From contig JAHOYU010000116.1 in NCBI GenBank assembly GCA_019038625.1, positions 1 through 56,214 of the forward strand: 56,214 bases of DNA, given 5' to 3'. The position numbers and the translations under genes are program-made. Positions 1 to 56,214 of the stretch are shown here, piece after piece. This DNA is from Candidatus Latescibacterota bacterium. GTDB lineage: Bacteria; Krumholzibacteriota; Krumholzibacteriia; Krumholzibacteriales; Krumholzibacteriaceae. The notes beneath the pieces were generated by a model. It searched no databases. It saw nothing but the letters and a program-made list of their open reading frames with translations, and was not told the DNA's origin. Each line of letters opens with the position of its first letter. Position 1 is the first letter of the stretch.

Positions 1-1
1 G

Positions 2-997
2 TTATATGTCGAGCCGGACAGGTATGATGTCAACAGCCCATCCTCTCTGGTAGGTAACGGCCCCGGAAGCAGGGCGAAGAACTTTCACTTCAGTCACGTA
101 TATCATACCATCTTCTGGGATTCGGGGAATCTCAATTCCGGGACGATCACAGAAGGCACCGCTCATAGCGACAAAAGTAATGACTGTCAGATGTTGCTCG
201 ACTGGATGAACTTGTCGGAACATAAGGTGGGGCTGTGGGTGATGGGGGATGATGTGGCGAACGATCTCGCTGGATCACCTGCCCCTTCGGCGCTTGGCCT
301 TTTGAACGTCTGCGGGGTCGAATGTCTGAACGATAGTTACTTTGAGCTCTCCGGTGGCCATGTTGCCGGCGGTGTCGTGAATCCTCTGGTGGCGGGGGTT
401 GGAATATATACTGGAATTACATACTATGTCTTCGGCGGCTGTCCTGTGATCAACGGTTTCGACGTACTCGAGACAACGGGCACCGGTGCCTACTCACTGC
501 AACTGCCCGACTACAGCAGTAGCCAGTATTACATCGGAGTAACAAACAGCCAGCTGAACTCGGCTGCTAGTCCGATGCGCACATCATGGATCGGCCACAG
601 TATGATGTATGTGCGTAATGTCGGAGAGGGCTATCCGGTTCGGGAAGAGCTGCTTCAAATGACAATGACTTTTTTCGTGGATTATACCTTCCCTCCTACG
701 GGTACCGGAGATATTCCTGCAGTATCCTCTCTCACCCAGAACTACCCGAACCCGTTCAATCCGTCCACAACACTTAATTTCGGTATGGCGAAAAAAGGCC
801 ATGTGAGCCTGAAGATATACAATGTCGCGGGGCAGCTCGTGCGCATGCTGGTAAATGAGGAGCGCGACGCGGGCAGCTACAGCGAGATCTGGGACGGAAC
901 ATCCGATTCGGGGTCGAAGGTCGCGAGCGGCGTCTACTTCTACAGGATGAAGACAGGCAGTTTCGAGCAGAACAGAAAGATGGTGCTGCTCCGATAG
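2..997 (+). CDS. Secreted protein with C-terminal FlgD-like/type A sorting domain (5' partial)
   Basis: The reading frame is open from base 2, so the start lies before the window and the ATG at 191 is internal. The visible 331 residues end in an about 85-residue module beginning YPNPFNPSTT and finishing with GVYFYRMK and a basic tail (NRKMVLLR). That is the FlgD-like, T9SS type A-like C-terminal domain found on exported proteins of FCB-group and related candidate phyla. It is usually cleaved or used as an export or anchoring signal. The body before it (Gly/Ser/Thr-rich, many aromatic residues) is not recognisable, so the activity of the mature protein is unknown. A bidirectional terminator follows directly. 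Confidence 0.85.
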   Translation, partial: LYVEPDRYDVNSPSSLVGNGPGSRAKNFHFSHVYHTIFWDSGNLNSGTITEGTAHSDKSNDCQMLLDWMNLSEHKVGLWVMGDDVANDLAGSPAPSALGLLNVCGVECLNDSYFELSGGHVAGGVVNPLVAGVGIYTGITYYVFGGCPVINGFDVLETTGTGAYSLQLPDYSSSQYYIGVTNSQLNSAASPMRTSWIGHSMMYVRNVGEGYPVREELLQMTMTFFVDYTFPPTGTGDIPAVSSLTQNYPNPFNPSTTLNFGMAKKGHVSLKIYNVAGQLVRMLVNEERDAGSYSEIWDGTSDSGSKVASGVYFYRMKTGSFEQNRKMVLLR

Positions 998-1025
998 CAT
1001 CATATTTTTTGAATAACCAGGGTCA

Positions 1026-1076
1026 AAAAAGGCCCGGCTGCCAGGTCGATGAAGGACTCTGCAGCGGGGCCTTTTT
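1026..1076. terminator. Bidirectional intrinsic terminator
   Basis: AAAAAGGCCCGGCTGC (1026-1041) pairs with GCAGCGGGGCCTTTTT (1061-1076) with one mismatch. The A-run on the left and T-run on the right give a U-tract in both directions. It lies between two convergent genes, ending at 997 (+) and 1097 (-). Confidence 0.85.
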
Positions 1077-1096
1077 CTGTGTTACTGCGTTACGGC

Positions 1097-2578
1097 TCAG
1101 TCGAAATGCATGTTGATGATCGGAAGCACACGCGCACCTGATGGATTATTTTTCGCGATATTGATCAGGCCCAGCTGGATGCCCTGAAGATTTTCAGTAA
1201 AATTGACCAGGCCGATTGCGAGTCCCTGCTGGTAGTCGTTGTACCAGTTTACGCAACTCGCGGAAACCCCTTTCATCTCATCCGCCCTGACCATGATTCC
1301 TGCTGTGGCGGCTCCCGTTATCTTTCCGGCGCGGATACTGATCCCGCTGACTGCCAGGCCGAAGAGTTTGTTGTGTACCTTGATATCTATTCCGTGTGCT
1401 ACGAAGATTCCCGCGTTCTCGGCCCGGATCCCGATCAGCTCAAAGTCTTCATCATCATCAATTCTGCCCCTGGATCTGGTTGTGATCAGGTCTCCGTTGA
1501 TCCCTCCCAGGCCTCCGATCGCAATGCCAAAGATGTCGGATTCGGAGATTATGGCTCCGCCTGTCATGTGGATACCGGTAAGGTCGCGTTGGGACACTGT
1601 GACGATTCCGCTGAGAGAGATACCTGTCATGTCACCTTGCGAGACATTGGCGAGGCCACTGATCATGATGCCGGTCTGTTTTTCGTCAGCAACATTGGCG
1701 AGGCCGGCAACGCTGATACCGGTCTGTTCCCCATCAGCTACATTGGCAAGACCACCGACAGATATTCCTGTCATGTTTCCATCGCTGACGTTGGCAAGCC
1801 CTCCGACAGATATTCCCGTCATCTCTCCATCGCAGACGTTAGCCAGGCCCCCGACGGATATCCCGGTCACTGATCCATCGCAGACGTTCGCCAGGCCACC
1901 CAATGTAAATCCACTTACAGAGCCGTCAGTGACATTGGCAAGCCCTCCGACAGATATTCCTGACAACGAACCGTCGGTGACGTTGGCGAGTCCTGCTATT
2001 GAGATTCCGTTCAGGTCTCCCGCGATGACGTTTGCCAGCCCACCGCAGGTGATTCCGGAGGCACTGCCATCTGCAATGTTTGCCAGCCCTGCTATTGTTA
2101 TCCCGCTTACCGGGCCATCCGCGACAGTGGCAATGCCGCTCAGAGCTATGCCGTTGATCTCTCCTCCACTTACAGTCGCGACACCGGCGACAGCTATTCC
2201 CGAAATGGAACATTCCGCTTCAACAGATAGAAGGCCCGCCAGCAGGCCTGAAAGCTCACACCCCGAGGGGCCGTAAAGTCCGAGGGCAATTCCACTGATC
2301 CTTGCATCCGGGTTGTATCCCGGCTTCCAGAGAGTGAAATTGAGACCGAGCACTTCTTCAACCTCGCTGTCCCGGAAGTTGATCCTGACCCCCTTCATGT
2401 GACTCGAATTTCCAAAACTCAGGCCATAACCATTGACAGCCAGGTCCAGGCTTCGATGGCTGTCGCTGCTTTCGCCGCGATATTTTCGAATATTATGGCT
2501 TTCGATCCCCATTGCTGAAGCGAAGCTGGAGAGAAGGAGAAGAGACAAAATGGACAAAGCTGCTATTCGTCTTAGCAT
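1097..2578 (-). CDS. Exported 16-residue-repeat surface protein (LA_2272-like repeats)
   Basis: Start taken at the ATG at 2578 (MLRRIAALS...): it has a GAAAGG ribosome site and opens a clean signal peptide (about residues 1-23, hydrophobic LSILSLLLLSS, cut near ASA). About 90 residues of unique sequence follow, then 16 tandem 16-residue units of the type GISVGGLANVxDGxxT, then an acidic linker (DDDEDFE) and further degenerate Gly-Ile repeats up to the C-terminus INMHFD. Repeats of this sort occur in LA_2272-type surface proteins of spirochaetes and in many FCB-group genomes, and suggest a beta-helix or beta-rich solenoid. Function unknown. The protein is probably outer-surface or periplasmic. 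Confidence 0.8.
   Translation of the reverse strand: MLRRIAALSILSLLLLSSFASAMGIESHNIRKYRGESSDSHRSLDLAVNGYGLSFGNSSHMKGVRINFRDSEVEEVLGLNFTLWKPGYNPDARISGIALGLYGPSGCELSGLLAGLLSVEAECSISGIAVAGVATVSGGEINGIALSGIATVADGPVSGITIAGLANIADGSASGITCGGLANVIAGDLNGISIAGLANVTDGSLSGISVGGLANVTDGSVSGFTLGGLANVCDGSVTGISVGGLANVCDGEMTGISVGGLANVSDGNMTGISVGGLANVADGEQTGISVAGLANVADEKQTGIMISGLANVSQGDMTGISLSGIVTVSQRDLTGIHMTGGAIISESDIFGIAIGGLGGINGDLITTRSRGRIDDDEDFELIGIRAENAGIFVAHGIDIKVHNKLFGLAVSGISIRAGKITGAATAGIMVRADEMKGVSASCVNWYNDYQQGLAIGLVNFTENLQGIQLGLINIAKNNPSGARVLPIINMHFD
1481..2248 (-). repeat. 48-bp tandem coding repeat, about 16 units
   Basis: Sixteen in-register 48-bp units each encode 16 residues of pattern G-I-x-hydrophobic-x-G-L-A-N-V-x-D-G-x-x-[ST]. 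Central units (about 1660-2010) are most alike, outer units diverge. Substitutions concentrate at the two positions after DG and at position 11 of the unit. Confidence 0.85.
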
Positions 2579-2734
2579 TTCAAGCCTTTCAGTAATAGAT
2601 CTGCCGGGAATAAGACATTTACGACTGTGCATTTGAAGCCTTTTAATAACTAACACGCACCCTCGTTCGGTATTATGTAATAAAATACGGATAATATCGA
2701 AGTATGTTGCATGGAAAGAGAAAACCCCTGATTA

Positions 2735-3172
2735 TTATACAATCAGATCCTCGAGTATTTCTGAGGCTGATCTTACGAATGACAGGCATTTTTCGAAGTA
2801 TTCCCTGTTTGCGTGGACAGAATCGTAACCTTCAGGAGTACTTATATCGACGCCCAGCAGCTGGTTGCATTCAAGGGAGCCATGTTTTTCTCTGAATCTG
2901 CGCGCAAACTCCTTTACGAGAGCATAATTTTTTTCCCTGATTTCAGTCTGTCCGGCTTCGGTACGTCCAAAATGAAGGCCAAGCACCATGAAAGCCCCTG
3001 TCACAGCGCCGCACACTCCACCCATCCCACCCATTCCCCCACCGAAACTGGATGCGATCTTCAGCGCGGTCTCTTTATCGAGCGGAGGCCCCTCAGCCCA
3101 TGGAGCAAATACCGACTGAGAACAGGCGAACCCCTTTTCGAAGTATTCTATTGATTTTTTAGTCTTATCCAT
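2735..3172 (-). CDS. C_GCAxxG_C_C family redox-type protein
   Basis: A 145-residue soluble protein of the C_GCAxxG_C_C family (putative redox-active or metal-linked). Visible family features are GFACSQSVF near residue 17, the Gly-rich stretch GGGMGGMGGVCGAVTGA (about 44-60), a CNQLLG cysteine near 102 and EKCL near 127, so four conserved-position cysteines are present. The length is typical. A GGGAG-type ribosome site (CGGGAGAATAA) precedes the ATG, and a TTGTCA-N16-TAAATT promoter lies 65 bp upstream. The reaction is not established for this family. The family has a cysteine pattern that could support disulfide chemistry. Confidence 0.85.
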   Translation of the reverse strand: MDKTKKSIEYFEKGFACSQSVFAPWAEGPPLDKETALKIASSFGGGMGGMGGVCGAVTGAFMVLGLHFGRTEAGQTEIREKNYALVKEFARRFREKHGSLECNQLLGVDISTPEGYDSVHANREYFEKCLSFVRSASEILEDLIV

Positions 3173-3236
3173 TATTTATTCTCCCGACTGACCAACCGTC
3201 TTCAGGCATCAATATTCAGTCTGCCCGGTTCAGCGT

Positions 3237-3264
3237 AATTTACAGCAAAGCATCATTCTGACAA
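3237..3264 (-). promoter_or_regulatory. Sigma70-type promoter for the C_GCAxxG gene
   Basis: On the minus strand: TTGTCA (3259-3264), 16-bp spacer, TAAATT (3237-3242). Transcription would start near 3230, giving a leader of about 57 nt. Confidence 0.55.
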
Positions 3265-3406
3265 AGCCGAAAATAACAAAGGGATGGAAGCTTGCCGAAG
3301 AAGGAAAGCTGATCGCTTCGCTGGGTGTACCAGATAAGCCCTGCCAGAACATCTTCTAATCCAGGCAGGCTAATGATCGCACGGTGTTTCAATCAGCAAT
3401 CAAGGC

Positions 3407-3435
3407 TTGACTATTTAGGGCATTATACCTACGAT
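3407..3435 (+). promoter_or_regulatory. Sigma70-type promoter for the hybrid kinase
   Basis: TTGACT (3407-3412), 17-bp spacer, TACGAT (3430-3435). The predicted start near 3442 lies downstream of the in-frame ATGs at 3325 and 3373, which argues that translation begins at 3496. Confidence 0.55.
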
Positions 3436-3495
3436 TACTCTCGCTTTGGCAATCGAGACGGAAAGATAATTTTCAACCGTTTCCCCAGTTTTTGT

Positions 3496-6039
3496 ATGAG
3501 AGAAACTTTACGATATTGCTACATCCTTGCCTTCATAGTGGCTGTTGCTATTATTGTTATCCCCGTTGTTGTCAGTCTATTCTTCATCAGTTCCGGATCT
3601 GGCTGCCCGTTTGATGCCTGTAATGTCATCGGTGGCAATGCGATGGCTGCCCCGGTAGTCATTGATGCGGACCCCAATCTCAAGGTCGGGGTCTACCAGA
3701 GCGAACCGTATGTATCGATCGATTCCACAGGGAGCGTGAGTGGAATCTGTGTCGATGTCCTCGAAGAGATAGCCGGAAAAGAAGGCTGGTCGCTGGAGTA
3801 TATCCCCGGCAGCTGGGAGCGTTGCCTCTCGAACCTGGAGAGGGGCAAGATCGACATCCTGCTGGCGATCGCCTGGTCGGAAGAGAGGGAAGAGAAATAC
3901 GACATCTCTTCGGAAACCGTTCTCCGGACATGGGGACAGATCTTCGTGTCGAACGATATTCCGATAGAGACGATTCTGGATCTCGATGGGCTGACCGTCG
4001 CAATCATGAAGAGGGATATTTATGGGCTTCAGATACGTGACATGGTGGACAGATTCGGAATAGAACCAGCATTTATAGAGCTGCAGGATTACAGTGCTGT
4101 ACTCGAAGCTGTACAGAGCGGCAGAGCGGCGGCAGGACTGGTCGACAGGGTGATGGGTGGAATGCACATGGACTTCTATGGTGTCAGGGCTTCCGCGATA
4201 GTCATCTCGCCCATAGAAGTAAGATTAGCCTTTCCCCGGGGGAGTGGCGGTCTTGTCATGGATATCATCGACAGGCATATCAGGTGGATGATCATCGACG
4301 AGGAATCAATCCTTTACAAGTCTGCGAGCCTGCGTCTGGAGACGAATAGTGGCCAGGGTTTTTCATGGAAAGCCATACATTTTATGCTTTCGGTGGCGCT
4401 ACCCCTGTTCGCAGTTCTGAGCATATTATTGATATGGCGGATAAAAAAGAGCAGGTCTGAGCTCTTGATAAGAAGTGCCAGAATCGAACAGGAGATGGAA
4501 TTGCGTGTGGGTGCTGAGGGGAAGTTCAACCAAATAAAGGAGCGCTACAGCCGGATCTTCGATTCATGTCCTGTCGGATTTATCATCATCGATATGGAGG
4601 GCAGGATCCTTGAGATGAACAGTACGGCCGAAAAATATATCGGGCTTGCTCCCGGCGAGGGTAATGGAAAGACTCCCCGGGAGATTCCGGCGCTGGCGGA
4701 GAGCCTCCCCCTTCTGATGGGCTGGCTGAAAAGAGCTCGCGATACGGGCGAACTCAAATCGTTTGAACTGAGGATCTCTGCCGAGGCTACCAGAAAGGAC
4801 AGGACCCTTCTGGTCAGCGCCAACCTGGACAGGAGTCCCGACAGAGACGACACGATCCACATCATAGCAACAGATATCAGCAGCAGGTCGCTGATGGAAG
4901 ACCAGATCATGCAGATGCAGAAGATGGACGCAGTGGGAACGCTTGCAGGTGGGGTGGCTCATGATTTCAACAACCTTCTGACCGGTATCCTGGGATATGC
5001 CAACATGCTCAAGCTTAATTACAGGGACGACGAGGAAGTCTACAGGTCTGCGAAGCTGATCGAGCAGTCGGCCGAAAGGGCCGCCAGGCTGACGACCCAG
5101 TTGCTGGCCTTTGCCCGGAAGGGGAAGCATCAGATAAAAGAGGTCGACATGCATACCGTTGTCGGGAATGTCGTCTCGCTTCTTGAAAGGACGATAGAAA
5201 AGAATATCACCATAAGGACAAGGCTTGAAGCCGGATCCTTCGCTGTCTCGGGAGATCCGGACCAGCTCGAACAGGCCCTGATGAATCTTGTCCTGAATTC
5301 CCGGGACGCCATGCCGGGGGGTGGCAAGCTTGTGATCAAGACGGAAACGGTAGAGATCGACAGGATATATTGCTCAAGCCATCCGGACGCCCAACCGGGG
5401 AAATTCGTCATGGTCTCGGTCAATGATACGGGAGAGGGAATATCTGAAGAAATAAAGAGAAGGGTTTTTGAGCCATTTTTTACCACAAAGGGAATAAGCG
5501 GTGGCACCGGAATGGGTCTTGCGATGGTTTACGGGATCATCAGGAATCATGGCGGATCAGTGGAGCTTTACAGTGAAAAGGATCTCGGCACATCAGTGAA
5601 GATCTACATACCTCTTGATGAAGGTGGGAGCCTGGAAAGGCTGGGTCAGGACGAAAAAGAACCGGAAAAGGGGCATGGACGAATAATGGTAGTGGATGAT
5701 GAAGTGATAGTCCTGAAGACCACCTCCGATATGTTGAAGAATCTCGGGTATGAGGTGGAAGCTTTCAGGGATTGCCAGAAGGCGATAGATCATTACCGCG
5801 ACAATATGGACAGTATAGACATGGTCATTCTTGATATGATAATGCCGGTGATCGACGGTGGAGAGCTGTACGACAGATTGAAGGAGATGAATCCCCGGGT
5901 AAAGGGATTGCTGTCAAGCGGCTATATACTGGACGAAAGAGCGAGAGACCTCCTCGAAAAAGGAATAGACGGGTTTCTTCAGAAGCCGTTTTTCCTCTCC
6001 CAGCTTTCCGCGAAGGTATCCGAGATCATCGGATCATGA
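3496..6039 (+). CDS. Hybrid histidine kinase with periplasmic SBP_bac_3 sensor, PAS and REC domains
   Basis: 847 residues from the ATG at 3496, chosen because a promoter (3407-3435) lies between it and earlier in-frame ATGs and because it opens directly into a membrane segment (ILAFIVAVAIIVIPVVV). Order: TM 1 (about 8-32), extracytoplasmic family-3 solute-binding domain (about 55-290, begins LKVGVYQSEPYVS), TM 2 (about 295-315), PAS (345-460), HisKA with GGVAHDFNNLLTG (His489), HATPase_c (585-700, DTGEGI and GTGMGLAMVYGI), receiver domain (725-845, Asp780 in VILDMIMP, Lys in FLQKPF). It should sense a small ligand such as an amino acid and pass phosphate to its own receiver. No separate output protein is adjacent. 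Confidence 0.88.
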   Translation: MRETLRYCYILAFIVAVAIIVIPVVVSLFFISSGSGCPFDACNVIGGNAMAAPVVIDADPNLKVGVYQSEPYVSIDSTGSVSGICVDVLEEIAGKEGWSLEYIPGSWERCLSNLERGKIDILLAIAWSEEREEKYDISSETVLRTWGQIFVSNDIPIETILDLDGLTVAIMKRDIYGLQIRDMVDRFGIEPAFIELQDYSAVLEAVQSGRAAAGLVDRVMGGMHMDFYGVRASAIVISPIEVRLAFPRGSGGLVMDIIDRHIRWMIIDEESILYKSASLRLETNSGQGFSWKAIHFMLSVALPLFAVLSILLIWRIKKSRSELLIRSARIEQEMELRVGAEGKFNQIKERYSRIFDSCPVGFIIIDMEGRILEMNSTAEKYIGLAPGEGNGKTPREIPALAESLPLLMGWLKRARDTGELKSFELRISAEATRKDRTLLVSANLDRSPDRDDTIHIIATDISSRSLMEDQIMQMQKMDAVGTLAGGVAHDFNNLLTGILGYANMLKLNYRDDEEVYRSAKLIEQSAERAARLTTQLLAFARKGKHQIKEVDMHTVVGNVVSLLERTIEKNITIRTRLEAGSFAVSGDPDQLEQALMNLVLNSRDAMPGGGKLVIKTETVEIDRIYCSSHPDAQPGKFVMVSVNDTGEGISEEIKRRVFEPFFTTKGISGGTGMGLAMVYGIIRNHGGSVELYSEKDLGTSVKIYIPLDEGGSLERLGQDEKEPEKGHGRIMVVDDEVIVLKTTSDMLKNLGYEVEAFRDCQKAIDHYRDNMDSIDMVILDMIMPVIDGGELYDRLKEMNPRVKGLLSSGYILDERARDLLEKGIDGFLQKPFFLSQLSAKVSEIIGS

Positions 6040-6062
6040 TTATCCTGAAAGCGTTACTTCTG

Positions 6063-6272
6063 TCAATCCGTGAAGAAATCGAAGATATTGCCGAGCATGC
6101 TGCTCTCGGACCTGTATATTTCGGTATACTGACAACGGGTACATGTAACAGTGGCGAACTTTCTGTTCTGGACATCGAATACCTTCGTCCAGAATCCTCC
6201 AGTAGCACGGAATTCACCGATATCATAACCGGTATTCATACATTTAGGACATTTGTAATTGAGCGATTTCAT
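6063..6272 (-). CDS. Small zinc-ribbon protein (predicted nucleic-acid binding)
   Basis: 69 residues. The ATG at 6272 is preferred over the upstream ATG at 6293 because a perfect AGGAGG lies 8 bases before it. Two CxxC knuckles are visible, KCPKC near residue 7 and CTRC near residue 47, in a layout like COG3478-type zinc-ribbon proteins. Ends FDFFTD. It is convergent with the hybrid kinase (23 bp apart) and divergent from secD. Confidence 0.8.
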   Translation of the reverse strand: MKSLNYKCPKCMNTGYDIGEFRATGGFWTKVFDVQNRKFATVTCTRCQYTEIYRSESSMLGNIFDFFTD

Positions 6273-6313
6273 CCGGAAAACCTCCTGTGACATGCATTTT
6301 GTCCTTCGAAGTG

Positions 6314-6342
6314 ATTACACTATGTGGACAGAATATATTCAA
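6314..6342 (-). promoter_or_regulatory. Sigma70-type promoter for the zinc-ribbon gene
   Basis: Minus strand TTGAAT (6337-6342), 17-bp spacer, TGTAAT (6314-6319). Start predicted near 6307, about 35 nt before the AGGAGG-led ATG. Confidence 0.5.
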
Positions 6343-6393
6343 AGGTTATTTCGTCTGGAACCCCACTGGTGCGGCATCCCGATTATTTTCTCT

Positions 6394-6421
6394 TTGACTG
6401 TATCTTCTTAATTGTTATAAT
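6394..6421 (+). promoter_or_regulatory. Sigma70-type promoter for secDF
   Basis: TTGACT (6394-6399), 16-bp spacer, perfect TATAAT (6416-6421). Predicted start near 6428, about 98 nt before the secD GTG. Confidence 0.75.
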
Positions 6422-6426
6422 CTAAG

Positions 6427-6481
6427 TTCCCTGTTTGATGGGGCAGTGTGTCCATGTAGGGAATCGCTGCTATCGACAGCG
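6427..6481 (+). promoter_or_regulatory. Two possible hairpins in the secD leader
   Basis: TTCCCT (6427-6432) can pair with AGGGAA (6458-6463), followed at once by CGCTG (6465-6469) with CAGCG (6477-6481, 7-nt loop). They fill the untranslated leader. No known riboswitch or ribosomal leader motif was recognised. Confidence 0.35.
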
Positions 6482-6525
6482 GCAGTCAGTGATATAGATC
6501 AAGGAATGAAATAAAGCGAGGAGAC

Positions 6526-8253
6526 GTGAGTAAAAGCCTGAGATATAAAGTCATTATTGTGTTCGTGGTCCTTCTGGGATCTTTGTGGTTCCTGTACCCT
6601 ACCTTCCGGCTCGTGATGATGGATCCCGAGGAAAGGCAGGCGTTGGCAGTCGAGTATCCAGAGGAATATGACAAACTGGAGAAAAAAACGATTAAAAGAG
6701 GACTCGACCTCAGTGGTGGGATGCACATCGTCCTGGAAGTCGATGATTCGAAACTCAGTGACGAGGAAAAGGTAGATGTAGTCGATCGTGCCCTGCAGGT
6801 TATCAGAAACAGGGTGGATCAGTTCGGTGTCTCCGAGCCCAACATAAAGAGAGAGGGTTCCAAGAGAATCATCATACAGCTTCCGGGCCTGCAGGACGAG
6901 GCCAGGGCAAGAAGGCTTCTGGGCCAGACGGCCATGCTCGAGTGGAGGCTCGTCAGACAGCAGGGTGAAGTAGTCGAAGTGATCAGGCGACTTGACGAAG
7001 TCCTGAAGGGGGAGCTCGGCGACTCGATCAGAGATGTCGTTGCGGCTGACCAGATTGCTTCCATCTCTGCGGGTGAGAGCTCAGCTCTGGATATTCAACC
7101 TCTGAGCCTGCCCGACACCTCGTCGGTCACGGGCGATTCGTTGCCGGTGCCATTGCCCGGGGACGATGCTCTCGCGCAGATACCTGTGCGGGAGATGGAT
7201 CCTGATAAACCTTTCAGTTCGATGCTGACGACCTTCTACAGGGACTGGCTTGTCGTGTCTGAGGGCAATGTGGCCGGAGTCAGGAAGATGCTTGCAAGTC
7301 CTGAAGGGCGGGAAGCGATCCCTGAGGATTCCGACTTCCTCTGGCTGGACGAAGTCATGGATCTTCCGGAAGGTGGAAAAGGAAGGTTCCTCTTCCTGGT
7401 CGCCAGCGACGAGAAGGTATCAGGTAAGAACCTTCAGAATGCTACACCTGCTTCGGATCCGAATAATCCCGCAAACCTGCTTATCAGGTTCCAGTTCAAC
7501 AGGGCTGGGGGCAGGGAGCTTGCCAGGTTCACAGGCAAGAATCTGAACAGATTTACTGCCATCGTTCTCGATGGAAAGATAAAATCCTATCCGGTCATCC
7601 GCTCCAAGATTCCGGACGGACGTGGAGTGATCGAGGGGTCGTTTACTGACGAAGATGCAAGAGATCTTTCGGTCGTCCTCAGGGCTGGCGCTCTTCCTGC
7701 AGACCTTATTCCGGTCGAAGAAAGAACGGTCGGACCGAGTCTGGGTGCTGATTCGATCCAGATGGGCATCCGCGCGGCCCTCCTGGGCCTTGCTGTAGTA
7801 ATACTATTTATGGTCATATATTATAAAATGTCCGGTGTGATCGCTTCTCTCGCGCTGATCTTCAACCTGATCATCCTTTTCGGGATGCTGGCCTATCTCG
7901 GCGCGGCGCTTACTCTGCCGGGAATCGCGGGAATCATCCTTACTATCGGTATGGCGATCGACGCGAATGTGCTGATCTTCGAAAGGATCAGAGAAGAGAT
8001 AAGGAAAGCCAAAACGGTCAGGTCTGCTATCGATGCCGGTTATGACAGAGCTTTCACAACTATTCTCGATGCAAATCTTACTACCCTGATCACCGCCGTC
8101 GTCCTCTGGCAGTTCGGTACCGGCCCTATCAAGGGCTTCGCCACGACGCTGAGTATAGGCATCGTGGGCAGTATGTTTGCCGCGCTGGTGTTCGGCCGTA
8201 TGGTATTCGATCTGTGGACGAGAAGTGGCAAGGTCAAAAAAATAAGTATATAA
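6526..8253 (+). CDS. secD: Protein translocase subunit SecD
   Basis: 575 residues, GTG start with GAGGAG 2-3 bases upstream (short spacing, but the protein opens normally with SKSLRYK and TM 1, about 9-28). The periplasmic head follows, starting at GLDLSGGMHIVLEV (RGLDL is the family signature). Five C-terminal membrane helices occupy about 405-565, with the RND-type motif MAIDANVLIFERIREE near 475-490. SecDF uses the proton or sodium gradient to help pull exported proteins out of SecYEG. secF follows after 24 bp, and no yajC is seen next to it. Confidence 0.97.
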   Translation: MSKSLRYKVIIVFVVLLGSLWFLYPTFRLVMMDPEERQALAVEYPEEYDKLEKKTIKRGLDLSGGMHIVLEVDDSKLSDEEKVDVVDRALQVIRNRVDQFGVSEPNIKREGSKRIIIQLPGLQDEARARRLLGQTAMLEWRLVRQQGEVVEVIRRLDEVLKGELGDSIRDVVAADQIASISAGESSALDIQPLSLPDTSSVTGDSLPVPLPGDDALAQIPVREMDPDKPFSSMLTTFYRDWLVVSEGNVAGVRKMLASPEGREAIPEDSDFLWLDEVMDLPEGGKGRFLFLVASDEKVSGKNLQNATPASDPNNPANLLIRFQFNRAGGRELARFTGKNLNRFTAIVLDGKIKSYPVIRSKIPDGRGVIEGSFTDEDARDLSVVLRAGALPADLIPVEERTVGPSLGADSIQMGIRAALLGLAVVILFMVIYYKMSGVIASLALIFNLIILFGMLAYLGAALTLPGIAGIILTIGMAIDANVLIFERIREEIRKAKTVRSAIDAGYDRAFTTILDANLTTLITAVVLWQFGTGPIKGFATTLSIGIVGSMFAALVFGRMVFDLWTRSGKVKKISI

Positions 8254-8277
8254 CGAGCTACCTGCAGAGGAGAGGAA

Positions 8278-9447
8278 ATGCAGTTTTTCGGTGAGACAAA
8301 AATAAAGTTCGTGGAGTTACGGAACAAGGCTTTCGTGATCTCCGCAGTGATTATCCTGGCCGGACTCCTGTCCCTTCTGATAAAAGGCGGCCCGAACCTC
8401 AGTATCGATTTCGAGGGGGGGACGTTGATACAGGTCAAGTTCGACCAACACGTGCCGGTGGCGGACCTGAGGGCGGTAGTCGAAAAAGCCGGATATGAAA
8501 ATGGCGAGATCCAGGGATACGGCGACGAAACAGAATATCTTATCACGATCGAGAAGATCAGCGAGGCAAAGGAGGCCGGCGAGGGCCTGATGGAGTCTCT
8601 CCTGGCGGCTGCTCCGAATGCTGGCTGGACCCTCGTATCGGTCAAGGAGATGTCGCCTGATTACGCGAAGAGCTTTGAAGGCGGGAATCTCGTGATCGTC
8701 GAGGCAAAGGCCATGCCGGACCTCGAAGAGTTAAAGACGGGTGTCAGGGAGAACGGGACGGGGTTTGTCGAGGTCACCCAGGAATCTGACAACAGGCTTG
8801 CTTTCAGCCTTCCTTACAGTGGAATCGAATCACAGGCAGCAGAGCTGCTCAAGGCTGAGATCTCGAATAGTTTCCCGGAAAGAGAGATCGAGATCCGTCG
8901 TACCGAGACTGTCGGACCCAAGATCGGTGAAGAACTCAAGAACCGTATGTGGGCAGCGATCATTATATCGATGTTCGGGATCCTGATCTATATCAGCTGG
9001 CGGTTCGAGTTCAAATTCGCGATCGGCGCGATTCTGGCCCTTGTCCATGATGTACTCATCACTCTCGGCATCTTTTCACTGATGGGCAAGGAGATCTCGC
9101 TCATCGTGATAGCAGCTTTCCTTACGATCGTCGGGTATTCATTGAACGACACAATCGTCGTGTTCGACAGGATCAGGGAAAATTTCAGCCTGCGAAGACG
9201 CGAAACGTATGATAACATGGTCAATATCTCGATCAATGAATCTCTCAGCAGAACGGTGATAACATCGCTGACCACACTTATCGTGATCCTCTTCCTCTTT
9301 CTGTACGGTGGAGAGGTTATCCACGATTTCGCGTTCGCGTTACTGGTAGGTGTGGTAGTCGGTACATATTCGTCGATCTTCGTTGCCAGCCCGATACTTG
9401 TCGAGTGGCAGAACAGGATCACGAAGAGGGCGAAGGCGAAGTCCTGA
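8278..9447 (+). CDS. secF: Protein translocase subunit SecF
   Basis: 389 residues, ATG with GAGAGGA upstream. TM 1 about 20-38, then SIDFEGGTLIQVKF (SecF signature), a long periplasmic part, and five C-terminal helices with YSLNDTIVVFDRIRENF near residue 286. SecF proteins are often about 300-320 residues. The surplus is in the periplasmic part between about 60 and 210, where a second segment (MPDLEELKTG...) resembles a duplicated P1-like fold. It is co-transcribed with secD. Confidence 0.96.
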   Translation: MQFFGETKIKFVELRNKAFVISAVIILAGLLSLLIKGGPNLSIDFEGGTLIQVKFDQHVPVADLRAVVEKAGYENGEIQGYGDETEYLITIEKISEAKEAGEGLMESLLAAAPNAGWTLVSVKEMSPDYAKSFEGGNLVIVEAKAMPDLEELKTGVRENGTGFVEVTQESDNRLAFSLPYSGIESQAAELLKAEISNSFPEREIEIRRTETVGPKIGEELKNRMWAAIIISMFGILIYISWRFEFKFAIGAILALVHDVLITLGIFSLMGKEISLIVIAAFLTIVGYSLNDTIVVFDRIRENFSLRRRETYDNMVNISINESLSRTVITSLTTLIVILFLFLYGGEVIHDFAFALLVGVVVGTYSSIFVASPILVEWQNRITKRAKAKS

Positions 9448-9490
9448 CCGGCAGCCAGGCGAGAGGAACGACCGAAGCGGAGCGACCGTG

Positions 9491-10006
9491 ATGACGGCTG
9501 TGTTGCAGCATACCGGCCTCGTACTGTTGTACGTATTATTTTTCCTGTTGAATCTACTTATCTTTGTAGGAATTCCGGGTAGCTGGGTCATGTTCGGTGG
9601 AATATTGATCTATGCGTGGATAACAGGGTTTTCAGCATTGGGCTGGTGGTACCTGGTCGCGATGGCGGCAGCTCTGGTCGTTGGGGAGATCGTAGAGGCT
9701 ACCCTTGGCCTTGTAGTCGTTGCCGGAAAAGGGGCCACACGCTGGGGAGTGCTGGGTGCCTTTCTGGGCGGGATCATTGGAGCAGTAGGTGGAACCGCTG
9801 TCATTCCCGTTGTGGGAAGCGTGATCTTCGGCCTTCTGGGCGCGTTCGGTGGGGCGGTCCTCTGCGAATACATCTACTACAACTCTCTGGATCAGGCTCT
9901 CAGGACCGGATTCTGGGCTTTCCTCGGAAAACTCGGCGCGATGTTCGTAAAATTTGCACTGGGACTGCTGGCTCTGGGGATATTTGCCTGGAGAAGCTGG
10001 AACTGA
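9491..10006 (+). CDS. DUF456 family membrane protein
   Basis: 171 residues from the ATG at 9491, with GGAG 8 bases upstream. The longer in-frame opening from 9383 runs inside secF and is Arg/Ser-rich, so it is rejected. Highly hydrophobic with about five membrane segments; Gly-rich core GKGATRWGVLGAFLGGIIGAVGG is typical of DUF456. No biochemical role is known for the family. Position 43 bp behind secF suggests membership of the same transcript. Confidence 0.85.
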   Translation: MTAVLQHTGLVLLYVLFFLLNLLIFVGIPGSWVMFGGILIYAWITGFSALGWWYLVAMAAALVVGEIVEATLGLVVVAGKGATRWGVLGAFLGGIIGAVGGTAVIPVVGSVIFGLLGAFGGAVLCEYIYYNSLDQALRTGFWAFLGKLGAMFVKFALGLLALGIFAWRSWN

Positions 10007-10064
10007 GTCAAGGCACCGTGTTACGGTCGAACTGACCACTTTGTGACACACCATTCTCCAAAAC

Positions 10065-10087
10065 AGGACAGTTTCGTCCTCGGAAAC
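10065..10087 (+). promoter_or_regulatory. Dyads upstream of the sigma54 site (possible activator site)
   Basis: AGGAC-N6-GTCCT (10065-10080) overlaps GTTTC-N7-GAAAC (10071-10087), about 60-80 bp before the expected start. Position suits an enhancer-binding protein, but the dyads are short and could be chance. Confidence 0.3.
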
Positions 10088-10119
10088 GACGTAACTTATT
10101 AAAAACGAACAAATTCTAA

Positions 10120-10134
10120 TGGCACATGCCTTGC
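10120..10134 (+). promoter_or_regulatory. Sigma54-type (-24/-12) promoter of the envelope operon
   Basis: TGGCAC (10120-10125), 5 bp, TTGC (10131-10134): GG-N10-GC with every core base of the -24/-12 consensus. Start predicted near 10146, 85 nt before the first gene. Six genes follow with gaps of at most 25 bp or overlaps. Confidence 0.68.
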
Positions 10135-10230
10135 GGTTATCTATTAGGCCCATTAGGGCATGATGGGAGGCCTGCGCCAGGAGCGGGTCGATCCTCCACC
10201 CCCTCCAGCTTTGGAAGAAAGGGCTGTCGG

Positions 10231-10719
10231 ATGGTTCGGCGTTTCGTGACAATATCGATTCTGGTCTTTTTGGTAGTCTTGCCACTTTCTGATGCCGTGG
10301 CGCAGAAGCGCGGGGACAAGAAGAGGGGAGGGGAACTGCTGAGCGAGATCAAGAATCCCCAGTCGGTTTTCCGGGCCATGGAAAGGGCATGGAAGAACGC
10401 CGATGCGAAATCGATATCCTCGATGGTGGGAAAGAGGAAGGCTTTCATTCATATTCGTGGTGCTGGCGACAGCGGAGGATTCTACAGCAGGTCCCAGGTA
10501 TTCTATCTTTTCAAGAGGATGTTCAAGGAATACAGACAGCTCAAGTTTGAATTCGTCAAATTTCATAATCTGGAAAGACCCGACAGAAGGGTCTATGCGA
10601 TAGCATATAGAAGCTGTAGGATCATGCGCAGCGACAAGGTCTTTCAGGACAAGGTGTATATAACACTGGGCAGGGAAGGCCGGGACTGGGTAGTCACGGA
10701 GATCAAGACCACTCGTTAG
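10231..10719 (+). CDS. Exported NTF2-like protein (DUF4783-like)
   Basis: 162 residues from the ATG at 10231, preceded by GGAAGAAAGGG. Signal peptide about 1-24 (ISILVFLVVLPLSDAVAQ). The mature part (VFRAMERAWKNADAKSISSMV ... YSRSQVFYLFKRMFKEY ... YAIAYRSCRIM) has the helix-then-curved-sheet order of small NTF2-like domains such as DUF4783. No catalytic residues can be assigned. First gene of the sigma54-led operon and 25 bp before the large kinase, so it may be a periplasmic partner of that sensor. Confidence 0.7.
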   Translation: MVRRFVTISILVFLVVLPLSDAVAQKRGDKKRGGELLSEIKNPQSVFRAMERAWKNADAKSISSMVGKRKAFIHIRGAGDSGGFYSRSQVFYLFKRMFKEYRQLKFEFVKFHNLERPDRRVYAIAYRSCRIMRSDKVFQDKVYITLGREGRDWVVTEIKTTR

Positions 10720-10744
10720 GCCGGATGACGGTTTCCTGGAGACT

Positions 10745-13700
10745 GTGGCTGTGAATATCAACAGGGAAAAAAAGATTTTTAATGCGGTGCTCTGGTCTTT
10801 TCTCGCTGGAGCACTGGTTTTCTATATATCGATGATATCGACGGGGAGGATCATCCTTCCCGCTCCCGTATGGTTCATGTTTCTCCTTCTCGATGCCGGG
10901 TTTATAGTCTTCATGTTCATCCCATACCCTGGGCGGATGCCGATAGGAAAAGCTCCGGGCCCTGGAACAGAGAGCAAATGGTATCCCCGCTCCATGTCTG
11001 ATATCGTCGAAAAATCAGAAGATGAGAAAAAGCCATCCCACGCCGGTATCCTGGAAGTCGGCAGAGCGATTGGTCCGGTACCCCTCATTCCGCTTCTTCT
11101 CCTGATACCGATCATACTCTTGTCCATGTCGGGGGAGAGGGACATCGATAAATGGCAGGAGCAGGAGAGGGATAAGCTTCTTTCGATTTATGGTGATGCG
11201 GCAGCTCGGGTGGCAGATGTGGAACGGTTGGCTATGGAGACCGGCCGTTCAGTGGTGGAAAGGCTGGGTGTGGACTTTCAGGATACGATTGATTCAGTGG
11301 AGAGGGCTGGCTGGATCGACGTAGTGGATTCTCTGGCCCACGCAGCCGGAAATGGGGTTGAACCGTTCGGGCACCTGGGGATACAGGTCTTCTCGACCAG
11401 TGGAAAACGGGTTTTGTGGGGCGGAACGCCAAGGTTTGCCGGAAGGGCCGCCACCAGAGAGTCATCCCGGTCAGTGTTCATCAGCAGAACACAACTCTTC
11501 ACACTTCTTGTCCACGAGACGGAGCTGCCCGACGGGTCCAGGATTCTGATAGATATACCGCTCGAAGTCGACTACCGGATAAATAATAGATTTCTGAGAA
11601 GCGAGGGGATAGGACTCACTCTGAGTAAAGAGTATGGGGAAGATGTGGATTGCAGGTTCTGGAGGGGTGGAGTCTCGAGAAAACAGGGATGGGATACCAG
11701 CCTTTTTAAGAATAAGGGTCCGAATATATATTCCGAGGAGGGTGGTAATGTAAGGGTTTACGGGCTGATTGAATCGTCGATGGGCCAGCCTCTTGCCCAA
11801 CTCAACGTGACAGGCCGGTCCTTTCGCGCAATGTTGAGTGATGTGGAGAGTTCGCGGATCTTCAAAGCGGGGCTGCTTATCGTCCTGTGCGTGATAATTA
11901 TTGCCAGGCACGTCTACCGTGTTCTGGCAAATAGAAAGAAGAGGGATGGGAACAGGATCTGGAACAGCGTCAGCAGGCTGGCTGTGCTTGTTTCCTTTCT
12001 GGCTTTGATAAGGTACATTCTTATCCGCCTGGAGATTCCGAGTAGAATATTCGGGTCGAACCTGTTTGATCCCTCACTCTTTGCCGACAATCTGCCGGGG
12101 GGGCTGACCAGGACCACGGGAGATCTGCTGCTGACGGCTCTCTTTTTTCTGATCCTTGTTTTTGGTGGGGTAAAGATATTCAGGACATATTACAGAGGAT
12201 TCATGGAGAGAAGTGTCGATTCATCCGGGCGAGTGGTCCCGGTGAGGCTTGCACTGAAGGCTGTACTCTCATCTGTCGTACTGTTGGGTGTTGTCAAGAT
12301 CTCCGGCATGATCGTAGCGAGGACGGTCCTGAACTCCAATCCAAGGCTGATAGGGTTGGATACGGAATTTTTCAGTGTTCCGGTGCTTTCGCTTCACCTG
12401 GCCCTTCTCCTGTCCGTATCGGCTGTTCTGATTGCAGGAATATTTCTTCTCCGGGTGATCTTTGTCTGGGGAGGGGGGAGACTTTTCGAGTGGATCCCCG
12501 CGGCGGGTCTCGCTCTGGCGGCAGTCATCTATCTGGCACATCCCCACTGGTCGCTGACCGTCGCTTCGGTCGCGCTGGTATTGATATCCGCGAGAATATT
12601 CCCGATGCTTCGGAAGGAGGAAGCGCTCACTGTCATCTTCGCTTCGTTTTTCCTCGTGTTGATCTGTTCGCTGGTCGTTTTCGGGACCGCTTTTGAGAAA
12701 TACGATGAACTGAGAAAGAGTAAGGTGATCGAGCGTCTGAAGACTTTCAACGATCCAGATGACAACTGGTTGATGCTCGTTCTGCCCGATGTCTGCGAAG
12801 GAATATTCAACAGCCGGTCGGCGGTGGCAAAGGTCCTGTCCGGCAACAGATCGACTGCGTTCGAGCTATGGGCCGACAGTGGCATGAGCAGGTTCGGGTT
12901 TTCCTGTGTGTTCGACGTTTACAACGCCGGGGGCAGGCAGTTTTCGAGATTTTCTGTCGGTATGCCGATCGAAGTATTGAACGCGCTTCCCGGAGCGGTA
13001 AGGTCATCCCCACTGCCTGAAGTGAAAAAAGTTCTCAGAGAGACAAGAGAGGGTAAGGTCCATTTTCTCGTGGGGATCGCTCCTCTTTACAACCTTAACG
13101 GTGTGCCGGCAGGACGTGTAGAGATAAAGGTCCCATACTTCTACGAGAATCCGGAGCTGCTGGTGAAGGCCGGGCCGATGGCCCCGGAGATCTTTCAGAA
13201 TATCGAGAGTGGGACCCTGGCGCCCAGGATCGATGAACCGGAGAATCTGCTGGTCGCGAGGTTGCGAAGCGACCGGGTGATCGATTCTTCTTCGCCGGTC
13301 CTTCCGGCCGGGTCGACTGTGGGCGGTCTGGAGGGTGAATGGTTCGATGTCGGTTCGGATGGAGTTAAATATACATGTACGAAGAAATATCGTGAAGGAG
13401 AAGATGGATTCCTCGCCGGCTACAGGAACCCGGGCCTGAACGAAAAAATATTGCAGTGGGCCATGGTAGTATCTCTGAATATCATCCTTACCGTGGTATC
13501 GATGATTGTTCTTTTCCTGACAAGAAAGCTCCCGTTTCTTGGCAGCGTGACTCCCGCAGTCTCATTTGCGGGAGGATTGAGTTTCAGACGCAAGCTGCTT
13601 CTCTCTTTCCTTGCTGTCTCCGTGATGCCGGTTATTCTTATGGGCATATTTTCCGGACGATACATCCGGTACAGGTTCAGAGCGGAGGGCGAGCGTGAGG

Positions 13701-15622
13701 CTGTTACGGCTGTTCGTTCCGCCCAATCGTTTCTAAGGCATTCGATAAGGTCAGAGGCGGAGGCTTTCTCGGAAAGCAGGTATCTTGGCGAGGTCCTCAT
13801 TGGTTCAGAGACTCCCAGGATAGGCGACATGACACGGTTTCCAGGGATGCAGTTCACGCTCTGGGATGGCAAGGGGAACCTTCTTCTCGACGAGAGCCTG
13901 AGTGATTTTTCTTCTGTCGAGACATCTGGACTCATAGCGTCCAGCGAATCGGGGAAGGTGATGATCTCATACAGCTACCCCCACCTGTATGCCGGGACCG
14001 TTATCTATATTCCGATACCGGGAAGGCCGGCGGGGTATCTTTACTACAGGCGAAGGCTGGACGATGATTTCATCTCGGAGCTCGCGGCGGTCCTGGGGAG
14101 AAATCTGAATATTTATTTTGAAGGTCTTCTGAGGGTGTCGAGCGAAAGGGAGTTGTTTACCGGGGGATTTCTCGAGCCTCTTCTGTCGCCTCCTGTATAC
14201 TCAGAGGTCGCTCTCGGCAGGGCCAGGATAGCTCTCAGGGACCAGAATCTCGGAGATTATACATACAAAGTGGCGGGGATCTCGCTGCCGACCTTCAGGT
14301 CGGAGGAAATGGGAGTGCTCTCGGTCCCTCTTCTATACAGGACGGCTTATATCAGAAACGAGATGCTCAGGTCTTATGCACTTATCCTCGGCCTGCTGGC
14401 TCTGCTGTTTTCGGCCGCGGTCACTCTGGGTGTATTTCTGGCCGGAAAGATAATCAATCCGATATCGGCGCTTCTCGGTGGGACGAAAAGGATCATCACT
14501 GGTGATCTTGAATTCAGACTGGAGGCAGAGGCCCAGGATGAGATCGGTGATCTTGTCGATTCCTTCAATACGATGACCGGGGCTCTGCGGGTGGCAAGGC
14601 GCGATCTCGTGGAGAGACAGAGATATCTTTCGGCGATCCTGGAGAATGTGGCGGCTGGAGTCGTCTCGACGGAAAGCGACGGAAGTGTCGTTACTGTCAA
14701 CCCATCAGCAGCCAGGATGCTCGGAATGGATCCCGGCGAACTCGTCGGAAGAAAAATATCGAGTCTTAGCCGCGATGAACTGAAACCGTTCACCACGTTG
14801 TTTGAGCATCGGGGAGAAAAGACAAGAGAAGATGAGATCTCCCTGTTCAGTGGAGAGGACAGGAGAACGTTCAAGGCGGTCATCACAAGCCTGCGTGAAG
14901 GAGGAGAGGATCTTGGGACTGTCGTGGTATTCGACGATCTCACCGAACTTATCAGAACAAAGAAACTTTCGGCCTGGGTGGAGATGGCAAGACAGATCGC
15001 GCACGAAGTAAAAAATCCGCTCACACCGATCAAGCTCTCGGCCCAGCTCATGCGGCGGGCATACCGGGAGGACAGCGAGGAATTTCCCGTAATATTCGAG
15101 GAGGGTGTGGATACGGTCATTCAACAGACCGAGATACTTCGCCGGATAGCATCCGAATTCAGCAGTTTCGGGAGAGCTGTCGACCTGAGACCTGAGGCGA
15201 TAGACGCCGGTGGATTCATCGAGAGTATAGTGTCCGGATACAGGGGCGCGGGACAGATCAAGGTGATACATGAAGCTGGAGACCCCGCCGTCCTCATGGC
15301 TGACATGGAGGCGCTGAGAAAGATATTGGTGAACCTGATAGAAAACGCTATGGACGCGATATCGGAAAGAGGACAGGTCGTAGTGACTCACCGGGTGACA
15401 GGTGACAAGGTGGAGATCATTGTCGTCGATTCGGGCAGTGGCCTTCCTCCGGAAGTAGAGGAAAGATTGTTCGAACCATATTTTTCGACGAAGACTAATG
15501 GTACCGGTCTCGGCCTGGCCATCTGCCGCAGCCTTGCGACAGAGATGGGGGGAGATATCTCGCTGGGGAACATTGAATCCGGGAACGGTGTAAGAGCAGT
15601 AGTGAATCTGCCGTTGGCATAA
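10745..15622 (+). CDS. Giant NtrY-like membrane histidine kinase
   Basis: 1625 residues, GTG start (another GTG at 10751 fits the GGAG spacing better). The N-terminal 1200 residues hold about 13 membrane segments in blocks (about 15-60, 105-125, 380-435, 470-660, 915-980, 1210-1235) separated by large extracytoplasmic loops. HAMP (about 1236-1290), PAS (1300-1400, ILENVAAGVVSTESDG), HisKA with RQIAHEVKNPLTPIKLS (His near 1419) and HATPase_c ending GTGLGLAICRSLA follow. The HEVKNPLTPIKLS phosphoacceptor signature is that of the NtrY group. NtrY enzymes are usually 700-800 residues, so this one is about twice that length. No NtrX-type regulator is adjacent. Confidence 0.88.
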   Translation: MAVNINREKKIFNAVLWSFLAGALVFYISMISTGRIILPAPVWFMFLLLDAGFIVFMFIPYPGRMPIGKAPGPGTESKWYPRSMSDIVEKSEDEKKPSHAGILEVGRAIGPVPLIPLLLLIPIILLSMSGERDIDKWQEQERDKLLSIYGDAAARVADVERLAMETGRSVVERLGVDFQDTIDSVERAGWIDVVDSLAHAAGNGVEPFGHLGIQVFSTSGKRVLWGGTPRFAGRAATRESSRSVFISRTQLFTLLVHETELPDGSRILIDIPLEVDYRINNRFLRSEGIGLTLSKEYGEDVDCRFWRGGVSRKQGWDTSLFKNKGPNIYSEEGGNVRVYGLIESSMGQPLAQLNVTGRSFRAMLSDVESSRIFKAGLLIVLCVIIIARHVYRVLANRKKRDGNRIWNSVSRLAVLVSFLALIRYILIRLEIPSRIFGSNLFDPSLFADNLPGGLTRTTGDLLLTALFFLILVFGGVKIFRTYYRGFMERSVDSSGRVVPVRLALKAVLSSVVLLGVVKISGMIVARTVLNSNPRLIGLDTEFFSVPVLSLHLALLLSVSAVLIAGIFLLRVIFVWGGGRLFEWIPAAGLALAAVIYLAHPHWSLTVASVALVLISARIFPMLRKEEALTVIFASFFLVLICSLVVFGTAFEKYDELRKSKVIERLKTFNDPDDNWLMLVLPDVCEGIFNSRSAVAKVLSGNRSTAFELWADSGMSRFGFSCVFDVYNAGGRQFSRFSVGMPIEVLNALPGAVRSSPLPEVKKVLRETREGKVHFLVGIAPLYNLNGVPAGRVEIKVPYFYENPELLVKAGPMAPEIFQNIESGTLAPRIDEPENLLVARLRSDRVIDSSSPVLPAGSTVGGLEGEWFDVGSDGVKYTCTKKYREGEDGFLAGYRNPGLNEKILQWAMVVSLNIILTVVSMIVLFLTRKLPFLGSVTPAVSFAGGLSFRRKLLLSFLAVSVMPVILMGIFSGRYIRYRFRAEGEREAVTAVRSAQSFLRHSIRSEAEAFSESRYLGEVLIGSETPRIGDMTRFPGMQFTLWDGKGNLLLDESLSDFSSVETSGLIASSESGKVMISYSYPHLYAGTVIYIPIPGRPAGYLYYRRRLDDDFISELAAVLGRNLNIYFEGLLRVSSERELFTGGFLEPLLSPPVYSEVALGRARIALRDQNLGDYTYKVAGISLPTFRSEEMGVLSVPLLYRTAYIRNEMLRSYALILGLLALLFSAAVTLGVFLAGKIINPISALLGGTKRIITGDLEFRLEAEAQDEIGDLVDSFNTMTGALRVARRDLVERQRYLSAILENVAAGVVSTESDGSVVTVNPSAARMLGMDPGELVGRKISSLSRDELKPFTTLFEHRGEKTREDEISLFSGEDRRTFKAVITSLREGGEDLGTVVVFDDLTELIRTKKLSAWVEMARQIAHEVKNPLTPIKLSAQLMRRAYREDSEEFPVIFEEGVDTVIQQTEILRRIASEFSSFGRAVDLRPEAIDAGGFIESIVSGYRGAGQIKVIHEAGDPAVLMADMEALRKILVNLIENAMDAISERGQVVVTHRVTGDKVEIIVVDSGSGLPPEVEERLFEPYFSTKTNGTGLGLAICRSLATEMGGDISLGNIESGNGVRAVVNLPLA

Positions 15623-15627
15623 CAGGA

Positions 15628-16386
15628 ATGATTATGGATGGAAAGAGATTCCAGATGAGAGACTTTATTGTGTTCTGCGCCGCGGCAGTCCTGCTACTGC
15701 TGCCTACGGCCGCTGGGGCACAGGGACACAGGCCTTCAGGCGGAGCGGCATCCGGAGATGCTGTAACTGAAGAACCGGACAGGTTGCTGGAAGATACCCG
15801 GATCAGGGTCGGAAGGCTTAAATACGGAGGAGGCGGGGACTGGTATTCCGATCCTTCCTCCCTTCCGAACCTGCTCGCTGAATTCAGCAGAAGGACCGGG
15901 ATCCCGACGGCCACAACGGAAAAGGTAATAGGCCCAGGAGCTCCGGAGCTCTACACATGCCCCTTCCTCTATTTGACCGGCCATGGAAATATCAGGCTCA
16001 CCGGGCAGGAGATCTCAAGGCTGAGAAAGCATCTTCTAAATGGGGGATTCCTTTATGCTGACGATAACTACGGGATGGACAAATCTTTCAGGAGCCTGGT
16101 CAGGGTTCTTTTTCCCGAGAGGGATCTGGTGATGGTCCCCTCCGGCCATCCGGTCTACCACTCCTTCTACGACATGGAGGGTCCGCCGAAGATTCACGAA
16201 CATGACGGGAAGCCACCGATGGGATTTGGAATATTCCAGGGCGACAGACTCATGTTGTTCTATACTTACGAAAGCGATATAGGTGATGGGCTCGAGGACC
16301 CGGACGTTCATGGCGATCCTCCCGGAAAAAGGGAGCAGGCTATCAGGATGGCCGTAAATGTCCTGTACTATGCCCTGACCCGTTAA
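15628..16386 (+). CDS. Exported DUF4159 protein
   Basis: 252 residues (ATG 15628, with a second ATG at 15634 that is better spaced from AGGA). Signal peptide about 12-31 (FIVFCAAAVLLLLPTAAGAQ). The DUF4159 signature RLKYGGGGDWYSDPSSL is near residue 65, followed by FLYLTGHGNIRLTGQE and GGFLYADDNYG, which recalls class I amidotransferase-like folds without an obvious Cys nucleophile. In many genomes this family travels with DUF4175/BatA/MoxR-type genes. Here it lies between the NtrY-like kinase (5 bp) and the DUF4175-like gene (17 bp). Function unknown. Confidence 0.85.
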   Translation: MIMDGKRFQMRDFIVFCAAAVLLLLPTAAGAQGHRPSGGAASGDAVTEEPDRLLEDTRIRVGRLKYGGGGDWYSDPSSLPNLLAEFSRRTGIPTATTEKVIGPGAPELYTCPFLYLTGHGNIRLTGQEISRLRKHLLNGGFLYADDNYGMDKSFRSLVRVLFPERDLVMVPSGHPVYHSFYDMEGPPKIHEHDGKPPMGFGIFQGDRLMLFYTYESDIGDGLEDPDVHGDPPGKREQAIRMAVNVLYYALTR

Positions 16387-16403
16387 CAGATCCGGAACCG
16401 ATT

Positions 16404-19400
16404 ATGGACAGGGAAAAAACTGGACTTTCACGACAGATAAGCCGACTTGCTTCATCCAGAAGATGGTCGGCGGCAAGGGGAGCCGCTGCTGTCGTGCTGA
16501 CTTTCCTCATTTCCACCTACACTTTCCTCATCCTGTTATGCCGCGTTCTTTATGGGTGGCGGCACATGCCGTTGGCCGCCTGGGCGGTTTTCTGGACAGG
16601 AGCAGCTGTTGGCGCTGTCCTTGCCGTCATTCAGCTGGTCGGGATGAAGAGGGGAAAGATGCGCATGGCCGAGGAAGTCGGCATGATATCGGGAAAGGGA
16701 AATCTTTTTTCGGCTGCTCTTGAATTCTCGGTGGGAGGACATCGCCTGTCGGGTTACTCGGAATATCTCATGGGAGAGACGATTCGAAGAGCGGTGTCAG
16801 AGATGGAAGGCCTGGATGTGAGGCCGTTGTTCTCAAGCGCTGGCAGGCCTGCGTGGACCCTGTCAGCGGTCGTCCTTTCGATTATCCTGCTCTCCCTGAC
16901 ACTCGTTGACCGCCGGGGCACTTTTCTGGTCATGGAATCCCTGTCGGACCCATTGAAGGGTTTCCGGGATAAGCCAGGCTACAATCTGCAGGCCGAACCA
17001 GGCAATCGGACGATCTTTGCTGGTGATGATCTGACAGTCGGTGCTGTAAAGACAGGGTCGATGGAGGGAGAAGTAAGGATCGGCTGGAGCAGGATAGAGG
17101 GTGTATGGCGGAGCGAGGTGCTGGAAAAGACCGTGGTATCCGAAGGCGGCGGGATGGATACCTACTATTTTACATTCGAGGACATAAGGGATGATTTTGC
17201 TTACAGATTCGAAGCTGGAAGCGAAAAGACCACGGAAAACCTTGTCTCTGTGATACACAGCCCCGTCATAAACAGAGTGGGTGCGATCCTTGACAGCCCG
17301 CCATATACAGAATTGCCTCCAGATACTGTTTCGTCTTTGTCCGGAAGAATAGTTTGCCTTGATGGCACGAAGCTTGAGATCTTCGGCGAAGTTTCGAGGA
17401 TGATCGGGCGTGGAGAGATAGTGTTTTCGTCCGGACGTGTAGTGCCTCTCGAGATGGATGGGAGCAGTTTCAGGGCAGAATTTCATCTCTCCGGGGACGA
17501 TACGATGCGGATAATAGTTGAGGACACGGACGGCCGTAAAAACAAATTTCCCGTTGCATGGCCTCTTGTCTCTCTGGACGACAATATCCCCGCGATAGAT
17601 ATCATATCTCCAGCCGACGAGACCTTGCTTCCCCGGTCGCTTGTTTCGAGGATCACATACAGGGTGGCTGATGATTTTGGAATAATGGCTGTCAGATTGC
17701 GATTCAGAAAAGAAGGCGGAAGTGGGGATTTCGATTCCCGGACTCTGCAGGCCCCGGCGACGATCGTTACCGCACTTGAAGAGGAATACGAATGGAAGAT
17801 GGACGAAAGAGTTGTCTTTCCAGGGGACAGGATCGCGTGGTACCTGGAGGCCGTGGATAATAACCAGGTGACGGGCCCGGGGTACGCCAGGACATCTACG
17901 AGGATCCTGATAGCTCCATCGATCGCGCAGGTATATGCCGAGTCCAGGAAAGAAGAGCAGTATCACAACGACGCGATGGAAGAGATCATCGAAGAGAGCG
18001 AGGAACTCCGTGAAAGGCTCAGGGACCTTGCCGACGATCTCAGGGCTGAAGGGGAAATGGACTGGGACAGACGTCGGGAGAGCACGGAAATACTCGATTC
18101 GCAGATGGACCTTCGAGAGAAAATAAAGGAAATCGTCGAAAGACTGGACAGGAATCTCGAATCGCTCGAGGAGAACAGGATGACTTCCATGGAAGTCGGC
18201 CGCAAGATGGAGGAGATCAGGGACCTTCTCAGCCGGATAGAAGATGAAGAGTTAAAAGACGCGATGGACAGGTTCAGAGAGATGCTGGAGGAGGTATCCT
18301 CAGGCGAGATGATGTCCGGGATGGAGCAGGTGGAGATGGACGCGGAGGATATCGCTGAAAAACTGGACAGGACTATAGAACTTCTACAACAGATCCTGAT
18401 GGAAGAGAAAATGGAAGAGTTGATGCGCAGGATGGAAGAGATGCTCGACGAACAGACCGCGTTGAGTGATTCGACCGAGACGGGAGACCTTGACAAAATG
18501 TCGGAAGCGCAGAATGAACTGAATGAAGAGTACGGAGATTTTGAAGAGTCGATGGAGGAATTCGGCAGGGAAAACGATCAGGATGAGGCCGCGGATGAGA
18601 TCCGTGAGATGATGGAAAACCTTGATTCGGCGGCGGTCGACTCCATGATGGATGCTGCGATGGAGCAGATGAAGGAAGGTGAGAGGAGCGAGGCTTCGGA
18701 GACGCAGAATTGCACCGCAAGTGAGATGTTCTCCCTCTACACCAAGATGGGCCTCTGTCAGAATGCCATGGCGGTTCGGCCGGACGAAGAGGCTGAAAGA
18801 ATAGTGGAGCAGGCGTTGCGGGATCTTCTCGATATTTCCAGACAGAGCGAGGAAGATGCGATCCTCATCCGGGCCGGGAATTCCGGCGTGGAACTCAAAG
18901 AACTTCTTGAGCGACAGATGGTGAGCCGGGATGCTGTGAGAATTGTGACAGGAGATCTGCTCGAAGCGGCACGGAAGAATTCAAGTGTCTCGAACACTGT
19001 TTTTTCCTGCCTGGGAGAGGCGTTGAGGTTGTCCAGCGAGGCGATGAACGCACTTGAGAGCAGGAAGTTCGCCCCGGCCGCATTGTCAGCGAGGGGGGTG
19101 TCTCTCCGCGTGAACCTGGCCGTGATCGAGCTTCTCCGATCGAGTTCTTCTTCAGGAGGGGCTGGAGGCGGCGCGATGAAGAAGATGAGACAGATGCTAC
19201 AGCGCCAGTCCTCAATAGATGAACAACTCAGGCAGATGCTTCAAAAGGGGGGCGGGACACTCTCGATGGAGCAGCGGGCGAAGATGGCGCGGATCGCCGC
19301 CGAGCAGAGAAAGATGCAGGAACTGATCGAACAGATCGCCGAGGAGAGTCGGGGCACAAACGAACTGCTGGGCCGATTGGACGGACTGGGTGATGAGATG

Positions 19401-19718
19401 AATGAGCTGGCTGAAAGACTGGAGCGGGGTGAACTCGACAGGGATACGATCGAAAGGGAGGAGAAGATACTTTCGAGGATGCTGGAATCACAGCGGTCTC
19501 TCAACAGAAGGGATTACAGCAGAAAGAGGATCAGCAGGCCTGGAGAGGACATGGCTCCCTCAGGGGCGGATTTTATCGAGCATGATAGAGATGATGCCGA
19601 GTTGATCCTTGAAAGGATCAGAAGAGCGATGAGGGGACGGGGACCAGCGGAATATGAGGAATTGATCAGGGCATATTTCAAGGCTCTTTCGGGGAAAGTC
19701 AGAGATGAGAAAAAGTAG
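16404..19718 (+). CDS. DUF4175-like membrane protein with long coiled coils
   Basis: 1104 residues. Two N-terminal membrane helices (about 25-50 and 56-80), a third near 152-168, then a beta-rich, probably Ig-like part (190-500) outside the membrane. From about 510 to 770 the chain is almost continuous Glu/Arg/Met heptads (MEEIIEESEELRERLRDL and on), and a second coiled region covers about 860-1090 with a Gly-rich break (SSSSGGAGGGAMKKMRQM). This matches the DUF4175 layout. It is probably a structural or scaffolding protein reaching across the periplasm. It overlaps the next gene by 14 bp. Confidence 0.8.
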   Translation: MDREKTGLSRQISRLASSRRWSAARGAAAVVLTFLISTYTFLILLCRVLYGWRHMPLAAWAVFWTGAAVGAVLAVIQLVGMKRGKMRMAEEVGMISGKGNLFSAALEFSVGGHRLSGYSEYLMGETIRRAVSEMEGLDVRPLFSSAGRPAWTLSAVVLSIILLSLTLVDRRGTFLVMESLSDPLKGFRDKPGYNLQAEPGNRTIFAGDDLTVGAVKTGSMEGEVRIGWSRIEGVWRSEVLEKTVVSEGGGMDTYYFTFEDIRDDFAYRFEAGSEKTTENLVSVIHSPVINRVGAILDSPPYTELPPDTVSSLSGRIVCLDGTKLEIFGEVSRMIGRGEIVFSSGRVVPLEMDGSSFRAEFHLSGDDTMRIIVEDTDGRKNKFPVAWPLVSLDDNIPAIDIISPADETLLPRSLVSRITYRVADDFGIMAVRLRFRKEGGSGDFDSRTLQAPATIVTALEEEYEWKMDERVVFPGDRIAWYLEAVDNNQVTGPGYARTSTRILIAPSIAQVYAESRKEEQYHNDAMEEIIEESEELRERLRDLADDLRAEGEMDWDRRRESTEILDSQMDLREKIKEIVERLDRNLESLEENRMTSMEVGRKMEEIRDLLSRIEDEELKDAMDRFREMLEEVSSGEMMSGMEQVEMDAEDIAEKLDRTIELLQQILMEEKMEELMRRMEEMLDEQTALSDSTETGDLDKMSEAQNELNEEYGDFEESMEEFGRENDQDEAADEIREMMENLDSAAVDSMMDAAMEQMKEGERSEASETQNCTASEMFSLYTKMGLCQNAMAVRPDEEAERIVEQALRDLLDISRQSEEDAILIRAGNSGVELKELLERQMVSRDAVRIVTGDLLEAARKNSSVSNTVFSCLGEALRLSSEAMNALESRKFAPAALSARGVSLRVNLAVIELLRSSSSSGGAGGGAMKKMRQMLQRQSSIDEQLRQMLQKGGGTLSMEQRAKMARIAAEQRKMQELIEQIAEESRGTNELLGRLDGLGDEMNELAERLERGELDRDTIEREEKILSRMLESQRSLNRRDYSRKRISRPGEDMAPSGADFIEHDRDDAELILERIRRAMRGRGPAEYEELIRAYFKALSGKVRDEKK

Positions 19719-21687
19719 ACGGCTGAATACCGGGCAAATCGTCCTTGCGGCTCTGCTTTCCGTTGCCGCCATTATCATCCCGGGCAGAGTAGTATGCCAG
19801 TCGGCTGGCCATCAGGCCCGGCAGGAGTCCCTCCAGGAAATCTCGCCCATGGAGATCAACAGGACCCGGTCGACTGTTTTGAATCTGATGAATGTGAAAA
19901 GATACTCCGACGCGATCGTCCTGCTTGAACCTGTATGTGAAAAGTATCCGGAAAGGCACGACCTTACGGAACTCCTGGCGACCTGCTATTTGCGGGCGGG
20001 ACGTGCCGGGGAAGCAAGACTGCTTCTGGATGAGAGGATAGCGAGAGTTCCGGAGCGTCCCGGGTTTATCCGGATCCTGGCCGCAGCTTACCTGGATGCG
20101 GGGATGCGGGAAAAGGCTCTTTCCCTTTGGGAGAGTCTGCTGGGGGAAAACGATATAAACGCATCGAATCATATCCTGGTCTCAAGGATGCAGTGGGAGG
20201 CGGGAATGTTCGGCCTGGCGATAGAGACGCTGGAGAGAGGAACGAGGTTCAGTGAATATTTCGAGCCTTGTGGGAGAGAGAAGCTGAGGCTGGAAAGACT
20301 CCTCGGCAGAAATGGGGCTGCCTTCATGACCGGGTTGAGACTCGCCCGGAAGCTCGAGAATCCCATGAAAGCGAGCAACTCGATCCTGTTCAGTACATTC
20401 AGAGAAGCCGGGATGCCTGACAGCCTGCTCAGTGTGGTCGATTCGCTTTCTGTCGAAAATTCAGTGAACTGGAGGTTCTTCAGGCTGACGGGAGTGCTGC
20501 TCCGTGTGGAACGGGGGGAATTCGAAAGGGCAATAGACTATATCTCGGGTGGTGGAGGGATCGATCTGAGGCCGGACGAACTGTACTATTTTGCTTCGGT
20601 CATATTGAGGAGGAAGGCCGCAAAAGAGGCTGAGGATTACAGACGTATCTATGAGGTTATGCTATCGACATTCATGGAAAAGTTCGGACGTTCGCCGGTA
20701 GTTCCCCAGATGCTGCTTGCCGCGGCCAGCTTTAATCTGGAAAGCGGGGATCTTGCTGAAAAACCGGAAAAAGGAAGGGAACATTACAGACAGGCTCTTG
20801 CTTTTGCCGATTCTGTATTGCGCCATCCGGCAGGCAGGAGTTACAGGGAGAGGGCGACCATCATAAAGGCACAGGTCCTGGTCGACAGGCTCTACCGTCC
20901 CACGGAGGCCCTGGAATCATTGAAGGGGATAGCCCCGCGTGGAAAGCAGGAGAGGGCAAGAGTGGACGAGCTGATGATGAAAGCCTGGCTCGCGTCGGGA
21001 AGATTCGATGAGGCTGACAGCTGGTTCGATGGACTTCTGTCCTCGCCGGATTCAGCAAGAGTGGCTATGGCGTCTTTCGGGCAGGCGATGACTTTTCTCT
21101 ACCGGCAGGAGTGGGAAAAGGCAGCTGGGGCCTTTTCAGCGCTGGCGGAGAAATATGTGTGGAGCACCTGGGCGAACGATGCGCTCGAACAGGCGGTGAC
21201 AATAAAAAAATCAATAATATCAGGGACGGGACCTCTTGCCGCGCTGGTCAAGGCGAAAAGGATGAAAGCGGAAGGGAAGCTGGAGGAGGCGGCTGTCCTG
21301 GCAGAGTCAGTATTCGAGAGTCATCCCGATTCCCCTGCAGCTCCGGAAGCGGTCTGGACAGGGACGGATTGCCTGCTGTTACTGGGAAAGACAGGAGAGG
21401 CTCTTGATCTTCTCGCTGACGCAGTCAGCCGGGCTCCGCTTTCGGGAAGCGCTCCGAGAGCTCTCGAGAAGACCGGATCGATCCTTGAGCCCAGCGATCC
21501 CGCGGCGGCGGCATCGGTTTACAGGAGGCTGATCGAGGATTATCCTCGATATCCGTTTATCGCCAGGGTGAGATCGAGTTATCTTGAACTGGCGGGGGAG
21601 AATGATGGGCCCGCACCAGAAGATGACACGGATAGCGGGAGCCTCGACAGGCAGGATGACGACAGTCAGCCGGAGGAGATGGAATGA
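19705..21687 (+). CDS. Exported TPR-repeat protein
   Basis: 660 residues, ATG overlapping the end of the preceding gene by 14 bp. Signal or anchor segment about 10-30 (IVLAALLSVAAIIIPGRVV). Repeated 34-residue helical hairpins of TPR type run from about residue 50 to 620 (for example ELLATCYLRAGRAGEARLLL and AEGKLEEAAVLAESVFESHP). The tail is acidic (DDTDSGSLDRQDDD). TPR arrays bind other proteins, so with the coiled-coil neighbour it probably forms an envelope complex. Confidence 0.85.
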   Translation: MRKSRRLNTGQIVLAALLSVAAIIIPGRVVCQSAGHQARQESLQEISPMEINRTRSTVLNLMNVKRYSDAIVLLEPVCEKYPERHDLTELLATCYLRAGRAGEARLLLDERIARVPERPGFIRILAAAYLDAGMREKALSLWESLLGENDINASNHILVSRMQWEAGMFGLAIETLERGTRFSEYFEPCGREKLRLERLLGRNGAAFMTGLRLARKLENPMKASNSILFSTFREAGMPDSLLSVVDSLSVENSVNWRFFRLTGVLLRVERGEFERAIDYISGGGGIDLRPDELYYFASVILRRKAAKEAEDYRRIYEVMLSTFMEKFGRSPVVPQMLLAAASFNLESGDLAEKPEKGREHYRQALAFADSVLRHPAGRSYRERATIIKAQVLVDRLYRPTEALESLKGIAPRGKQERARVDELMMKAWLASGRFDEADSWFDGLLSSPDSARVAMASFGQAMTFLYRQEWEKAAGAFSALAEKYVWSTWANDALEQAVTIKKSIISGTGPLAALVKAKRMKAEGKLEEAAVLAESVFESHPDSPAAPEAVWTGTDCLLLLGKTGEALDLLADAVSRAPLSGSAPRALEKTGSILEPSDPAAAASVYRRLIEDYPRYPFIARVRSSYLELAGENDGPAPEDDTDSGSLDRQDDDSQPEEME

Positions 21688-23033
21688 AAAGACCGTATGT
21701 AACAAAGTGGAAAGACTGTGGGGATGTAAAGCCGGGGGCTGGATCGAATGCGCCTGGCACGGTGGCTCCATTCAGGATCTTGATCGTGGTTATTGCCGCG
21801 ATCATACTTGTCTCGGCCGTGTCCGGCAGAGTGTCAGGCGAGACTCTTGTACCCATGGACCTGTCGCAGACTAACCACCTGAAGGCTTATGGGCTGGCCT
21901 GGTACGCCCTTGCCAGGGGAGTAGACGTCAAGTGGCTCCTCAATTACAGGGGTGGTTCATTTCTGATGCCGGACGCGGCTGGCATCGGTCTGGAAGCACA
22001 ACTGCGGAATGTTCTCGTCGAACGTGTCTCGGCTGACGATGTTGCCGGGATATACAGAGAGATAGAAGTCGGCAACATGGAGATCATTCTTCTGGAGAAG
22101 GCTCCCGAGATAGCGATATACGCCCCCCCCAACAAACAGCCGTGGGATGATGCGGTGATGATGGCACTCGAATACGCCGATATTCCTTATGAGACTGTCT
22201 ACGACAAAGAAGTGCTTCTGGGACAGCTGGAGAGATTCGACTGGCTTCATCTTCATCACGAGGACTTTACAGGACAGTACGGGAAGTTCTACGCGGGATA
22301 CAGGAACGCGCAATGGTATATACAGCAGCAGGTACTTTTCGAACGGATAGCGCTGTCGCTGGGTTTCAAGAAGGTGTCGGAAGAAAAGAAAGCCGTTGCC
22401 GAACTCATCAGGGAATATCTGCGGCGAGGAGGGTTCCTTTTCGCCATGTGTTCGGCCTGCGATACAATCGACCTGGCGCTGGCCGCCAGGGGAATCGACA
22501 TCGTTCCGAGGGAGTACGACCGTGACGGGACTACTCCCGGTTGTGCCGGCATGCTCGACTTCGGACGCGCCCTGGCTTTCGAGGGGGTCAGTCTGATAAT
22601 GGATCCGTATGTCTATGAGTTCTCCAACATAGACATGACGCAGGCCGCGGCCGATCGTGGCGAGACCAGCGATTACTTCACTCTTTTCGAATTTTCCGCG
22701 AAATATGACCCTGTTCCCTCTATGCTCGTGCAGAACCATGTCTCGGTCATAAAGGGATTCATGGGACAGACCACCTCTTTCAGAAAAAGCCTCATCAAGA
22801 AGAAGGTCATCATCCTGGGTGAGGTGAGGGGGCGCAACGAGGCACGTTATATTCATGGAAATCTGGGAAAAGGTACATTCACATTCTTCGGCGGACATGA
22901 CCCCGAAGACTACCACCATTTCGTCGGCGACCCTCCTACAGACCTTAATTTATATCCGAATTCGCCGGGCTACAGACTCATTCTGAACAATGTGCTGTTT
23001 CCCGCAGCAAAGAAAAAGGAACAGAAGACATGA
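21684..23033 (+). CDS. Exported amidotransferase-like protein (the Bacteroidetes 'asparagine synthetase B' type)
   Basis: 449 residues, ATGA overlap with the TPR gene. Signal anchor about 30-53. The mature part contains IAIYAPPNKQPWDDAVMMAL, WLHLHHEDFTGQYGKFY, GGFLFAMCSACDTIDLAL and a closing segment FTFFGGHDPEDYHHFVGDPP. Homologues are often labelled asparagine synthetase B, but no ATP-pyrophosphatase domain is present, and the fold looks like a ThuA/class I amidotransferase barrel with MCSAC at the nucleophile elbow. True activity unknown. Last gene of the sigma54-led operon. Confidence 0.72.
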   Translation: MKRPYVTKWKDCGDVKPGAGSNAPGTVAPFRILIVVIAAIILVSAVSGRVSGETLVPMDLSQTNHLKAYGLAWYALARGVDVKWLLNYRGGSFLMPDAAGIGLEAQLRNVLVERVSADDVAGIYREIEVGNMEIILLEKAPEIAIYAPPNKQPWDDAVMMALEYADIPYETVYDKEVLLGQLERFDWLHLHHEDFTGQYGKFYAGYRNAQWYIQQQVLFERIALSLGFKKVSEEKKAVAELIREYLRRGGFLFAMCSACDTIDLALAARGIDIVPREYDRDGTTPGCAGMLDFGRALAFEGVSLIMDPYVYEFSNIDMTQAAADRGETSDYFTLFEFSAKYDPVPSMLVQNHVSVIKGFMGQTTSFRKSLIKKKVIILGEVRGRNEARYIHGNLGKGTFTFFGGHDPEDYHHFVGDPPTDLNLYPNSPGYRLILNNVLFPAAKKKEQKT

Positions 23034-23063
23034 GAGGGATGTGAGGATCCCGCCCATTTTTTC

Positions 23064-23091
23064 TTGACAGCATTTCCCGAACCAGTAATGA
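23064..23091 (+). promoter_or_regulatory. Sigma70-type promoter for the small zinc-ribbon gene
   Basis: TTGACA (23064-23069), 16-bp spacer, TAATGA (23086-23091). The -10 is weak, but the same TTGACA-N16-TAATGA pair recurs at 50743. Start predicted near 23098. Confidence 0.45.
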
Positions 23092-23116
23092 TGAACAAAC
23101 TTAGAGGTAAGGTGTC

Positions 23117-23380
23117 GTGAATTTGGTTGGGATTCAATGTGGAGAGGGAGGTGACTGGTCCGGCGTTGAGGGGTGCAGGACCGGGATTATGCCTGAAATA
23201 TTCACCGGATGTCTGAAGTGTGACAAGGGGTTGCTTCTTCCGCTTTCCGATTATGGCAGGGATGGAGCGCCGATAAAGTACAAGGCGTGGGTCTGTAACA
23301 ATCCAGAGTGTGGATTTAATATCAGAATAGACAACGGAGAGATAAGCTACGGCAAGAAGCTGGCATATTCGAGCAAATAG
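23117..23380 (+). CDS. Small cysteine-rich zinc-ribbon-like protein
   Basis: 87 residues from the GTG at 23117 (TAAGG 5-6 bases upstream and a promoter just before it). An alternative ATG at 23189 gives a 63-residue form starting MPEIFTGCLKCDKG. CLKC and CNNPEC form one zinc ribbon. The rest is polar and ends KLAYSSK. The N-terminal 24 residues carry two further cysteines and look less protein-like, so the shorter form is possible. No function recognised. A strong terminator follows. Confidence 0.6.
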   Translation: MNLVGIQCGEGGDWSGVEGCRTGIMPEIFTGCLKCDKGLLLPLSDYGRDGAPIKYKAWVCNNPECGFNIRIDNGEISYGKKLAYSSK

Positions 23381-23401
23381 GATCTGTTCGCGATTTTTTA
23401 T

Positions 23402-24262
23402 TCAGGATGCGGGCCCGTTATCGGCCCGCATTTTTTTTACCCGTCTTGCGGCTGTCTCGAAACAGGCGATGGCTGTCGCCGCGAGAGCGAGGGAACCCAG
23501 CAACCATATAACGGATGGAGCCGGGTGTGTCCCCTGCCTGATCGATTCCACGGAGGTCGCATTGAGTCTCACCAGAGAGATCAGATTGAACAGCGCGTGG
23601 GAGAGGAAAGGATATAAGATATTTCGGGATCGGTAATAGATGTACCCCATCATGATCCCCATCAAAGTAATGCCCGGAATCATCCTGATATCGAAATGGG
23701 CGCACGCGAAGACAATCCCGGCCAGGACGACCGCCAGCCTGGCGTCCATGTTCCGGTGAAAGACCTTCTGGATGAGTCCTCTGAAAAGCATTTCCTCTCC
23801 AAGAGGAGATATGACGACCGTGCCGACCCCGAGGGCCAGAAGAGGCCATATTCCTTTGGGCTTGATTGAGACAAGAAATTCGATATAATTCTCACTCACG
23901 GGTCTGCCGCGTTCGAACAGATATGTAACCGCATCGATAGGCACTATCGAACCGGCGGAGATCAGGAGTACCAGCATAGCCGTTTTCAGGGTCGGTATGG
24001 TGAAATCGAAGTCCCGTATATATCCGCCACCGAACCTGCCGGCAAGGATGCCCAGCGGAAATATCAATCCGATCAAAGCGGGAATGGATAGTGCCGTGGC
24101 GTAGAACTCCATGTTAAAAATGATCATGGAAAGGGATGTGTACATCAGGTAGCATGAGAAGGCGAACAGAAGAAGGGTGTAGTTGTTCAGCGAGTCGAAG
24201 ACAGATGCCCCGGGTTCCGGGTCTTCTATCGGCCGCTTCGGTTGATGTTCTTCAGGTGTCAT
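23402..24262 (-). CDS. CPBP family intramembrane glutamic endopeptidase (CAAX protease-like)
   Basis: 286 residues from the ATG at 24262. The longer opening from a TTG at 24298 lies across the -35 region. About eight membrane helices. The CPBP/Abi motifs are complete: GEEMLFRG (EExxxR), then FACAHF and SHALFNLIS with the two histidines. Homologues cleave within membranes (type II CAAX prenyl protease relatives, bacteriocin immunity), and the substrate here is unknown. No ribosome site is visible, and the promoter position implies a leaderless mRNA. The last codons lie in a terminator hairpin. Confidence 0.87.
   Translation of the reverse strand: MTPEEHQPKRPIEDPEPGASVFDSLNNYTLLLFAFSCYLMYTSLSMIIFNMEFYATALSIPALIGLIFPLGILAGRFGGGYIRDFDFTIPTLKTAMLVLLISAGSIVPIDAVTYLFERGRPVSENYIEFLVSIKPKGIWPLLALGVGTVVISPLGEEMLFRGLIQKVFHRNMDARLAVVLAGIVFACAHFDIRMIPGITLMGIMMGYIYYRSRNILYPFLSHALFNLISLVRLNATSVESIRQGTHPAPSVIWLLGSLALAATAIACFETAARRVKKMRADNGPAS
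23407..23438 (+). terminator. Intrinsic terminator inside the end of the convergent gene
   Basis: ATGCGGGCC (23407-23415), loop CGTTATC, GGCCCGCAT (23423-23431), then eight T. It terminates the zinc-ribbon transcript, while its hairpin also encodes the last residues of the minus-strand CPBP gene. Confidence 0.9.
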
Positions 24263-24270
24263 GAACACAA

Positions 24271-24298
24271 GATATAACGTGCTCCATGGGAGCGGCAA
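24271..24298 (-). promoter_or_regulatory. Promoter giving a leaderless CPBP mRNA
   Basis: Minus strand TTGCCG (24293-24298), 16-bp spacer, TATATC (24271-24276). Only 8 bases separate the -10 box from the ATG, so transcription would start within 1-3 nt of it. Confidence 0.45.
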
Positions 24299-24312
24299 GG
24301 GGAAAGGCAGCG

Positions 24313-25008
24313 ATGATCAGGCTCATTATTTTCGATCTCGATAACACGCTGACAGATTTTATGAAGATGAAGGAAGACTCGATCAAAGCGGCGATCAAGG
24401 CGATGATCGATACAGGGCTGGATTTTCCGCCCGACCAGATCCGCGACGAGATCTTCAGTATTTATGACGAGGAAGGTATAGAGCATCAGAAGGTATTCAA
24501 CAAGCTTCTCGAAAAGCTTGTAGGAAATGTAGACTATCGTATGCTCGCTGCGGGAATAGTAGCCTACAGAAAAGCGAGAGAGGCTGCCCTCGTACTCTAT
24601 CCCCACGTACACAGGACATTGCTGGCCCTGATCAAGAAAGGCCTGAAGCTGGCTGTTATTTCCGATGCGCCCAGGCAGGAGGCGTGGATGCGCCTGTGCT
24701 ATCTTCAGCTTCAGCATATTTTCGAGGTTGTGGTCGCCTTCGAGGATTCCGGTGAACACAAGCCGAGTCCGGTGCCGTTCAGGATGGTCCTCGACAGATT
24801 GAAGATAGAACCTCACGAAGCACTCATGGTGGGCGACTGGCCAGAAAGAGATATTGTAGGCGCTTCAGAGCTTGGTATAAAGACCGTATTCGCCAGATAT
24901 GGGGATACCTTCGGTACGAAGGCATCAGGGGCGGATTATGATATCGACGATATATTCAGGCTGACAGAGATCGTAGATGAGTTGAACGACCTTCAGGCGA
25001 AAGGATAG
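24313..25008 (+). CDS. HAD-superfamily hydrolase
   Basis: 231 residues, ATG at 24313 with AAAGG 6 bases upstream (the opening at 24286 lacks one). HAD motifs: FDLDNTLTD (residues 6-14, nucleophile and acid Asp), ISDAP (motif II Ser), KPSP (motif III Lys), GDWPERD (motif IV). A helical cap lies between motif I and II. It is close to phosphoglycolate/beta-phosphoglucomutase-type phosphatases, and the substrate cannot be told. It is followed 4 bp later by nnr. Confidence 0.88.
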   Translation: MIRLIIFDLDNTLTDFMKMKEDSIKAAIKAMIDTGLDFPPDQIRDEIFSIYDEEGIEHQKVFNKLLEKLVGNVDYRMLAAGIVAYRKAREAALVLYPHVHRTLLALIKKGLKLAVISDAPRQEAWMRLCYLQLQHIFEVVVAFEDSGEHKPSPVPFRMVLDRLKIEPHEALMVGDWPERDIVGASELGIKTVFARYGDTFGTKASGADYDIDDIFRLTEIVDELNDLQAKG

Positions 25009-25012
25009 CCGT

Positions 25013-26587
25013 ATGAGGGTAGTCACTAACGGAGAGATGAGAGGGCTCGATGAAGAGACGATATCGAGGTTCGAGCCCGGCTTGGTGCTTATGGAAAGGG
25101 CGGGGCAGGGAATATTCGACGCGATTATGGATCTGATCGAAGAACCGGGGGAGGAGCGCGCGTCGATCTTTCTTGGAAGAGGAAATAATGCCGGCGATGG
25201 ACTTGTCGTAGCGAGACTTCTCGCGGAGGCCGGTGTCGGGGTCATACTTCATTACATGCACGATCCCGAAAAATTCTCTCCGGACGCGTTCAAAAACTAC
25301 CGGAAACTGGAGGGGCTCAGAAAGGCCGGTGTAATGGAAGAGATATTCCTTTACCTTGCCGACTGGGAAGAGAAAGTCTCCGATGCCATCGAGGCGAGCA
25401 CTTTTGTTGTCGATGCGCTTCTCGGTACAGGGATCAAGAGCGTGGTGAGAGCGGAATACGCCCATGTGATCGAGTTGATAAACGGGTCCGGCCTCCCTGT
25501 GGTCGCAATCGATATTCCGTCCGGGATAAATGGAGACACTGGAGAAATATTGGGTTCGGCGGTGATTGCTGATATGACCGTGACGATGGCTATGCCCAAG
25601 ATAGGAGAACTCTTTTTTCCAGGAAAGTTCCATTCGGGTGCGATCGAGGTCGTAGATATAGGTATTCCCGATGAAGTCATAGAAGCAAGTGGTGTCGGCA
25701 GGCATGTCATCGATCTCGATGCCGCATCGGAAGATTTTCCCGTGAGAGGACCCGACGCGCACAAATTTCAGTGCGGGTCACTCCTTATAGCCGCGGGAAG
25801 CCGAAGGTATAGCGGCGCGGCTTCTCTTTCTGCTTTTTCCGCTTTGCGGACCGGATGCGGGGTCGTCTATCTTGCGGGCCCCGAATCGATTCGGATATCT
25901 GTCCAGTCGGCCTTTCCAGAAGTTATATTCATCTCATTGCCTGAGACCGCTGACGGCGCCATAGCCGCTGAAGGTGCAGACGAGTTGCTGGGGCAGATTC
26001 GTTTCGATGCTCTTGCCCTGGGCCCCGGGTTGACGGTGAATGGAGATACGGCAGCGTTCGTGGAAAAGATGATCGCTGGAGTAGATGTCCCGGTCGTTCT
26101 GGACGCCGATGGTATAAACTCGTTTGAAGGCCGTTTCGACGATCTGAAAAAATACTCGGCGGAAAGAGCGATCATCCTTTCGCCACATACCGGAGAATTG
26201 AAAAGACTGACCGGGCTCGATCTTCCCCTGGACCCGGCTGGCCGGATGGACGCCCTGGCGGACCTTGTCAAGGGCAGCGGACTTACCCTGGTACACAAAG
26301 GCGCGCCGACAGTGATAGCTCATGGTTCGGGACGTATTGATATAAATGTATTCGGTCATCCGGGACTTGCTACAGCGGGCAGCGGCGATATTCTGACCGG
26401 CGCGATCGCGGGGCTGCTGGCCCAGACGGGGGACCCTGCTTCAGCCGCGAGACTGGGAGTATACCTTCATTCGAGGGCTGCCGATATGGCCGCCGAAGAA
26501 ACCGGAGAACGCGGGATGACGGCAGGAGACTGCAGCGACGCACTTTCTTTCGCTCTGAGAGAGCTCGAGGAAGATCGCCGGGGCTGA
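25013..26587 (+). CDS. nnr: Bifunctional NAD(P)H-hydrate epimerase / ADP-dependent NAD(P)H-hydrate dehydratase
   Basis: 524 residues. The N-terminal epimerase (about 1-215) shows GRGNNAGDGLVVARLL near 54 and VDALLGTGIKS near 130. The C-terminal dehydratase of ribokinase-like fold (about 225-510) shows LALGPGL, LSPHTGELKRLTG and the nucleotide motif GSGDILTGAIAGLL. Together they repair hydrated NAD(P)H (epimerise R to S, then dehydrate with ADP in bacteria). The two-domain length is standard for YjeF/Nnr. Confidence 0.95.
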   Translation: MRVVTNGEMRGLDEETISRFEPGLVLMERAGQGIFDAIMDLIEEPGEERASIFLGRGNNAGDGLVVARLLAEAGVGVILHYMHDPEKFSPDAFKNYRKLEGLRKAGVMEEIFLYLADWEEKVSDAIEASTFVVDALLGTGIKSVVRAEYAHVIELINGSGLPVVAIDIPSGINGDTGEILGSAVIADMTVTMAMPKIGELFFPGKFHSGAIEVVDIGIPDEVIEASGVGRHVIDLDAASEDFPVRGPDAHKFQCGSLLIAAGSRRYSGAASLSAFSALRTGCGVVYLAGPESIRISVQSAFPEVIFISLPETADGAIAAEGADELLGQIRFDALALGPGLTVNGDTAAFVEKMIAGVDVPVVLDADGINSFEGRFDDLKKYSAERAIILSPHTGELKRLTGLDLPLDPAGRMDALADLVKGSGLTLVHKGAPTVIAHGSGRIDINVFGHPGLATAGSGDILTGAIAGLLAQTGDPASAARLGVYLHSRAADMAAEETGERGMTAGDCSDALSFALRELEEDRRG

Positions 26588-26616
26588 CAAGCAGTCGGGA
26601 TGGAATCACGGAGGCA

Positions 26617-27729
26617 GTGATCAGAGAAAACGACATAATAGCGATGTTCAGAAAAGCATTTCCTCACTCGGGGATAGGCGATGACACTGCTGTGGTACGA
26701 CACGGCGGGGGCGACCTTTTGCTCGCCTCCGACGCGGTGGTCGAGGGAGTTCATTTCCGACTCGACACCTCGACTCCCGGGCAGGCTGTCCAGAAAGCGG
26801 TCACTTCGAATGTGTCGGATATTTTCGCGATGGGTGGAAGCCCGGAGAGGATCCTGTTGACTGCCGGTCTGCCCGAAGGGGCGACGCGGGAGGATGTAGA
26901 GGGGATCATCGAAGGCGCAAGCACCGCCTGCGCGTGTTATGGAATAGGCCTGGTCGGAGGAGATACGGTCCGATCACCGGGCGGCTATTTTTTTGATGTC
27001 GCTATAACAGGAGTCGTTCCCGAAGGCTGTGCGGTCATGAGAACCGGAGCTGAAAAGGGTGACCTCATAGTGGTTTCAGGCCCATTGGGCGGATCCCTCG
27101 CCGGGTTGAGGATCCTCGAATCTTTTCTCGCGGACAAAAGCTGCGACGGGGCCCCGGGGCTGAGCGGAGAGCTTTGCGGAAAGCGATTCATGAAAAACTC
27201 GAAAGCAGAAGTAAGCCAGCTTCTCTCTGCTTCACGGAAACTCTCTCTCTCGATGGACGAGGATGATTTTCGTTCTCTGGTGACGGAGTTCGGGATCGCC
27301 GAAGAGTCGACCCCGACACTCAGGATGATAGCGCATCATATAGTCCCTTTTGCTTCAGGACTTGATAATCTTCCAGGGAGAGAGGATATTACGTCGATGA
27401 TCGATATCAGCGACGGACTTGCCCGGGACCTCTCCACTCTCTGCGGGGAAAGCGGCACGGGAGCCGTGATCGAGATGGACAAGATACCGGCTGCCCCGGA
27501 AATGAATACGATTCCCGGAGCCGATGTGGATTTTGTCGATGAGATGGTGTTGACAAGCGGAGAGGAATACAGGCTGTTATTCACTTTAAAGTCCGGTTGT
27601 GCGGACAGGCTGCCGGACGATATGGCCCTGATTGGCAGGATGACTTCCGCTTCTGACGGGATTCGCCTGGTCAGTCGTGACGGCACAATTGGAGATATTC
27701 CCTTTGAAGGATATGAACATTCTTTTTGA
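26617..27729 (+). CDS. thiL: Thiamine-monophosphate kinase
   Basis: 370 residues, GTG start with GGAGG upstream. AIR-synthase-like fold with GIGDDTAV (18-25), SDAVVEGVHFRLD, SNVSDIFAMGGSP and DISDGLARDLSTLC. It phosphorylates thiamine phosphate to the diphosphate. ThiL is usually near 320-330 residues. Here about 45 extra residues (about 180-245) sit between the GSLAGLRIL stretch and the DISDGL stretch. The next gene starts 8 bp on. Confidence 0.9.
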   Translation: MIRENDIIAMFRKAFPHSGIGDDTAVVRHGGGDLLLASDAVVEGVHFRLDTSTPGQAVQKAVTSNVSDIFAMGGSPERILLTAGLPEGATREDVEGIIEGASTACACYGIGLVGGDTVRSPGGYFFDVAITGVVPEGCAVMRTGAEKGDLIVVSGPLGGSLAGLRILESFLADKSCDGAPGLSGELCGKRFMKNSKAEVSQLLSASRKLSLSMDEDDFRSLVTEFGIAEESTPTLRMIAHHIVPFASGLDNLPGREDITSMIDISDGLARDLSTLCGESGTGAVIEMDKIPAAPEMNTIPGADVDFVDEMVLTSGEEYRLLFTLKSGCADRLPDDMALIGRMTSASDGIRLVSRDGTIGDIPFEGYEHSF

Positions 27730-27737
27730 GAGGTGAG

Positions 27738-28379
27738 ATGCTTCTTTACATGATAAGGCACGGGCGGACAGACTGGAACCGCGATCGAAGAATAATGGGA
27801 CGGGAACCTCTTCCCCTCAACGAAGAGGGAAGGGGGATGGTGGAATCGCTGGCCAGTTTCCTTAAGCCCGACGGTATAGGAACGATCTATTCAGGTACAC
27901 TCGCAAGGACGGTAGAGACTTCTGATCTGCTGGCTCGGGAGTGGGGCGCACAGGTTCTTCCCGAGTCGATGCTTGATGAATCGGCATATGAGAATTGGGT
28001 AGGCAGGCGCTACTCGGAACTGAAGGACGACCCGGATTTTATTCTCTATAACGAGACTCCCTCGAAGTCGAAGTTCTCTGCCGATGAGGGGATGCTCGAT
28101 ATTCAGTCGCGCGCTGTCAAGGCGGTAGACAGGATTCTCGGGGAGAATGAGGGTGCCGGTGGAAGGGTGGCTCTTGTCTCGCACAGCGATGTCATAAAAC
28201 CGGTCATCGCCCACTATCTGGGAATGGATATAGACGCGATGCACAGACTCGGGATCGCCAATGCTTCGGTGACTCTGCTCGACACGAAAGGTCCCGCGGG
28301 ATCGCGGATACGATATATGAACCTGATGCCCTGGAAATGGGAGCTCCGGCCGCGGCAGGAGACGGAATTGCCGCGGTAA
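27738..28379 (+). CDS. Histidine phosphatase family protein
   Basis: 213 residues from the ATG at 27738, which has GAGGTGAG immediately upstream. IRHGRTDWN gives the catalytic RHG at residues 7-9, with SGTLARTVET and the second His in LVSHSDVIKP. This fits the phosphoglycerate mutase/CobC/GpmB-type branch. The substrate is not decidable; a dephosphorylating role is more likely than mutase. Confidence 0.88.
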   Translation: MLLYMIRHGRTDWNRDRRIMGREPLPLNEEGRGMVESLASFLKPDGIGTIYSGTLARTVETSDLLAREWGAQVLPESMLDESAYENWVGRRYSELKDDPDFILYNETPSKSKFSADEGMLDIQSRAVKAVDRILGENEGAGGRVALVSHSDVIKPVIAHYLGMDIDAMHRLGIANASVTLLDTKGPAGSRIRYMNLMPWKWELRPRQETELPR

Positions 28380-28418
28380 GTCGCTTCCCGATCCGGGCCC
28401 GCACGAGAGGAACCTGGG

Positions 28419-29441
28419 ATGGCAGGAAAAACAAAAAGACTGTATCTGGGTATCGAGACCTCCTGTGACGATACATCATGCGCGATATATTCGCCTGATG
28501 AGGGCGTGGTCGTCCATCGGACAGCCGCGCAGCTCGATCATGCAAAGTACGGCGGAGTGGTGCCCGAGATCGCGTCACGTTCCCACATGAAGACGATCCT
28601 GCCACTTTACGAGAGTGTGATGGGGGAGGCGGGTCTGAGTACGGGCGATCTTGCGGGGATCGGAGTGACTAACGGGCCGGGGCTGACAGGGTCGCTTCTG
28701 GTCGGCCTCTCATTCGCCAAGGCTCTCGCATACGGAAGCGGCCGGCCTCTTGTCGGCATACATCATCTCGAGGGGCATATCCTCGCGAATGACCTTGAAA
28801 GACCTTTTGTCACCCCGGCAACTGTCCTCGTCGTCTCAGGAGGTCACACGCAGCTGATATTCGTCAAAAAGATAGGATGTTACAAGTTTCTGGGAGGTAC
28901 GAGAGACGATGCGGCAGGCGAAGCTTTCGACAAGATAGGGAAACTTCTTGGGCTGCCGTATCCGGGCGGGCCTTCGATCCAGAAGGCCGCGGTGAATGGA
29001 GATCCGGGATCCTTTGCTTTTCCGCGGGCGCTCAGGAAATCAGGCGAGTGCGATTTTTCGTTTTCAGGACTGAAGACGGCGGTAAGGCTGAAGGCCGAAT
29101 CGATGGGGGAACTCACGGCCGGTGATATTGCCGGGCTTGCGTCTTCCGCCCAGGAGGCTATCGTCGATATTCTTGCCGAAAAATCCCTGATGGCCGTAGA
29201 AAGGACATCGCCGGAGATGTTTTATCTCGCCGGTGGAGTAGCTGCGAACAGCAGGTTGAGAGAGGTCATGAAGGAGAGGATGGGGAAGGCGGGAATCGCC
29301 GTATCATGGCCATCGATAGAACATTGTACCGATAATGCCGCGATGATAGCCTGCGCCGCGAGTCATCATATCGGGGCTGGAAGGACCGATGGCCTGGAGC
29401 TTAATACCTTCCCGAGGGGAGTACTCGCTTCCTGGTCGTGA
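28419..29441 (+). CDS. tsaD: tRNA N6-adenosine threonylcarbamoyltransferase
   Basis: 340 residues, standard length. ASKHA-fold landmarks: LGIETSCDDTSCAIY at the start, HHLEGHILAN near 112 (metal-binding histidines), VVSGGHTQLI, FSFSGLKTAVR and CTDNAAMIACAA. With TsaB/C/E (not in the window) it transfers the threonylcarbamoyl group to A37 of ANN-decoding tRNAs. Confidence 0.97.
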   Translation: MAGKTKRLYLGIETSCDDTSCAIYSPDEGVVVHRTAAQLDHAKYGGVVPEIASRSHMKTILPLYESVMGEAGLSTGDLAGIGVTNGPGLTGSLLVGLSFAKALAYGSGRPLVGIHHLEGHILANDLERPFVTPATVLVVSGGHTQLIFVKKIGCYKFLGGTRDDAAGEAFDKIGKLLGLPYPGGPSIQKAAVNGDPGSFAFPRALRKSGECDFSFSGLKTAVRLKAESMGELTAGDIAGLASSAQEAIVDILAEKSLMAVERTSPEMFYLAGGVAANSRLREVMKERMGKAGIAVSWPSIEHCTDNAAMIACAASHHIGAGRTDGLELNTFPRGVLASWS

Positions 29442-29605
29442 TCACCTGCCGCATCCAATCCATCGCTCCGAAACAGACTGATACCCGCAAATGGGGTTTG
29501 GATTGTGGACTCTCCCGGAATGGGTAGTTGTGCCCACAAACCGCCCAGCCTCTCCTTTCGTCACGATATTCCATATGCAAAATTAGCGGCAAGGGCAACT
29601 CATTC

Positions 29606-29635
29606 TGCGAGAAAAATTCGCACGGGGCTTGCGAA
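29606..29635 (+). promoter_or_regulatory. Phased dyads, likely activator (enhancer) site
   Basis: TGCGA-N7-TCGCA (29606-29622) shares its right arm with TTCGCA-N7-TGCGAA (29617-29635). The three half-sites are evenly spaced, centred about 110 bp before the predicted start, the usual distance for a sigma54 enhancer-binding protein. Confidence 0.5.
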
Positions 29636-29704
29636 CCGCCATAACGCCACACATGTAACCATATGATAGTCATACCGTTAAATGATATGTGCCGTCAGGC
29701 TCCG

Positions 29705-29720
29705 TTGGCATATTAATTGC
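29705..29720 (+). promoter_or_regulatory. Sigma54-type (-24/-12) promoter of the signalling operon
   Basis: TTGGCATATTAATTGC: GG (29707-29708), exactly 10 bp, GC (29719-29720), with the TTGGCA and TTGC boxes intact. Predicted start near 29732. Five signalling genes follow. Confidence 0.68.
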
Positions 29721-29786
29721 GAACCTGATGATTGCATCAGGAATATCCATGCAGGATCGATGACCGCCATTAGCAGGACAGAGAGA

Positions 29787-30767
29787 ATGAGCCCGGAAGA
29801 AAACCGCGATGTATTCAAGATTCTTGTAGTCGACGACGAGGAGCATATCCGTCGGATACTGCAATTTCAGCTGGAAAAGTACGGCTATGTCGTCAAGACC
29901 GCCGAGAATGGCGAAGTCGCTCTCAGGATCGTACATCGTGAGGCTCCCGATCTGATCATCCTCGATCTGATGATGCCGAAGATAAATGGCTTCGAAGTAT
30001 GCAAACGACTCAGGGCCGATTTCCAGACCAGCCATATACCGATCATCATGCTTACGGCCAAAAGCGATCTTCCGGACAAGATAAAGGGACTTCGTGACGG
30101 CGCGAACGACTATCTGGTCAAACCCTATTCCAACGAGGAACTGCTTTTACGGGTAAAGAACGTTCTCGAATGGAGTCAGCAGCAGAAAAACGCGAACCCC
30201 CTGACCGGTTTTGCCGGGAACAAGGCCATCGAAAAAGAACTTCAGAACAGGATAGAAATCGGTAGTTCGTTCGCTTTCATTTACATCGATATAGACAATT
30301 TCAAGGCTTATAACGATTACTACGGTTATCAGAAAGGTGATGAGTCGATCCTGTTTCTGGCGGATATCATCACCGAGTCGGTCAATTCGCTTGGTGGTTC
30401 AGGCGATTTCGTCGGTCATATCGGGGGGGATGACTTCGTCATCATGACTTCCATAGACAGAGCAGAATTCATCTCGCGTCATATCGTGGATGAATTTGAC
30501 AAGGGGTCCCTCGTGCTCATGCATGAAGAGGACATCCGAAAGGGATATCTCGAGATCAAGAACCGACTCGGAGAGATCAAGAGGGTTCCGCTCATGTCGC
30601 TGACCATAGCTCTCGTCGTGAACGAGGGCGGCAGACTCAAGCATTTCGCGCAGGTCAATGATATCGCCTCTGAATTGAAAAAGTTCGGAAAGGGCATGAC
30701 GGGCAGCGTAGTGGTCCGGGAGAGAAGAAAAGAGAAAACACCTTCTGAGAAATTAGAACAATGGTAA
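29787..30767 (+). CDS. Response regulator with REC and GGDEF-like (GGDDF) domains
   Basis: 326 residues from the ATG at 29787 (GAGAGA upstream; ATG 29760 possible). REC about 9-125 with Asp60 in LIILDLMMPK, the Thr in MLTAKS and Lys in LVKPYS. GGDEF domain about 145-320: NPLTGFAGN, YIDIDNFKAYNDYYG, signature IGGDDFVIM with GGDDF at 213-217. Canonical cyclases have GGDEF/GGEEF, so Asp replaces the metal-binding Glu and activity is uncertain. No RxxD inhibitory site is visible at the expected place before the signature. It may make c-di-GMP or only bind nucleotide. Confidence 0.88.
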   Translation: MSPEENRDVFKILVVDDEEHIRRILQFQLEKYGYVVKTAENGEVALRIVHREAPDLIILDLMMPKINGFEVCKRLRADFQTSHIPIIMLTAKSDLPDKIKGLRDGANDYLVKPYSNEELLLRVKNVLEWSQQQKNANPLTGFAGNKAIEKELQNRIEIGSSFAFIYIDIDNFKAYNDYYGYQKGDESILFLADIITESVNSLGGSGDFVGHIGGDDFVIMTSIDRAEFISRHIVDEFDKGSLVLMHEEDIRKGYLEIKNRLGEIKRVPLMSLTIALVVNEGGRLKHFAQVNDIASELKKFGKGMTGSVVVRERRKEKTPSEKLEQW

Positions 30768-30831
30768 GCACGGTGACAGTTTTGATAGCCGCCGTGATTC
30801 GAGCGGTCCAGTGATCTCTGGAGGCCCTGGA

Positions 30832-31659
30832 GTGGAAGGCATAAAAGACAAAAACGAGAATGCAGGTAAAGAGACCGTTCTGGACGCGAGAAAAGAACTG
30901 GAACACCTGCGCTCCGAGATCGAGAGAAACAAGGGAGTCTTTGATTCCGCCAGGCTTATAGTCGGTCACGAACTCAATCGTCCGCTTACATCGATAAACG
31001 GATATCTGGAACTGATCGAAGCCCGCTTCGAAAAGATCTCGGAGGACAAGGAAAAGCGCTATTTCTCAAAGATTAAGGAAGCGGTCGCCGAGATGGAGGG
31101 CCTTATCGAATCGTTCGTTCACATGCTTCGTTTTGATACTCCTGGCGAGTATTCCGAAGATTTCGACGAAGTGGAACTGCACGGACTTGTCGAGAAGTTC
31201 AGGATCAAGAACGAAGGCTACATGGTGGGCGTGGAGAATCTCGTGCCGAGGAATCTGCCGCCGATCCTTGTGAGAAGGGCATGTCTCGATATCGTTCTCG
31301 ACAATCTTATCTCGAACGGCCTTAAGCATGGTGGAGGGTCCGAACCTGTCAGTGTGAGCGCCAGGATACAATTGGACAGGCGCGGGATGTCGGAGAGGAA
31401 GATCCTCATAATGGAGATCAGGGACAACGGGCGGGGCATGCCGCCGAAGGAACTGGACGAGATATTCGACCCCTTCTACAGGGGAAATTCCAGAAAAGAT
31501 GTTCAGGGGCTCGGGCTGGGGCTCGCGCTGGTTAAGAATATTATGAATATAATGATGGGGAACATTCATATAAAAAGCTCTCCGGATATGGGAACCGTAG
31601 CGATTATCTGCGTGCCTGTACCGGAGGACAGACCTGGTCCATATGACAGGATCGGGTAA
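30832..31659 (+). CDS. Soluble histidine kinase
   Basis: 275 residues from the GTG at 30832, 8 bases after TCTGGAGG (GTG at 30811 is the alternative). No membrane segment or sensor domain. A short N-terminal coiled coil, HisKA with LIVGHELNRPLTSINGYL (His46), then HATPase_c with NLISNGLKHGG, DNGRGMPP and GLGLGLALVKNI. Such sensor-less kinases usually receive input through the coiled coil or a partner. Flanking genes supply REC domains on both ends of the operon. Confidence 0.88.
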   Translation: MEGIKDKNENAGKETVLDARKELEHLRSEIERNKGVFDSARLIVGHELNRPLTSINGYLELIEARFEKISEDKEKRYFSKIKEAVAEMEGLIESFVHMLRFDTPGEYSEDFDEVELHGLVEKFRIKNEGYMVGVENLVPRNLPPILVRRACLDIVLDNLISNGLKHGGGSEPVSVSARIQLDRRGMSERKILIMEIRDNGRGMPPKELDEIFDPFYRGNSRKDVQGLGLGLALVKNIMNIMMGNIHIKSSPDMGTVAIICVPVPEDRPGPYDRIG

Positions 31660-31669
31660 GGGTGGGGAA

Positions 31670-34666
31670 ATGGAAGAAATAAAAAACAGGGGAGAAGGCC
31701 GTAAGCCTGCCTATGTCAGCATACCGCAGATCAGACTCATAGAGCTGATAGCGATCTTCTGTATCGTTTACGTAGCGGGAGAGATCGCTGGATTCTCATA
31801 CAATTCCGGATGGATAGTGGCTGTATTTCTCGGTTCGGCGTTTTTCAACCTTCTTCTTGCGGGGCTGGAAAACCGCATATCCGGAATACAGGATGGCGTA
31901 ATCCGACCGAATCATTTCTGGTGCTGGATGACTGTGTTCCTGGATCTGGCAACAGCGCTGGCGCTTGTTTATTTCACTGGAAATATCGAGAGTCCCTTCA
32001 TTTTTATTCTCGTCGTTCCGCTGTTCTTCGCGGGCAGGCTCCTTCCCGCTCTACAGGCGGGGATAGCAGTCACCGGTGTGACGATCTTTGCTGTAGCGAG
32101 TCTGGGGATGCTGGAAATAAACGGAATCATACCCCAGTTTTCCTGCGCGCCAGGTAGTGTCGCTGTGACTCGGGACCCGCATTATCTTGCCGGTGGCATC
32201 CTTGTGCTCGGCGGATTCATGGGGCTCATGACATATCTTTTCAGCACCTTCTACGACAACTTCAATGTTTATTTCAAGACAGCCGAAGACCGGTTGATGA
32301 ACACACGAAAAAGGATAATAGAGCTGACACGGCTGTACGATATCAGCCTCGGGATAAATTCGGTGATCAGCCTCGATACTCTTTTGAAAATGGTATGCAA
32401 GGAGATCACTCTTCTGCTGAGGCGTCCATGGGCATCGGTGATCCTTCTCAATCAGAAGAAAGAGATCGTCAACTTTGTCGAACTTGGAGAAGAAGGGGTC
32501 GTCAGTGTCACATCGGCCGATGACTTTGAGGACGATCCGCTTCTGAAGAGAGTCCTTTCCCTTGAAGATGGAGTGACGATAGAGAATGTTACGAAGAACG
32601 AATTTTCTTCAAAGTCGATAATCGTATCCGGCAAGAAACTCAACACGCTCCTGGCCGTCCCGGTGATCTCGGGCAGAGAATCCGCCGGCGTATTATTCGC
32701 CGGCGACAAGGAAGATATTCCGTTTTCGGACGAGGATGTCAGGCTGTTGACGATTCTCTCCGGACAGGTGGCGACCGCCATCGAGAAGAGTCGTCTTTAC
32801 GAAGTGATGAACAGCCGTATCAGCAGACTTGAGCAGGAGAACGAGAGGCTCGAGAGTTCGAACAAACTGAAGATGGGATACATCTCACACCTTTCACATG
32901 AGTTCAAGACGCCACTGACCTCCATAAAAGCCTATGTAGAATCTCTCAAGGACCACATCGATGATCCAGGATTTACTGAGAAGAAAGAATTTCTTGGAGT
33001 CGTGTCAAACGAGACCGACAGACTCATACGTATGGTAAACAAGGTGCTGGATGTCTCGAAGATCGAGTTCGGGCAGAGAACTCTCAAACGCAATATCTTT
33101 GGTCTCACAAATGTCATCGAGGATGTCGACTCATCGCTCCAGCCTTATCTTCTGGACAAGAGGCTTCATCTGATCGTGCGATGTGCGGATGATCTTCCTC
33201 TCATAGACGGGGATGAGGATCTCATAAAGCAGGTATTCATCAACCTGATCGGTAACGCGGTCAAATTTTCACCACAGGGATCCAGGATATTCGTAGATGC
33301 TGTCGAGGATGCTGTCTCCGTGAAGGTGTCGATCCGCGACGAGGGTGTGGGAATCCCCGAGGATGACCTCAATAATATCTTCAAGCATTTCTATCAGGTG
33401 GGGACCGGCATGAGCGACGGAGTGGGCCTCGGGCTCGCCATCGTAAAGAACATCATAGAACAGCATGGCGGATATATACATGTATCAAGCAACATGGGAG
33501 AGGGTTCGACGTTCACGTTCACCCTGCCCAAGGAACATCATTTCAATGATCTGATAGGGTTTATTTTCGGAGCTCACGACTCCATGAACGAGATCAACGA
33601 GATCTTCAAGCTTTCCGTGAAGATCGTCGCCGAGCTTTTTTCGGCCAAGATAGTCTCCCTGATGCTTCTCGACCAGAAGGAGGGTGACCTGTTCATCAAG
33701 GACGCATATGGACTTGACGAAGAGATCGTGGAGACTACAAGGGTCAAGATCGGTAAAAGCATAGCGGGCAAGGTCGCCCAGACCGGAGAGCCGCTGCTGA
33801 TAGAGAATATAGAGGAAGTAGGTTTCAGCGGGAACCCGAACAATCCGCAGTATGAGACGAAATCACTGCTCAGTGTTCCCCTCATAGTGGGGATGTCGGT
33901 GATCGGCGTGATAAACGTCAATAATAAGACATCCGGGAAACCATTCAACGATGACGACCTGCTGCTGTTGACATCGATAAGCCAGAGATTGGCAAAGATC
34001 ATAGAGAGGATGCGTACAGCCGAGAATTTCGCTGCCTTCGTCGACGAGGCGATCCATTCACTCCGGTCATTGCTTCGTGTATGCGAGAAAGACAGGACCG
34101 GGCTGACGAGGAAAAGTGTGCGATGGGCCGTGAAGGTGGCCAGGAAGTTGATGCTTACCGAAAAAGATATACAGGTGATCCAGTTCGTCTCAAGCATTCA
34201 TGATGTAGGCATGACGACAGTCAGCGAAGATATACTCAAGAAAACACTGGACCTCACTTCAGACGAAGTCGATGAGATAAGAAAGCACCCTCAAAGAGGT
34301 ACCGCGATACTCCGGCCCCTGGAGTTCGTCGAGTATGTGAGCCAGATCATGTTGTTCCACCATGAAAGGGTGGACGGCAAGGGATATCCGATGGGGCTGA
34401 AGGGTGACCAGATACCGATCGGCGCGAAGATATTGTCAGTTCTTGACGCATATGTGTCGATGGTAAGTAAGCGTCCGTTCAGGCGTCAGCTCGCTGTCGA
34501 GGAATCGATAGAGGAACTTCTGGCGAATGTGGACACCCAGTTCGACCCAGCGGTCGTGGGTGCTTTTGTCGAAGTCCTGATGGATGAGGGCTATATCGAT
34601 ATTGATGAGTACTCCGTCGTTTCAGAAAGACTGAGATTCGGCGGTAAGCACAAGGCTATGCCTTAA
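31670..34666 (+). CDS. Membrane kinase-GAF-HD-GYP fusion protein
   Basis: 998 residues from the ATG at 31670 (GGGTAAGGGTGGGGAA upstream). Order: about six membrane helices (25-200), GAF 1 (about 245-390), coiled coil, HisKA with ISHLSHEFKTPLTS (His near 408), HATPase_c (about 515-625, DEGVGIPE, GVGLGLAIVKNI), GAF 2 (about 660-795), HD-GYP (about 825-985). The HD-GYP shows IHDVGM (HD kept, usual Lys replaced by Met), KHPQRG, FHHERVDGKGYP and LDAY, so the metal ligands remain. It could join a phosphotransfer output with c-di-GMP hydrolysis. Confidence 0.88.
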   Translation: MEEIKNRGEGRKPAYVSIPQIRLIELIAIFCIVYVAGEIAGFSYNSGWIVAVFLGSAFFNLLLAGLENRISGIQDGVIRPNHFWCWMTVFLDLATALALVYFTGNIESPFIFILVVPLFFAGRLLPALQAGIAVTGVTIFAVASLGMLEINGIIPQFSCAPGSVAVTRDPHYLAGGILVLGGFMGLMTYLFSTFYDNFNVYFKTAEDRLMNTRKRIIELTRLYDISLGINSVISLDTLLKMVCKEITLLLRRPWASVILLNQKKEIVNFVELGEEGVVSVTSADDFEDDPLLKRVLSLEDGVTIENVTKNEFSSKSIIVSGKKLNTLLAVPVISGRESAGVLFAGDKEDIPFSDEDVRLLTILSGQVATAIEKSRLYEVMNSRISRLEQENERLESSNKLKMGYISHLSHEFKTPLTSIKAYVESLKDHIDDPGFTEKKEFLGVVSNETDRLIRMVNKVLDVSKIEFGQRTLKRNIFGLTNVIEDVDSSLQPYLLDKRLHLIVRCADDLPLIDGDEDLIKQVFINLIGNAVKFSPQGSRIFVDAVEDAVSVKVSIRDEGVGIPEDDLNNIFKHFYQVGTGMSDGVGLGLAIVKNIIEQHGGYIHVSSNMGEGSTFTFTLPKEHHFNDLIGFIFGAHDSMNEINEIFKLSVKIVAELFSAKIVSLMLLDQKEGDLFIKDAYGLDEEIVETTRVKIGKSIAGKVAQTGEPLLIENIEEVGFSGNPNNPQYETKSLLSVPLIVGMSVIGVINVNNKTSGKPFNDDDLLLLTSISQRLAKIIERMRTAENFAAFVDEAIHSLRSLLRVCEKDRTGLTRKSVRWAVKVARKLMLTEKDIQVIQFVSSIHDVGMTTVSEDILKKTLDLTSDEVDEIRKHPQRGTAILRPLEFVEYVSQIMLFHHERVDGKGYPMGLKGDQIPIGAKILSVLDAYVSMVSKRPFRRQLAVEESIEELLANVDTQFDPAVVGAFVEVLMDEGYIDIDEYSVVSERLRFGGKHKAMP

Positions 34667-34680
34667 GGAAAAGCATCACC

Positions 34681-37600
34681 ATGATACCGGGAACCGAAAA
34701 TATGTTTACAGGCGATTCGGGTGAGGCGACCTACCTGTTCCTTATACTGCTCATTTCCCTCGCTTCGATCGCCCGAATAGCCGTTCTAAGGAAAGGGAAG
34801 TCGATCAGACCGATAATGGCGGTCATGGCGGGATTCCTCGTGCTTACCGTTTCGCGTGCGACGCTTGTCGCGTGTACGCCGGGAGGAAACCCGATCAAGT
34901 CGATCATCTCTCTCATTTTCGGGCTCGCCGGGATATACCTGCTTCTCACTTGTGTTGCTACGGGGAGAAGAGAAGACGATTATTCGCTCTGGAATCCCAG
35001 ATTCGTTCTGGCGGGGGCCTCAACGGGATTGATCTTTGGTGCTGTGCTGTTCATTTTCACCGGGGAGAGACAGGCAGGCTCGGTGCTGATACAGTCGCTT
35101 GTCTCGTTCATGGTATTTGCTCCGATCGGTCTCTGGGCCGGGGTCTATTGGCAGAGGGAAAGACTGAGGATGGGTGGGACCGGACTCTTTCTGGTCGCGG
35201 TGGCCTTCATGGCGTCAGCCTCGTCGATCGGCGGACTCGTATGGTCGGGTGTGGTTGGACAGGAACATTTCTGGGCACAACTTTTCTCCCTGCTGGATAT
35301 TGCGGGGATGTTCCTCTACCTTGTCACCTTCGTCTTCGAGTCAGTTCCAGGACGGAGACCTGTGTCACATCGAGACAAGGAAGCCGTACACTCTTTCAGT
35401 ACGGAACTTATAGCTTCGACCGGGAAAGTCGGTATCCGGGCAGTAGATCTAAGCATGAAGATCATCGGAGGAGAGAGAGAGTCAAAAGTCTACCATTCGA
35501 TCGTAGAAGCGGTCTCGGAAGAGACTTCGGCTGAATTCGTCCTCCTCAGGACCTATGACAGGACGGACGAGATATTCAATACGACAGGGTATATGCTTGA
35601 TGGAAAATACAGGACCGAATCGCAGTTCCAGGCCGTTCTCTCGAAGTCGAAACTGGCTCATTTCTGCAATGAAGAATCCGCATCAGGTGTGGGCTTTCTG
35701 CTGAACCGTGAAGATCTGGGTGAAGACAGCGATGCATTTTTGCCCGAAGGACTCAAGTGGACAACCGGGGAGATCGTCGTTGTTCCAATAAAGAACGATG
35801 GACTGCTCACGGGATTCTTTACGGCAGGCTTTTTCCGCACCGAACCGCGAGCCGAAGTCATTGATACATTACGGATATATTCCGCTAATGTCATTGAGGT
35901 CATTGCGAGGGAGGGGATGAAGAGGAAGGTGAGGGAAAGCCGGAAGGCTCTCTCGGATTGTCGCGAGGAACTCGATGCTGCGAACAAGCTCAAGTCGAAT
36001 TTCCTCTCGGTAGTCTCTCACGAACTCAGGACGCCACTCACTTCCGTCAAGGCCTACAATGAGACCCTTCTTGAGAATGTGGAAACGATTGAAAAAGAAA
36101 CTATAAAGAATTTCCTCTCTGTGATGGGTGAAGAGAACGAGAGAGTGATCAAGCTGGTCGATAACATGCTCAGCTATTCAAGCATGGAGACAGGCCACCT
36201 GAATGTAGAAAAATCCTTATGCAACCTGAATTCCATAATTAAAAAATCGCTCGAAGCATCAGAAAGCCAATTGATGAAGGGCAGGATCGATACCGACCTG
36301 AAACTTCCAAGGAAAGACGTCAAGCTGGAAGCTGATCCGGAGTTGATCTCGCAGTTGATGAGCAACCTCATCAGCAATGCCGTCAAGTTTACACCCGAAT
36401 CCGGAAAGGTGTCCGTCTCCCTTGAAGAGGAGGCTTCCGGTGTGAGGATAGTGGTGCAGGACACAGGGAGCGGTATCCCGGAAGACCAGCTCGAGAAGAT
36501 ATTCGAACGATTCCATCAGGTCGATGCAAGTGATACGAGAGAGTTCGGTGGGTCCGGACTGGGCCTGGCAATATGCAAGAATATCGTCGAATGGCATGAT
36601 GGAAGAATATGGGTGGAGAACGTGAAGGAGGCCGGGGCTCGTTTCGTCGTCATACTTCCGATGAAGGATATCATCGTCCGGCAGGCGTCCAATAGTGGGA
36701 CCATAGGTTCAGTAAGGTTTGAAAGGGAACGCTACCTGTCGCTTCTCGTCGAAATGATATCAGAGTTCCTGCAGGCCAGGAAAGCGTCTATCATGATGCT
36801 TGGCGAGGACAGAAAGACCTTGAACGTGATCGCAGCAAAAGGCCTCGATCCAGAATTCGTCGAAAATACGAAGATCGAGATCGGGGAAAGAATCGCGGGC
36901 CGCGTGATCCTGGAGGGCGAGTCATATCACGTCTTCGACATAGAGAAGGACGGCAAGGTCGGCAGGGTGAACAACAGCGCCTATTATGGCACCAACTCGT
37001 TTATATCGATTCCATTGAAAGACGGCAATGAAGTGGTCGGCGTCCTCAATGTGAGTGATAATGTAGAAGGAAGAGAGTTCACCAGGGCCGACAAGGAGAT
37101 CCTGGAAGCCTTTTCCGGGATAATCTCGAGAATGCTGAAAAAACTTGATGCCTTCGAAAAGGTGTCCCTGAACTTCGAACAGCTCAAGGACGCGATGAAA
37201 AGCATACTTCATATCCGGGAGATATGGGGAAGCAGGAACCTAAACAACTACACGCTTATAGCTCTCGGGGTCGGCCGCAGGCTGGACCTGGGCGAAGATT
37301 CGATGACCGCTCTTCGGATGGGGATGAACATGTACGATCTTGGCATGATGAAGATCCCCCGTAGTATCAGGGTGAAGAAGGAAGAGTTGTCGGAGGGGGA
37401 GTGGAAAGTACTCAGGGAACACACCAATCTCGGATATACGCTTCTTTCCCCTATGGGACTCGATGAACGAATCATGAAGATGGTGCGATGCCATCATGAA
37501 TATTTTGACGGAAGCGGATATCCCGACGGGTTATTAAGGGAAGAGATCCCTGTCGAGGCAAGGATACTCGGAGTGATAGACGCGTTCAGGGCGCTGATAT

Positions 37601-37818
37601 CGCTCGGACCGTATCGCAGGGCATTTACGATCGATGAGGCCAGGAACGAGATCATCAGGAGTTCCGGTACAAAGTTCGACCCGCAGATAGTCGGCGCATT
37701 CGTCAAGGTCCTGCACGAGCTCGGGGCGAGGGACGGTGATGGGGAAATGAACCTCGACGCAGTCGAACAAGAACTCGAAGAGATGAGAAAAGAATACGAA
37801 GAAACAGGTAAACGGTAG
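34681..37818 (+). CDS. Membrane kinase-GAF-HD-GYP fusion protein with degenerate HD
   Basis: 1045 residues. It begins with seven or so membrane helices (about 18-220), GAF 1 (about 255-400), HisKA with LSVVSHELRTPLTS (His near 447), HATPase_c (545-655, DTGSGIPE, GSGLGLAICKNI), GAF 2 (685-820) and an HD-GYP-like domain (850-1020). In the last, HD is replaced by YD (NMYDLGM) while CHHEYFDGSGYP is intact, so one metal ligand is lost and phosphodiesterase activity is doubtful. Same architecture as the gene before it (14 bp away) with divergent membrane parts, hence an old tandem duplication or paired sensors. Confidence 0.87.
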   Translation: MIPGTENMFTGDSGEATYLFLILLISLASIARIAVLRKGKSIRPIMAVMAGFLVLTVSRATLVACTPGGNPIKSIISLIFGLAGIYLLLTCVATGRREDDYSLWNPRFVLAGASTGLIFGAVLFIFTGERQAGSVLIQSLVSFMVFAPIGLWAGVYWQRERLRMGGTGLFLVAVAFMASASSIGGLVWSGVVGQEHFWAQLFSLLDIAGMFLYLVTFVFESVPGRRPVSHRDKEAVHSFSTELIASTGKVGIRAVDLSMKIIGGERESKVYHSIVEAVSEETSAEFVLLRTYDRTDEIFNTTGYMLDGKYRTESQFQAVLSKSKLAHFCNEESASGVGFLLNREDLGEDSDAFLPEGLKWTTGEIVVVPIKNDGLLTGFFTAGFFRTEPRAEVIDTLRIYSANVIEVIAREGMKRKVRESRKALSDCREELDAANKLKSNFLSVVSHELRTPLTSVKAYNETLLENVETIEKETIKNFLSVMGEENERVIKLVDNMLSYSSMETGHLNVEKSLCNLNSIIKKSLEASESQLMKGRIDTDLKLPRKDVKLEADPELISQLMSNLISNAVKFTPESGKVSVSLEEEASGVRIVVQDTGSGIPEDQLEKIFERFHQVDASDTREFGGSGLGLAICKNIVEWHDGRIWVENVKEAGARFVVILPMKDIIVRQASNSGTIGSVRFERERYLSLLVEMISEFLQARKASIMMLGEDRKTLNVIAAKGLDPEFVENTKIEIGERIAGRVILEGESYHVFDIEKDGKVGRVNNSAYYGTNSFISIPLKDGNEVVGVLNVSDNVEGREFTRADKEILEAFSGIISRMLKKLDAFEKVSLNFEQLKDAMKSILHIREIWGSRNLNNYTLIALGVGRRLDLGEDSMTALRMGMNMYDLGMMKIPRSIRVKKEELSEGEWKVLREHTNLGYTLLSPMGLDERIMKMVRCHHEYFDGSGYPDGLLREEIPVEARILGVIDAFRALISLGPYRRAFTIDEARNEIIRSSGTKFDPQIVGAFVKVLHELGARDGDGEMNLDAVEQELEEMRKEYEETGKR

Positions 37819-37838
37819 GAAACAAGGGAGGAGATTCA

Positions 37839-38219
37839 ATGAAGAAGGGAAAAGTCCTTGTCGTGGACGATGAAGTCAATATCACTCAGATCCTGGAGTT
37901 CAGTATCGGGTCGGAAGGTTATGAGGTGCTGACGGCATCGAACGGAGAAGAGGCGATCGACAAGGCGAGACGCGAACAGCCGGACCTTATCATCCTCGAT
38001 ATCATGATGCCGAGAATAGACGGGTACGAGGCATGCAGGATCCTCAAAGCGAATCCGATCACGAAGAATATCCCTGTGGTACTGCTTACTGCCAAGGGAA
38101 GGGATATCGACAAGCGTCTGGGTTATGAAGTAGGAGCGTCTGACTACATAATCAAGCCGTTCAGCCCTAACAAGCTGATCGAACGGATACACGAACTGCT
38201 CGTGACTTCGTCTAAATAG
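37839..38219 (+). CDS. Single-domain response regulator (CheY/DivK-like)
   Basis: 126 residues, one REC domain: VVDDEVNITQIL, Asp54 in LIILDIMMPRIDG, VLLTAKG, DYIIKPFSP. A GGGAGGAG ribosome site precedes the ATG. No output domain, so it probably relays phosphate or controls a protein partner. Last gene of the signalling operon, 20 bp behind the second fusion kinase. Confidence 0.92.
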   Translation: MKKGKVLVVDDEVNITQILEFSIGSEGYEVLTASNGEEAIDKARREQPDLIILDIMMPRIDGYEACRILKANPITKNIPVVLLTAKGRDIDKRLGYEVGASDYIIKPFSPNKLIERIHELLVTSSK

Positions 38220-38228
38220 TCTTTTGCG

Positions 38229-38257
38229 TTGCCGGGTGGCAGCCCACGTAATATACT
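38229..38257 (+). promoter_or_regulatory. Promoter giving a leaderless priA mRNA
   Basis: TTGCCG (38229-38234), 17-bp spacer, TATACT (38252-38257). Only 10 bases separate the -10 box from the ATG at 38268, and no ribosome site exists there, so the mRNA should start within about 4 nt of the ATG. Confidence 0.55.
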
Positions 38258-38267
38258 CTCCCCCACT

Positions 38268-40271
38268 ATGGGAAAAAGCCCGGCATACCCGCGTTTCGTC
38301 GATGTAGCGCTACCTGTCCCAGTCGACAGGACCTTCACATACAATGTGCCACTCGAACTGTGTGAATCGATTTCTGCCGGGGCCAGGATATCCGTTCCTT
38401 TCGGAAAGAGAAAGATGGTGGGGTACGCGTTATCCTTTCCGGATGAGGCTCCTGCCGGTCTTGGAACGAAGGATATTGTTGCGGTTATCGACCAGCCGCC
38501 AATGCTCACCGGCCCGATCCTCGAACTCGCCGCATGGATGGCGGAATATTATGTCCAGCCGATGGGTATAGTGTTGAAGGCTGTCCTTCCCGCAAGCATC
38601 AGGGGGGCAGGAAGAAAGAAGGGCGGCGACGAACTGGCGGAGAGGTTCCCTGAAGAACCGGAGAGGCCGGAACTGAACCCCGACCAGACACAGGTCTTTG
38701 AAGCGGTCGTGAAAAGTATCAGTGAAGGTCGGGGCGAGAGGTTTCTCCTTGCCGGAGTCACCGGGAGCGGGAAAACCGAAGTATATCTCAGGTGTATCGA
38801 AGAAGTCCTGGCAGCTGGCAGGAGCGCGATAGTACTTGTCCCGGAGATCGCTCTTATCCCCCAGTCAACGTCGCGTTTTCAGCGCCGGTTCGGTGGGAAG
38901 GTATCTGTACTTCACAGCAGGCTTACCGGCCCCCAGCGCTCGACGATATGGAAAAAGGCCGCGTCAGGGGAGGTCCGTGTGATCATCGGACCCCGTTCGG
39001 CTGTCTTTGTCCCGGTCCGGGACCTCGGCATCATAGTGGTGGACGAGGAACAGGATTCATCGTTCAAGCAGGAGGAGAAACCACATTACAGCGCGATAAG
39101 GGCGGCGGAGTTCCGAAGCCGCAATGAGAATGCGGCACTTCTCCTGGGTTCGGCAACGCCTTCACTTGAGAGTTGGCACGAAGCGTCATCGGGCGGCATC
39201 ACGAGCTTCAGGCTTAATGACAGGCCGACGGGTGGCGGTATGCCTGAAGTCGAAGTCGTCGATATGCGTGAAAAGGAGGGTCTCTTCTCCGAAGAACTTC
39301 TTGGCGCAGCCGAGGATTGTGTCGACAGGAACGAGCAGGGGATCATTCTCATCAACAGGCGTGGGCACGCGAACTACGTTCAGTGCAGGAGTTGCGGATG
39401 GATAGCGAGGTGTCCCCACTGTTCGATATCTCTTACATATCACAGCCGCGGTAACAGTCTGATCTGCCACTATTGCGGCCACATGGAATCGACGCCGGGC
39501 AGGTGTCCCAGGTGCGGTGAGTTCGGGGTGATACAGAAAGGCGCGGGCACGCAAAGGGTCGAGATGGAACTTCAGAATCTCGTTCCCTCGGCAAGGGTGC
39601 TGAGGATGGACCTCGATACGACCAAGGGCAAGACAGGACACCTCGATCTGCTGGAAAGCTTCGGCCGGGGAGAGGCAGATATTCTGATGGGTACTCAGAT
39701 GGTCGCGAAGGGCCATCATTTTCCCAACGTCACTCTGGTTGGGATACTTTCTGCAGATGACGGGCTTAATTTCCCCGACTTCAGGGCCGCCGAACGGACA
39801 TTTCAGCTTCTCTCCCAGGCAGCCGGCAGGACCGGGAGGGGGAAAAAAGGAGGAAGGGTCATTATTCAGGCCTTCGCGCCGGACCATTTCATATACGATT
39901 ACATTCAGGCGCATGATTTCGACGGTTTCGCCACCACCGAGATCGAGCTCAGAAGGCAACTGAGATATCCTCCCGTGACTTCACTGATGCTGTTCACTCT
40001 TTCGTCAAGGTCGATGACCGTGGCTGCCGAGACGGCGGAAAGGGTGATGGAGGCCCTTGTCGCATCGGGTGCGGCAGGTGGAGACGGAATCCTTGGCCCC
40101 ACACCCGCCCTGATAGAGAAACTCAGGGGAAATTATCGATTTCATGTCCTGGCCAGAGGGGAGATCGGTTTCGCGGACAGGAAAGTCCTCGCAGCGGCTG
40201 CGCGTAAAGCAATGACAGGCGCAAAAGGCGTGGATATCCAGTGGAATGTTGATCCTGTAAACCTTTTCTAA
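38268..40271 (+). CDS. priA: Primosomal replication-restart helicase PriA
   Basis: 667 residues from the ATG at 38268; the in-frame TTG at 38229 is the promoter -35 box. N-terminal DNA-binding part (PRFVDVALPVPVDRTFTYNVP), Walker A GVTGSGKTEVYLRCI near 163, Walker B VDEEQDSSFK (usual form is DEEH), zinc module with paired cysteines CRSCGWIARCPHC and CHYCGH...CPRCGEFG (about 380-425), and helicase motif VI AAGRTGRG. It reloads the replisome at stalled forks. Somewhat shorter than the 730-residue E. coli protein. Confidence 0.95.
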   Translation: MGKSPAYPRFVDVALPVPVDRTFTYNVPLELCESISAGARISVPFGKRKMVGYALSFPDEAPAGLGTKDIVAVIDQPPMLTGPILELAAWMAEYYVQPMGIVLKAVLPASIRGAGRKKGGDELAERFPEEPERPELNPDQTQVFEAVVKSISEGRGERFLLAGVTGSGKTEVYLRCIEEVLAAGRSAIVLVPEIALIPQSTSRFQRRFGGKVSVLHSRLTGPQRSTIWKKAASGEVRVIIGPRSAVFVPVRDLGIIVVDEEQDSSFKQEEKPHYSAIRAAEFRSRNENAALLLGSATPSLESWHEASSGGITSFRLNDRPTGGGMPEVEVVDMREKEGLFSEELLGAAEDCVDRNEQGIILINRRGHANYVQCRSCGWIARCPHCSISLTYHSRGNSLICHYCGHMESTPGRCPRCGEFGVIQKGAGTQRVEMELQNLVPSARVLRMDLDTTKGKTGHLDLLESFGRGEADILMGTQMVAKGHHFPNVTLVGILSADDGLNFPDFRAAERTFQLLSQAAGRTGRGKKGGRVIIQAFAPDHFIYDYIQAHDFDGFATTEIELRRQLRYPPVTSLMLFTLSSRSMTVAAETAERVMEALVASGAAGGDGILGPTPALIEKLRGNYRFHVLARGEIGFADRKVLAAAARKAMTGAKGVDIQWNVDPVNLF

Positions 40272-40306
40272 TAAACCGGATGCGTATTTGATAAAACCAA
40301 TAGTGC

Positions 40307-40335
40307 TTGACACGACCACATGCTGTTGCTAATTT
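40307..40335 (+). promoter_or_regulatory. Sigma70-type promoter for the TPR lipoprotein
   Basis: TTGACA (40307-40312), 17-bp spacer, TAATTT (40330-40335). Start near 40342, so the in-frame ATG at 40320 is not in the mRNA. Confidence 0.65.
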
Positions 40336-40397
40336 TCAAATGTCCAGAGGGACATAGACAGGTTATTGTCAAGGCAGACGAAGGAGGAATCTTCCTG

Positions 40398-41459
40398 ATG
40401 AAAACTAACAGGATATTGGCAGCGGTCATGATCTTTCTGCTTCTCGGTATCTATGCCTGCAAGAGTGTAGAGACCAGGAGCGCTATGCTGCGTAACCAGG
40501 AAAAGAATTATGACAAGGCCATTGTGTTGGGAAAAACGGCGGTCGAGAATAATCCATATGACGCGCAAGCATACTACGAGCTCGGTTATGCTTACAGCCT
40601 CAAGGAAGATCCTGACATGGAGAAGGCCTATGAATACTTTCGCAAGTCGGCCCAATATGATCCGGAAAAAGAGACGCTATGCGAGGAAAGTATCGGTTCC
40701 AACTGGGCGACACATTTTAACCTCGGAATACTCGAATATCAGTCCGATAACCTGGTTGGCGCCTCGAAGGAATTCGAGCAGGCGACCCTTGCCGATCCAA
40801 GAAAGGTAAAAGGCTGGCTGAATCTGGCTATGGCCTTTAACGCCATCGTAAAAGAGGATTCGACGTACCAGGAAGCCCTCTACTCTGCTACCGAGAAAGT
40901 GATGAGCCTGGTCGAGACGGGCGACCCGAATTACGGCAAGGTCCTGGCACTTTCCGGTCGCGTGATGATCATGAAGGGCGATGAGGACAAGGCGGCCGAG
41001 ATCTTCGAGAGGCTTCTCATCGATGATCCCACTCATGCCGAAGAGATCGAGAGAGCGGGGAACGATTATCTGCGTCAGGAGAATTATGCCGGTGCTATCA
41101 GGATGTTCGAGATGGCTGAGAAGGGATATCTTGAGACTGAAACGGAAAACCCTGACCTCTATTACAATGTGGGTGTGTGTTATCTGAGGTTAAAGATGTA
41201 TCTGGAAGCGGCGGAGGCCTACCAGCAGGTCATCATGTACCAGCCGGATAACTTAAGAGCTTTTTACAGCAGGCTTCTCGCTTATTACCAGGGAGAGTTC
41301 TGGGACGAGTCGATTATGTACGGGCAGGAATACACGGAGACCGTGGCGCCTGAGGACCCGAGGGGATGGCAGATACTGGGCCTGACGTACAGCAAGAAGA
41401 ACATGAAGGAACTGGCTGAGCAGGCGATCAAAAAGTTCCAGGATCTTTCGGGACATTAG
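40398..41459 (+). CDS. TPR-repeat lipoprotein
   Basis: 353 residues from the ATG at 40398, with AAGGAGG 10 bases upstream. Lipoprotein signal: KTNRILAAVMIFLLLGIYACKS, with Cys near residue 21 (the -2 Tyr is unusual for a lipobox). TPR hairpins fill the rest (AYYELGYAYSLKEDPDMEKAYEYFRKSA, NLGILEYQSDNLVGASKEFEQA, YYNVGVCYLRLKMYLEAAEAYQQV). It is probably an inner-face outer-membrane or periplasmic adaptor. It stands alone between its own promoter and a hairpin. Confidence 0.87.
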   Translation: MKTNRILAAVMIFLLLGIYACKSVETRSAMLRNQEKNYDKAIVLGKTAVENNPYDAQAYYELGYAYSLKEDPDMEKAYEYFRKSAQYDPEKETLCEESIGSNWATHFNLGILEYQSDNLVGASKEFEQATLADPRKVKGWLNLAMAFNAIVKEDSTYQEALYSATEKVMSLVETGDPNYGKVLALSGRVMIMKGDEDKAAEIFERLLIDDPTHAEEIERAGNDYLRQENYAGAIRMFEMAEKGYLETETENPDLYYNVGVCYLRLKMYLEAAEAYQQVIMYQPDNLRAFYSRLLAYYQGEFWDESIMYGQEYTETVAPEDPRGWQILGLTYSKKNMKELAEQAIKKFQDLSGH

Positions 41460-41470
41460 TAGAATCAGGG

Positions 41471-41498
41471 ACGGGTGGGCTGTTTGCAGCTCACCCGT
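41471..41498 (+). terminator. Strong hairpin after the TPR lipoprotein gene
   Basis: ACGGGTGGGCTG (41471-41482), loop TTTG, CAGCTCACCCGT (41487-41498), 12 pairs with one G-U. No T-run follows directly, so termination may be weak, or the hairpin may protect the 3' end. Confidence 0.55.
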
Positions 41499-41546
41499 AT
41501 CCCATTAAAACCCCTTCGGTTTTCTTCCCCGCTGTCCCTATTTTGC

Positions 41547-41575
41547 TTGACATAATGGAGAATTTTCTGTAAATT
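41547..41575 (+). promoter_or_regulatory. Sigma70-type promoter for rho
   Basis: TTGACA (41547-41552), 17-bp spacer, TAAATT (41570-41575). Predicted start near 41582, leaving a leader of about 280 nt. Confidence 0.65.
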
Positions 41576-41862
41576 TTCCGGAGAAGAGAAAAGATATTTC
41601 TTCTACGCCCCTGAATCTCCACAAAATATTTCTGGAGGCTGATCTTTCAGGGGAGCGTTTCGACCTCAAGGTGACAGTTTTCCCGGACGATATCTTGAGA
41701 GGTCCCACGAAAAACACTGGAGTGATCGATAGGCAGGAATAGGACCGTCGGCCGGTCCGAATTAATCAGAGTCAAGTCAACAGGGGAAAGAAACGGTCAA
41801 CAGACTTGTTTCGTCCTTGAATCCCGGTTTATGGGGATGGTATTTAGAAAAGGTTGGAGTTA
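41576..41862 (+). other. Long rho leader with a start-less open frame and a hairpin
   Basis: A frame open up to TAG at 41740-41742 has protein-like composition (…HKIFLEADLSGERFDLKV…FPDDILRGPTK…) but no ATG and no ribosome site; it could be a gene remnant. GGACCG-N5-CGGTCC (41742-41758) forms a small hairpin. Long leaders that allow Rho to terminate its own message are known in other bacteria, and this one could serve likewise. Confidence 0.4.
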
Positions 41863-43110
41863 ATGGATATTGCCGAACTGAAAAAGAAAAAGATCGACGA
41901 ACTCATGGAGATGGCGGTCGAACTGAACATCGAGGAAGCCAGCAGCCTTCGCAAGCAGGAGCTCATCTTCAAGCTCCTGGAAACACATTCCAAGCAGAAC
42001 GGACTGATTTATAACCAGGGCGTGCTGCAGGTGCTTCCTGAGGGATACGGATTCCTCAGATCTCCATCATACAACTATCTGCCGGGACCTGACGACATCT
42101 ACATCTCGCCGTCACAGATCAAGAAATTCTCTCTGCGCACCGGGGATACGGTATATGGTCAGATAAGGCCCCCGAAGGAATCGGAGAGGTATTTCGCTCT
42201 CCTCAAGGTGGAGGCTGTCAATGGAGAGAATCCTGACAAGGCCAGGAAAAAAACGCTCTTCGACAACCTCACCCCTCTTTATCCTGACAAAATGATCGAT
42301 CTGGAACACGATCCAAAAGACCTTTCCACGAGAGTCATGAATCTTATGACGCCGATCGGCAAGGGCCAGCGAGCACTCATCGTTGCTCCGCCGCGTACGG
42401 GAAAGACGGTCCTTCTGCAGAAGATCGCCAACTCTATTACTGTCAATCACCCCGAGATCGTGTTGATCGTCCTTCTCATAGACGAGCGTCCGGAAGAGGT
42501 GACCGACATGGAGAGGTCGGTGCACGGCGAAGTGATCAGTTCGACCTTCGATGAACCGGCCGACAGGCATGTCCATGTAAGTGATATGGTGATCGAGAAG
42601 GCGAAGAGGTTGGTAGAGCATGGGAAAGATGTGGTTATCCTTCTCGATAGTATCACAAGGCTGGCAAGAGCCCATAACTCGGTCGTGCCTCACTCGGGCA
42701 AGATCCTTTCAGGTGGTGTAGACTCAAACGCTTTACAGAGGCCGAAAAGGTTCTTTGGTGCGGCGAGAAACACAGAGGAGCAGGGCAGCCTGACAATCAT
42801 CGCTACAGCTCTTGTGGAGACCGGGAGTCGGATGGACGAGGTCATCTTTGAGGAGTTCAAGGGCACAGGCAACCTTGAAATAGTGCTGGACCGCAGGTTG
42901 TCAGACAAGAGAGTCTGGCCAGCGATCGATATATTGCGGTCGGGGACCAGGAAGGAAGAACTTCTTCTCGAAGAAAAGGTTTTAACCAAGGTCTATATAT
43001 TGAGGAAGTTCCTGAGCGACAAGTCAAGTGTAGAGGCGATGGAGTTCCTGTTGGAGAAAATGGTGAGGACGAAGACGAATTCTAAGTTCCTCTCATCGAT
43101 GAACGCCTGA
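41863..43110 (+). CDS. rho: Transcription termination factor Rho
   Basis: 415 residues from the ATG at 41863 (GGAG 4-5 bases upstream; a TTG at 41854 is in frame). N-terminal helical domain, cold-shock RNA-binding domain with YGFLRSP near 55-61, Walker A APPRTGKT (175-182), [10 protein letters not shown], the Q-loop region [22 protein letters not shown] and R-loop [27 protein letters not shown]. It is a hexameric RNA translocase that ends transcription at unstructured C-rich sites. Length is standard, with no insertion in the N-domain. Confidence 0.98.
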
Positions 43111-43141
43111 TAATTTCCTGGCTTGCATGGAAAAAAGTGAA

Positions 43142-43178
43142 AATTCAATTTGAATTCGTGATCGTCGCATATTAGATT
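43142..43178 (+). promoter_or_regulatory. rpmE promoter with overlapping operator-like dyad
   Basis: TTGAAT (43150-43155), 17-bp spacer, TAGATT (43173-43178). The perfect dyad AATTCAA-T-TTGAATT (43142-43156) covers the -35 box, which is where a repressor would bind. Confidence 0.45.
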
Positions 43179-43230
43179 GTATTCCCTGCGGCAGATGTCG
43201 CGGGAACAGGGAAAAAACCGGAGAAAGAAA

Positions 43231-43458
43231 ATGAAAAAAGACATTCACCCGGAGTATAAGAAGACAAATATCAGTTGTCTGTGCGGCAACGTCATCGAGA
43301 CGCGCTCGACGCAGGAAGAGATCTCGGTTGAGATCTGTTCCAACTGTCACCCCTTCTTTACGGGCAAGCAGAAGCTTATCGATACGGCTGGACGCGTTGA
43401 GAGGTTCCAGCGTAAGTATGGGGATTACCGCAAGAAATCAGCTGAAAAGAAAAGCTGA
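43231..43458 (+). CDS. rpmE: Ribosomal protein bL31 (zinc-binding form)
   Basis: 75 residues from the ATG at 43231 with GGAGA upstream. MKKDIHPEY start, Cys16, Cys18, Cys36 and Cys39 give the zinc site of the C+ form, followed by [20 protein letters not shown]. It bridges the ribosomal subunits. It is the first gene of a seven-gene run reaching ispG. Confidence 0.97.
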
Positions 43459-43495
43459 CCTGTACTACTACTGCACGCGGGAAAACAGGTGAACA

Positions 43496-44428
43496 ATGTC
43501 CGGCAATGAGGAAGCAATAAATCTTCATGTCGGGGGGCAGGCTGTCATCGAAGGCGTTATGATGCGTTCTCCGAAGGGCATTGCCACAGCCGTCCGAACG
43601 CCTTCTGGCGACATAGTTGTAAAGGCCGAACCATTTCGGAGCCTGACGAAAAGGTATCGTATATTCAATATCCCCATCATTCGCGGGGCGATCACCCTTG
43701 TAGAGACTCTCGTCGTGGCAGTGAAATCCCTGTCGTTCTCCGCTGACCAGGCTTCGACAGAGGAAGAGAAAAAAAAGGAGAACGCTGCCCTGTCCTCCCT
43801 CTACATGGTAATTACAGTGGTCGCAGCCTTTGGCCTCGGCTTCCTTTTCTTTTTCTATATCCCGCTTCTTCTTACAGAGTTGTTCGGGTTTGAGAACAGT
43901 TTCCTTTTCAATCTTGTGGACGGGATCCTGAGGCTGTTATTCATCTTCATGTATATCATTCTGATAACGAGATGGAAGGAAATGCGGAGGGTCTTCGAGT
44001 ATCATGGTGCGGAGCACAAGACGATATTTGCTTTCGAGGCATCAGTCGAGCCCACTCCAGAAGACATTACTCCCGAGAGCGCCAGCGGGTTCTCCAGATT
44101 CCATCCAAGGTGCAGTACGAGCTTTCTGGTCATCGTGGTCCTCGTCAGCGTGATTGTCTTTGTTTTCCTCGGCAAACCGGATAATGTGACCGACAGGCTG
44201 GTCAGGTTTTCTTTTGTTCCGGTGATCGCCGGACTTTCCTATGAAGTCCTCCGTTTCTCGGCTCGTCCGGGTGTGAAGCAGAGGATCGGATTTCTCTTCT
44301 GGCCGGGTCTCTTCATGCAGAGGTTCACTACCTGCGAGCCTTCAGCGGACCAGATCGAGGTCGCGATAGTAGCCCTGAAGGCCTGTCTCGATGACAAAGT
44401 GCTGGAAACGGGCGGAATAATCAATTAG
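43496..44428 (+). CDS. DUF1385 family membrane protein
   Basis: 310 residues. Family signature at the start: VGGQAVIEGVMMRSPKGIATAVRTPSG, then RIFNIPIIRGAITLVETL. Three to four membrane helices (about 98-130, 140-160, 208-250) and an EYHGAEHKTIFAFE segment with conserved His/Glu residues, followed by HPRCSTSFLVIVV. Commonly found directly between rpmE and prfA, as here. No established function. Confidence 0.92.
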   Translation: MSGNEEAINLHVGGQAVIEGVMMRSPKGIATAVRTPSGDIVVKAEPFRSLTKRYRIFNIPIIRGAITLVETLVVAVKSLSFSADQASTEEEKKKENAALSSLYMVITVVAAFGLGFLFFFYIPLLLTELFGFENSFLFNLVDGILRLLFIFMYIILITRWKEMRRVFEYHGAEHKTIFAFEASVEPTPEDITPESASGFSRFHPRCSTSFLVIVVLVSVIVFVFLGKPDNVTDRLVRFSFVPVIAGLSYEVLRFSARPGVKQRIGFLFWPGLFMQRFTTCEPSADQIEVAIVALKACLDDKVLETGGIIN

Positions 44429-44495
44429 CATACGATCCTGTGGAAATCCGGGAGCATAAGGCGCCCGGAGGTGTTTCCATGTCCGGAGGCCTGTC

Positions 44496-45596
44496 TTGGA
44501 TATATTGAAAAGATACGAAAAGGTACTGGAAAGGTACGAACAGCTCGGAGAGGAGCTGTCACGTCCAGAAATCATCAAGAACCAGAAGGTATACCGCGAA
44601 CTGGCCAGAGAGCGAAGCAACCTCGACAAGGCAGTTATAGCGATCCGCGAGTATGTGTCGAAATCGGAACGCCTTCGTCAGGCCGGGGAAGTCCTGGAGA
44701 AGTCGGAAGACCGTGAGATGAAAGAACTGGCGGAGATGGAGATAGAGGAGATCGGCGGGGCAGTAGATGAGCTCGAAGAGGCGATCAAGCTGATGTTGAT
44801 ACCGAGCGACCCCGACGATTCCAGAAACACGGTAATGGAGATAAGGGCGGGGACGGGAGGAGACGAGGCGGCACTCTTCGTCGCCGATCTTGCGAGGATG
44901 TACAGGCTTTTCGCCGAGAGCAATAAATGGAAGATCGATATTCTCAGCAGCAATCCCACCGAGATGGGGGGATTTAAAGAAATTATTTTCCTTGTGACAG
45001 GACAGGAAGCGTTCGGCAAACTGAAGTTCGAGAGTGGTGTGCATCGTGTGCAGAGGGTGCCGGTGACCGAATCGGGAGGAAGGATCCATACTTCAGCGGT
45101 GTCCGTTGCGGTACTTCCCGAAGCCGAGGCTGTTGATATCAATGTAGAGCAGAAGGATCTGAAAATAGACGTCTACCGGTCGAGTGGGCCGGGAGGACAG
45201 AGTGTAAACACTACGGACTCGGCTGTCAGAGTCACTCATATTCCTACGGGCCTGGTCGTTACCTGCCAGGACGAAAAGTCACAACACAAGAACAAGGCCA
45301 AGGCGATGAAAGTGCTCATGTCCAGGTTGCTGGAAAAAGCCAGGGACGAGCAGGCCGACGAGATAGCTGCTGTCAGGAGAGATATGGTGGGTTCCGGTGA
45401 CCGCAGCGCCAAGATCCGTACATATAATTTTCCCCAGGGGAGAGTGAGCGATCACAGGATCGGTCTTACACTTCACAACCTGAGTGGTGTACTTGACGGA
45501 GACATCGGAGGGATAGTCAGTGAACTGGCTCTTGCTCACAGGGAAAAGCTGCTTGCTCTTGAGATGGAAAGGGAAGTGGAGCGGGGGGAGGAGTAG
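44496..45596 (+). CDS. prfA: Peptide chain release factor 1
   Basis: 366 residues from a TTG start (CCGGAGG about 7 bases upstream). The PxT stop-codon recognition motif appears as [14 protein letters not shown], which identifies RF1 (UAA/UAG) rather than RF2. The catalytic loop [17 protein letters not shown] has GGQ at 233-235. Its methyltransferase gene prmC begins on the next base after the stop codon. Confidence 0.97.
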
Positions 45597-46457
45597 ATGG
45601 CCAGCACACCTACGGTCATGGAAGCCGTCAGCATGTCTGAGGGATATCTTCAGAAACACGGTGTCGAATCGCCAAGGCTGAGCGCGGAGCATCTTCTCGC
45701 GCGTGCCCTTGACTGCTCGAGGCTTGATCTGTATCTCAGGTTCGAGGAAAATCTCGAAGAAAAGACCCTCAAAGCTTACAGGAAAGATTTGAAAAAAAGG
45801 GCGAGCCACTATCCCCTTCAATACATTCTGGGAGAGACCGAGTTCTTTTCTCTGCCTTTCAGGATGAGCGAGGGAGTGTTTATCCCGCGTCCCGAGACAG
45901 AAGTGCTGATAGAGGCGGTTGAAAAGAAGATGAAGCAGATGGAAAAGGCGGATTTCATGGAGATCGGTGCCGGGAGTGGTATCATCTCAGGCACGCTTGC
46001 CAAGCGCCATCCGGGGTGGAGGGGCGTGACGTTCGATATTTCTCCAGAGGCTGCGTTTCTCGCGAGAAAGAATTTCAAGGCTCTCGGCGTCGATGACAGG
46101 CTGGAGATCCTGATCGCGGACAGCTTCGATGCTGTCTGTGGCGGGTCCAGGCTCGATATTCTTGTATCGAATCCTCCATATATACCTACCGGTGACATTG
46201 AAGGGTTGCAGGAGGAAGTAGCTCTTTTTGAATCGAGGGTCGCGCTGGACGGAGGGCCGGATGGACTATCTTTCTATCCGATGATCGCGGTCCGGGGTGG
46301 TAGTCTCCTGAAGTCGGGAGGTCTGGTGGCCCTTGAGATCGGTGATGGGCAGGCGACCGATGTCGGAAACATCTTTCAGAACGAAGGATATGAAGACATC
46401 GAGGTATGGAAAGATTATAACGGCAAGGAAAGGGTCATGACGGCCCGAAAACAATAG
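45597..46457 (+). CDS. prmC: Release factor glutamine methyltransferase
   Basis: 286 residues. N-terminal helical bundle, IPRPETEVLIEAVE, SAM-binding IGAGSGIISGTLA and the catalytic SNPPYIPTGD (NPPY). It methylates the Gln of the GGQ motif in RF1/RF2. ATG abuts the prfA stop, with the ribosome site GGGGGGAGGAG inside the prfA end, so translation is coupled. Confidence 0.96.
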   Translation: MASTPTVMEAVSMSEGYLQKHGVESPRLSAEHLLARALDCSRLDLYLRFEENLEEKTLKAYRKDLKKRASHYPLQYILGETEFFSLPFRMSEGVFIPRPETEVLIEAVEKKMKQMEKADFMEIGAGSGIISGTLAKRHPGWRGVTFDISPEAAFLARKNFKALGVDDRLEILIADSFDAVCGGSRLDILVSNPPYIPTGDIEGLQEEVALFESRVALDGGPDGLSFYPMIAVRGGSLLKSGGLVALEIGDGQATDVGNIFQNEGYEDIEVWKDYNGKERVMTARKQ

Positions 46458-46477
46458 AGGGTAAGGAGGGGGGCCTG

Positions 46478-47731
46478 ATGGAAAGTTTTACGATAAAAGG
46501 ACCCTGCAGGTTGAATGGAAGCGTTTCGGTGGGAGGGGCGAAAAACGCCATGCTTCCCCTGATGGCGGCCACGATATTCACCGGCGGGAAATGTATTCTG
46601 ACAAATGTTCCTGACCTGAGGGATACCAGGACGATGATGCAACTCCTGGAAGTCCTGGGAATCCCATCGTCCCTCGAGGATGGAACGTTGACAGTTGACG
46701 CGTCGAAGGTGGATTCTTTCGAAGCCCCCTACGATCTTGTCCGGACGATGAGGGCTTCGATATATGCACTGGGACCCCTGGTTGCCAGATTTGGCAGGGC
46801 CCGGGTCTCGATGCCGGGAGGTTGCGCGTGGGGGCCGAGGCCTATCAACCTTCACCTGCAGGGGCTCAAGTCGCTCGGAGCCGAGATCAGGATCGATCAC
46901 GGGTATATCGACGCGGTCGCGGACCGGCTGAAGGGCGCCGAGATCATCCTTTCCATACCGAGTGTAGGCGCGACAGTCAACCTGCTGCTTGCTGCCGTCC
47001 TGGCCGAAGGCAGGACCGTCATAGAGAATGCAGCTCGCGAACCTGAGATAATGGCTCTTGCAGGAGCTTTGAAGTCAGCGGGCGCGATGATCGAGGGTGA
47101 AGGCACTTCCAGAATAGAGATCGAGGGCGTGGATCAGATAAAACCTTTCGAATACAGGGTCATTCCGGACAGGATCGAGGCGGGGACATTTGCCGCTGCT
47201 GCGGCTATCACGGGAGGCAGGGTCGAGATAAACAACTGCGAACCTTCCCACATGGCGGCGGTAATAGACAAGCTCAGGGCCTGCGGCGCCGAAGTGGAGG
47301 TCTCCGATTCGACGATGATCGTCACCGGTCCGGACCGGATCGGGCCTGTCGATCTGGATACAGGGTTTTACCCGGCATTTCCGACAGACATGCAGGCACA
47401 GATGATGGCCGTGTTGTGCATGGCTGACGGATCGAGCTCGATCGTGGAGCATGTCTATTCGGACAGATTCACGCATGTCCCCGAACTTAAAAGGTTCGGA
47501 GCAAAGATCACTCTGGACGGGAGTGTGGCTGTTGTCAGCGGAGTGGGATCTTTACAGGGAGCTCCGGTGATGGCGACAGATATAAGAGCAAGTTCCGCTC
47601 TGATCCTTGCGGCTCTTGTCGCCGAAGGTGAAACCAGAATACTGAGGATCTACCATATAGACAGGGGCTACGAAAAGATAGAGAGCAAACTCAAGGCTCT
47701 GGGCGCCAGTATAGAGAGGGTCGGCGGATAG
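46478..47731 (+). CDS. murA: UDP-N-acetylglucosamine 1-carboxyvinyltransferase
   Basis: 417 residues, AAGGAGGGGGG upstream of the ATG. Inverted alpha/beta EPSP-synthase fold: VGGAKNAMLPLMAA, RTMRASIYALGPLVARFG, and the catalytic loop MPGGCAWGPRPINLH with Cys116, the residue that reacts with PEP and fosfomycin (Cys rather than Asp, so fosfomycin-sensitive type). DMQAQMMAVL near residue 307. First committed step of peptidoglycan synthesis. Confidence 0.97.
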   Translation: MESFTIKGPCRLNGSVSVGGAKNAMLPLMAATIFTGGKCILTNVPDLRDTRTMMQLLEVLGIPSSLEDGTLTVDASKVDSFEAPYDLVRTMRASIYALGPLVARFGRARVSMPGGCAWGPRPINLHLQGLKSLGAEIRIDHGYIDAVADRLKGAEIILSIPSVGATVNLLLAAVLAEGRTVIENAAREPEIMALAGALKSAGAMIEGEGTSRIEIEGVDQIKPFEYRVIPDRIEAGTFAAAAAITGGRVEINNCEPSHMAAVIDKLRACGAEVEVSDSTMIVTGPDRIGPVDLDTGFYPAFPTDMQAQMMAVLCMADGSSSIVEHVYSDRFTHVPELKRFGAKITLDGSVAVVSGVGSLQGAPVMATDIRASSALILAALVAEGETRILRIYHIDRGYEKIESKLKALGASIERVGG

Positions 47732-47751
47732 GGATCAGTGAAAGGGATGGC

Positions 47752-49644
47752 TTGAAGAATCTGATCATTGGGACTGCCGGGCATGTCGATCACGGCAAGA
47801 CCGAGATTGTCAGAGCTCTGACAGGGAAAAACACCGACAGGCTCGAAGAGGAACAGGCCCGTGGCATATCGATCGTGCTGGGATTCGCTCCCCTGGATCT
47901 GGGAGAGGGCATTGTGGCAGGGCTGGTCGATGTCCCGGGACACGAAAAATTCGTCAAAAACATGGTTTCCGGCGCGACCGGAGTGGATATGGCGCTGATG
48001 GTCGTCGCTGCCGACGAAGGAGTCATGCCACAGACGATGGAACATTTTGAAGTCTTGCGCCTTCTCGGGCTCGATACTGCAGTGATCGCCATAACGAAAA
48101 TCGACCTTGTCGATGATGAGATGGCAGGCATAGTGGAAAGTGAAGTCGAGGATCTCATTTCCGGCACCCCCCTTGAAGGTTCCATCCTTGTCAGGACTTC
48201 CTCGGTTACAGGGGAAGGCATAGAGGAACTCAGGAAAATATTGAGAGAGTGTACTGAAAGGGTGAGTAGCCTGAAAGACGGAGATATTTTCAGGCTTCCG
48301 GTGGACAGGGTGTTCACACGTGACGGAATAGGTACTATCGTTACGGGTACTGCCTGGTCCGGGTCGGTCGGCAGGGGCGATGAGCTGGTGATCGAGCCCG
48401 GTGGCAGGAAGGCCAGGGTCAGGGACGTTCATAATTTCGATAAAGCACTTGATTCTGCACGGGCCGGAATGAGGACCGCGCTTGCCCTTCACGGCTTGAA
48501 AAAGGATGAGATATCTCCCGGGGACCAGGTGGTGACACCGGGGCTGTTGTCAGCATCAAGTATGCTGGATGTCACCGTCGAGATAAGCGCCATAAAGGGC
48601 TCCCGGCTGAAGAACAGGCAGCGGGTCCGGTTTCATCACGCTGCCGGCGAGTCTCTTGCGCGTGTAGTCCTGCTCGACAGCGAGGAGATCATAGAGGGCG
48701 CGAGCGGGCTGGTGCAGCTTCGCATGGAGTCTCCAGTCGTGGCCCTCGGGGGTGACCGGTTCATCCTGAGGACATATTCGCCGATGAGGGTCCTTGCGGG
48801 TGGACGTATCCTCGATCCGGCAGCGCCGAAGGCCCGAAGATTCGATGATGCCCGCAGCAGTATCCTGCGAACGTTAAGAGATGGAAAGGACGGGGAGATA
48901 GTCGAGGTCCTCACATCCGATTCGGGACTTTCCGGACTCGACCCCGACAGTCTCAGACTTCTTGGCATGTCATCAGGCCGTATCGGGGATGCGATCGCCG
49001 GGCTTGGGGAAAATATAAAAGAAATCGAGGGAAGGTTATTTACAAGAGAGATAATAGATCTTCTCGATGCGAGAATGAAGGAGGTCCTCACTGAATTCTC
49101 CCGGAAAGACCCACTGCTGTGGGGTATGGAAAGAGAGCAGCTCAGGACGGATTCCTGTGCTGGTGGCGGACCTCTGTTCGGCTATCTTCTTGAGAAGGCC
49201 GACCGGGAAAAGATTATTTTCTTCAGGGATGGAAAGGTCAGGAGCGGGACTGCCGTAATGGAACTTTCAGATGAAGATATGAAAATCCTGGACAGGATAT
49301 CCTCGCTGGTGAGGGAATCCGGACCCGCCTTTGTCACAACAAGAGATCTTTCCCACAGGATGGACGGGGTGGAAGACATCCTGAAGTATATCCATATCCT
49401 TCTGGACGACGGCAAACTGCTTAAAGTGGGTGGCGACGGATATATCGACTCGGGAGCATTCGAGGACATGAAAAAAACGCTTCGGGACATGCTGGCCGAT
49501 GGCGGGACCATGAAGGTGGGCGATTTTAAGGACAGGTTCGGCCTGACCAGAAAACACGCCGTACCGATGCTTGAATTCCTGGACAGCGAAAGGATCACGG
49601 TCAGGAAGGGAGACAGCAGGGAAAGTGGCCCTGAACTGGATTGA
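47752..49644 (+). CDS. selB: Selenocysteine-specific elongation factor SelB
   Basis: 630 residues, TTG start. GTPase domain with GTAGHVDHGKTEIVRALTG, DRLEEEQARGISIVLGFA (the SelB form of switch I), DVPGHEKFVKNM and ITKIDL, then two EF-Tu-like barrels and a C-terminal run of winged-helix domains (about 380-630) that bind the SECIS hairpin. It delivers Sec-tRNA to UGA. No selA, selD, selC or selenoprotein gene was seen in this window. Confidence 0.95.
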   Translation: MKNLIIGTAGHVDHGKTEIVRALTGKNTDRLEEEQARGISIVLGFAPLDLGEGIVAGLVDVPGHEKFVKNMVSGATGVDMALMVVAADEGVMPQTMEHFEVLRLLGLDTAVIAITKIDLVDDEMAGIVESEVEDLISGTPLEGSILVRTSSVTGEGIEELRKILRECTERVSSLKDGDIFRLPVDRVFTRDGIGTIVTGTAWSGSVGRGDELVIEPGGRKARVRDVHNFDKALDSARAGMRTALALHGLKKDEISPGDQVVTPGLLSASSMLDVTVEISAIKGSRLKNRQRVRFHHAAGESLARVVLLDSEEIIEGASGLVQLRMESPVVALGGDRFILRTYSPMRVLAGGRILDPAAPKARRFDDARSSILRTLRDGKDGEIVEVLTSDSGLSGLDPDSLRLLGMSSGRIGDAIAGLGENIKEIEGRLFTREIIDLLDARMKEVLTEFSRKDPLLWGMEREQLRTDSCAGGGPLFGYLLEKADREKIIFFRDGKVRSGTAVMELSDEDMKILDRISSLVRESGPAFVTTRDLSHRMDGVEDILKYIHILLDDGKLLKVGGDGYIDSGAFEDMKKTLRDMLADGGTMKVGDFKDRFGLTRKHAVPMLEFLDSERITVRKGDSRESGPELD

Positions 49645-49678
49645 CTGACCCTGCCAGAAAGCGGTGAAAGGAAGAGAG

Positions 49679-50746
49679 ATGCCGTTACCTGAAAGAAGAA
49701 AGACCAGGAAGACCCGTTATGGAACGGTCGAAATCGGGGGCGGTGCGCCCGTATCGATCCAGTCGATGTTGACATTCCCGGCGTCCTCTGTAGATGCCGC
49801 GTCAGGGCAGATCGAGGAACTTGCGGCGGCGGGTTGCCAGATCACAAGGGTGTCAGTCCGGGATATGAACGATGTAGACGCTCTTTCCAGACTTTGCGAT
49901 GAAAGTTCGATCCCGGTCATTGCCGACATACATTTCGATCACAGGCTGGCCGTAGCTGCGGCTGAAAAGGGTGTCGCCGGATTGAGGATCAACCCGGGGA
50001 ATATCGGGGGAAGGGAAAAGACACTCGCTGTGGCGGCCGCGGCTGGAGCGGCAGGTATCCCGATAAGGATCGGTGTCAATTCCGGCAGCCTGGAAAAGAC
50101 GCTTGCCGGTCTGTATGTCACAGCCCCGGCACAGGCGCTTTGCGAAAGCGCGGCGGGTTTTGTCGCCATGCTTGAGCGGGAAGGTTTCGAAGAGCTTGTC
50201 TTCAGCCTGAAATCATCAGATCCGATGGTCACGGTAGAGGCCAACAGACTGTTCTCTTCAGAATATGATTATCCTCTTCATATCGGGGTGACGGAAGCGG
50301 GCCCCGTCCTTTCCGGAACAGCCAGATCAGTCGTCGCGCTGACGATGCTGCTGTCTGAAGGGATCGGAGATACAGTCAGGGTATCACTTTCGGGAGATCC
50401 GGTGCGTGAAATAGTTGTCGCTGGAGCAATGCTATCCGCCCTGGGCCTCAGGACGGACCTTCCGAGGATAATATCCTGTCCGACATGTGGGAGAAGTCAC
50501 CTGGATGTGGCTCCTCTGGCCGAAAGACTCGAGGCGGTCCTCCCTCGATACGGAAATATAACGGTAGCAGTGATGGGCTGTGAGGTGAATGGTCCTGGTG
50601 AGGCGAAAGAGGCTGATATAGGGCTGGCAGGAACGAAGAAAGGTGCGGTCCTTTTCAGGAATGGTGAGATCGAGGGAGAGGTGGAGGGTGACCTTCTAGA
50701 GCTTCTTCTTGAAGAAATAAGAAAAATAAGTGGAAAAGACACTTGA
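49679..50746 (+). CDS. ispG: 4-hydroxy-3-methylbut-2-enyl-diphosphate synthase
   Basis: 355 residues from the ATG at 49679 (AAAGGA upstream; GTG 49664 possible). TIM-barrel with VSIQSMLTF, VIADIHFDHRLAVAAAEKG and RINPGNIGG. C-terminal 4Fe-4S domain with Cys267, Cys270 (SCPTCGRSHLD), Cys301 (MGCEVNGPGEA) and the Glu ligand in GPGEA. MEP pathway of isoprenoid synthesis. Two-domain bacterial form. The -35 of the next promoter overlaps its stop codon. Confidence 0.97.
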   Translation: MPLPERRKTRKTRYGTVEIGGGAPVSIQSMLTFPASSVDAASGQIEELAAAGCQITRVSVRDMNDVDALSRLCDESSIPVIADIHFDHRLAVAAAEKGVAGLRINPGNIGGREKTLAVAAAAGAAGIPIRIGVNSGSLEKTLAGLYVTAPAQALCESAAGFVAMLEREGFEELVFSLKSSDPMVTVEANRLFSSEYDYPLHIGVTEAGPVLSGTARSVVALTMLLSEGIGDTVRVSLSGDPVREIVVAGAMLSALGLRTDLPRIISCPTCGRSHLDVAPLAERLEAVLPRYGNITVAVMGCEVNGPGEAKEADIGLAGTKKGAVLFRNGEIEGEVEGDLLELLLEEIRKISGKDT

Positions 50747-50770
50747 CAATCATATCGATTTCAATAATGA
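50743..50770 (+). promoter_or_regulatory. Possible promoter for the small secreted protein
   Basis: TTGACA (50743-50748), 16-bp spacer, TAATGA (50765-50770), the same pair as at 23064. It would give a 137-nt leader; a closer promoter is not excluded. Confidence 0.4.
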
Positions 50771-50913
50771 ATTAAATATATAGTAAAAAATGCGGGTTTA
50801 TGCTATATTCCTCACCGTAATTGCATCTTTGCATACACCTTTGCTCAGCACCATCGGTCCACATCGTAGAGGAGATTGCTCGTTCTTCTTTAAAGAAGAG
50901 GGGAGACTTTTTA

Positions 50914-51285
50914 ATGAAGGGCATAGCAGGAGTCTTGTTCATCGCCGTTTCAGTGCTGGTTCTGTCCGCCTCGGCAGCTTCGGCTGCGTCATCGATCGAG
51001 AACCAGATGGATGTCCCCGTGAAGATTGTAGACTCGGGGTTCCAGATAGTGCAGTTCGATGGCATAAACTACAGGATCTTTACTTCAGGGACAATCGCTG
51101 TTACTTTCGAGAGAGTTGACAGTGAACACCATCGAATATTCATCATTGCCGGCGAGGGAGAAGTCCTGCCATACAGTTCGGTCTACATTCAGTGGGAACT
51201 TTTCCCCCCTGTATGTCTTGAAATCGGACTTGGTGGCGGTGGCACATATCTGCTTGGAACAGAGACTGGTTACGCGGAAAAGTAG
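50914..51285 (+). CDS. Small secreted protein of unknown function
   Basis: 123 residues from the ATG at 50914 (AGAGGGGAGA upstream). Signal peptide about 1-25 (VLFIAVSVLVLSASAASAA). The mature 98 residues are mostly beta-strand-like, with one Cys (PVCLEIG) and the Gly-rich GLGGGGTYLLGTETG near the end. Not recognised. No partner gene is in close contact; the candidate small RNA lies downstream. Confidence 0.72.
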   Translation: MKGIAGVLFIAVSVLVLSASAASAASSIENQMDVPVKIVDSGFQIVQFDGINYRIFTSGTIAVTFERVDSEHHRIFIIAGEGEVLPYSSVYIQWELFPPVCLEIGLGGGGTYLLGTETGYAEK

Positions 51286-51432
51286 AGTAAAGAAAGTTAA
51301 CGCGGAATCAGAATTTTTTACTCAAGCATTTATTTGGGGCTTAGGGGTAGTTTAGTCCCCGATTATGGTCTTCTCGAACCTATTTAATATCAACAGGTTG
51401 CAGGCTCGACCCTCCGTCGGGCTTTTTTCGTC
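51286..51432 (+). other. Gene-less stretch before the candidate small RNA
   Basis: Holds an AACCT-N13-AGGTT hairpin followed by the terminator at 51404, and a GGGG-N9-CCCC dyad (51344-51360) about 110 bp before the predicted small-RNA start. No tRNA fold was found. Confidence 0.5.
51404..51428 (+). terminator. Intrinsic terminator of the small secreted protein gene
   Basis: GCTCGAC (51404-51410), loop CCTCC, GTCGGGC (51416-51422) with one G-U pair, then six T (51423-51428). Confidence 0.82.
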
Positions 51433-51448
51433 TTGGTACGGCTCTTGC
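51433..51448 (+). promoter_or_regulatory. Sigma54-type (-24/-12) promoter of a candidate small RNA
   Basis: TTGGTACGGCTCTTGC: GG (51435-51436), exactly 10 bp, GC (51447-51448), TTGG-ACG and TTGC boxes present. It lies 4 bp after a terminator T-run, so it begins a new unit. Start predicted near 51460. Confidence 0.66.
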
Positions 51449-51459
51449 GGTTATAAGTG

Positions 51460-51587
51460 TTTGCCCGCGGTAACAGGAAGATGTGTGGCTGAGGGATAAC
51501 AACCTATCCGGTAGTATGGGCGGCTCGCCGCCGGACCGCTGTCGGGTTCAGTTATCGGAAAAGGAGGCTTTAGAGCCTCCTTTTTTT
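51460..51587 (+). ncRNA. Candidate sigma54-dependent small RNA, about 128 nt
   Basis: Bounded by the sigma54-type promoter and a strong intrinsic terminator, with no credible coding frame. Visible structure: GGATA-N6-TATCC (51494-51509), GGCGG-CTCG-CCGCC (51519-51532), a closing helix TAAC (51471-51474) with GTTA (51551-51554) extended by CCG (51465-51467) with CGG (51556-51558), then the terminator hairpin. No known RNA family (6S, SRP, tmRNA, RNase P, tRNA-Sec) was recognised. The evidence is motif-based only. Confidence 0.5.
51561..51587 (+). terminator. Intrinsic terminator overlapping the rqcH stop
   Basis: AAGGAGGCT (51561-51569), loop TTAG, AGCCTCCTT (51574-51582) within a seven-T run (51581-51587). 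The loop contains the rqcH stop codon (minus strand TAA, 51570-51572), and the A-run before the stem is weak as a U-tract for the other strand. Confidence 0.88.
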
Positions 51588-53279
51588 CTTATTATCGTCA
51601 GGCAGAACAGGGGTGACGAAGAGAGTCTTCTCTCTCTGGCAGCTTGCTGTTCCCGGCCTCGATTTTCTGGGCTTGCGGACATATCGTTTTTCGGTGTAGA
51701 TCACAGGTACAGTAGATGAGTTTCTTCCCTTGCTGAAATAAGCGGCGACCGAGGCAGCGATCTCGATGAGTCTTCGGGGAGTCGAGTTGTCGGCACCGGC
51801 AAGGAGGACATGGGATCCGGGGAGTCCCTGCGCGTGAAACCAGAGGTCGGAAGGTGAGGCGAACCTGTGGGTGAGAGTATCGTTCTCACGGTCATTACGT
51901 CCGACGTACACCGTATGTTTCTCGTCGAGCCTGAAACTTCTGAAGGGAGGTTTTCTGTCCCCGCTGTTTTTGAGATCTTTTCTTTCGCCCGGCGGTGCCG
52001 GCAACAGGGCAAGAAGATTATCCAGTGTCATCGATTTTTCGATTCTCTCGAGCCCCTTCTCTGCTTCCGACAGATTCCGCCTGATGGCTACTCGCCTGTT
52101 TCGAATGACCAACAGGCCCTTTTCGCCTTTTCTCGCTTTTTTAAAATATGAGCGTATGTTCCTGTCAGGGTCGAGAGCGGGATCGAGACTGATGGTGATC
52201 TCTGACTCGCCGGAATAATCTTTCACCGTGATACTGTCCATCCCTCTTCTTAAAAGATGGTGGTATGTGGTAAGGAGGTTGCCGAACTGCCTCATTTCCT
52301 CGAACTTCGATGCTGATTTGAGGTCGGCATCGAGATTGGACAGGAGTTTTCTGGTTTTCCTTACATCCTGCCTGACCGGTTTTGATACGGTCCTTCGCAG
52401 GTAGGCAGTATAGTCCGGCATCATTCTTTCTTTCGTCATGATGTCGAGAGCCTGCAGAAGATCGGATGATGTCCCTGGCCTGGCTTCGAAAGGCAGATCG
52501 ACAGGATAAAGATGGCAGGTATCGCTGCCTGGCGACCCGGGAAAATCGAATATTCTCCAAGAGAACTGTTTCTTGTCCAGATGCCCCGATATTTTTCCAA
52601 GCTCAGCCCACAGCAAATCCGGGTCGCCGGGAAATGAAGATATTAACATCTCCGCTACGGCCGGATCGATGCCGGCAATATAGTCGATGAGGACTCTGGA
52701 AGGATTGCCGCCCGGACTTTTCGATGGCGTTTCTTCGGTTGCCGGCACAGGGGACCTATCCTCCAGCAAGGTTCCAAGGTTATCCGGTATCACCGGCGGC
52801 AGTGAAAGCAGGGAGTATAGTTTTTCTGGAGGAAGCTGATCCGGAGAGGACGGCAATCTTGATCGGGCCGCACCCGAAGTCATCACGGGCCTGTTTCCTT
52901 CGCCCCGGAAGATAGAAAAAGCCTTTCCTCCTGGAGACAGGTCGATCCGGAGGGTAAAAGCAATATCAGTTCCCCAGCTACCCTCTCCGGAAAGGGAGAA
53001 GAGGATCACCCTTTCCACTCCGAGTGGCCTGACGGATTCCACGCGCGTTCCCGCTGCCTGCGCGAAGGCTTCATCCAGGTATTTAGAGGGGATCAGGATA
53101 TCATTCGATATGGCGATCCCGGCTTCCCTGGCGAAGTGGAATATGTGGAGGTGCATCTCCCGATCCCCGTCCAGCGAGACTACCGTGCCACCCGGGAATC
53201 TCCGGATGGAACGTACGGGAGTCCCCGGCAGGATTTTTCCCAGTTCGATTCCCAGCGCGTATGCCGTCATTCCGTTCAT
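51570..53279 (-). CDS. rqcH: NFACT family ribosome rescue factor (RqcH/Rqc2-like)
   Basis: 569 residues from the ATG at 53279 (MNGMTAYALGIELGK), chosen because the promoter -10 box covers the ATG at 53291. NFACT-N domain about 1-200, coiled-coil helices about 270-420 (RQDVRKTRKLLSNLDADLKSA, EAEKGLERIEKSM), NFACT-R about 440-560 with VYVGRNDRENDTLTHRFA, DLWFHAQGLPGSHVLL and a basic tail. RqcH binds split 50S subunits carrying peptidyl-tRNA and adds Ala tails. Older annotations call it a fibronectin-binding protein. The last residues, KKRRL, are encoded by the terminator. Confidence 0.92.
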   Translation of the reverse strand: MNGMTAYALGIELGKILPGTPVRSIRRFPGGTVVSLDGDREMHLHIFHFAREAGIAISNDILIPSKYLDEAFAQAAGTRVESVRPLGVERVILFSLSGEGSWGTDIAFTLRIDLSPGGKAFSIFRGEGNRPVMTSGAARSRLPSSPDQLPPEKLYSLLSLPPVIPDNLGTLLEDRSPVPATEETPSKSPGGNPSRVLIDYIAGIDPAVAEMLISSFPGDPDLLWAELGKISGHLDKKQFSWRIFDFPGSPGSDTCHLYPVDLPFEARPGTSSDLLQALDIMTKERMMPDYTAYLRRTVSKPVRQDVRKTRKLLSNLDADLKSASKFEEMRQFGNLLTTYHHLLRRGMDSITVKDYSGESEITISLDPALDPDRNIRSYFKKARKGEKGLLVIRNRRVAIRRNLSEAEKGLERIEKSMTLDNLLALLPAPPGERKDLKNSGDRKPPFRSFRLDEKHTVYVGRNDRENDTLTHRFASPSDLWFHAQGLPGSHVLLAGADNSTPRRLIEIAASVAAYFSKGRNSSTVPVIYTEKRYVRKPRKSRPGTASCQREKTLFVTPVLPDDNKKKRRL

Positions 53280-53286
53280 CCGCGGT

Positions 53287-53315
53287 ATCATAATGTGAGG
53301 GGAGGCACATGTCAA
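53287..53315 (-). promoter_or_regulatory. Promoter giving a leaderless rqcH mRNA
   Basis: Minus strand TTGACA (53310-53315), 17-bp spacer, TATGAT (53287-53292), near consensus. The next ATG, at 53279, falls 7 bases after the -10 box, at the expected first base of the RNA. Confidence 0.72.
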
Positions 53316-53339
53316 CCCGGCATGGGAAGTTCCTTATCT

Positions 53340-53368
53340 TTGACAAAGTATGGTTTTACGTTTAAGAT
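53340..53368 (+). promoter_or_regulatory. Sigma70-type promoter of the yicC operon
   Basis: TTGACA (53340-53345), 17-bp spacer, TAAGAT (53363-53368). Start near 53375, leader about 38 nt. It is back to back with the rqcH promoter, with 24 bp between the two -35 boxes. Confidence 0.68.
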
Positions 53369-53412
53369 GGGGCGACCAGATGATAATTACAGATTCTCGA
53401 AGAGGGAGAAGA

Positions 53413-54291
53413 ATGATGGTGACCAGCATGACTGGTTTTGGAAAAGGTTCTGCGAAGATCGGTGACGGTGAGGTGATAGTCGAGATCCGGACGGTAAATC
53501 ACCGGTATATGGATTTTTCGATAAGGACACCTAGGCTGCTGAACGGATTCGATAATGATATTGAGAAAATACTCAGGAAGAAACTCAGGCGCGGACATGT
53601 CTATGTGACAGTGGCTTTTGACAAGGACTTCGAGGCCGGGAATTTCGCGATCAACAGAGAGTTTCTTAAGAGCGCCTATGGCGAGCTTTCCTCTTTCGCG
53701 AAAAAGGAGGGTATCCCGGGGAAGGTGGATATAAATTCGCTGCTGGCTCTTCCCGAGGCGTTCACCAGCAGGGCAGGTTCTATACCGGTCAAGAAAATGA
53801 AGGGTGCTGTGAACAGGGCCGTAGGCGAGGCGCTCGATAGATGTGCGGAAATGCGGAGCAGGGAGGCCCTCGCGCTCAAGGCCGATCTCGAAAAACACAT
53901 CGCTGCAATCGTGAAGCTTACAGTCGGGATCGAGAAGAAAGCGCCAGGTGCGTTGAAGAAGTCCCTTGCGAGAGTCCGCGAGAGGCTCGAGCAGCTTCTC
54001 GGGAGTATGGGGCTCGACGAGAGCCGGTGGGGTGTGGAGGCTGCGCTATTGGCCGACAAGGCGGATTTCTCCGAGGAACTGGTCAGGTTGAAAAGTCATC
54101 TTGAGCAGTTCTCCGGAATCCTCGAAAAGGGGGGGGAAGTATCGAAGAAGCTCACTTTCCTGCTTCAGGAGATACATCGGGAAGCGACTACGATGGGCAA
54201 CAAGGCCACAGATAGTGTGATAATAAGGGATTGTATCTCGATAAAGGGAAAAATCGAAAAGGTCAGGGAGCAGGTGCAGAACCTGGAATGA
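53413..54291 (+). CDS. yicC: YicC/YloC family endoribonuclease
   Basis: 292 residues from the ATG at 53413 (GGGAG upstream). Family start MTSMTGFGKG is seen as MMVTSMTGFGKGS, then VEIRTVNHRYMDFSIRTPR and the C-terminal block FLLQEIHREATTMGNKATD. YicC-family members have been shown to act as endoribonucleases. First gene of the yicC-remA-gmk-rpoZ-coaBC run, which is a common bacterial order. Confidence 0.95.
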   Translation: MMVTSMTGFGKGSAKIGDGEVIVEIRTVNHRYMDFSIRTPRLLNGFDNDIEKILRKKLRRGHVYVTVAFDKDFEAGNFAINREFLKSAYGELSSFAKKEGIPGKVDINSLLALPEAFTSRAGSIPVKKMKGAVNRAVGEALDRCAEMRSREALALKADLEKHIAAIVKLTVGIEKKAPGALKKSLARVRERLEQLLGSMGLDESRWGVEAALLADKADFSEELVRLKSHLEQFSGILEKGGEVSKKLTFLLQEIHREATTMGNKATDSVIIRDCISIKGKIEKVREQVQNLE

Positions 54292-54355
54292 TTCGTCCGG
54301 CCCGGGCGTATCCGTTGCGTGAGTGGCTGCGTTGTGCGGGCTTTCCGGAGGAAAT

Positions 54356-54604
54356 ATGCTGCTGAACATAGGATTTGGAAATGTTGTGGCGAGAGACAAG
54401 GTAGTGGCGATAATAAACTCGGATTCTGCGCCAATGCGGCGGTTCAGGGAAGAAGCCGGTCAGACCGGCAGGCTTGTCGACGCGACACAGGGGCGAAAGA
54501 CGAGGACGATCCTCGTTACCGCGTCGGGTCACGTGATCCTGTCGGCGATCGCCGTTGAGACGATCACCCAGAGATGGAACGAAGGCAGGACGAGTGAGGG
54601 GTGA
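54356..54604 (+). CDS. remA: RemA family (DUF370) regulator
   Basis: 82 residues from the ATG at 54356, with GGAGGAAAT upstream. [29 protein letters not shown] and [26 protein letters not shown] match RemA throughout. In Bacillus, RemA is a DNA-binding activator of matrix genes; in most phyla it is uncharacterised and adjacent to gmk, as here. Confidence 0.93.
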
Positions 54605-54628
54605 GTTGAAATAGGTGAAACAGGACCA

Positions 54629-55186
54629 ATGATAATCGTGATATCGGGCCCTTCCGGGGTCGGGAAATCGACGGTCGTCTCCAGATTACTCGAGACGATG
54701 GAGGGGATAGAGGCCTCGATCTCTGTCACCACGAGAAGTATTCGCGGTGATGAGGAAGATGGAGTCGAGTATTTCTTTACCAGTCGCGGAGATTTCGCGA
54801 AGATCAGAGACGAGGGACAACTTCTGGAATGGGCTGAGGTGCACGGCAATCTCTATGGTACTTCGGAGAAATTTGTCGATGAGCGCCTTGCGGAAGGGAT
54901 GAGTGTCCTGCTTGAGATCGACGTGCAGGGTGGTACGAAAGTAAAGGTGAGAAAACCGGAATCGCTGCTTATATTCATCATGCCTCCGTCGTTCGAAGAA
55001 CTTGAGAAAAGGCTTCGGGGCCGGGATACCGACGGCGATGAGGTAATCAGGCAGAGGCTGGCAAACGCAAGGCGTGAAATGGAATACAGCTCAAAATATG
55101 ATTACCGGGTCGTCAACGGTGACCTTGATAAATGTGTCGGAGAGATAAGGGAAATAATCACTTCAGGACGTGTGGCGGGTCGATAG
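54629..55186 (+). CDS. gmk: Guanylate kinase
   Basis: 185 residues. P-loop SGPSGVGKS (6-14), GMP-binding SVTTRSIRGDEEDGVEYFF, LEWAEVHGNLYGTS, and EIDVQGGTKVK. It converts GMP to GDP with ATP. Standard size; AGGA stands 4 bases before the ATG. Confidence 0.97.
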   Translation: MIIVISGPSGVGKSTVVSRLLETMEGIEASISVTTRSIRGDEEDGVEYFFTSRGDFAKIRDEGQLLEWAEVHGNLYGTSEKFVDERLAEGMSVLLEIDVQGGTKVKVRKPESLLIFIMPPSFEELEKRLRGRDTDGDEVIRQRLANARREMEYSSKYDYRVVNGDLDKCVGEIREIITSGRVAGR

Positions 55187-55234
55187 CCGACTTTTGCTGT
55201 TCTTCGGTCTGGAAGCCGTCACTGTACATTAGGG

Positions 55235-55263
55235 TTGATAATATGGCCTGAATGTATTAAATA
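55235..55263 (+). promoter_or_regulatory. Possible internal promoter before rpoZ
   Basis: TTGATA (55235-55240), 17-bp spacer, TAAATA (55258-55263), in the 188-bp gap between gmk and rpoZ. The gap has no gene and no clear terminator. Confidence 0.35.
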
Positions 55264-55374
55264 TATAAGTTCCCGCTGCAATGGCGGCCCGTGTCAGGGC
55301 AGAGGCCAGCAGACTACCGGGGAAGTGCCCGGATGCGGTTCCCGGGGAGGAGTGCAATAACATGAGAGGTAGAT

Positions 55375-55581
55375 ATGCAGAGTAAGGCAATGGAAGACAT
55401 CCTGGCTCAGGTTGAGAACAGGTACGAAGCGATCAGGGTCCTCGCAAAGGAAGCCAGAAGAGTCAATACGATCATCAAGATGTCTCCGGAGGAGATCGAG
55501 GAAAAGCCTACCACTATCGCCATCAATCGCATGATCGAAGGGAAAGTGAAGTATTACTATGAAGAGCCGGAGGCGGAGTAA
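55375..55581 (+). CDS. rpoZ: RNA polymerase omega subunit
   Basis: 68 residues. ENRYEAIRVLAKEARRVN is the omega signature, with KPTTIAINRMIEGKVKY near the end. GAGAGGTAG lies before the ATG. It overlaps the next gene by 23 bp. Its short length fits the family outside Proteobacteria. Confidence 0.92.
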   Translation: MQSKAMEDILAQVENRYEAIRVLAKEARRVNTIIKMSPEEIEEKPTTIAINRMIEGKVKYYYEEPEAE

Positions 55582-56214
55582 AGACAGTAAGGTCGCCTTC
55601 GACGGCAGGAAGATACTTCTCGTAGTGACCGGCGGGATATCCGCGTACAAATCCGCCTATCTGGTCAGGATGATGAAGAGGTCCGGAGCACAGGTCCGGG
55701 TCGTTATGACAGCCGCAGCAACGAGATTCGTGACACCACTTACCTTCGAAGTCCTTTCAGGCAATCCCGTACAGACAGACATCTTCGCCCGGAGAGAAAT
55801 TCCTGCAGTGGAACATATCGAGCTTGCCACATGGCCCGACCGGGTCGTCGTGGCACCCGCGACGGCCGATTTTATAGGCAGCGTGGCATCGGGGATGGCA
55901 GGAGACCTTCCTCGTGCTGTCGTGTGCGCCACCGCCGCGCCTGTATATATGGCACCCGCGATGAATGATGGTATGTGGGCCAATACGGCAGTGAAAAGGA
56001 ATATAGATATTCTTGAAAAGGACGGGCGCCACATCATAGCGCCTGGAACGGGTGATCTGGCATGCGGGACTTCTGGCAGTGGACGTATGGCGGAGCCTGA
56101 AGAGATAATGGCTGTGATCGAGAGATCGTTCGAGCCGGGGCCACTAGAGGGAATCCGGTTCCTCGTGACGGCGGGACGGACCATTGAGGAGATCGATCCG
56201 GTAAGATATATATC
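55559..56214 (+). CDS. coaBC: Bifunctional phosphopantothenoylcysteine decarboxylase / synthetase (3' partial)
   Basis: The frame opens with an ATG inside rpoZ and runs off the window; 218 codons are visible. CoaC (flavin decarboxylase) part: ILLVVTGGISAYKSAYLVR, VEHIELATWPD with the active-site His, VVAPATADFIG, MAPAMNDGMW (PxMNxxMW) and LACGTSGSGRMAEPEE. The CoaB part begins at FLVTAGRTIEEIDPVRYI and is cut. Together they turn phosphopantothenate and cysteine to phosphopantetheine for CoA. Confidence 0.95.
   Translation, partial: MKSRRRSKDSKVAFDGRKILLVVTGGISAYKSAYLVRMMKRSGAQVRVVMTAAATRFVTPLTFEVLSGNPVQTDIFARREIPAVEHIELATWPDRVVVAPATADFIGSVASGMAGDLPRAVVCATAAPVYMAPAMNDGMWANTAVKRNIDILEKDGRHIIAPGTGDLACGTSGSGRMAEPEEIMAVIERSFEPGPLEGIRFLVTAGRTIEEIDPVRYI

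Follow-up and report, generated by a model that had tools for sequence, protein, structure and literature searches.

A near-consensus sigma54 promoter followed by a free-standing small RNA, here called sRNA1, is predicted between a secreted-protein gene and rqcH in the window (the whole stretch of 56,214 nt that was analysed). Most likely, sRNA1 is a regulatory small RNA (sRNA) within the small regulon of a sigma54 activator that carries TPR and GAF domains. The conservation, architecture, fixed geometry and common palindromes of the locus were established by comparing the sequences of related genomes, and the features involved are listed in Table 1.

In the model that we favor, to which a probability of roughly three in four was assigned, sigma54-RNA polymerase would transcribe sRNA1 as a stand-alone regulatory RNA, and an activator bound to a palindromic enhancer ~166 bp upstream would loop over to open the promoter, probably aided by bending of the DNA at an IHF-like sequence. 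This activator would most likely be a large enhancer-binding protein (kinase-like N-terminus, TPR, GAF, sigma54 AAA+, and Fis-type helix-turn-helix) that uses the same palindromes to repress its own gene and also drives a second RNA, sRNA2, encoded after the pyruvate kinase gene. sRNA1 would end at its own terminator and carry a 5' hairpin with a covarying stem and the invariant loop GGUAACAGGAAGA, this loop being the part predicted to contact target RNAs or a protein. Transcription of sRNA1, identity of the activator, and function of the loop are the elements of the model that we infer.

A sequence-only reading of the window had already proposed a sigma54-driven, free-standing sRNA in an FCB-type phylum. 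That proposal is now supported by the retained GG/GC elements and RNA core, by covariation in the 5' hairpin, by the upstream enhancer, and by the lack of an Rfam match. Under this model, the range of sigma54-controlled sRNAs would widen by a phylum, and two candidate RNA families (sRNA1 and sRNA2) that are absent from Rfam would be added. An uncultured FCB-type phylum would thereby gain a testable regulatory RNA family for which promoter, enhancer, likely activator, and partner RNA are named.

Table 1. Features of the sRNA1 locus (positions in the window) and of associated loci in family genomes
Feature	Position	Strand	Remarks
Small secreted protein gene, 123 aa	50914..51285	+	ends ...TETGYAEK; upstream neighbor in 9/9 sRNA1 genomes
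Predicted enhancer palindrome GTAAAGAAAGTTAAC (GTWAA-N5-TTWAC)	51287..51301		directly after secreted-gene stop codon; center 166 bp before predicted +1
Second enhancer half-site TTTAC	51317..51321	+	20 bp from TTAAC of first palindrome
IHF-like site TATCAACAGGTTG (consensus WATCAANNNNTTR)	51388..51400	+	center 41 bp before GG; exact in window
Terminator of secreted-protein gene	51402..51428	+	hairpin 51402-51424 and T-run; similar hairpin-T tract in several relatives
Sigma54 -24/-12 promoter TTGGTACGGCTCTTGCG	51433..51449	+	GG 51435-51436, ten bases, GC 51447-51448
Predicted small RNA sRNA1, ~128 nt	51460..51587	+	start inferred
5' hairpin P1	51462..51490	+	stem 51462-51468 with 51483-51490, one bulge; loop 51469-51482 (GGUAACAGGAAGAU)
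Variable domain closed by helix P2	51495..51556	+	P2 = 51495-51500 with 51551-51556
sRNA1 intrinsic terminator	51557..51587	+	hairpin 51557-51586, then T-rich tail
rqcH (NFACT family)	51570..53315	-	convergent downstream neighbor; gene calls and family match
Large sigma54 activator, TPR/GAF/AAA+/Fis	L240:4213-8847, also L241, L242, L243		downstream of PTS EIIA and zinc-ribbon genes
sRNA2	L220:1722-1925 (G000:C78), also L216, L211, L205		after pyk; conserved non-coding, sigma54-like promoter

Predicted sigma54 promoter, neighboring genes and distribution in the family

Both strands of the window were scanned by using a custom weighted sigma54 pattern, and the promoter of Table 1 received the top score (27.4, with the runner-up at 26.5). 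The near-consensus -24/-12 element of the sequence-only reading, with GG at 51435 and GC at 51447 ten bases apart, was thus confirmed as the best sigma54 match in the window. The strict pattern TTGGYAYGNNNYTTGC had two matches in the 3.78-Mb genome, and a control pattern had one. The second strict site (L190:1500-1640) lies between a gene for a PilR-like response regulator/activator and the type IV pilin gene (pilA), a textbook sigma54 target; this position validates the consensus for this organism. The rpoN gene was found in all 20 genomes of the family.

All nine sRNA1 loci carry GG at -24 and GC at -12 with ten bases between them and near-consensus flanks, and in the promoter alignment TTGC is invariant. 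The predicted start at 51460 was placed on the basis of the 12-bp spacing to the -12 element and the onset of sequence conservation. The -12 element and the loop core are 20-23 nt apart in 9/9 genomes, as a transcription start immediately 5' of the hairpin would predict. An IHF-like site occupies the same slot, 40-43 bp before the GG, in eight of the nine genomes (0-4 mismatches). The order of enhancer, putative bend, and -24/-12 element seen here is typical of sigma54 promoters; a role for this site as the bend between enhancer and promoter is suggestive only. The upstream secreted protein matched no NCBIfam family and had only a sub-threshold Pfam match; no sigma54 promoter was seen for its gene, which has a TATATT-type box instead.

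By using blastn against relatives, the conserved stretch was delimited to the promoter and the 5'-terminal ~45 nt of the RNA. A model of this stretch, built from primary sequence, was searched against 20 genomes of one Candidatus Krumholzibacteriota family and identified one strong locus each in nine of them, spanning eight genera (E values of 2e-18 to 4e-12). The same model returned nothing below E 0.03 in 60 other genomes of the phylum. The gene order selB, ispG, secreted protein, RNA, and convergent rqcH is kept in every carrier. The earlier concern that close relatives might lose GG and GC while keeping the surrounding genes was answered in these eight genera, where GG/GC and the RNA core are kept together with those genes.

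sRNA1 was absent from 11/20 family genomes, some of which are incomplete assemblies. Promoter and RNA core are both gone from G017 and G015 with the flanking genes retained, so in these relatives loss of the promoter was accompanied by loss of the RNA; G017 is congeneric with two carriers. Its intergenic region (L175), which keeps the enhancer boxes and is missing the promoter and RNA 5' domain, represents a natural sRNA1 deletion. The neighbor genes are only ~70 bp apart in G002 and G019. In one carrier (G014, L147), sRNA1 is separated from rqcH by additional DNA, in which a TetR-like reading frame appears to begin.

When 84,980 genomes were scanned with a pattern, 63 stretches matched, with ~140 chance matches estimated for uniform random sequence; six of the 63 were Krumholzibacteriota loci already identified. 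Nine bacterial matches from outside the Krumholzibacteriota and two viral matches were inspected as possible cross-phylum homologues and rejected, being without the promoter-RNA unit; the remaining matches were treated as chance. Viral contigs gave 27 pattern matches, none scoring like the full unit.

Fold and extent of sRNA1

The predicted transcript folds at z = -3.0, with 0/200 shuffles as good. Covariation among relatives, on which the sequence-only reading had staked its proposal, was found in the P1 stem: with the alignment arms excised and registered by hand, which favors structure, 91% of cells were paired, two pairs showed double changes, and the covariation score was matched by 3/500 shuffles. 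The P1 loop has the invariant core GUAACAGGAAGA and reads GUAACAGG(A/G)A(A/G)A across relatives. For P2, registered in the same way, 97.6% of cells were paired in seven genomes (G008 and G014 were omitted from the count on account of their shorter, different middle domain), the replacements were mostly G-U with one double change, and the shuffle test was non-significant (145/500). When the RNA of the window is folded alone, the structure of lowest energy has a 5' hairpin that differs slightly from P1.

Terminator-like hairpins were found on both sides of the unit, as the sequence-only reading had described. A terminator hairpin with T-rich tail follows the RNA in 9/9 genomes, with diverged sequence, and predicted lengths of sRNA1 range from ~97 to 142 nt. 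The long-range closing helix proposed there (51471-51474 with 51551-51554) had to be rejected. Its 5' arm sits inside the invariant P1 loop and is unchanged even in G008 and G014, both of which are without the GUUA 3' arm; the conserved closing helix is P2. A small peptide was also rejected, given that relatives share no common reading frame, which agrees with the earlier view that no believable gene lies between the predicted start and the terminator. The suggested antisense overlap with the 3' end of rqcH exists in the window, where the rqcH stop falls at +111, and is not a conserved feature: the stop lies beyond the sRNA1 terminator in G001, G005, G009, and G012 (+171 to +185; positions for G008 and G014, the latter with its extra DNA, were left out).

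An Rfam scan, proposed earlier as a check, was run, and no covariance model came near its gathering score for sRNA1, even in lax mode. Searching nine genomes for exact matches to the loop complement (CTTCCTGTTAC) gave 18 sites, eight of which were the RNA itself; the others lie in or near genes, with no target common to the genomes.

Predicted enhancer palindrome, candidate activator and second RNA

The palindrome GTWAA-N5-TTWAC is predicted to be an activator-binding enhancer at a fixed distance from the promoter. It is exact in five of the nine genomes and has one mismatch in the other four; its center lies 165-167 bp from +1 (169 in G010), and the second half-site keeps its 20-bp spacing from the palindrome's TTWAC box in 8/9. 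Identity of the spacer between enhancer and promoter is only ~42% in the same nine genomes. In the window's genome, the strict two-box pattern occurs only once. Within 274 kb of collected loci, 15 exact palindromes were observed against 0.6 expected, an enrichment that is descriptive since the loci were selected partly for carrying the palindrome. Thirteen of the 15 fall at three kinds of locus, namely sRNA1, sRNA2, and the activator gene.

In 11 genomes, among them G004 and G017, which are both without the RNA, the enhancer model R2 matched the sRNA1 locus with E values no higher than 1.2e-5. Several weaker matches (individually E 0.006-0.5) are orthologous to each other, one set lying after pyk and before the second conserved RNA and another before the activator gene. 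Extra exact palindromes overlap or adjoin the ispG stop, upstream of the secreted-protein gene, in G008 (L146:10677-10691) and G014 (L147:4910-4924), and a one-mismatch palindrome occurs between the enolase gene and a sigma factor gene at L248:1828 (G005:C137).

In seven genomes, palindromes precede the gene for a protein of up to 1,544 aa, at 13-51 bp from its first start codon, and overlap a TTGaaa-N17-TAAAGT box that we read as the promoter of this gene. The suggested link between palindrome and activator is drawn from these seven relatives, the window's own genome not being among them. The protein has a Sigma54_activat match (2e-65), the motif ESELFGHEKGSFTGA, and a Fis helix-turn-helix. 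HTH_8 was located at residues 1505-1534 of the G008 sequence (E 3e-4, narrowly missing the cut-off); in the remaining three, the available sequence is truncated before this region. The GAFTGA-type loop reads GSFTGA in G008 and G006, GAFTGA in G002, and GSFTSA in G009. Walker B reads LNEI, with the Asp replaced by Asn in 4/4 aligned sequences, which is unusual. The N-terminus looks like a degenerate kinase lobe, with no Pfam kinase among the matches listed, and no receiver domain was seen. In G008, genes for PTS EIIA and a zinc-ribbon protein precede the activator gene in the same orientation.

sRNA2 is present in G000, G014, G007, and G016. Its promoter, TGGCAYG-N4-TTGAT, lies 213-218 bp after a palindrome and has TTGAT, not TTGC, as the -12 element. 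The enhancer distances of the two RNAs would differ by ~74 bp, near seven helical turns. sRNA2 consists of TTGAGCCCGCGG, a C-run, a CCGAAGG/CCTTCGG hairpin with GAGCAGC, and a terminator; hairpin and terminator are the helices kept in the alignment. It had no match in Rfam, and its single-sequence fold was not exceptional (z -1.3). Pairing between sRNA1 and sRNA2 was considered and rejected, as it was within shuffle range in G000, G007, and G014. Citrate lyase genes lie downstream of sRNA2 in G000.

Alternative readings and known systems

An autoregulated activator with two sRNA targets is the simplest reading of the palindromes. If sRNA1 were real and sigma54-driven, they could also be operators of another regulator, with the large activator gene merely a target and sRNA1 driven by some unknown enhancer-binding protein. 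At the activator gene, the palindromes do overlie a sigma70-like promoter, a position that would suit a repressor site, and weak enhancer matches also occur near eno/a sigma factor gene (L221) and groEL (L212). This arrangement is nevertheless considered unlikely; the fixed distance to two sigma54-type promoters, together with the presence of the site before a sigma54-activator gene, is best fitted by one autoregulated activator. The links to PTS and pyruvate kinase suggest, as a guess, a carbon or PEP signal. A dedicated regulon, in which an autoregulated TPR/GAF activator tied to PTS EIIA switches on sRNA1 and sRNA2 via the palindrome, is a tentative proposal, plausible but somewhat short of probable; if true, PEP/carbon status would be coupled to RNA-based control in an uncultured phylum.

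Two further readings concern the RNA itself. The conserved element might be a protein- or ribosome-binding decoy that titrates CsrA or a comparable protein, its loop UAACAGGAAGA imitating a Shine-Dalgarno or CsrA site; the loop is purine-rich, invariant, and contains GGA, and csrA was found in the window's genome. However, sRNA1 has one conserved GGA, in a CAGGA context, rather than several ANGGA loop motifs, and csrA was found in only 4/9 sRNA1 genomes (not in G001, G007, G008, G012, and G014, all MAGs in which single absences are uncertain). A CsrA sponge was rejected as a general explanation on the latter count, and we regard the decoy as rather improbable. More doubtful still is a promoter/UTR fossil, a sigma54 promoter that once drove a downstream gene and whose transcript is functionless. 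The unconserved middle of sRNA1 and the loss of the locus in several relatives would suit such a fossil, but conservation of the loop exceeds that of the promoter spacer, covariation is seen in the stem, the terminator is kept in 9/9 genomes, and the downstream rqcH is convergent.

The favored reading, a sigma54-driven regulatory sRNA, is of a known kind, represented by Qrr, GlmY, and CrcZ; NcS25 of Burkholderia is reportedly another example. A literature search combining the phylum name with small RNA found no paper for Krumholzibacteriota. That such sRNAs are known in Gammaproteobacteria and Pseudomonas, as the sequence-only reading stated, is correct but too narrow a range, since Pxr of Myxococcus lies beyond the Gammaproteobacteria (PMC5568312).

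In the available parts of the sources, several Qrr sRNAs of Vibrio are placed under one sigma54 activator, LuxO, with upstream enhancer sites (PMC2680268, PMC10162802). The same combination is predicted for the sRNA1 system, which differs in phylum, in matching no Rfam family, and in having a TPR/GAF candidate activator with no receiver seen. GlmY/GlmZ of enterobacteria (QseF=GlrR/sigma54) combine a sigma54 promoter, upstream activating sequences, and a two-sRNA arrangement, according to the portions available (PMC6075780, PMC7073468); these traits are likewise predicted here, whereas sRNA1 is without an Rfam match and its enhancer is GTWAA-N5-TTWAC. For Flavobacterium psychrophilum, an FCB bacterium in which sigma54 -24/-12 promoters have been mapped, the targets named in the accessible part of the paper are protein-coding, and no sigma54 dependence is ascribed there to the sRNA Rfp18 (PMC9723704). 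Pxr, likened to sRNA1 by description and not by sequence, is a multi-hairpin sRNA in a fixed gene neighborhood, apparently transcribed from a sigma54 promoter (PMC5568312). It sits downstream of the activator gene nla19, whereas the likely activator gene of sRNA1 lies elsewhere in the genome.
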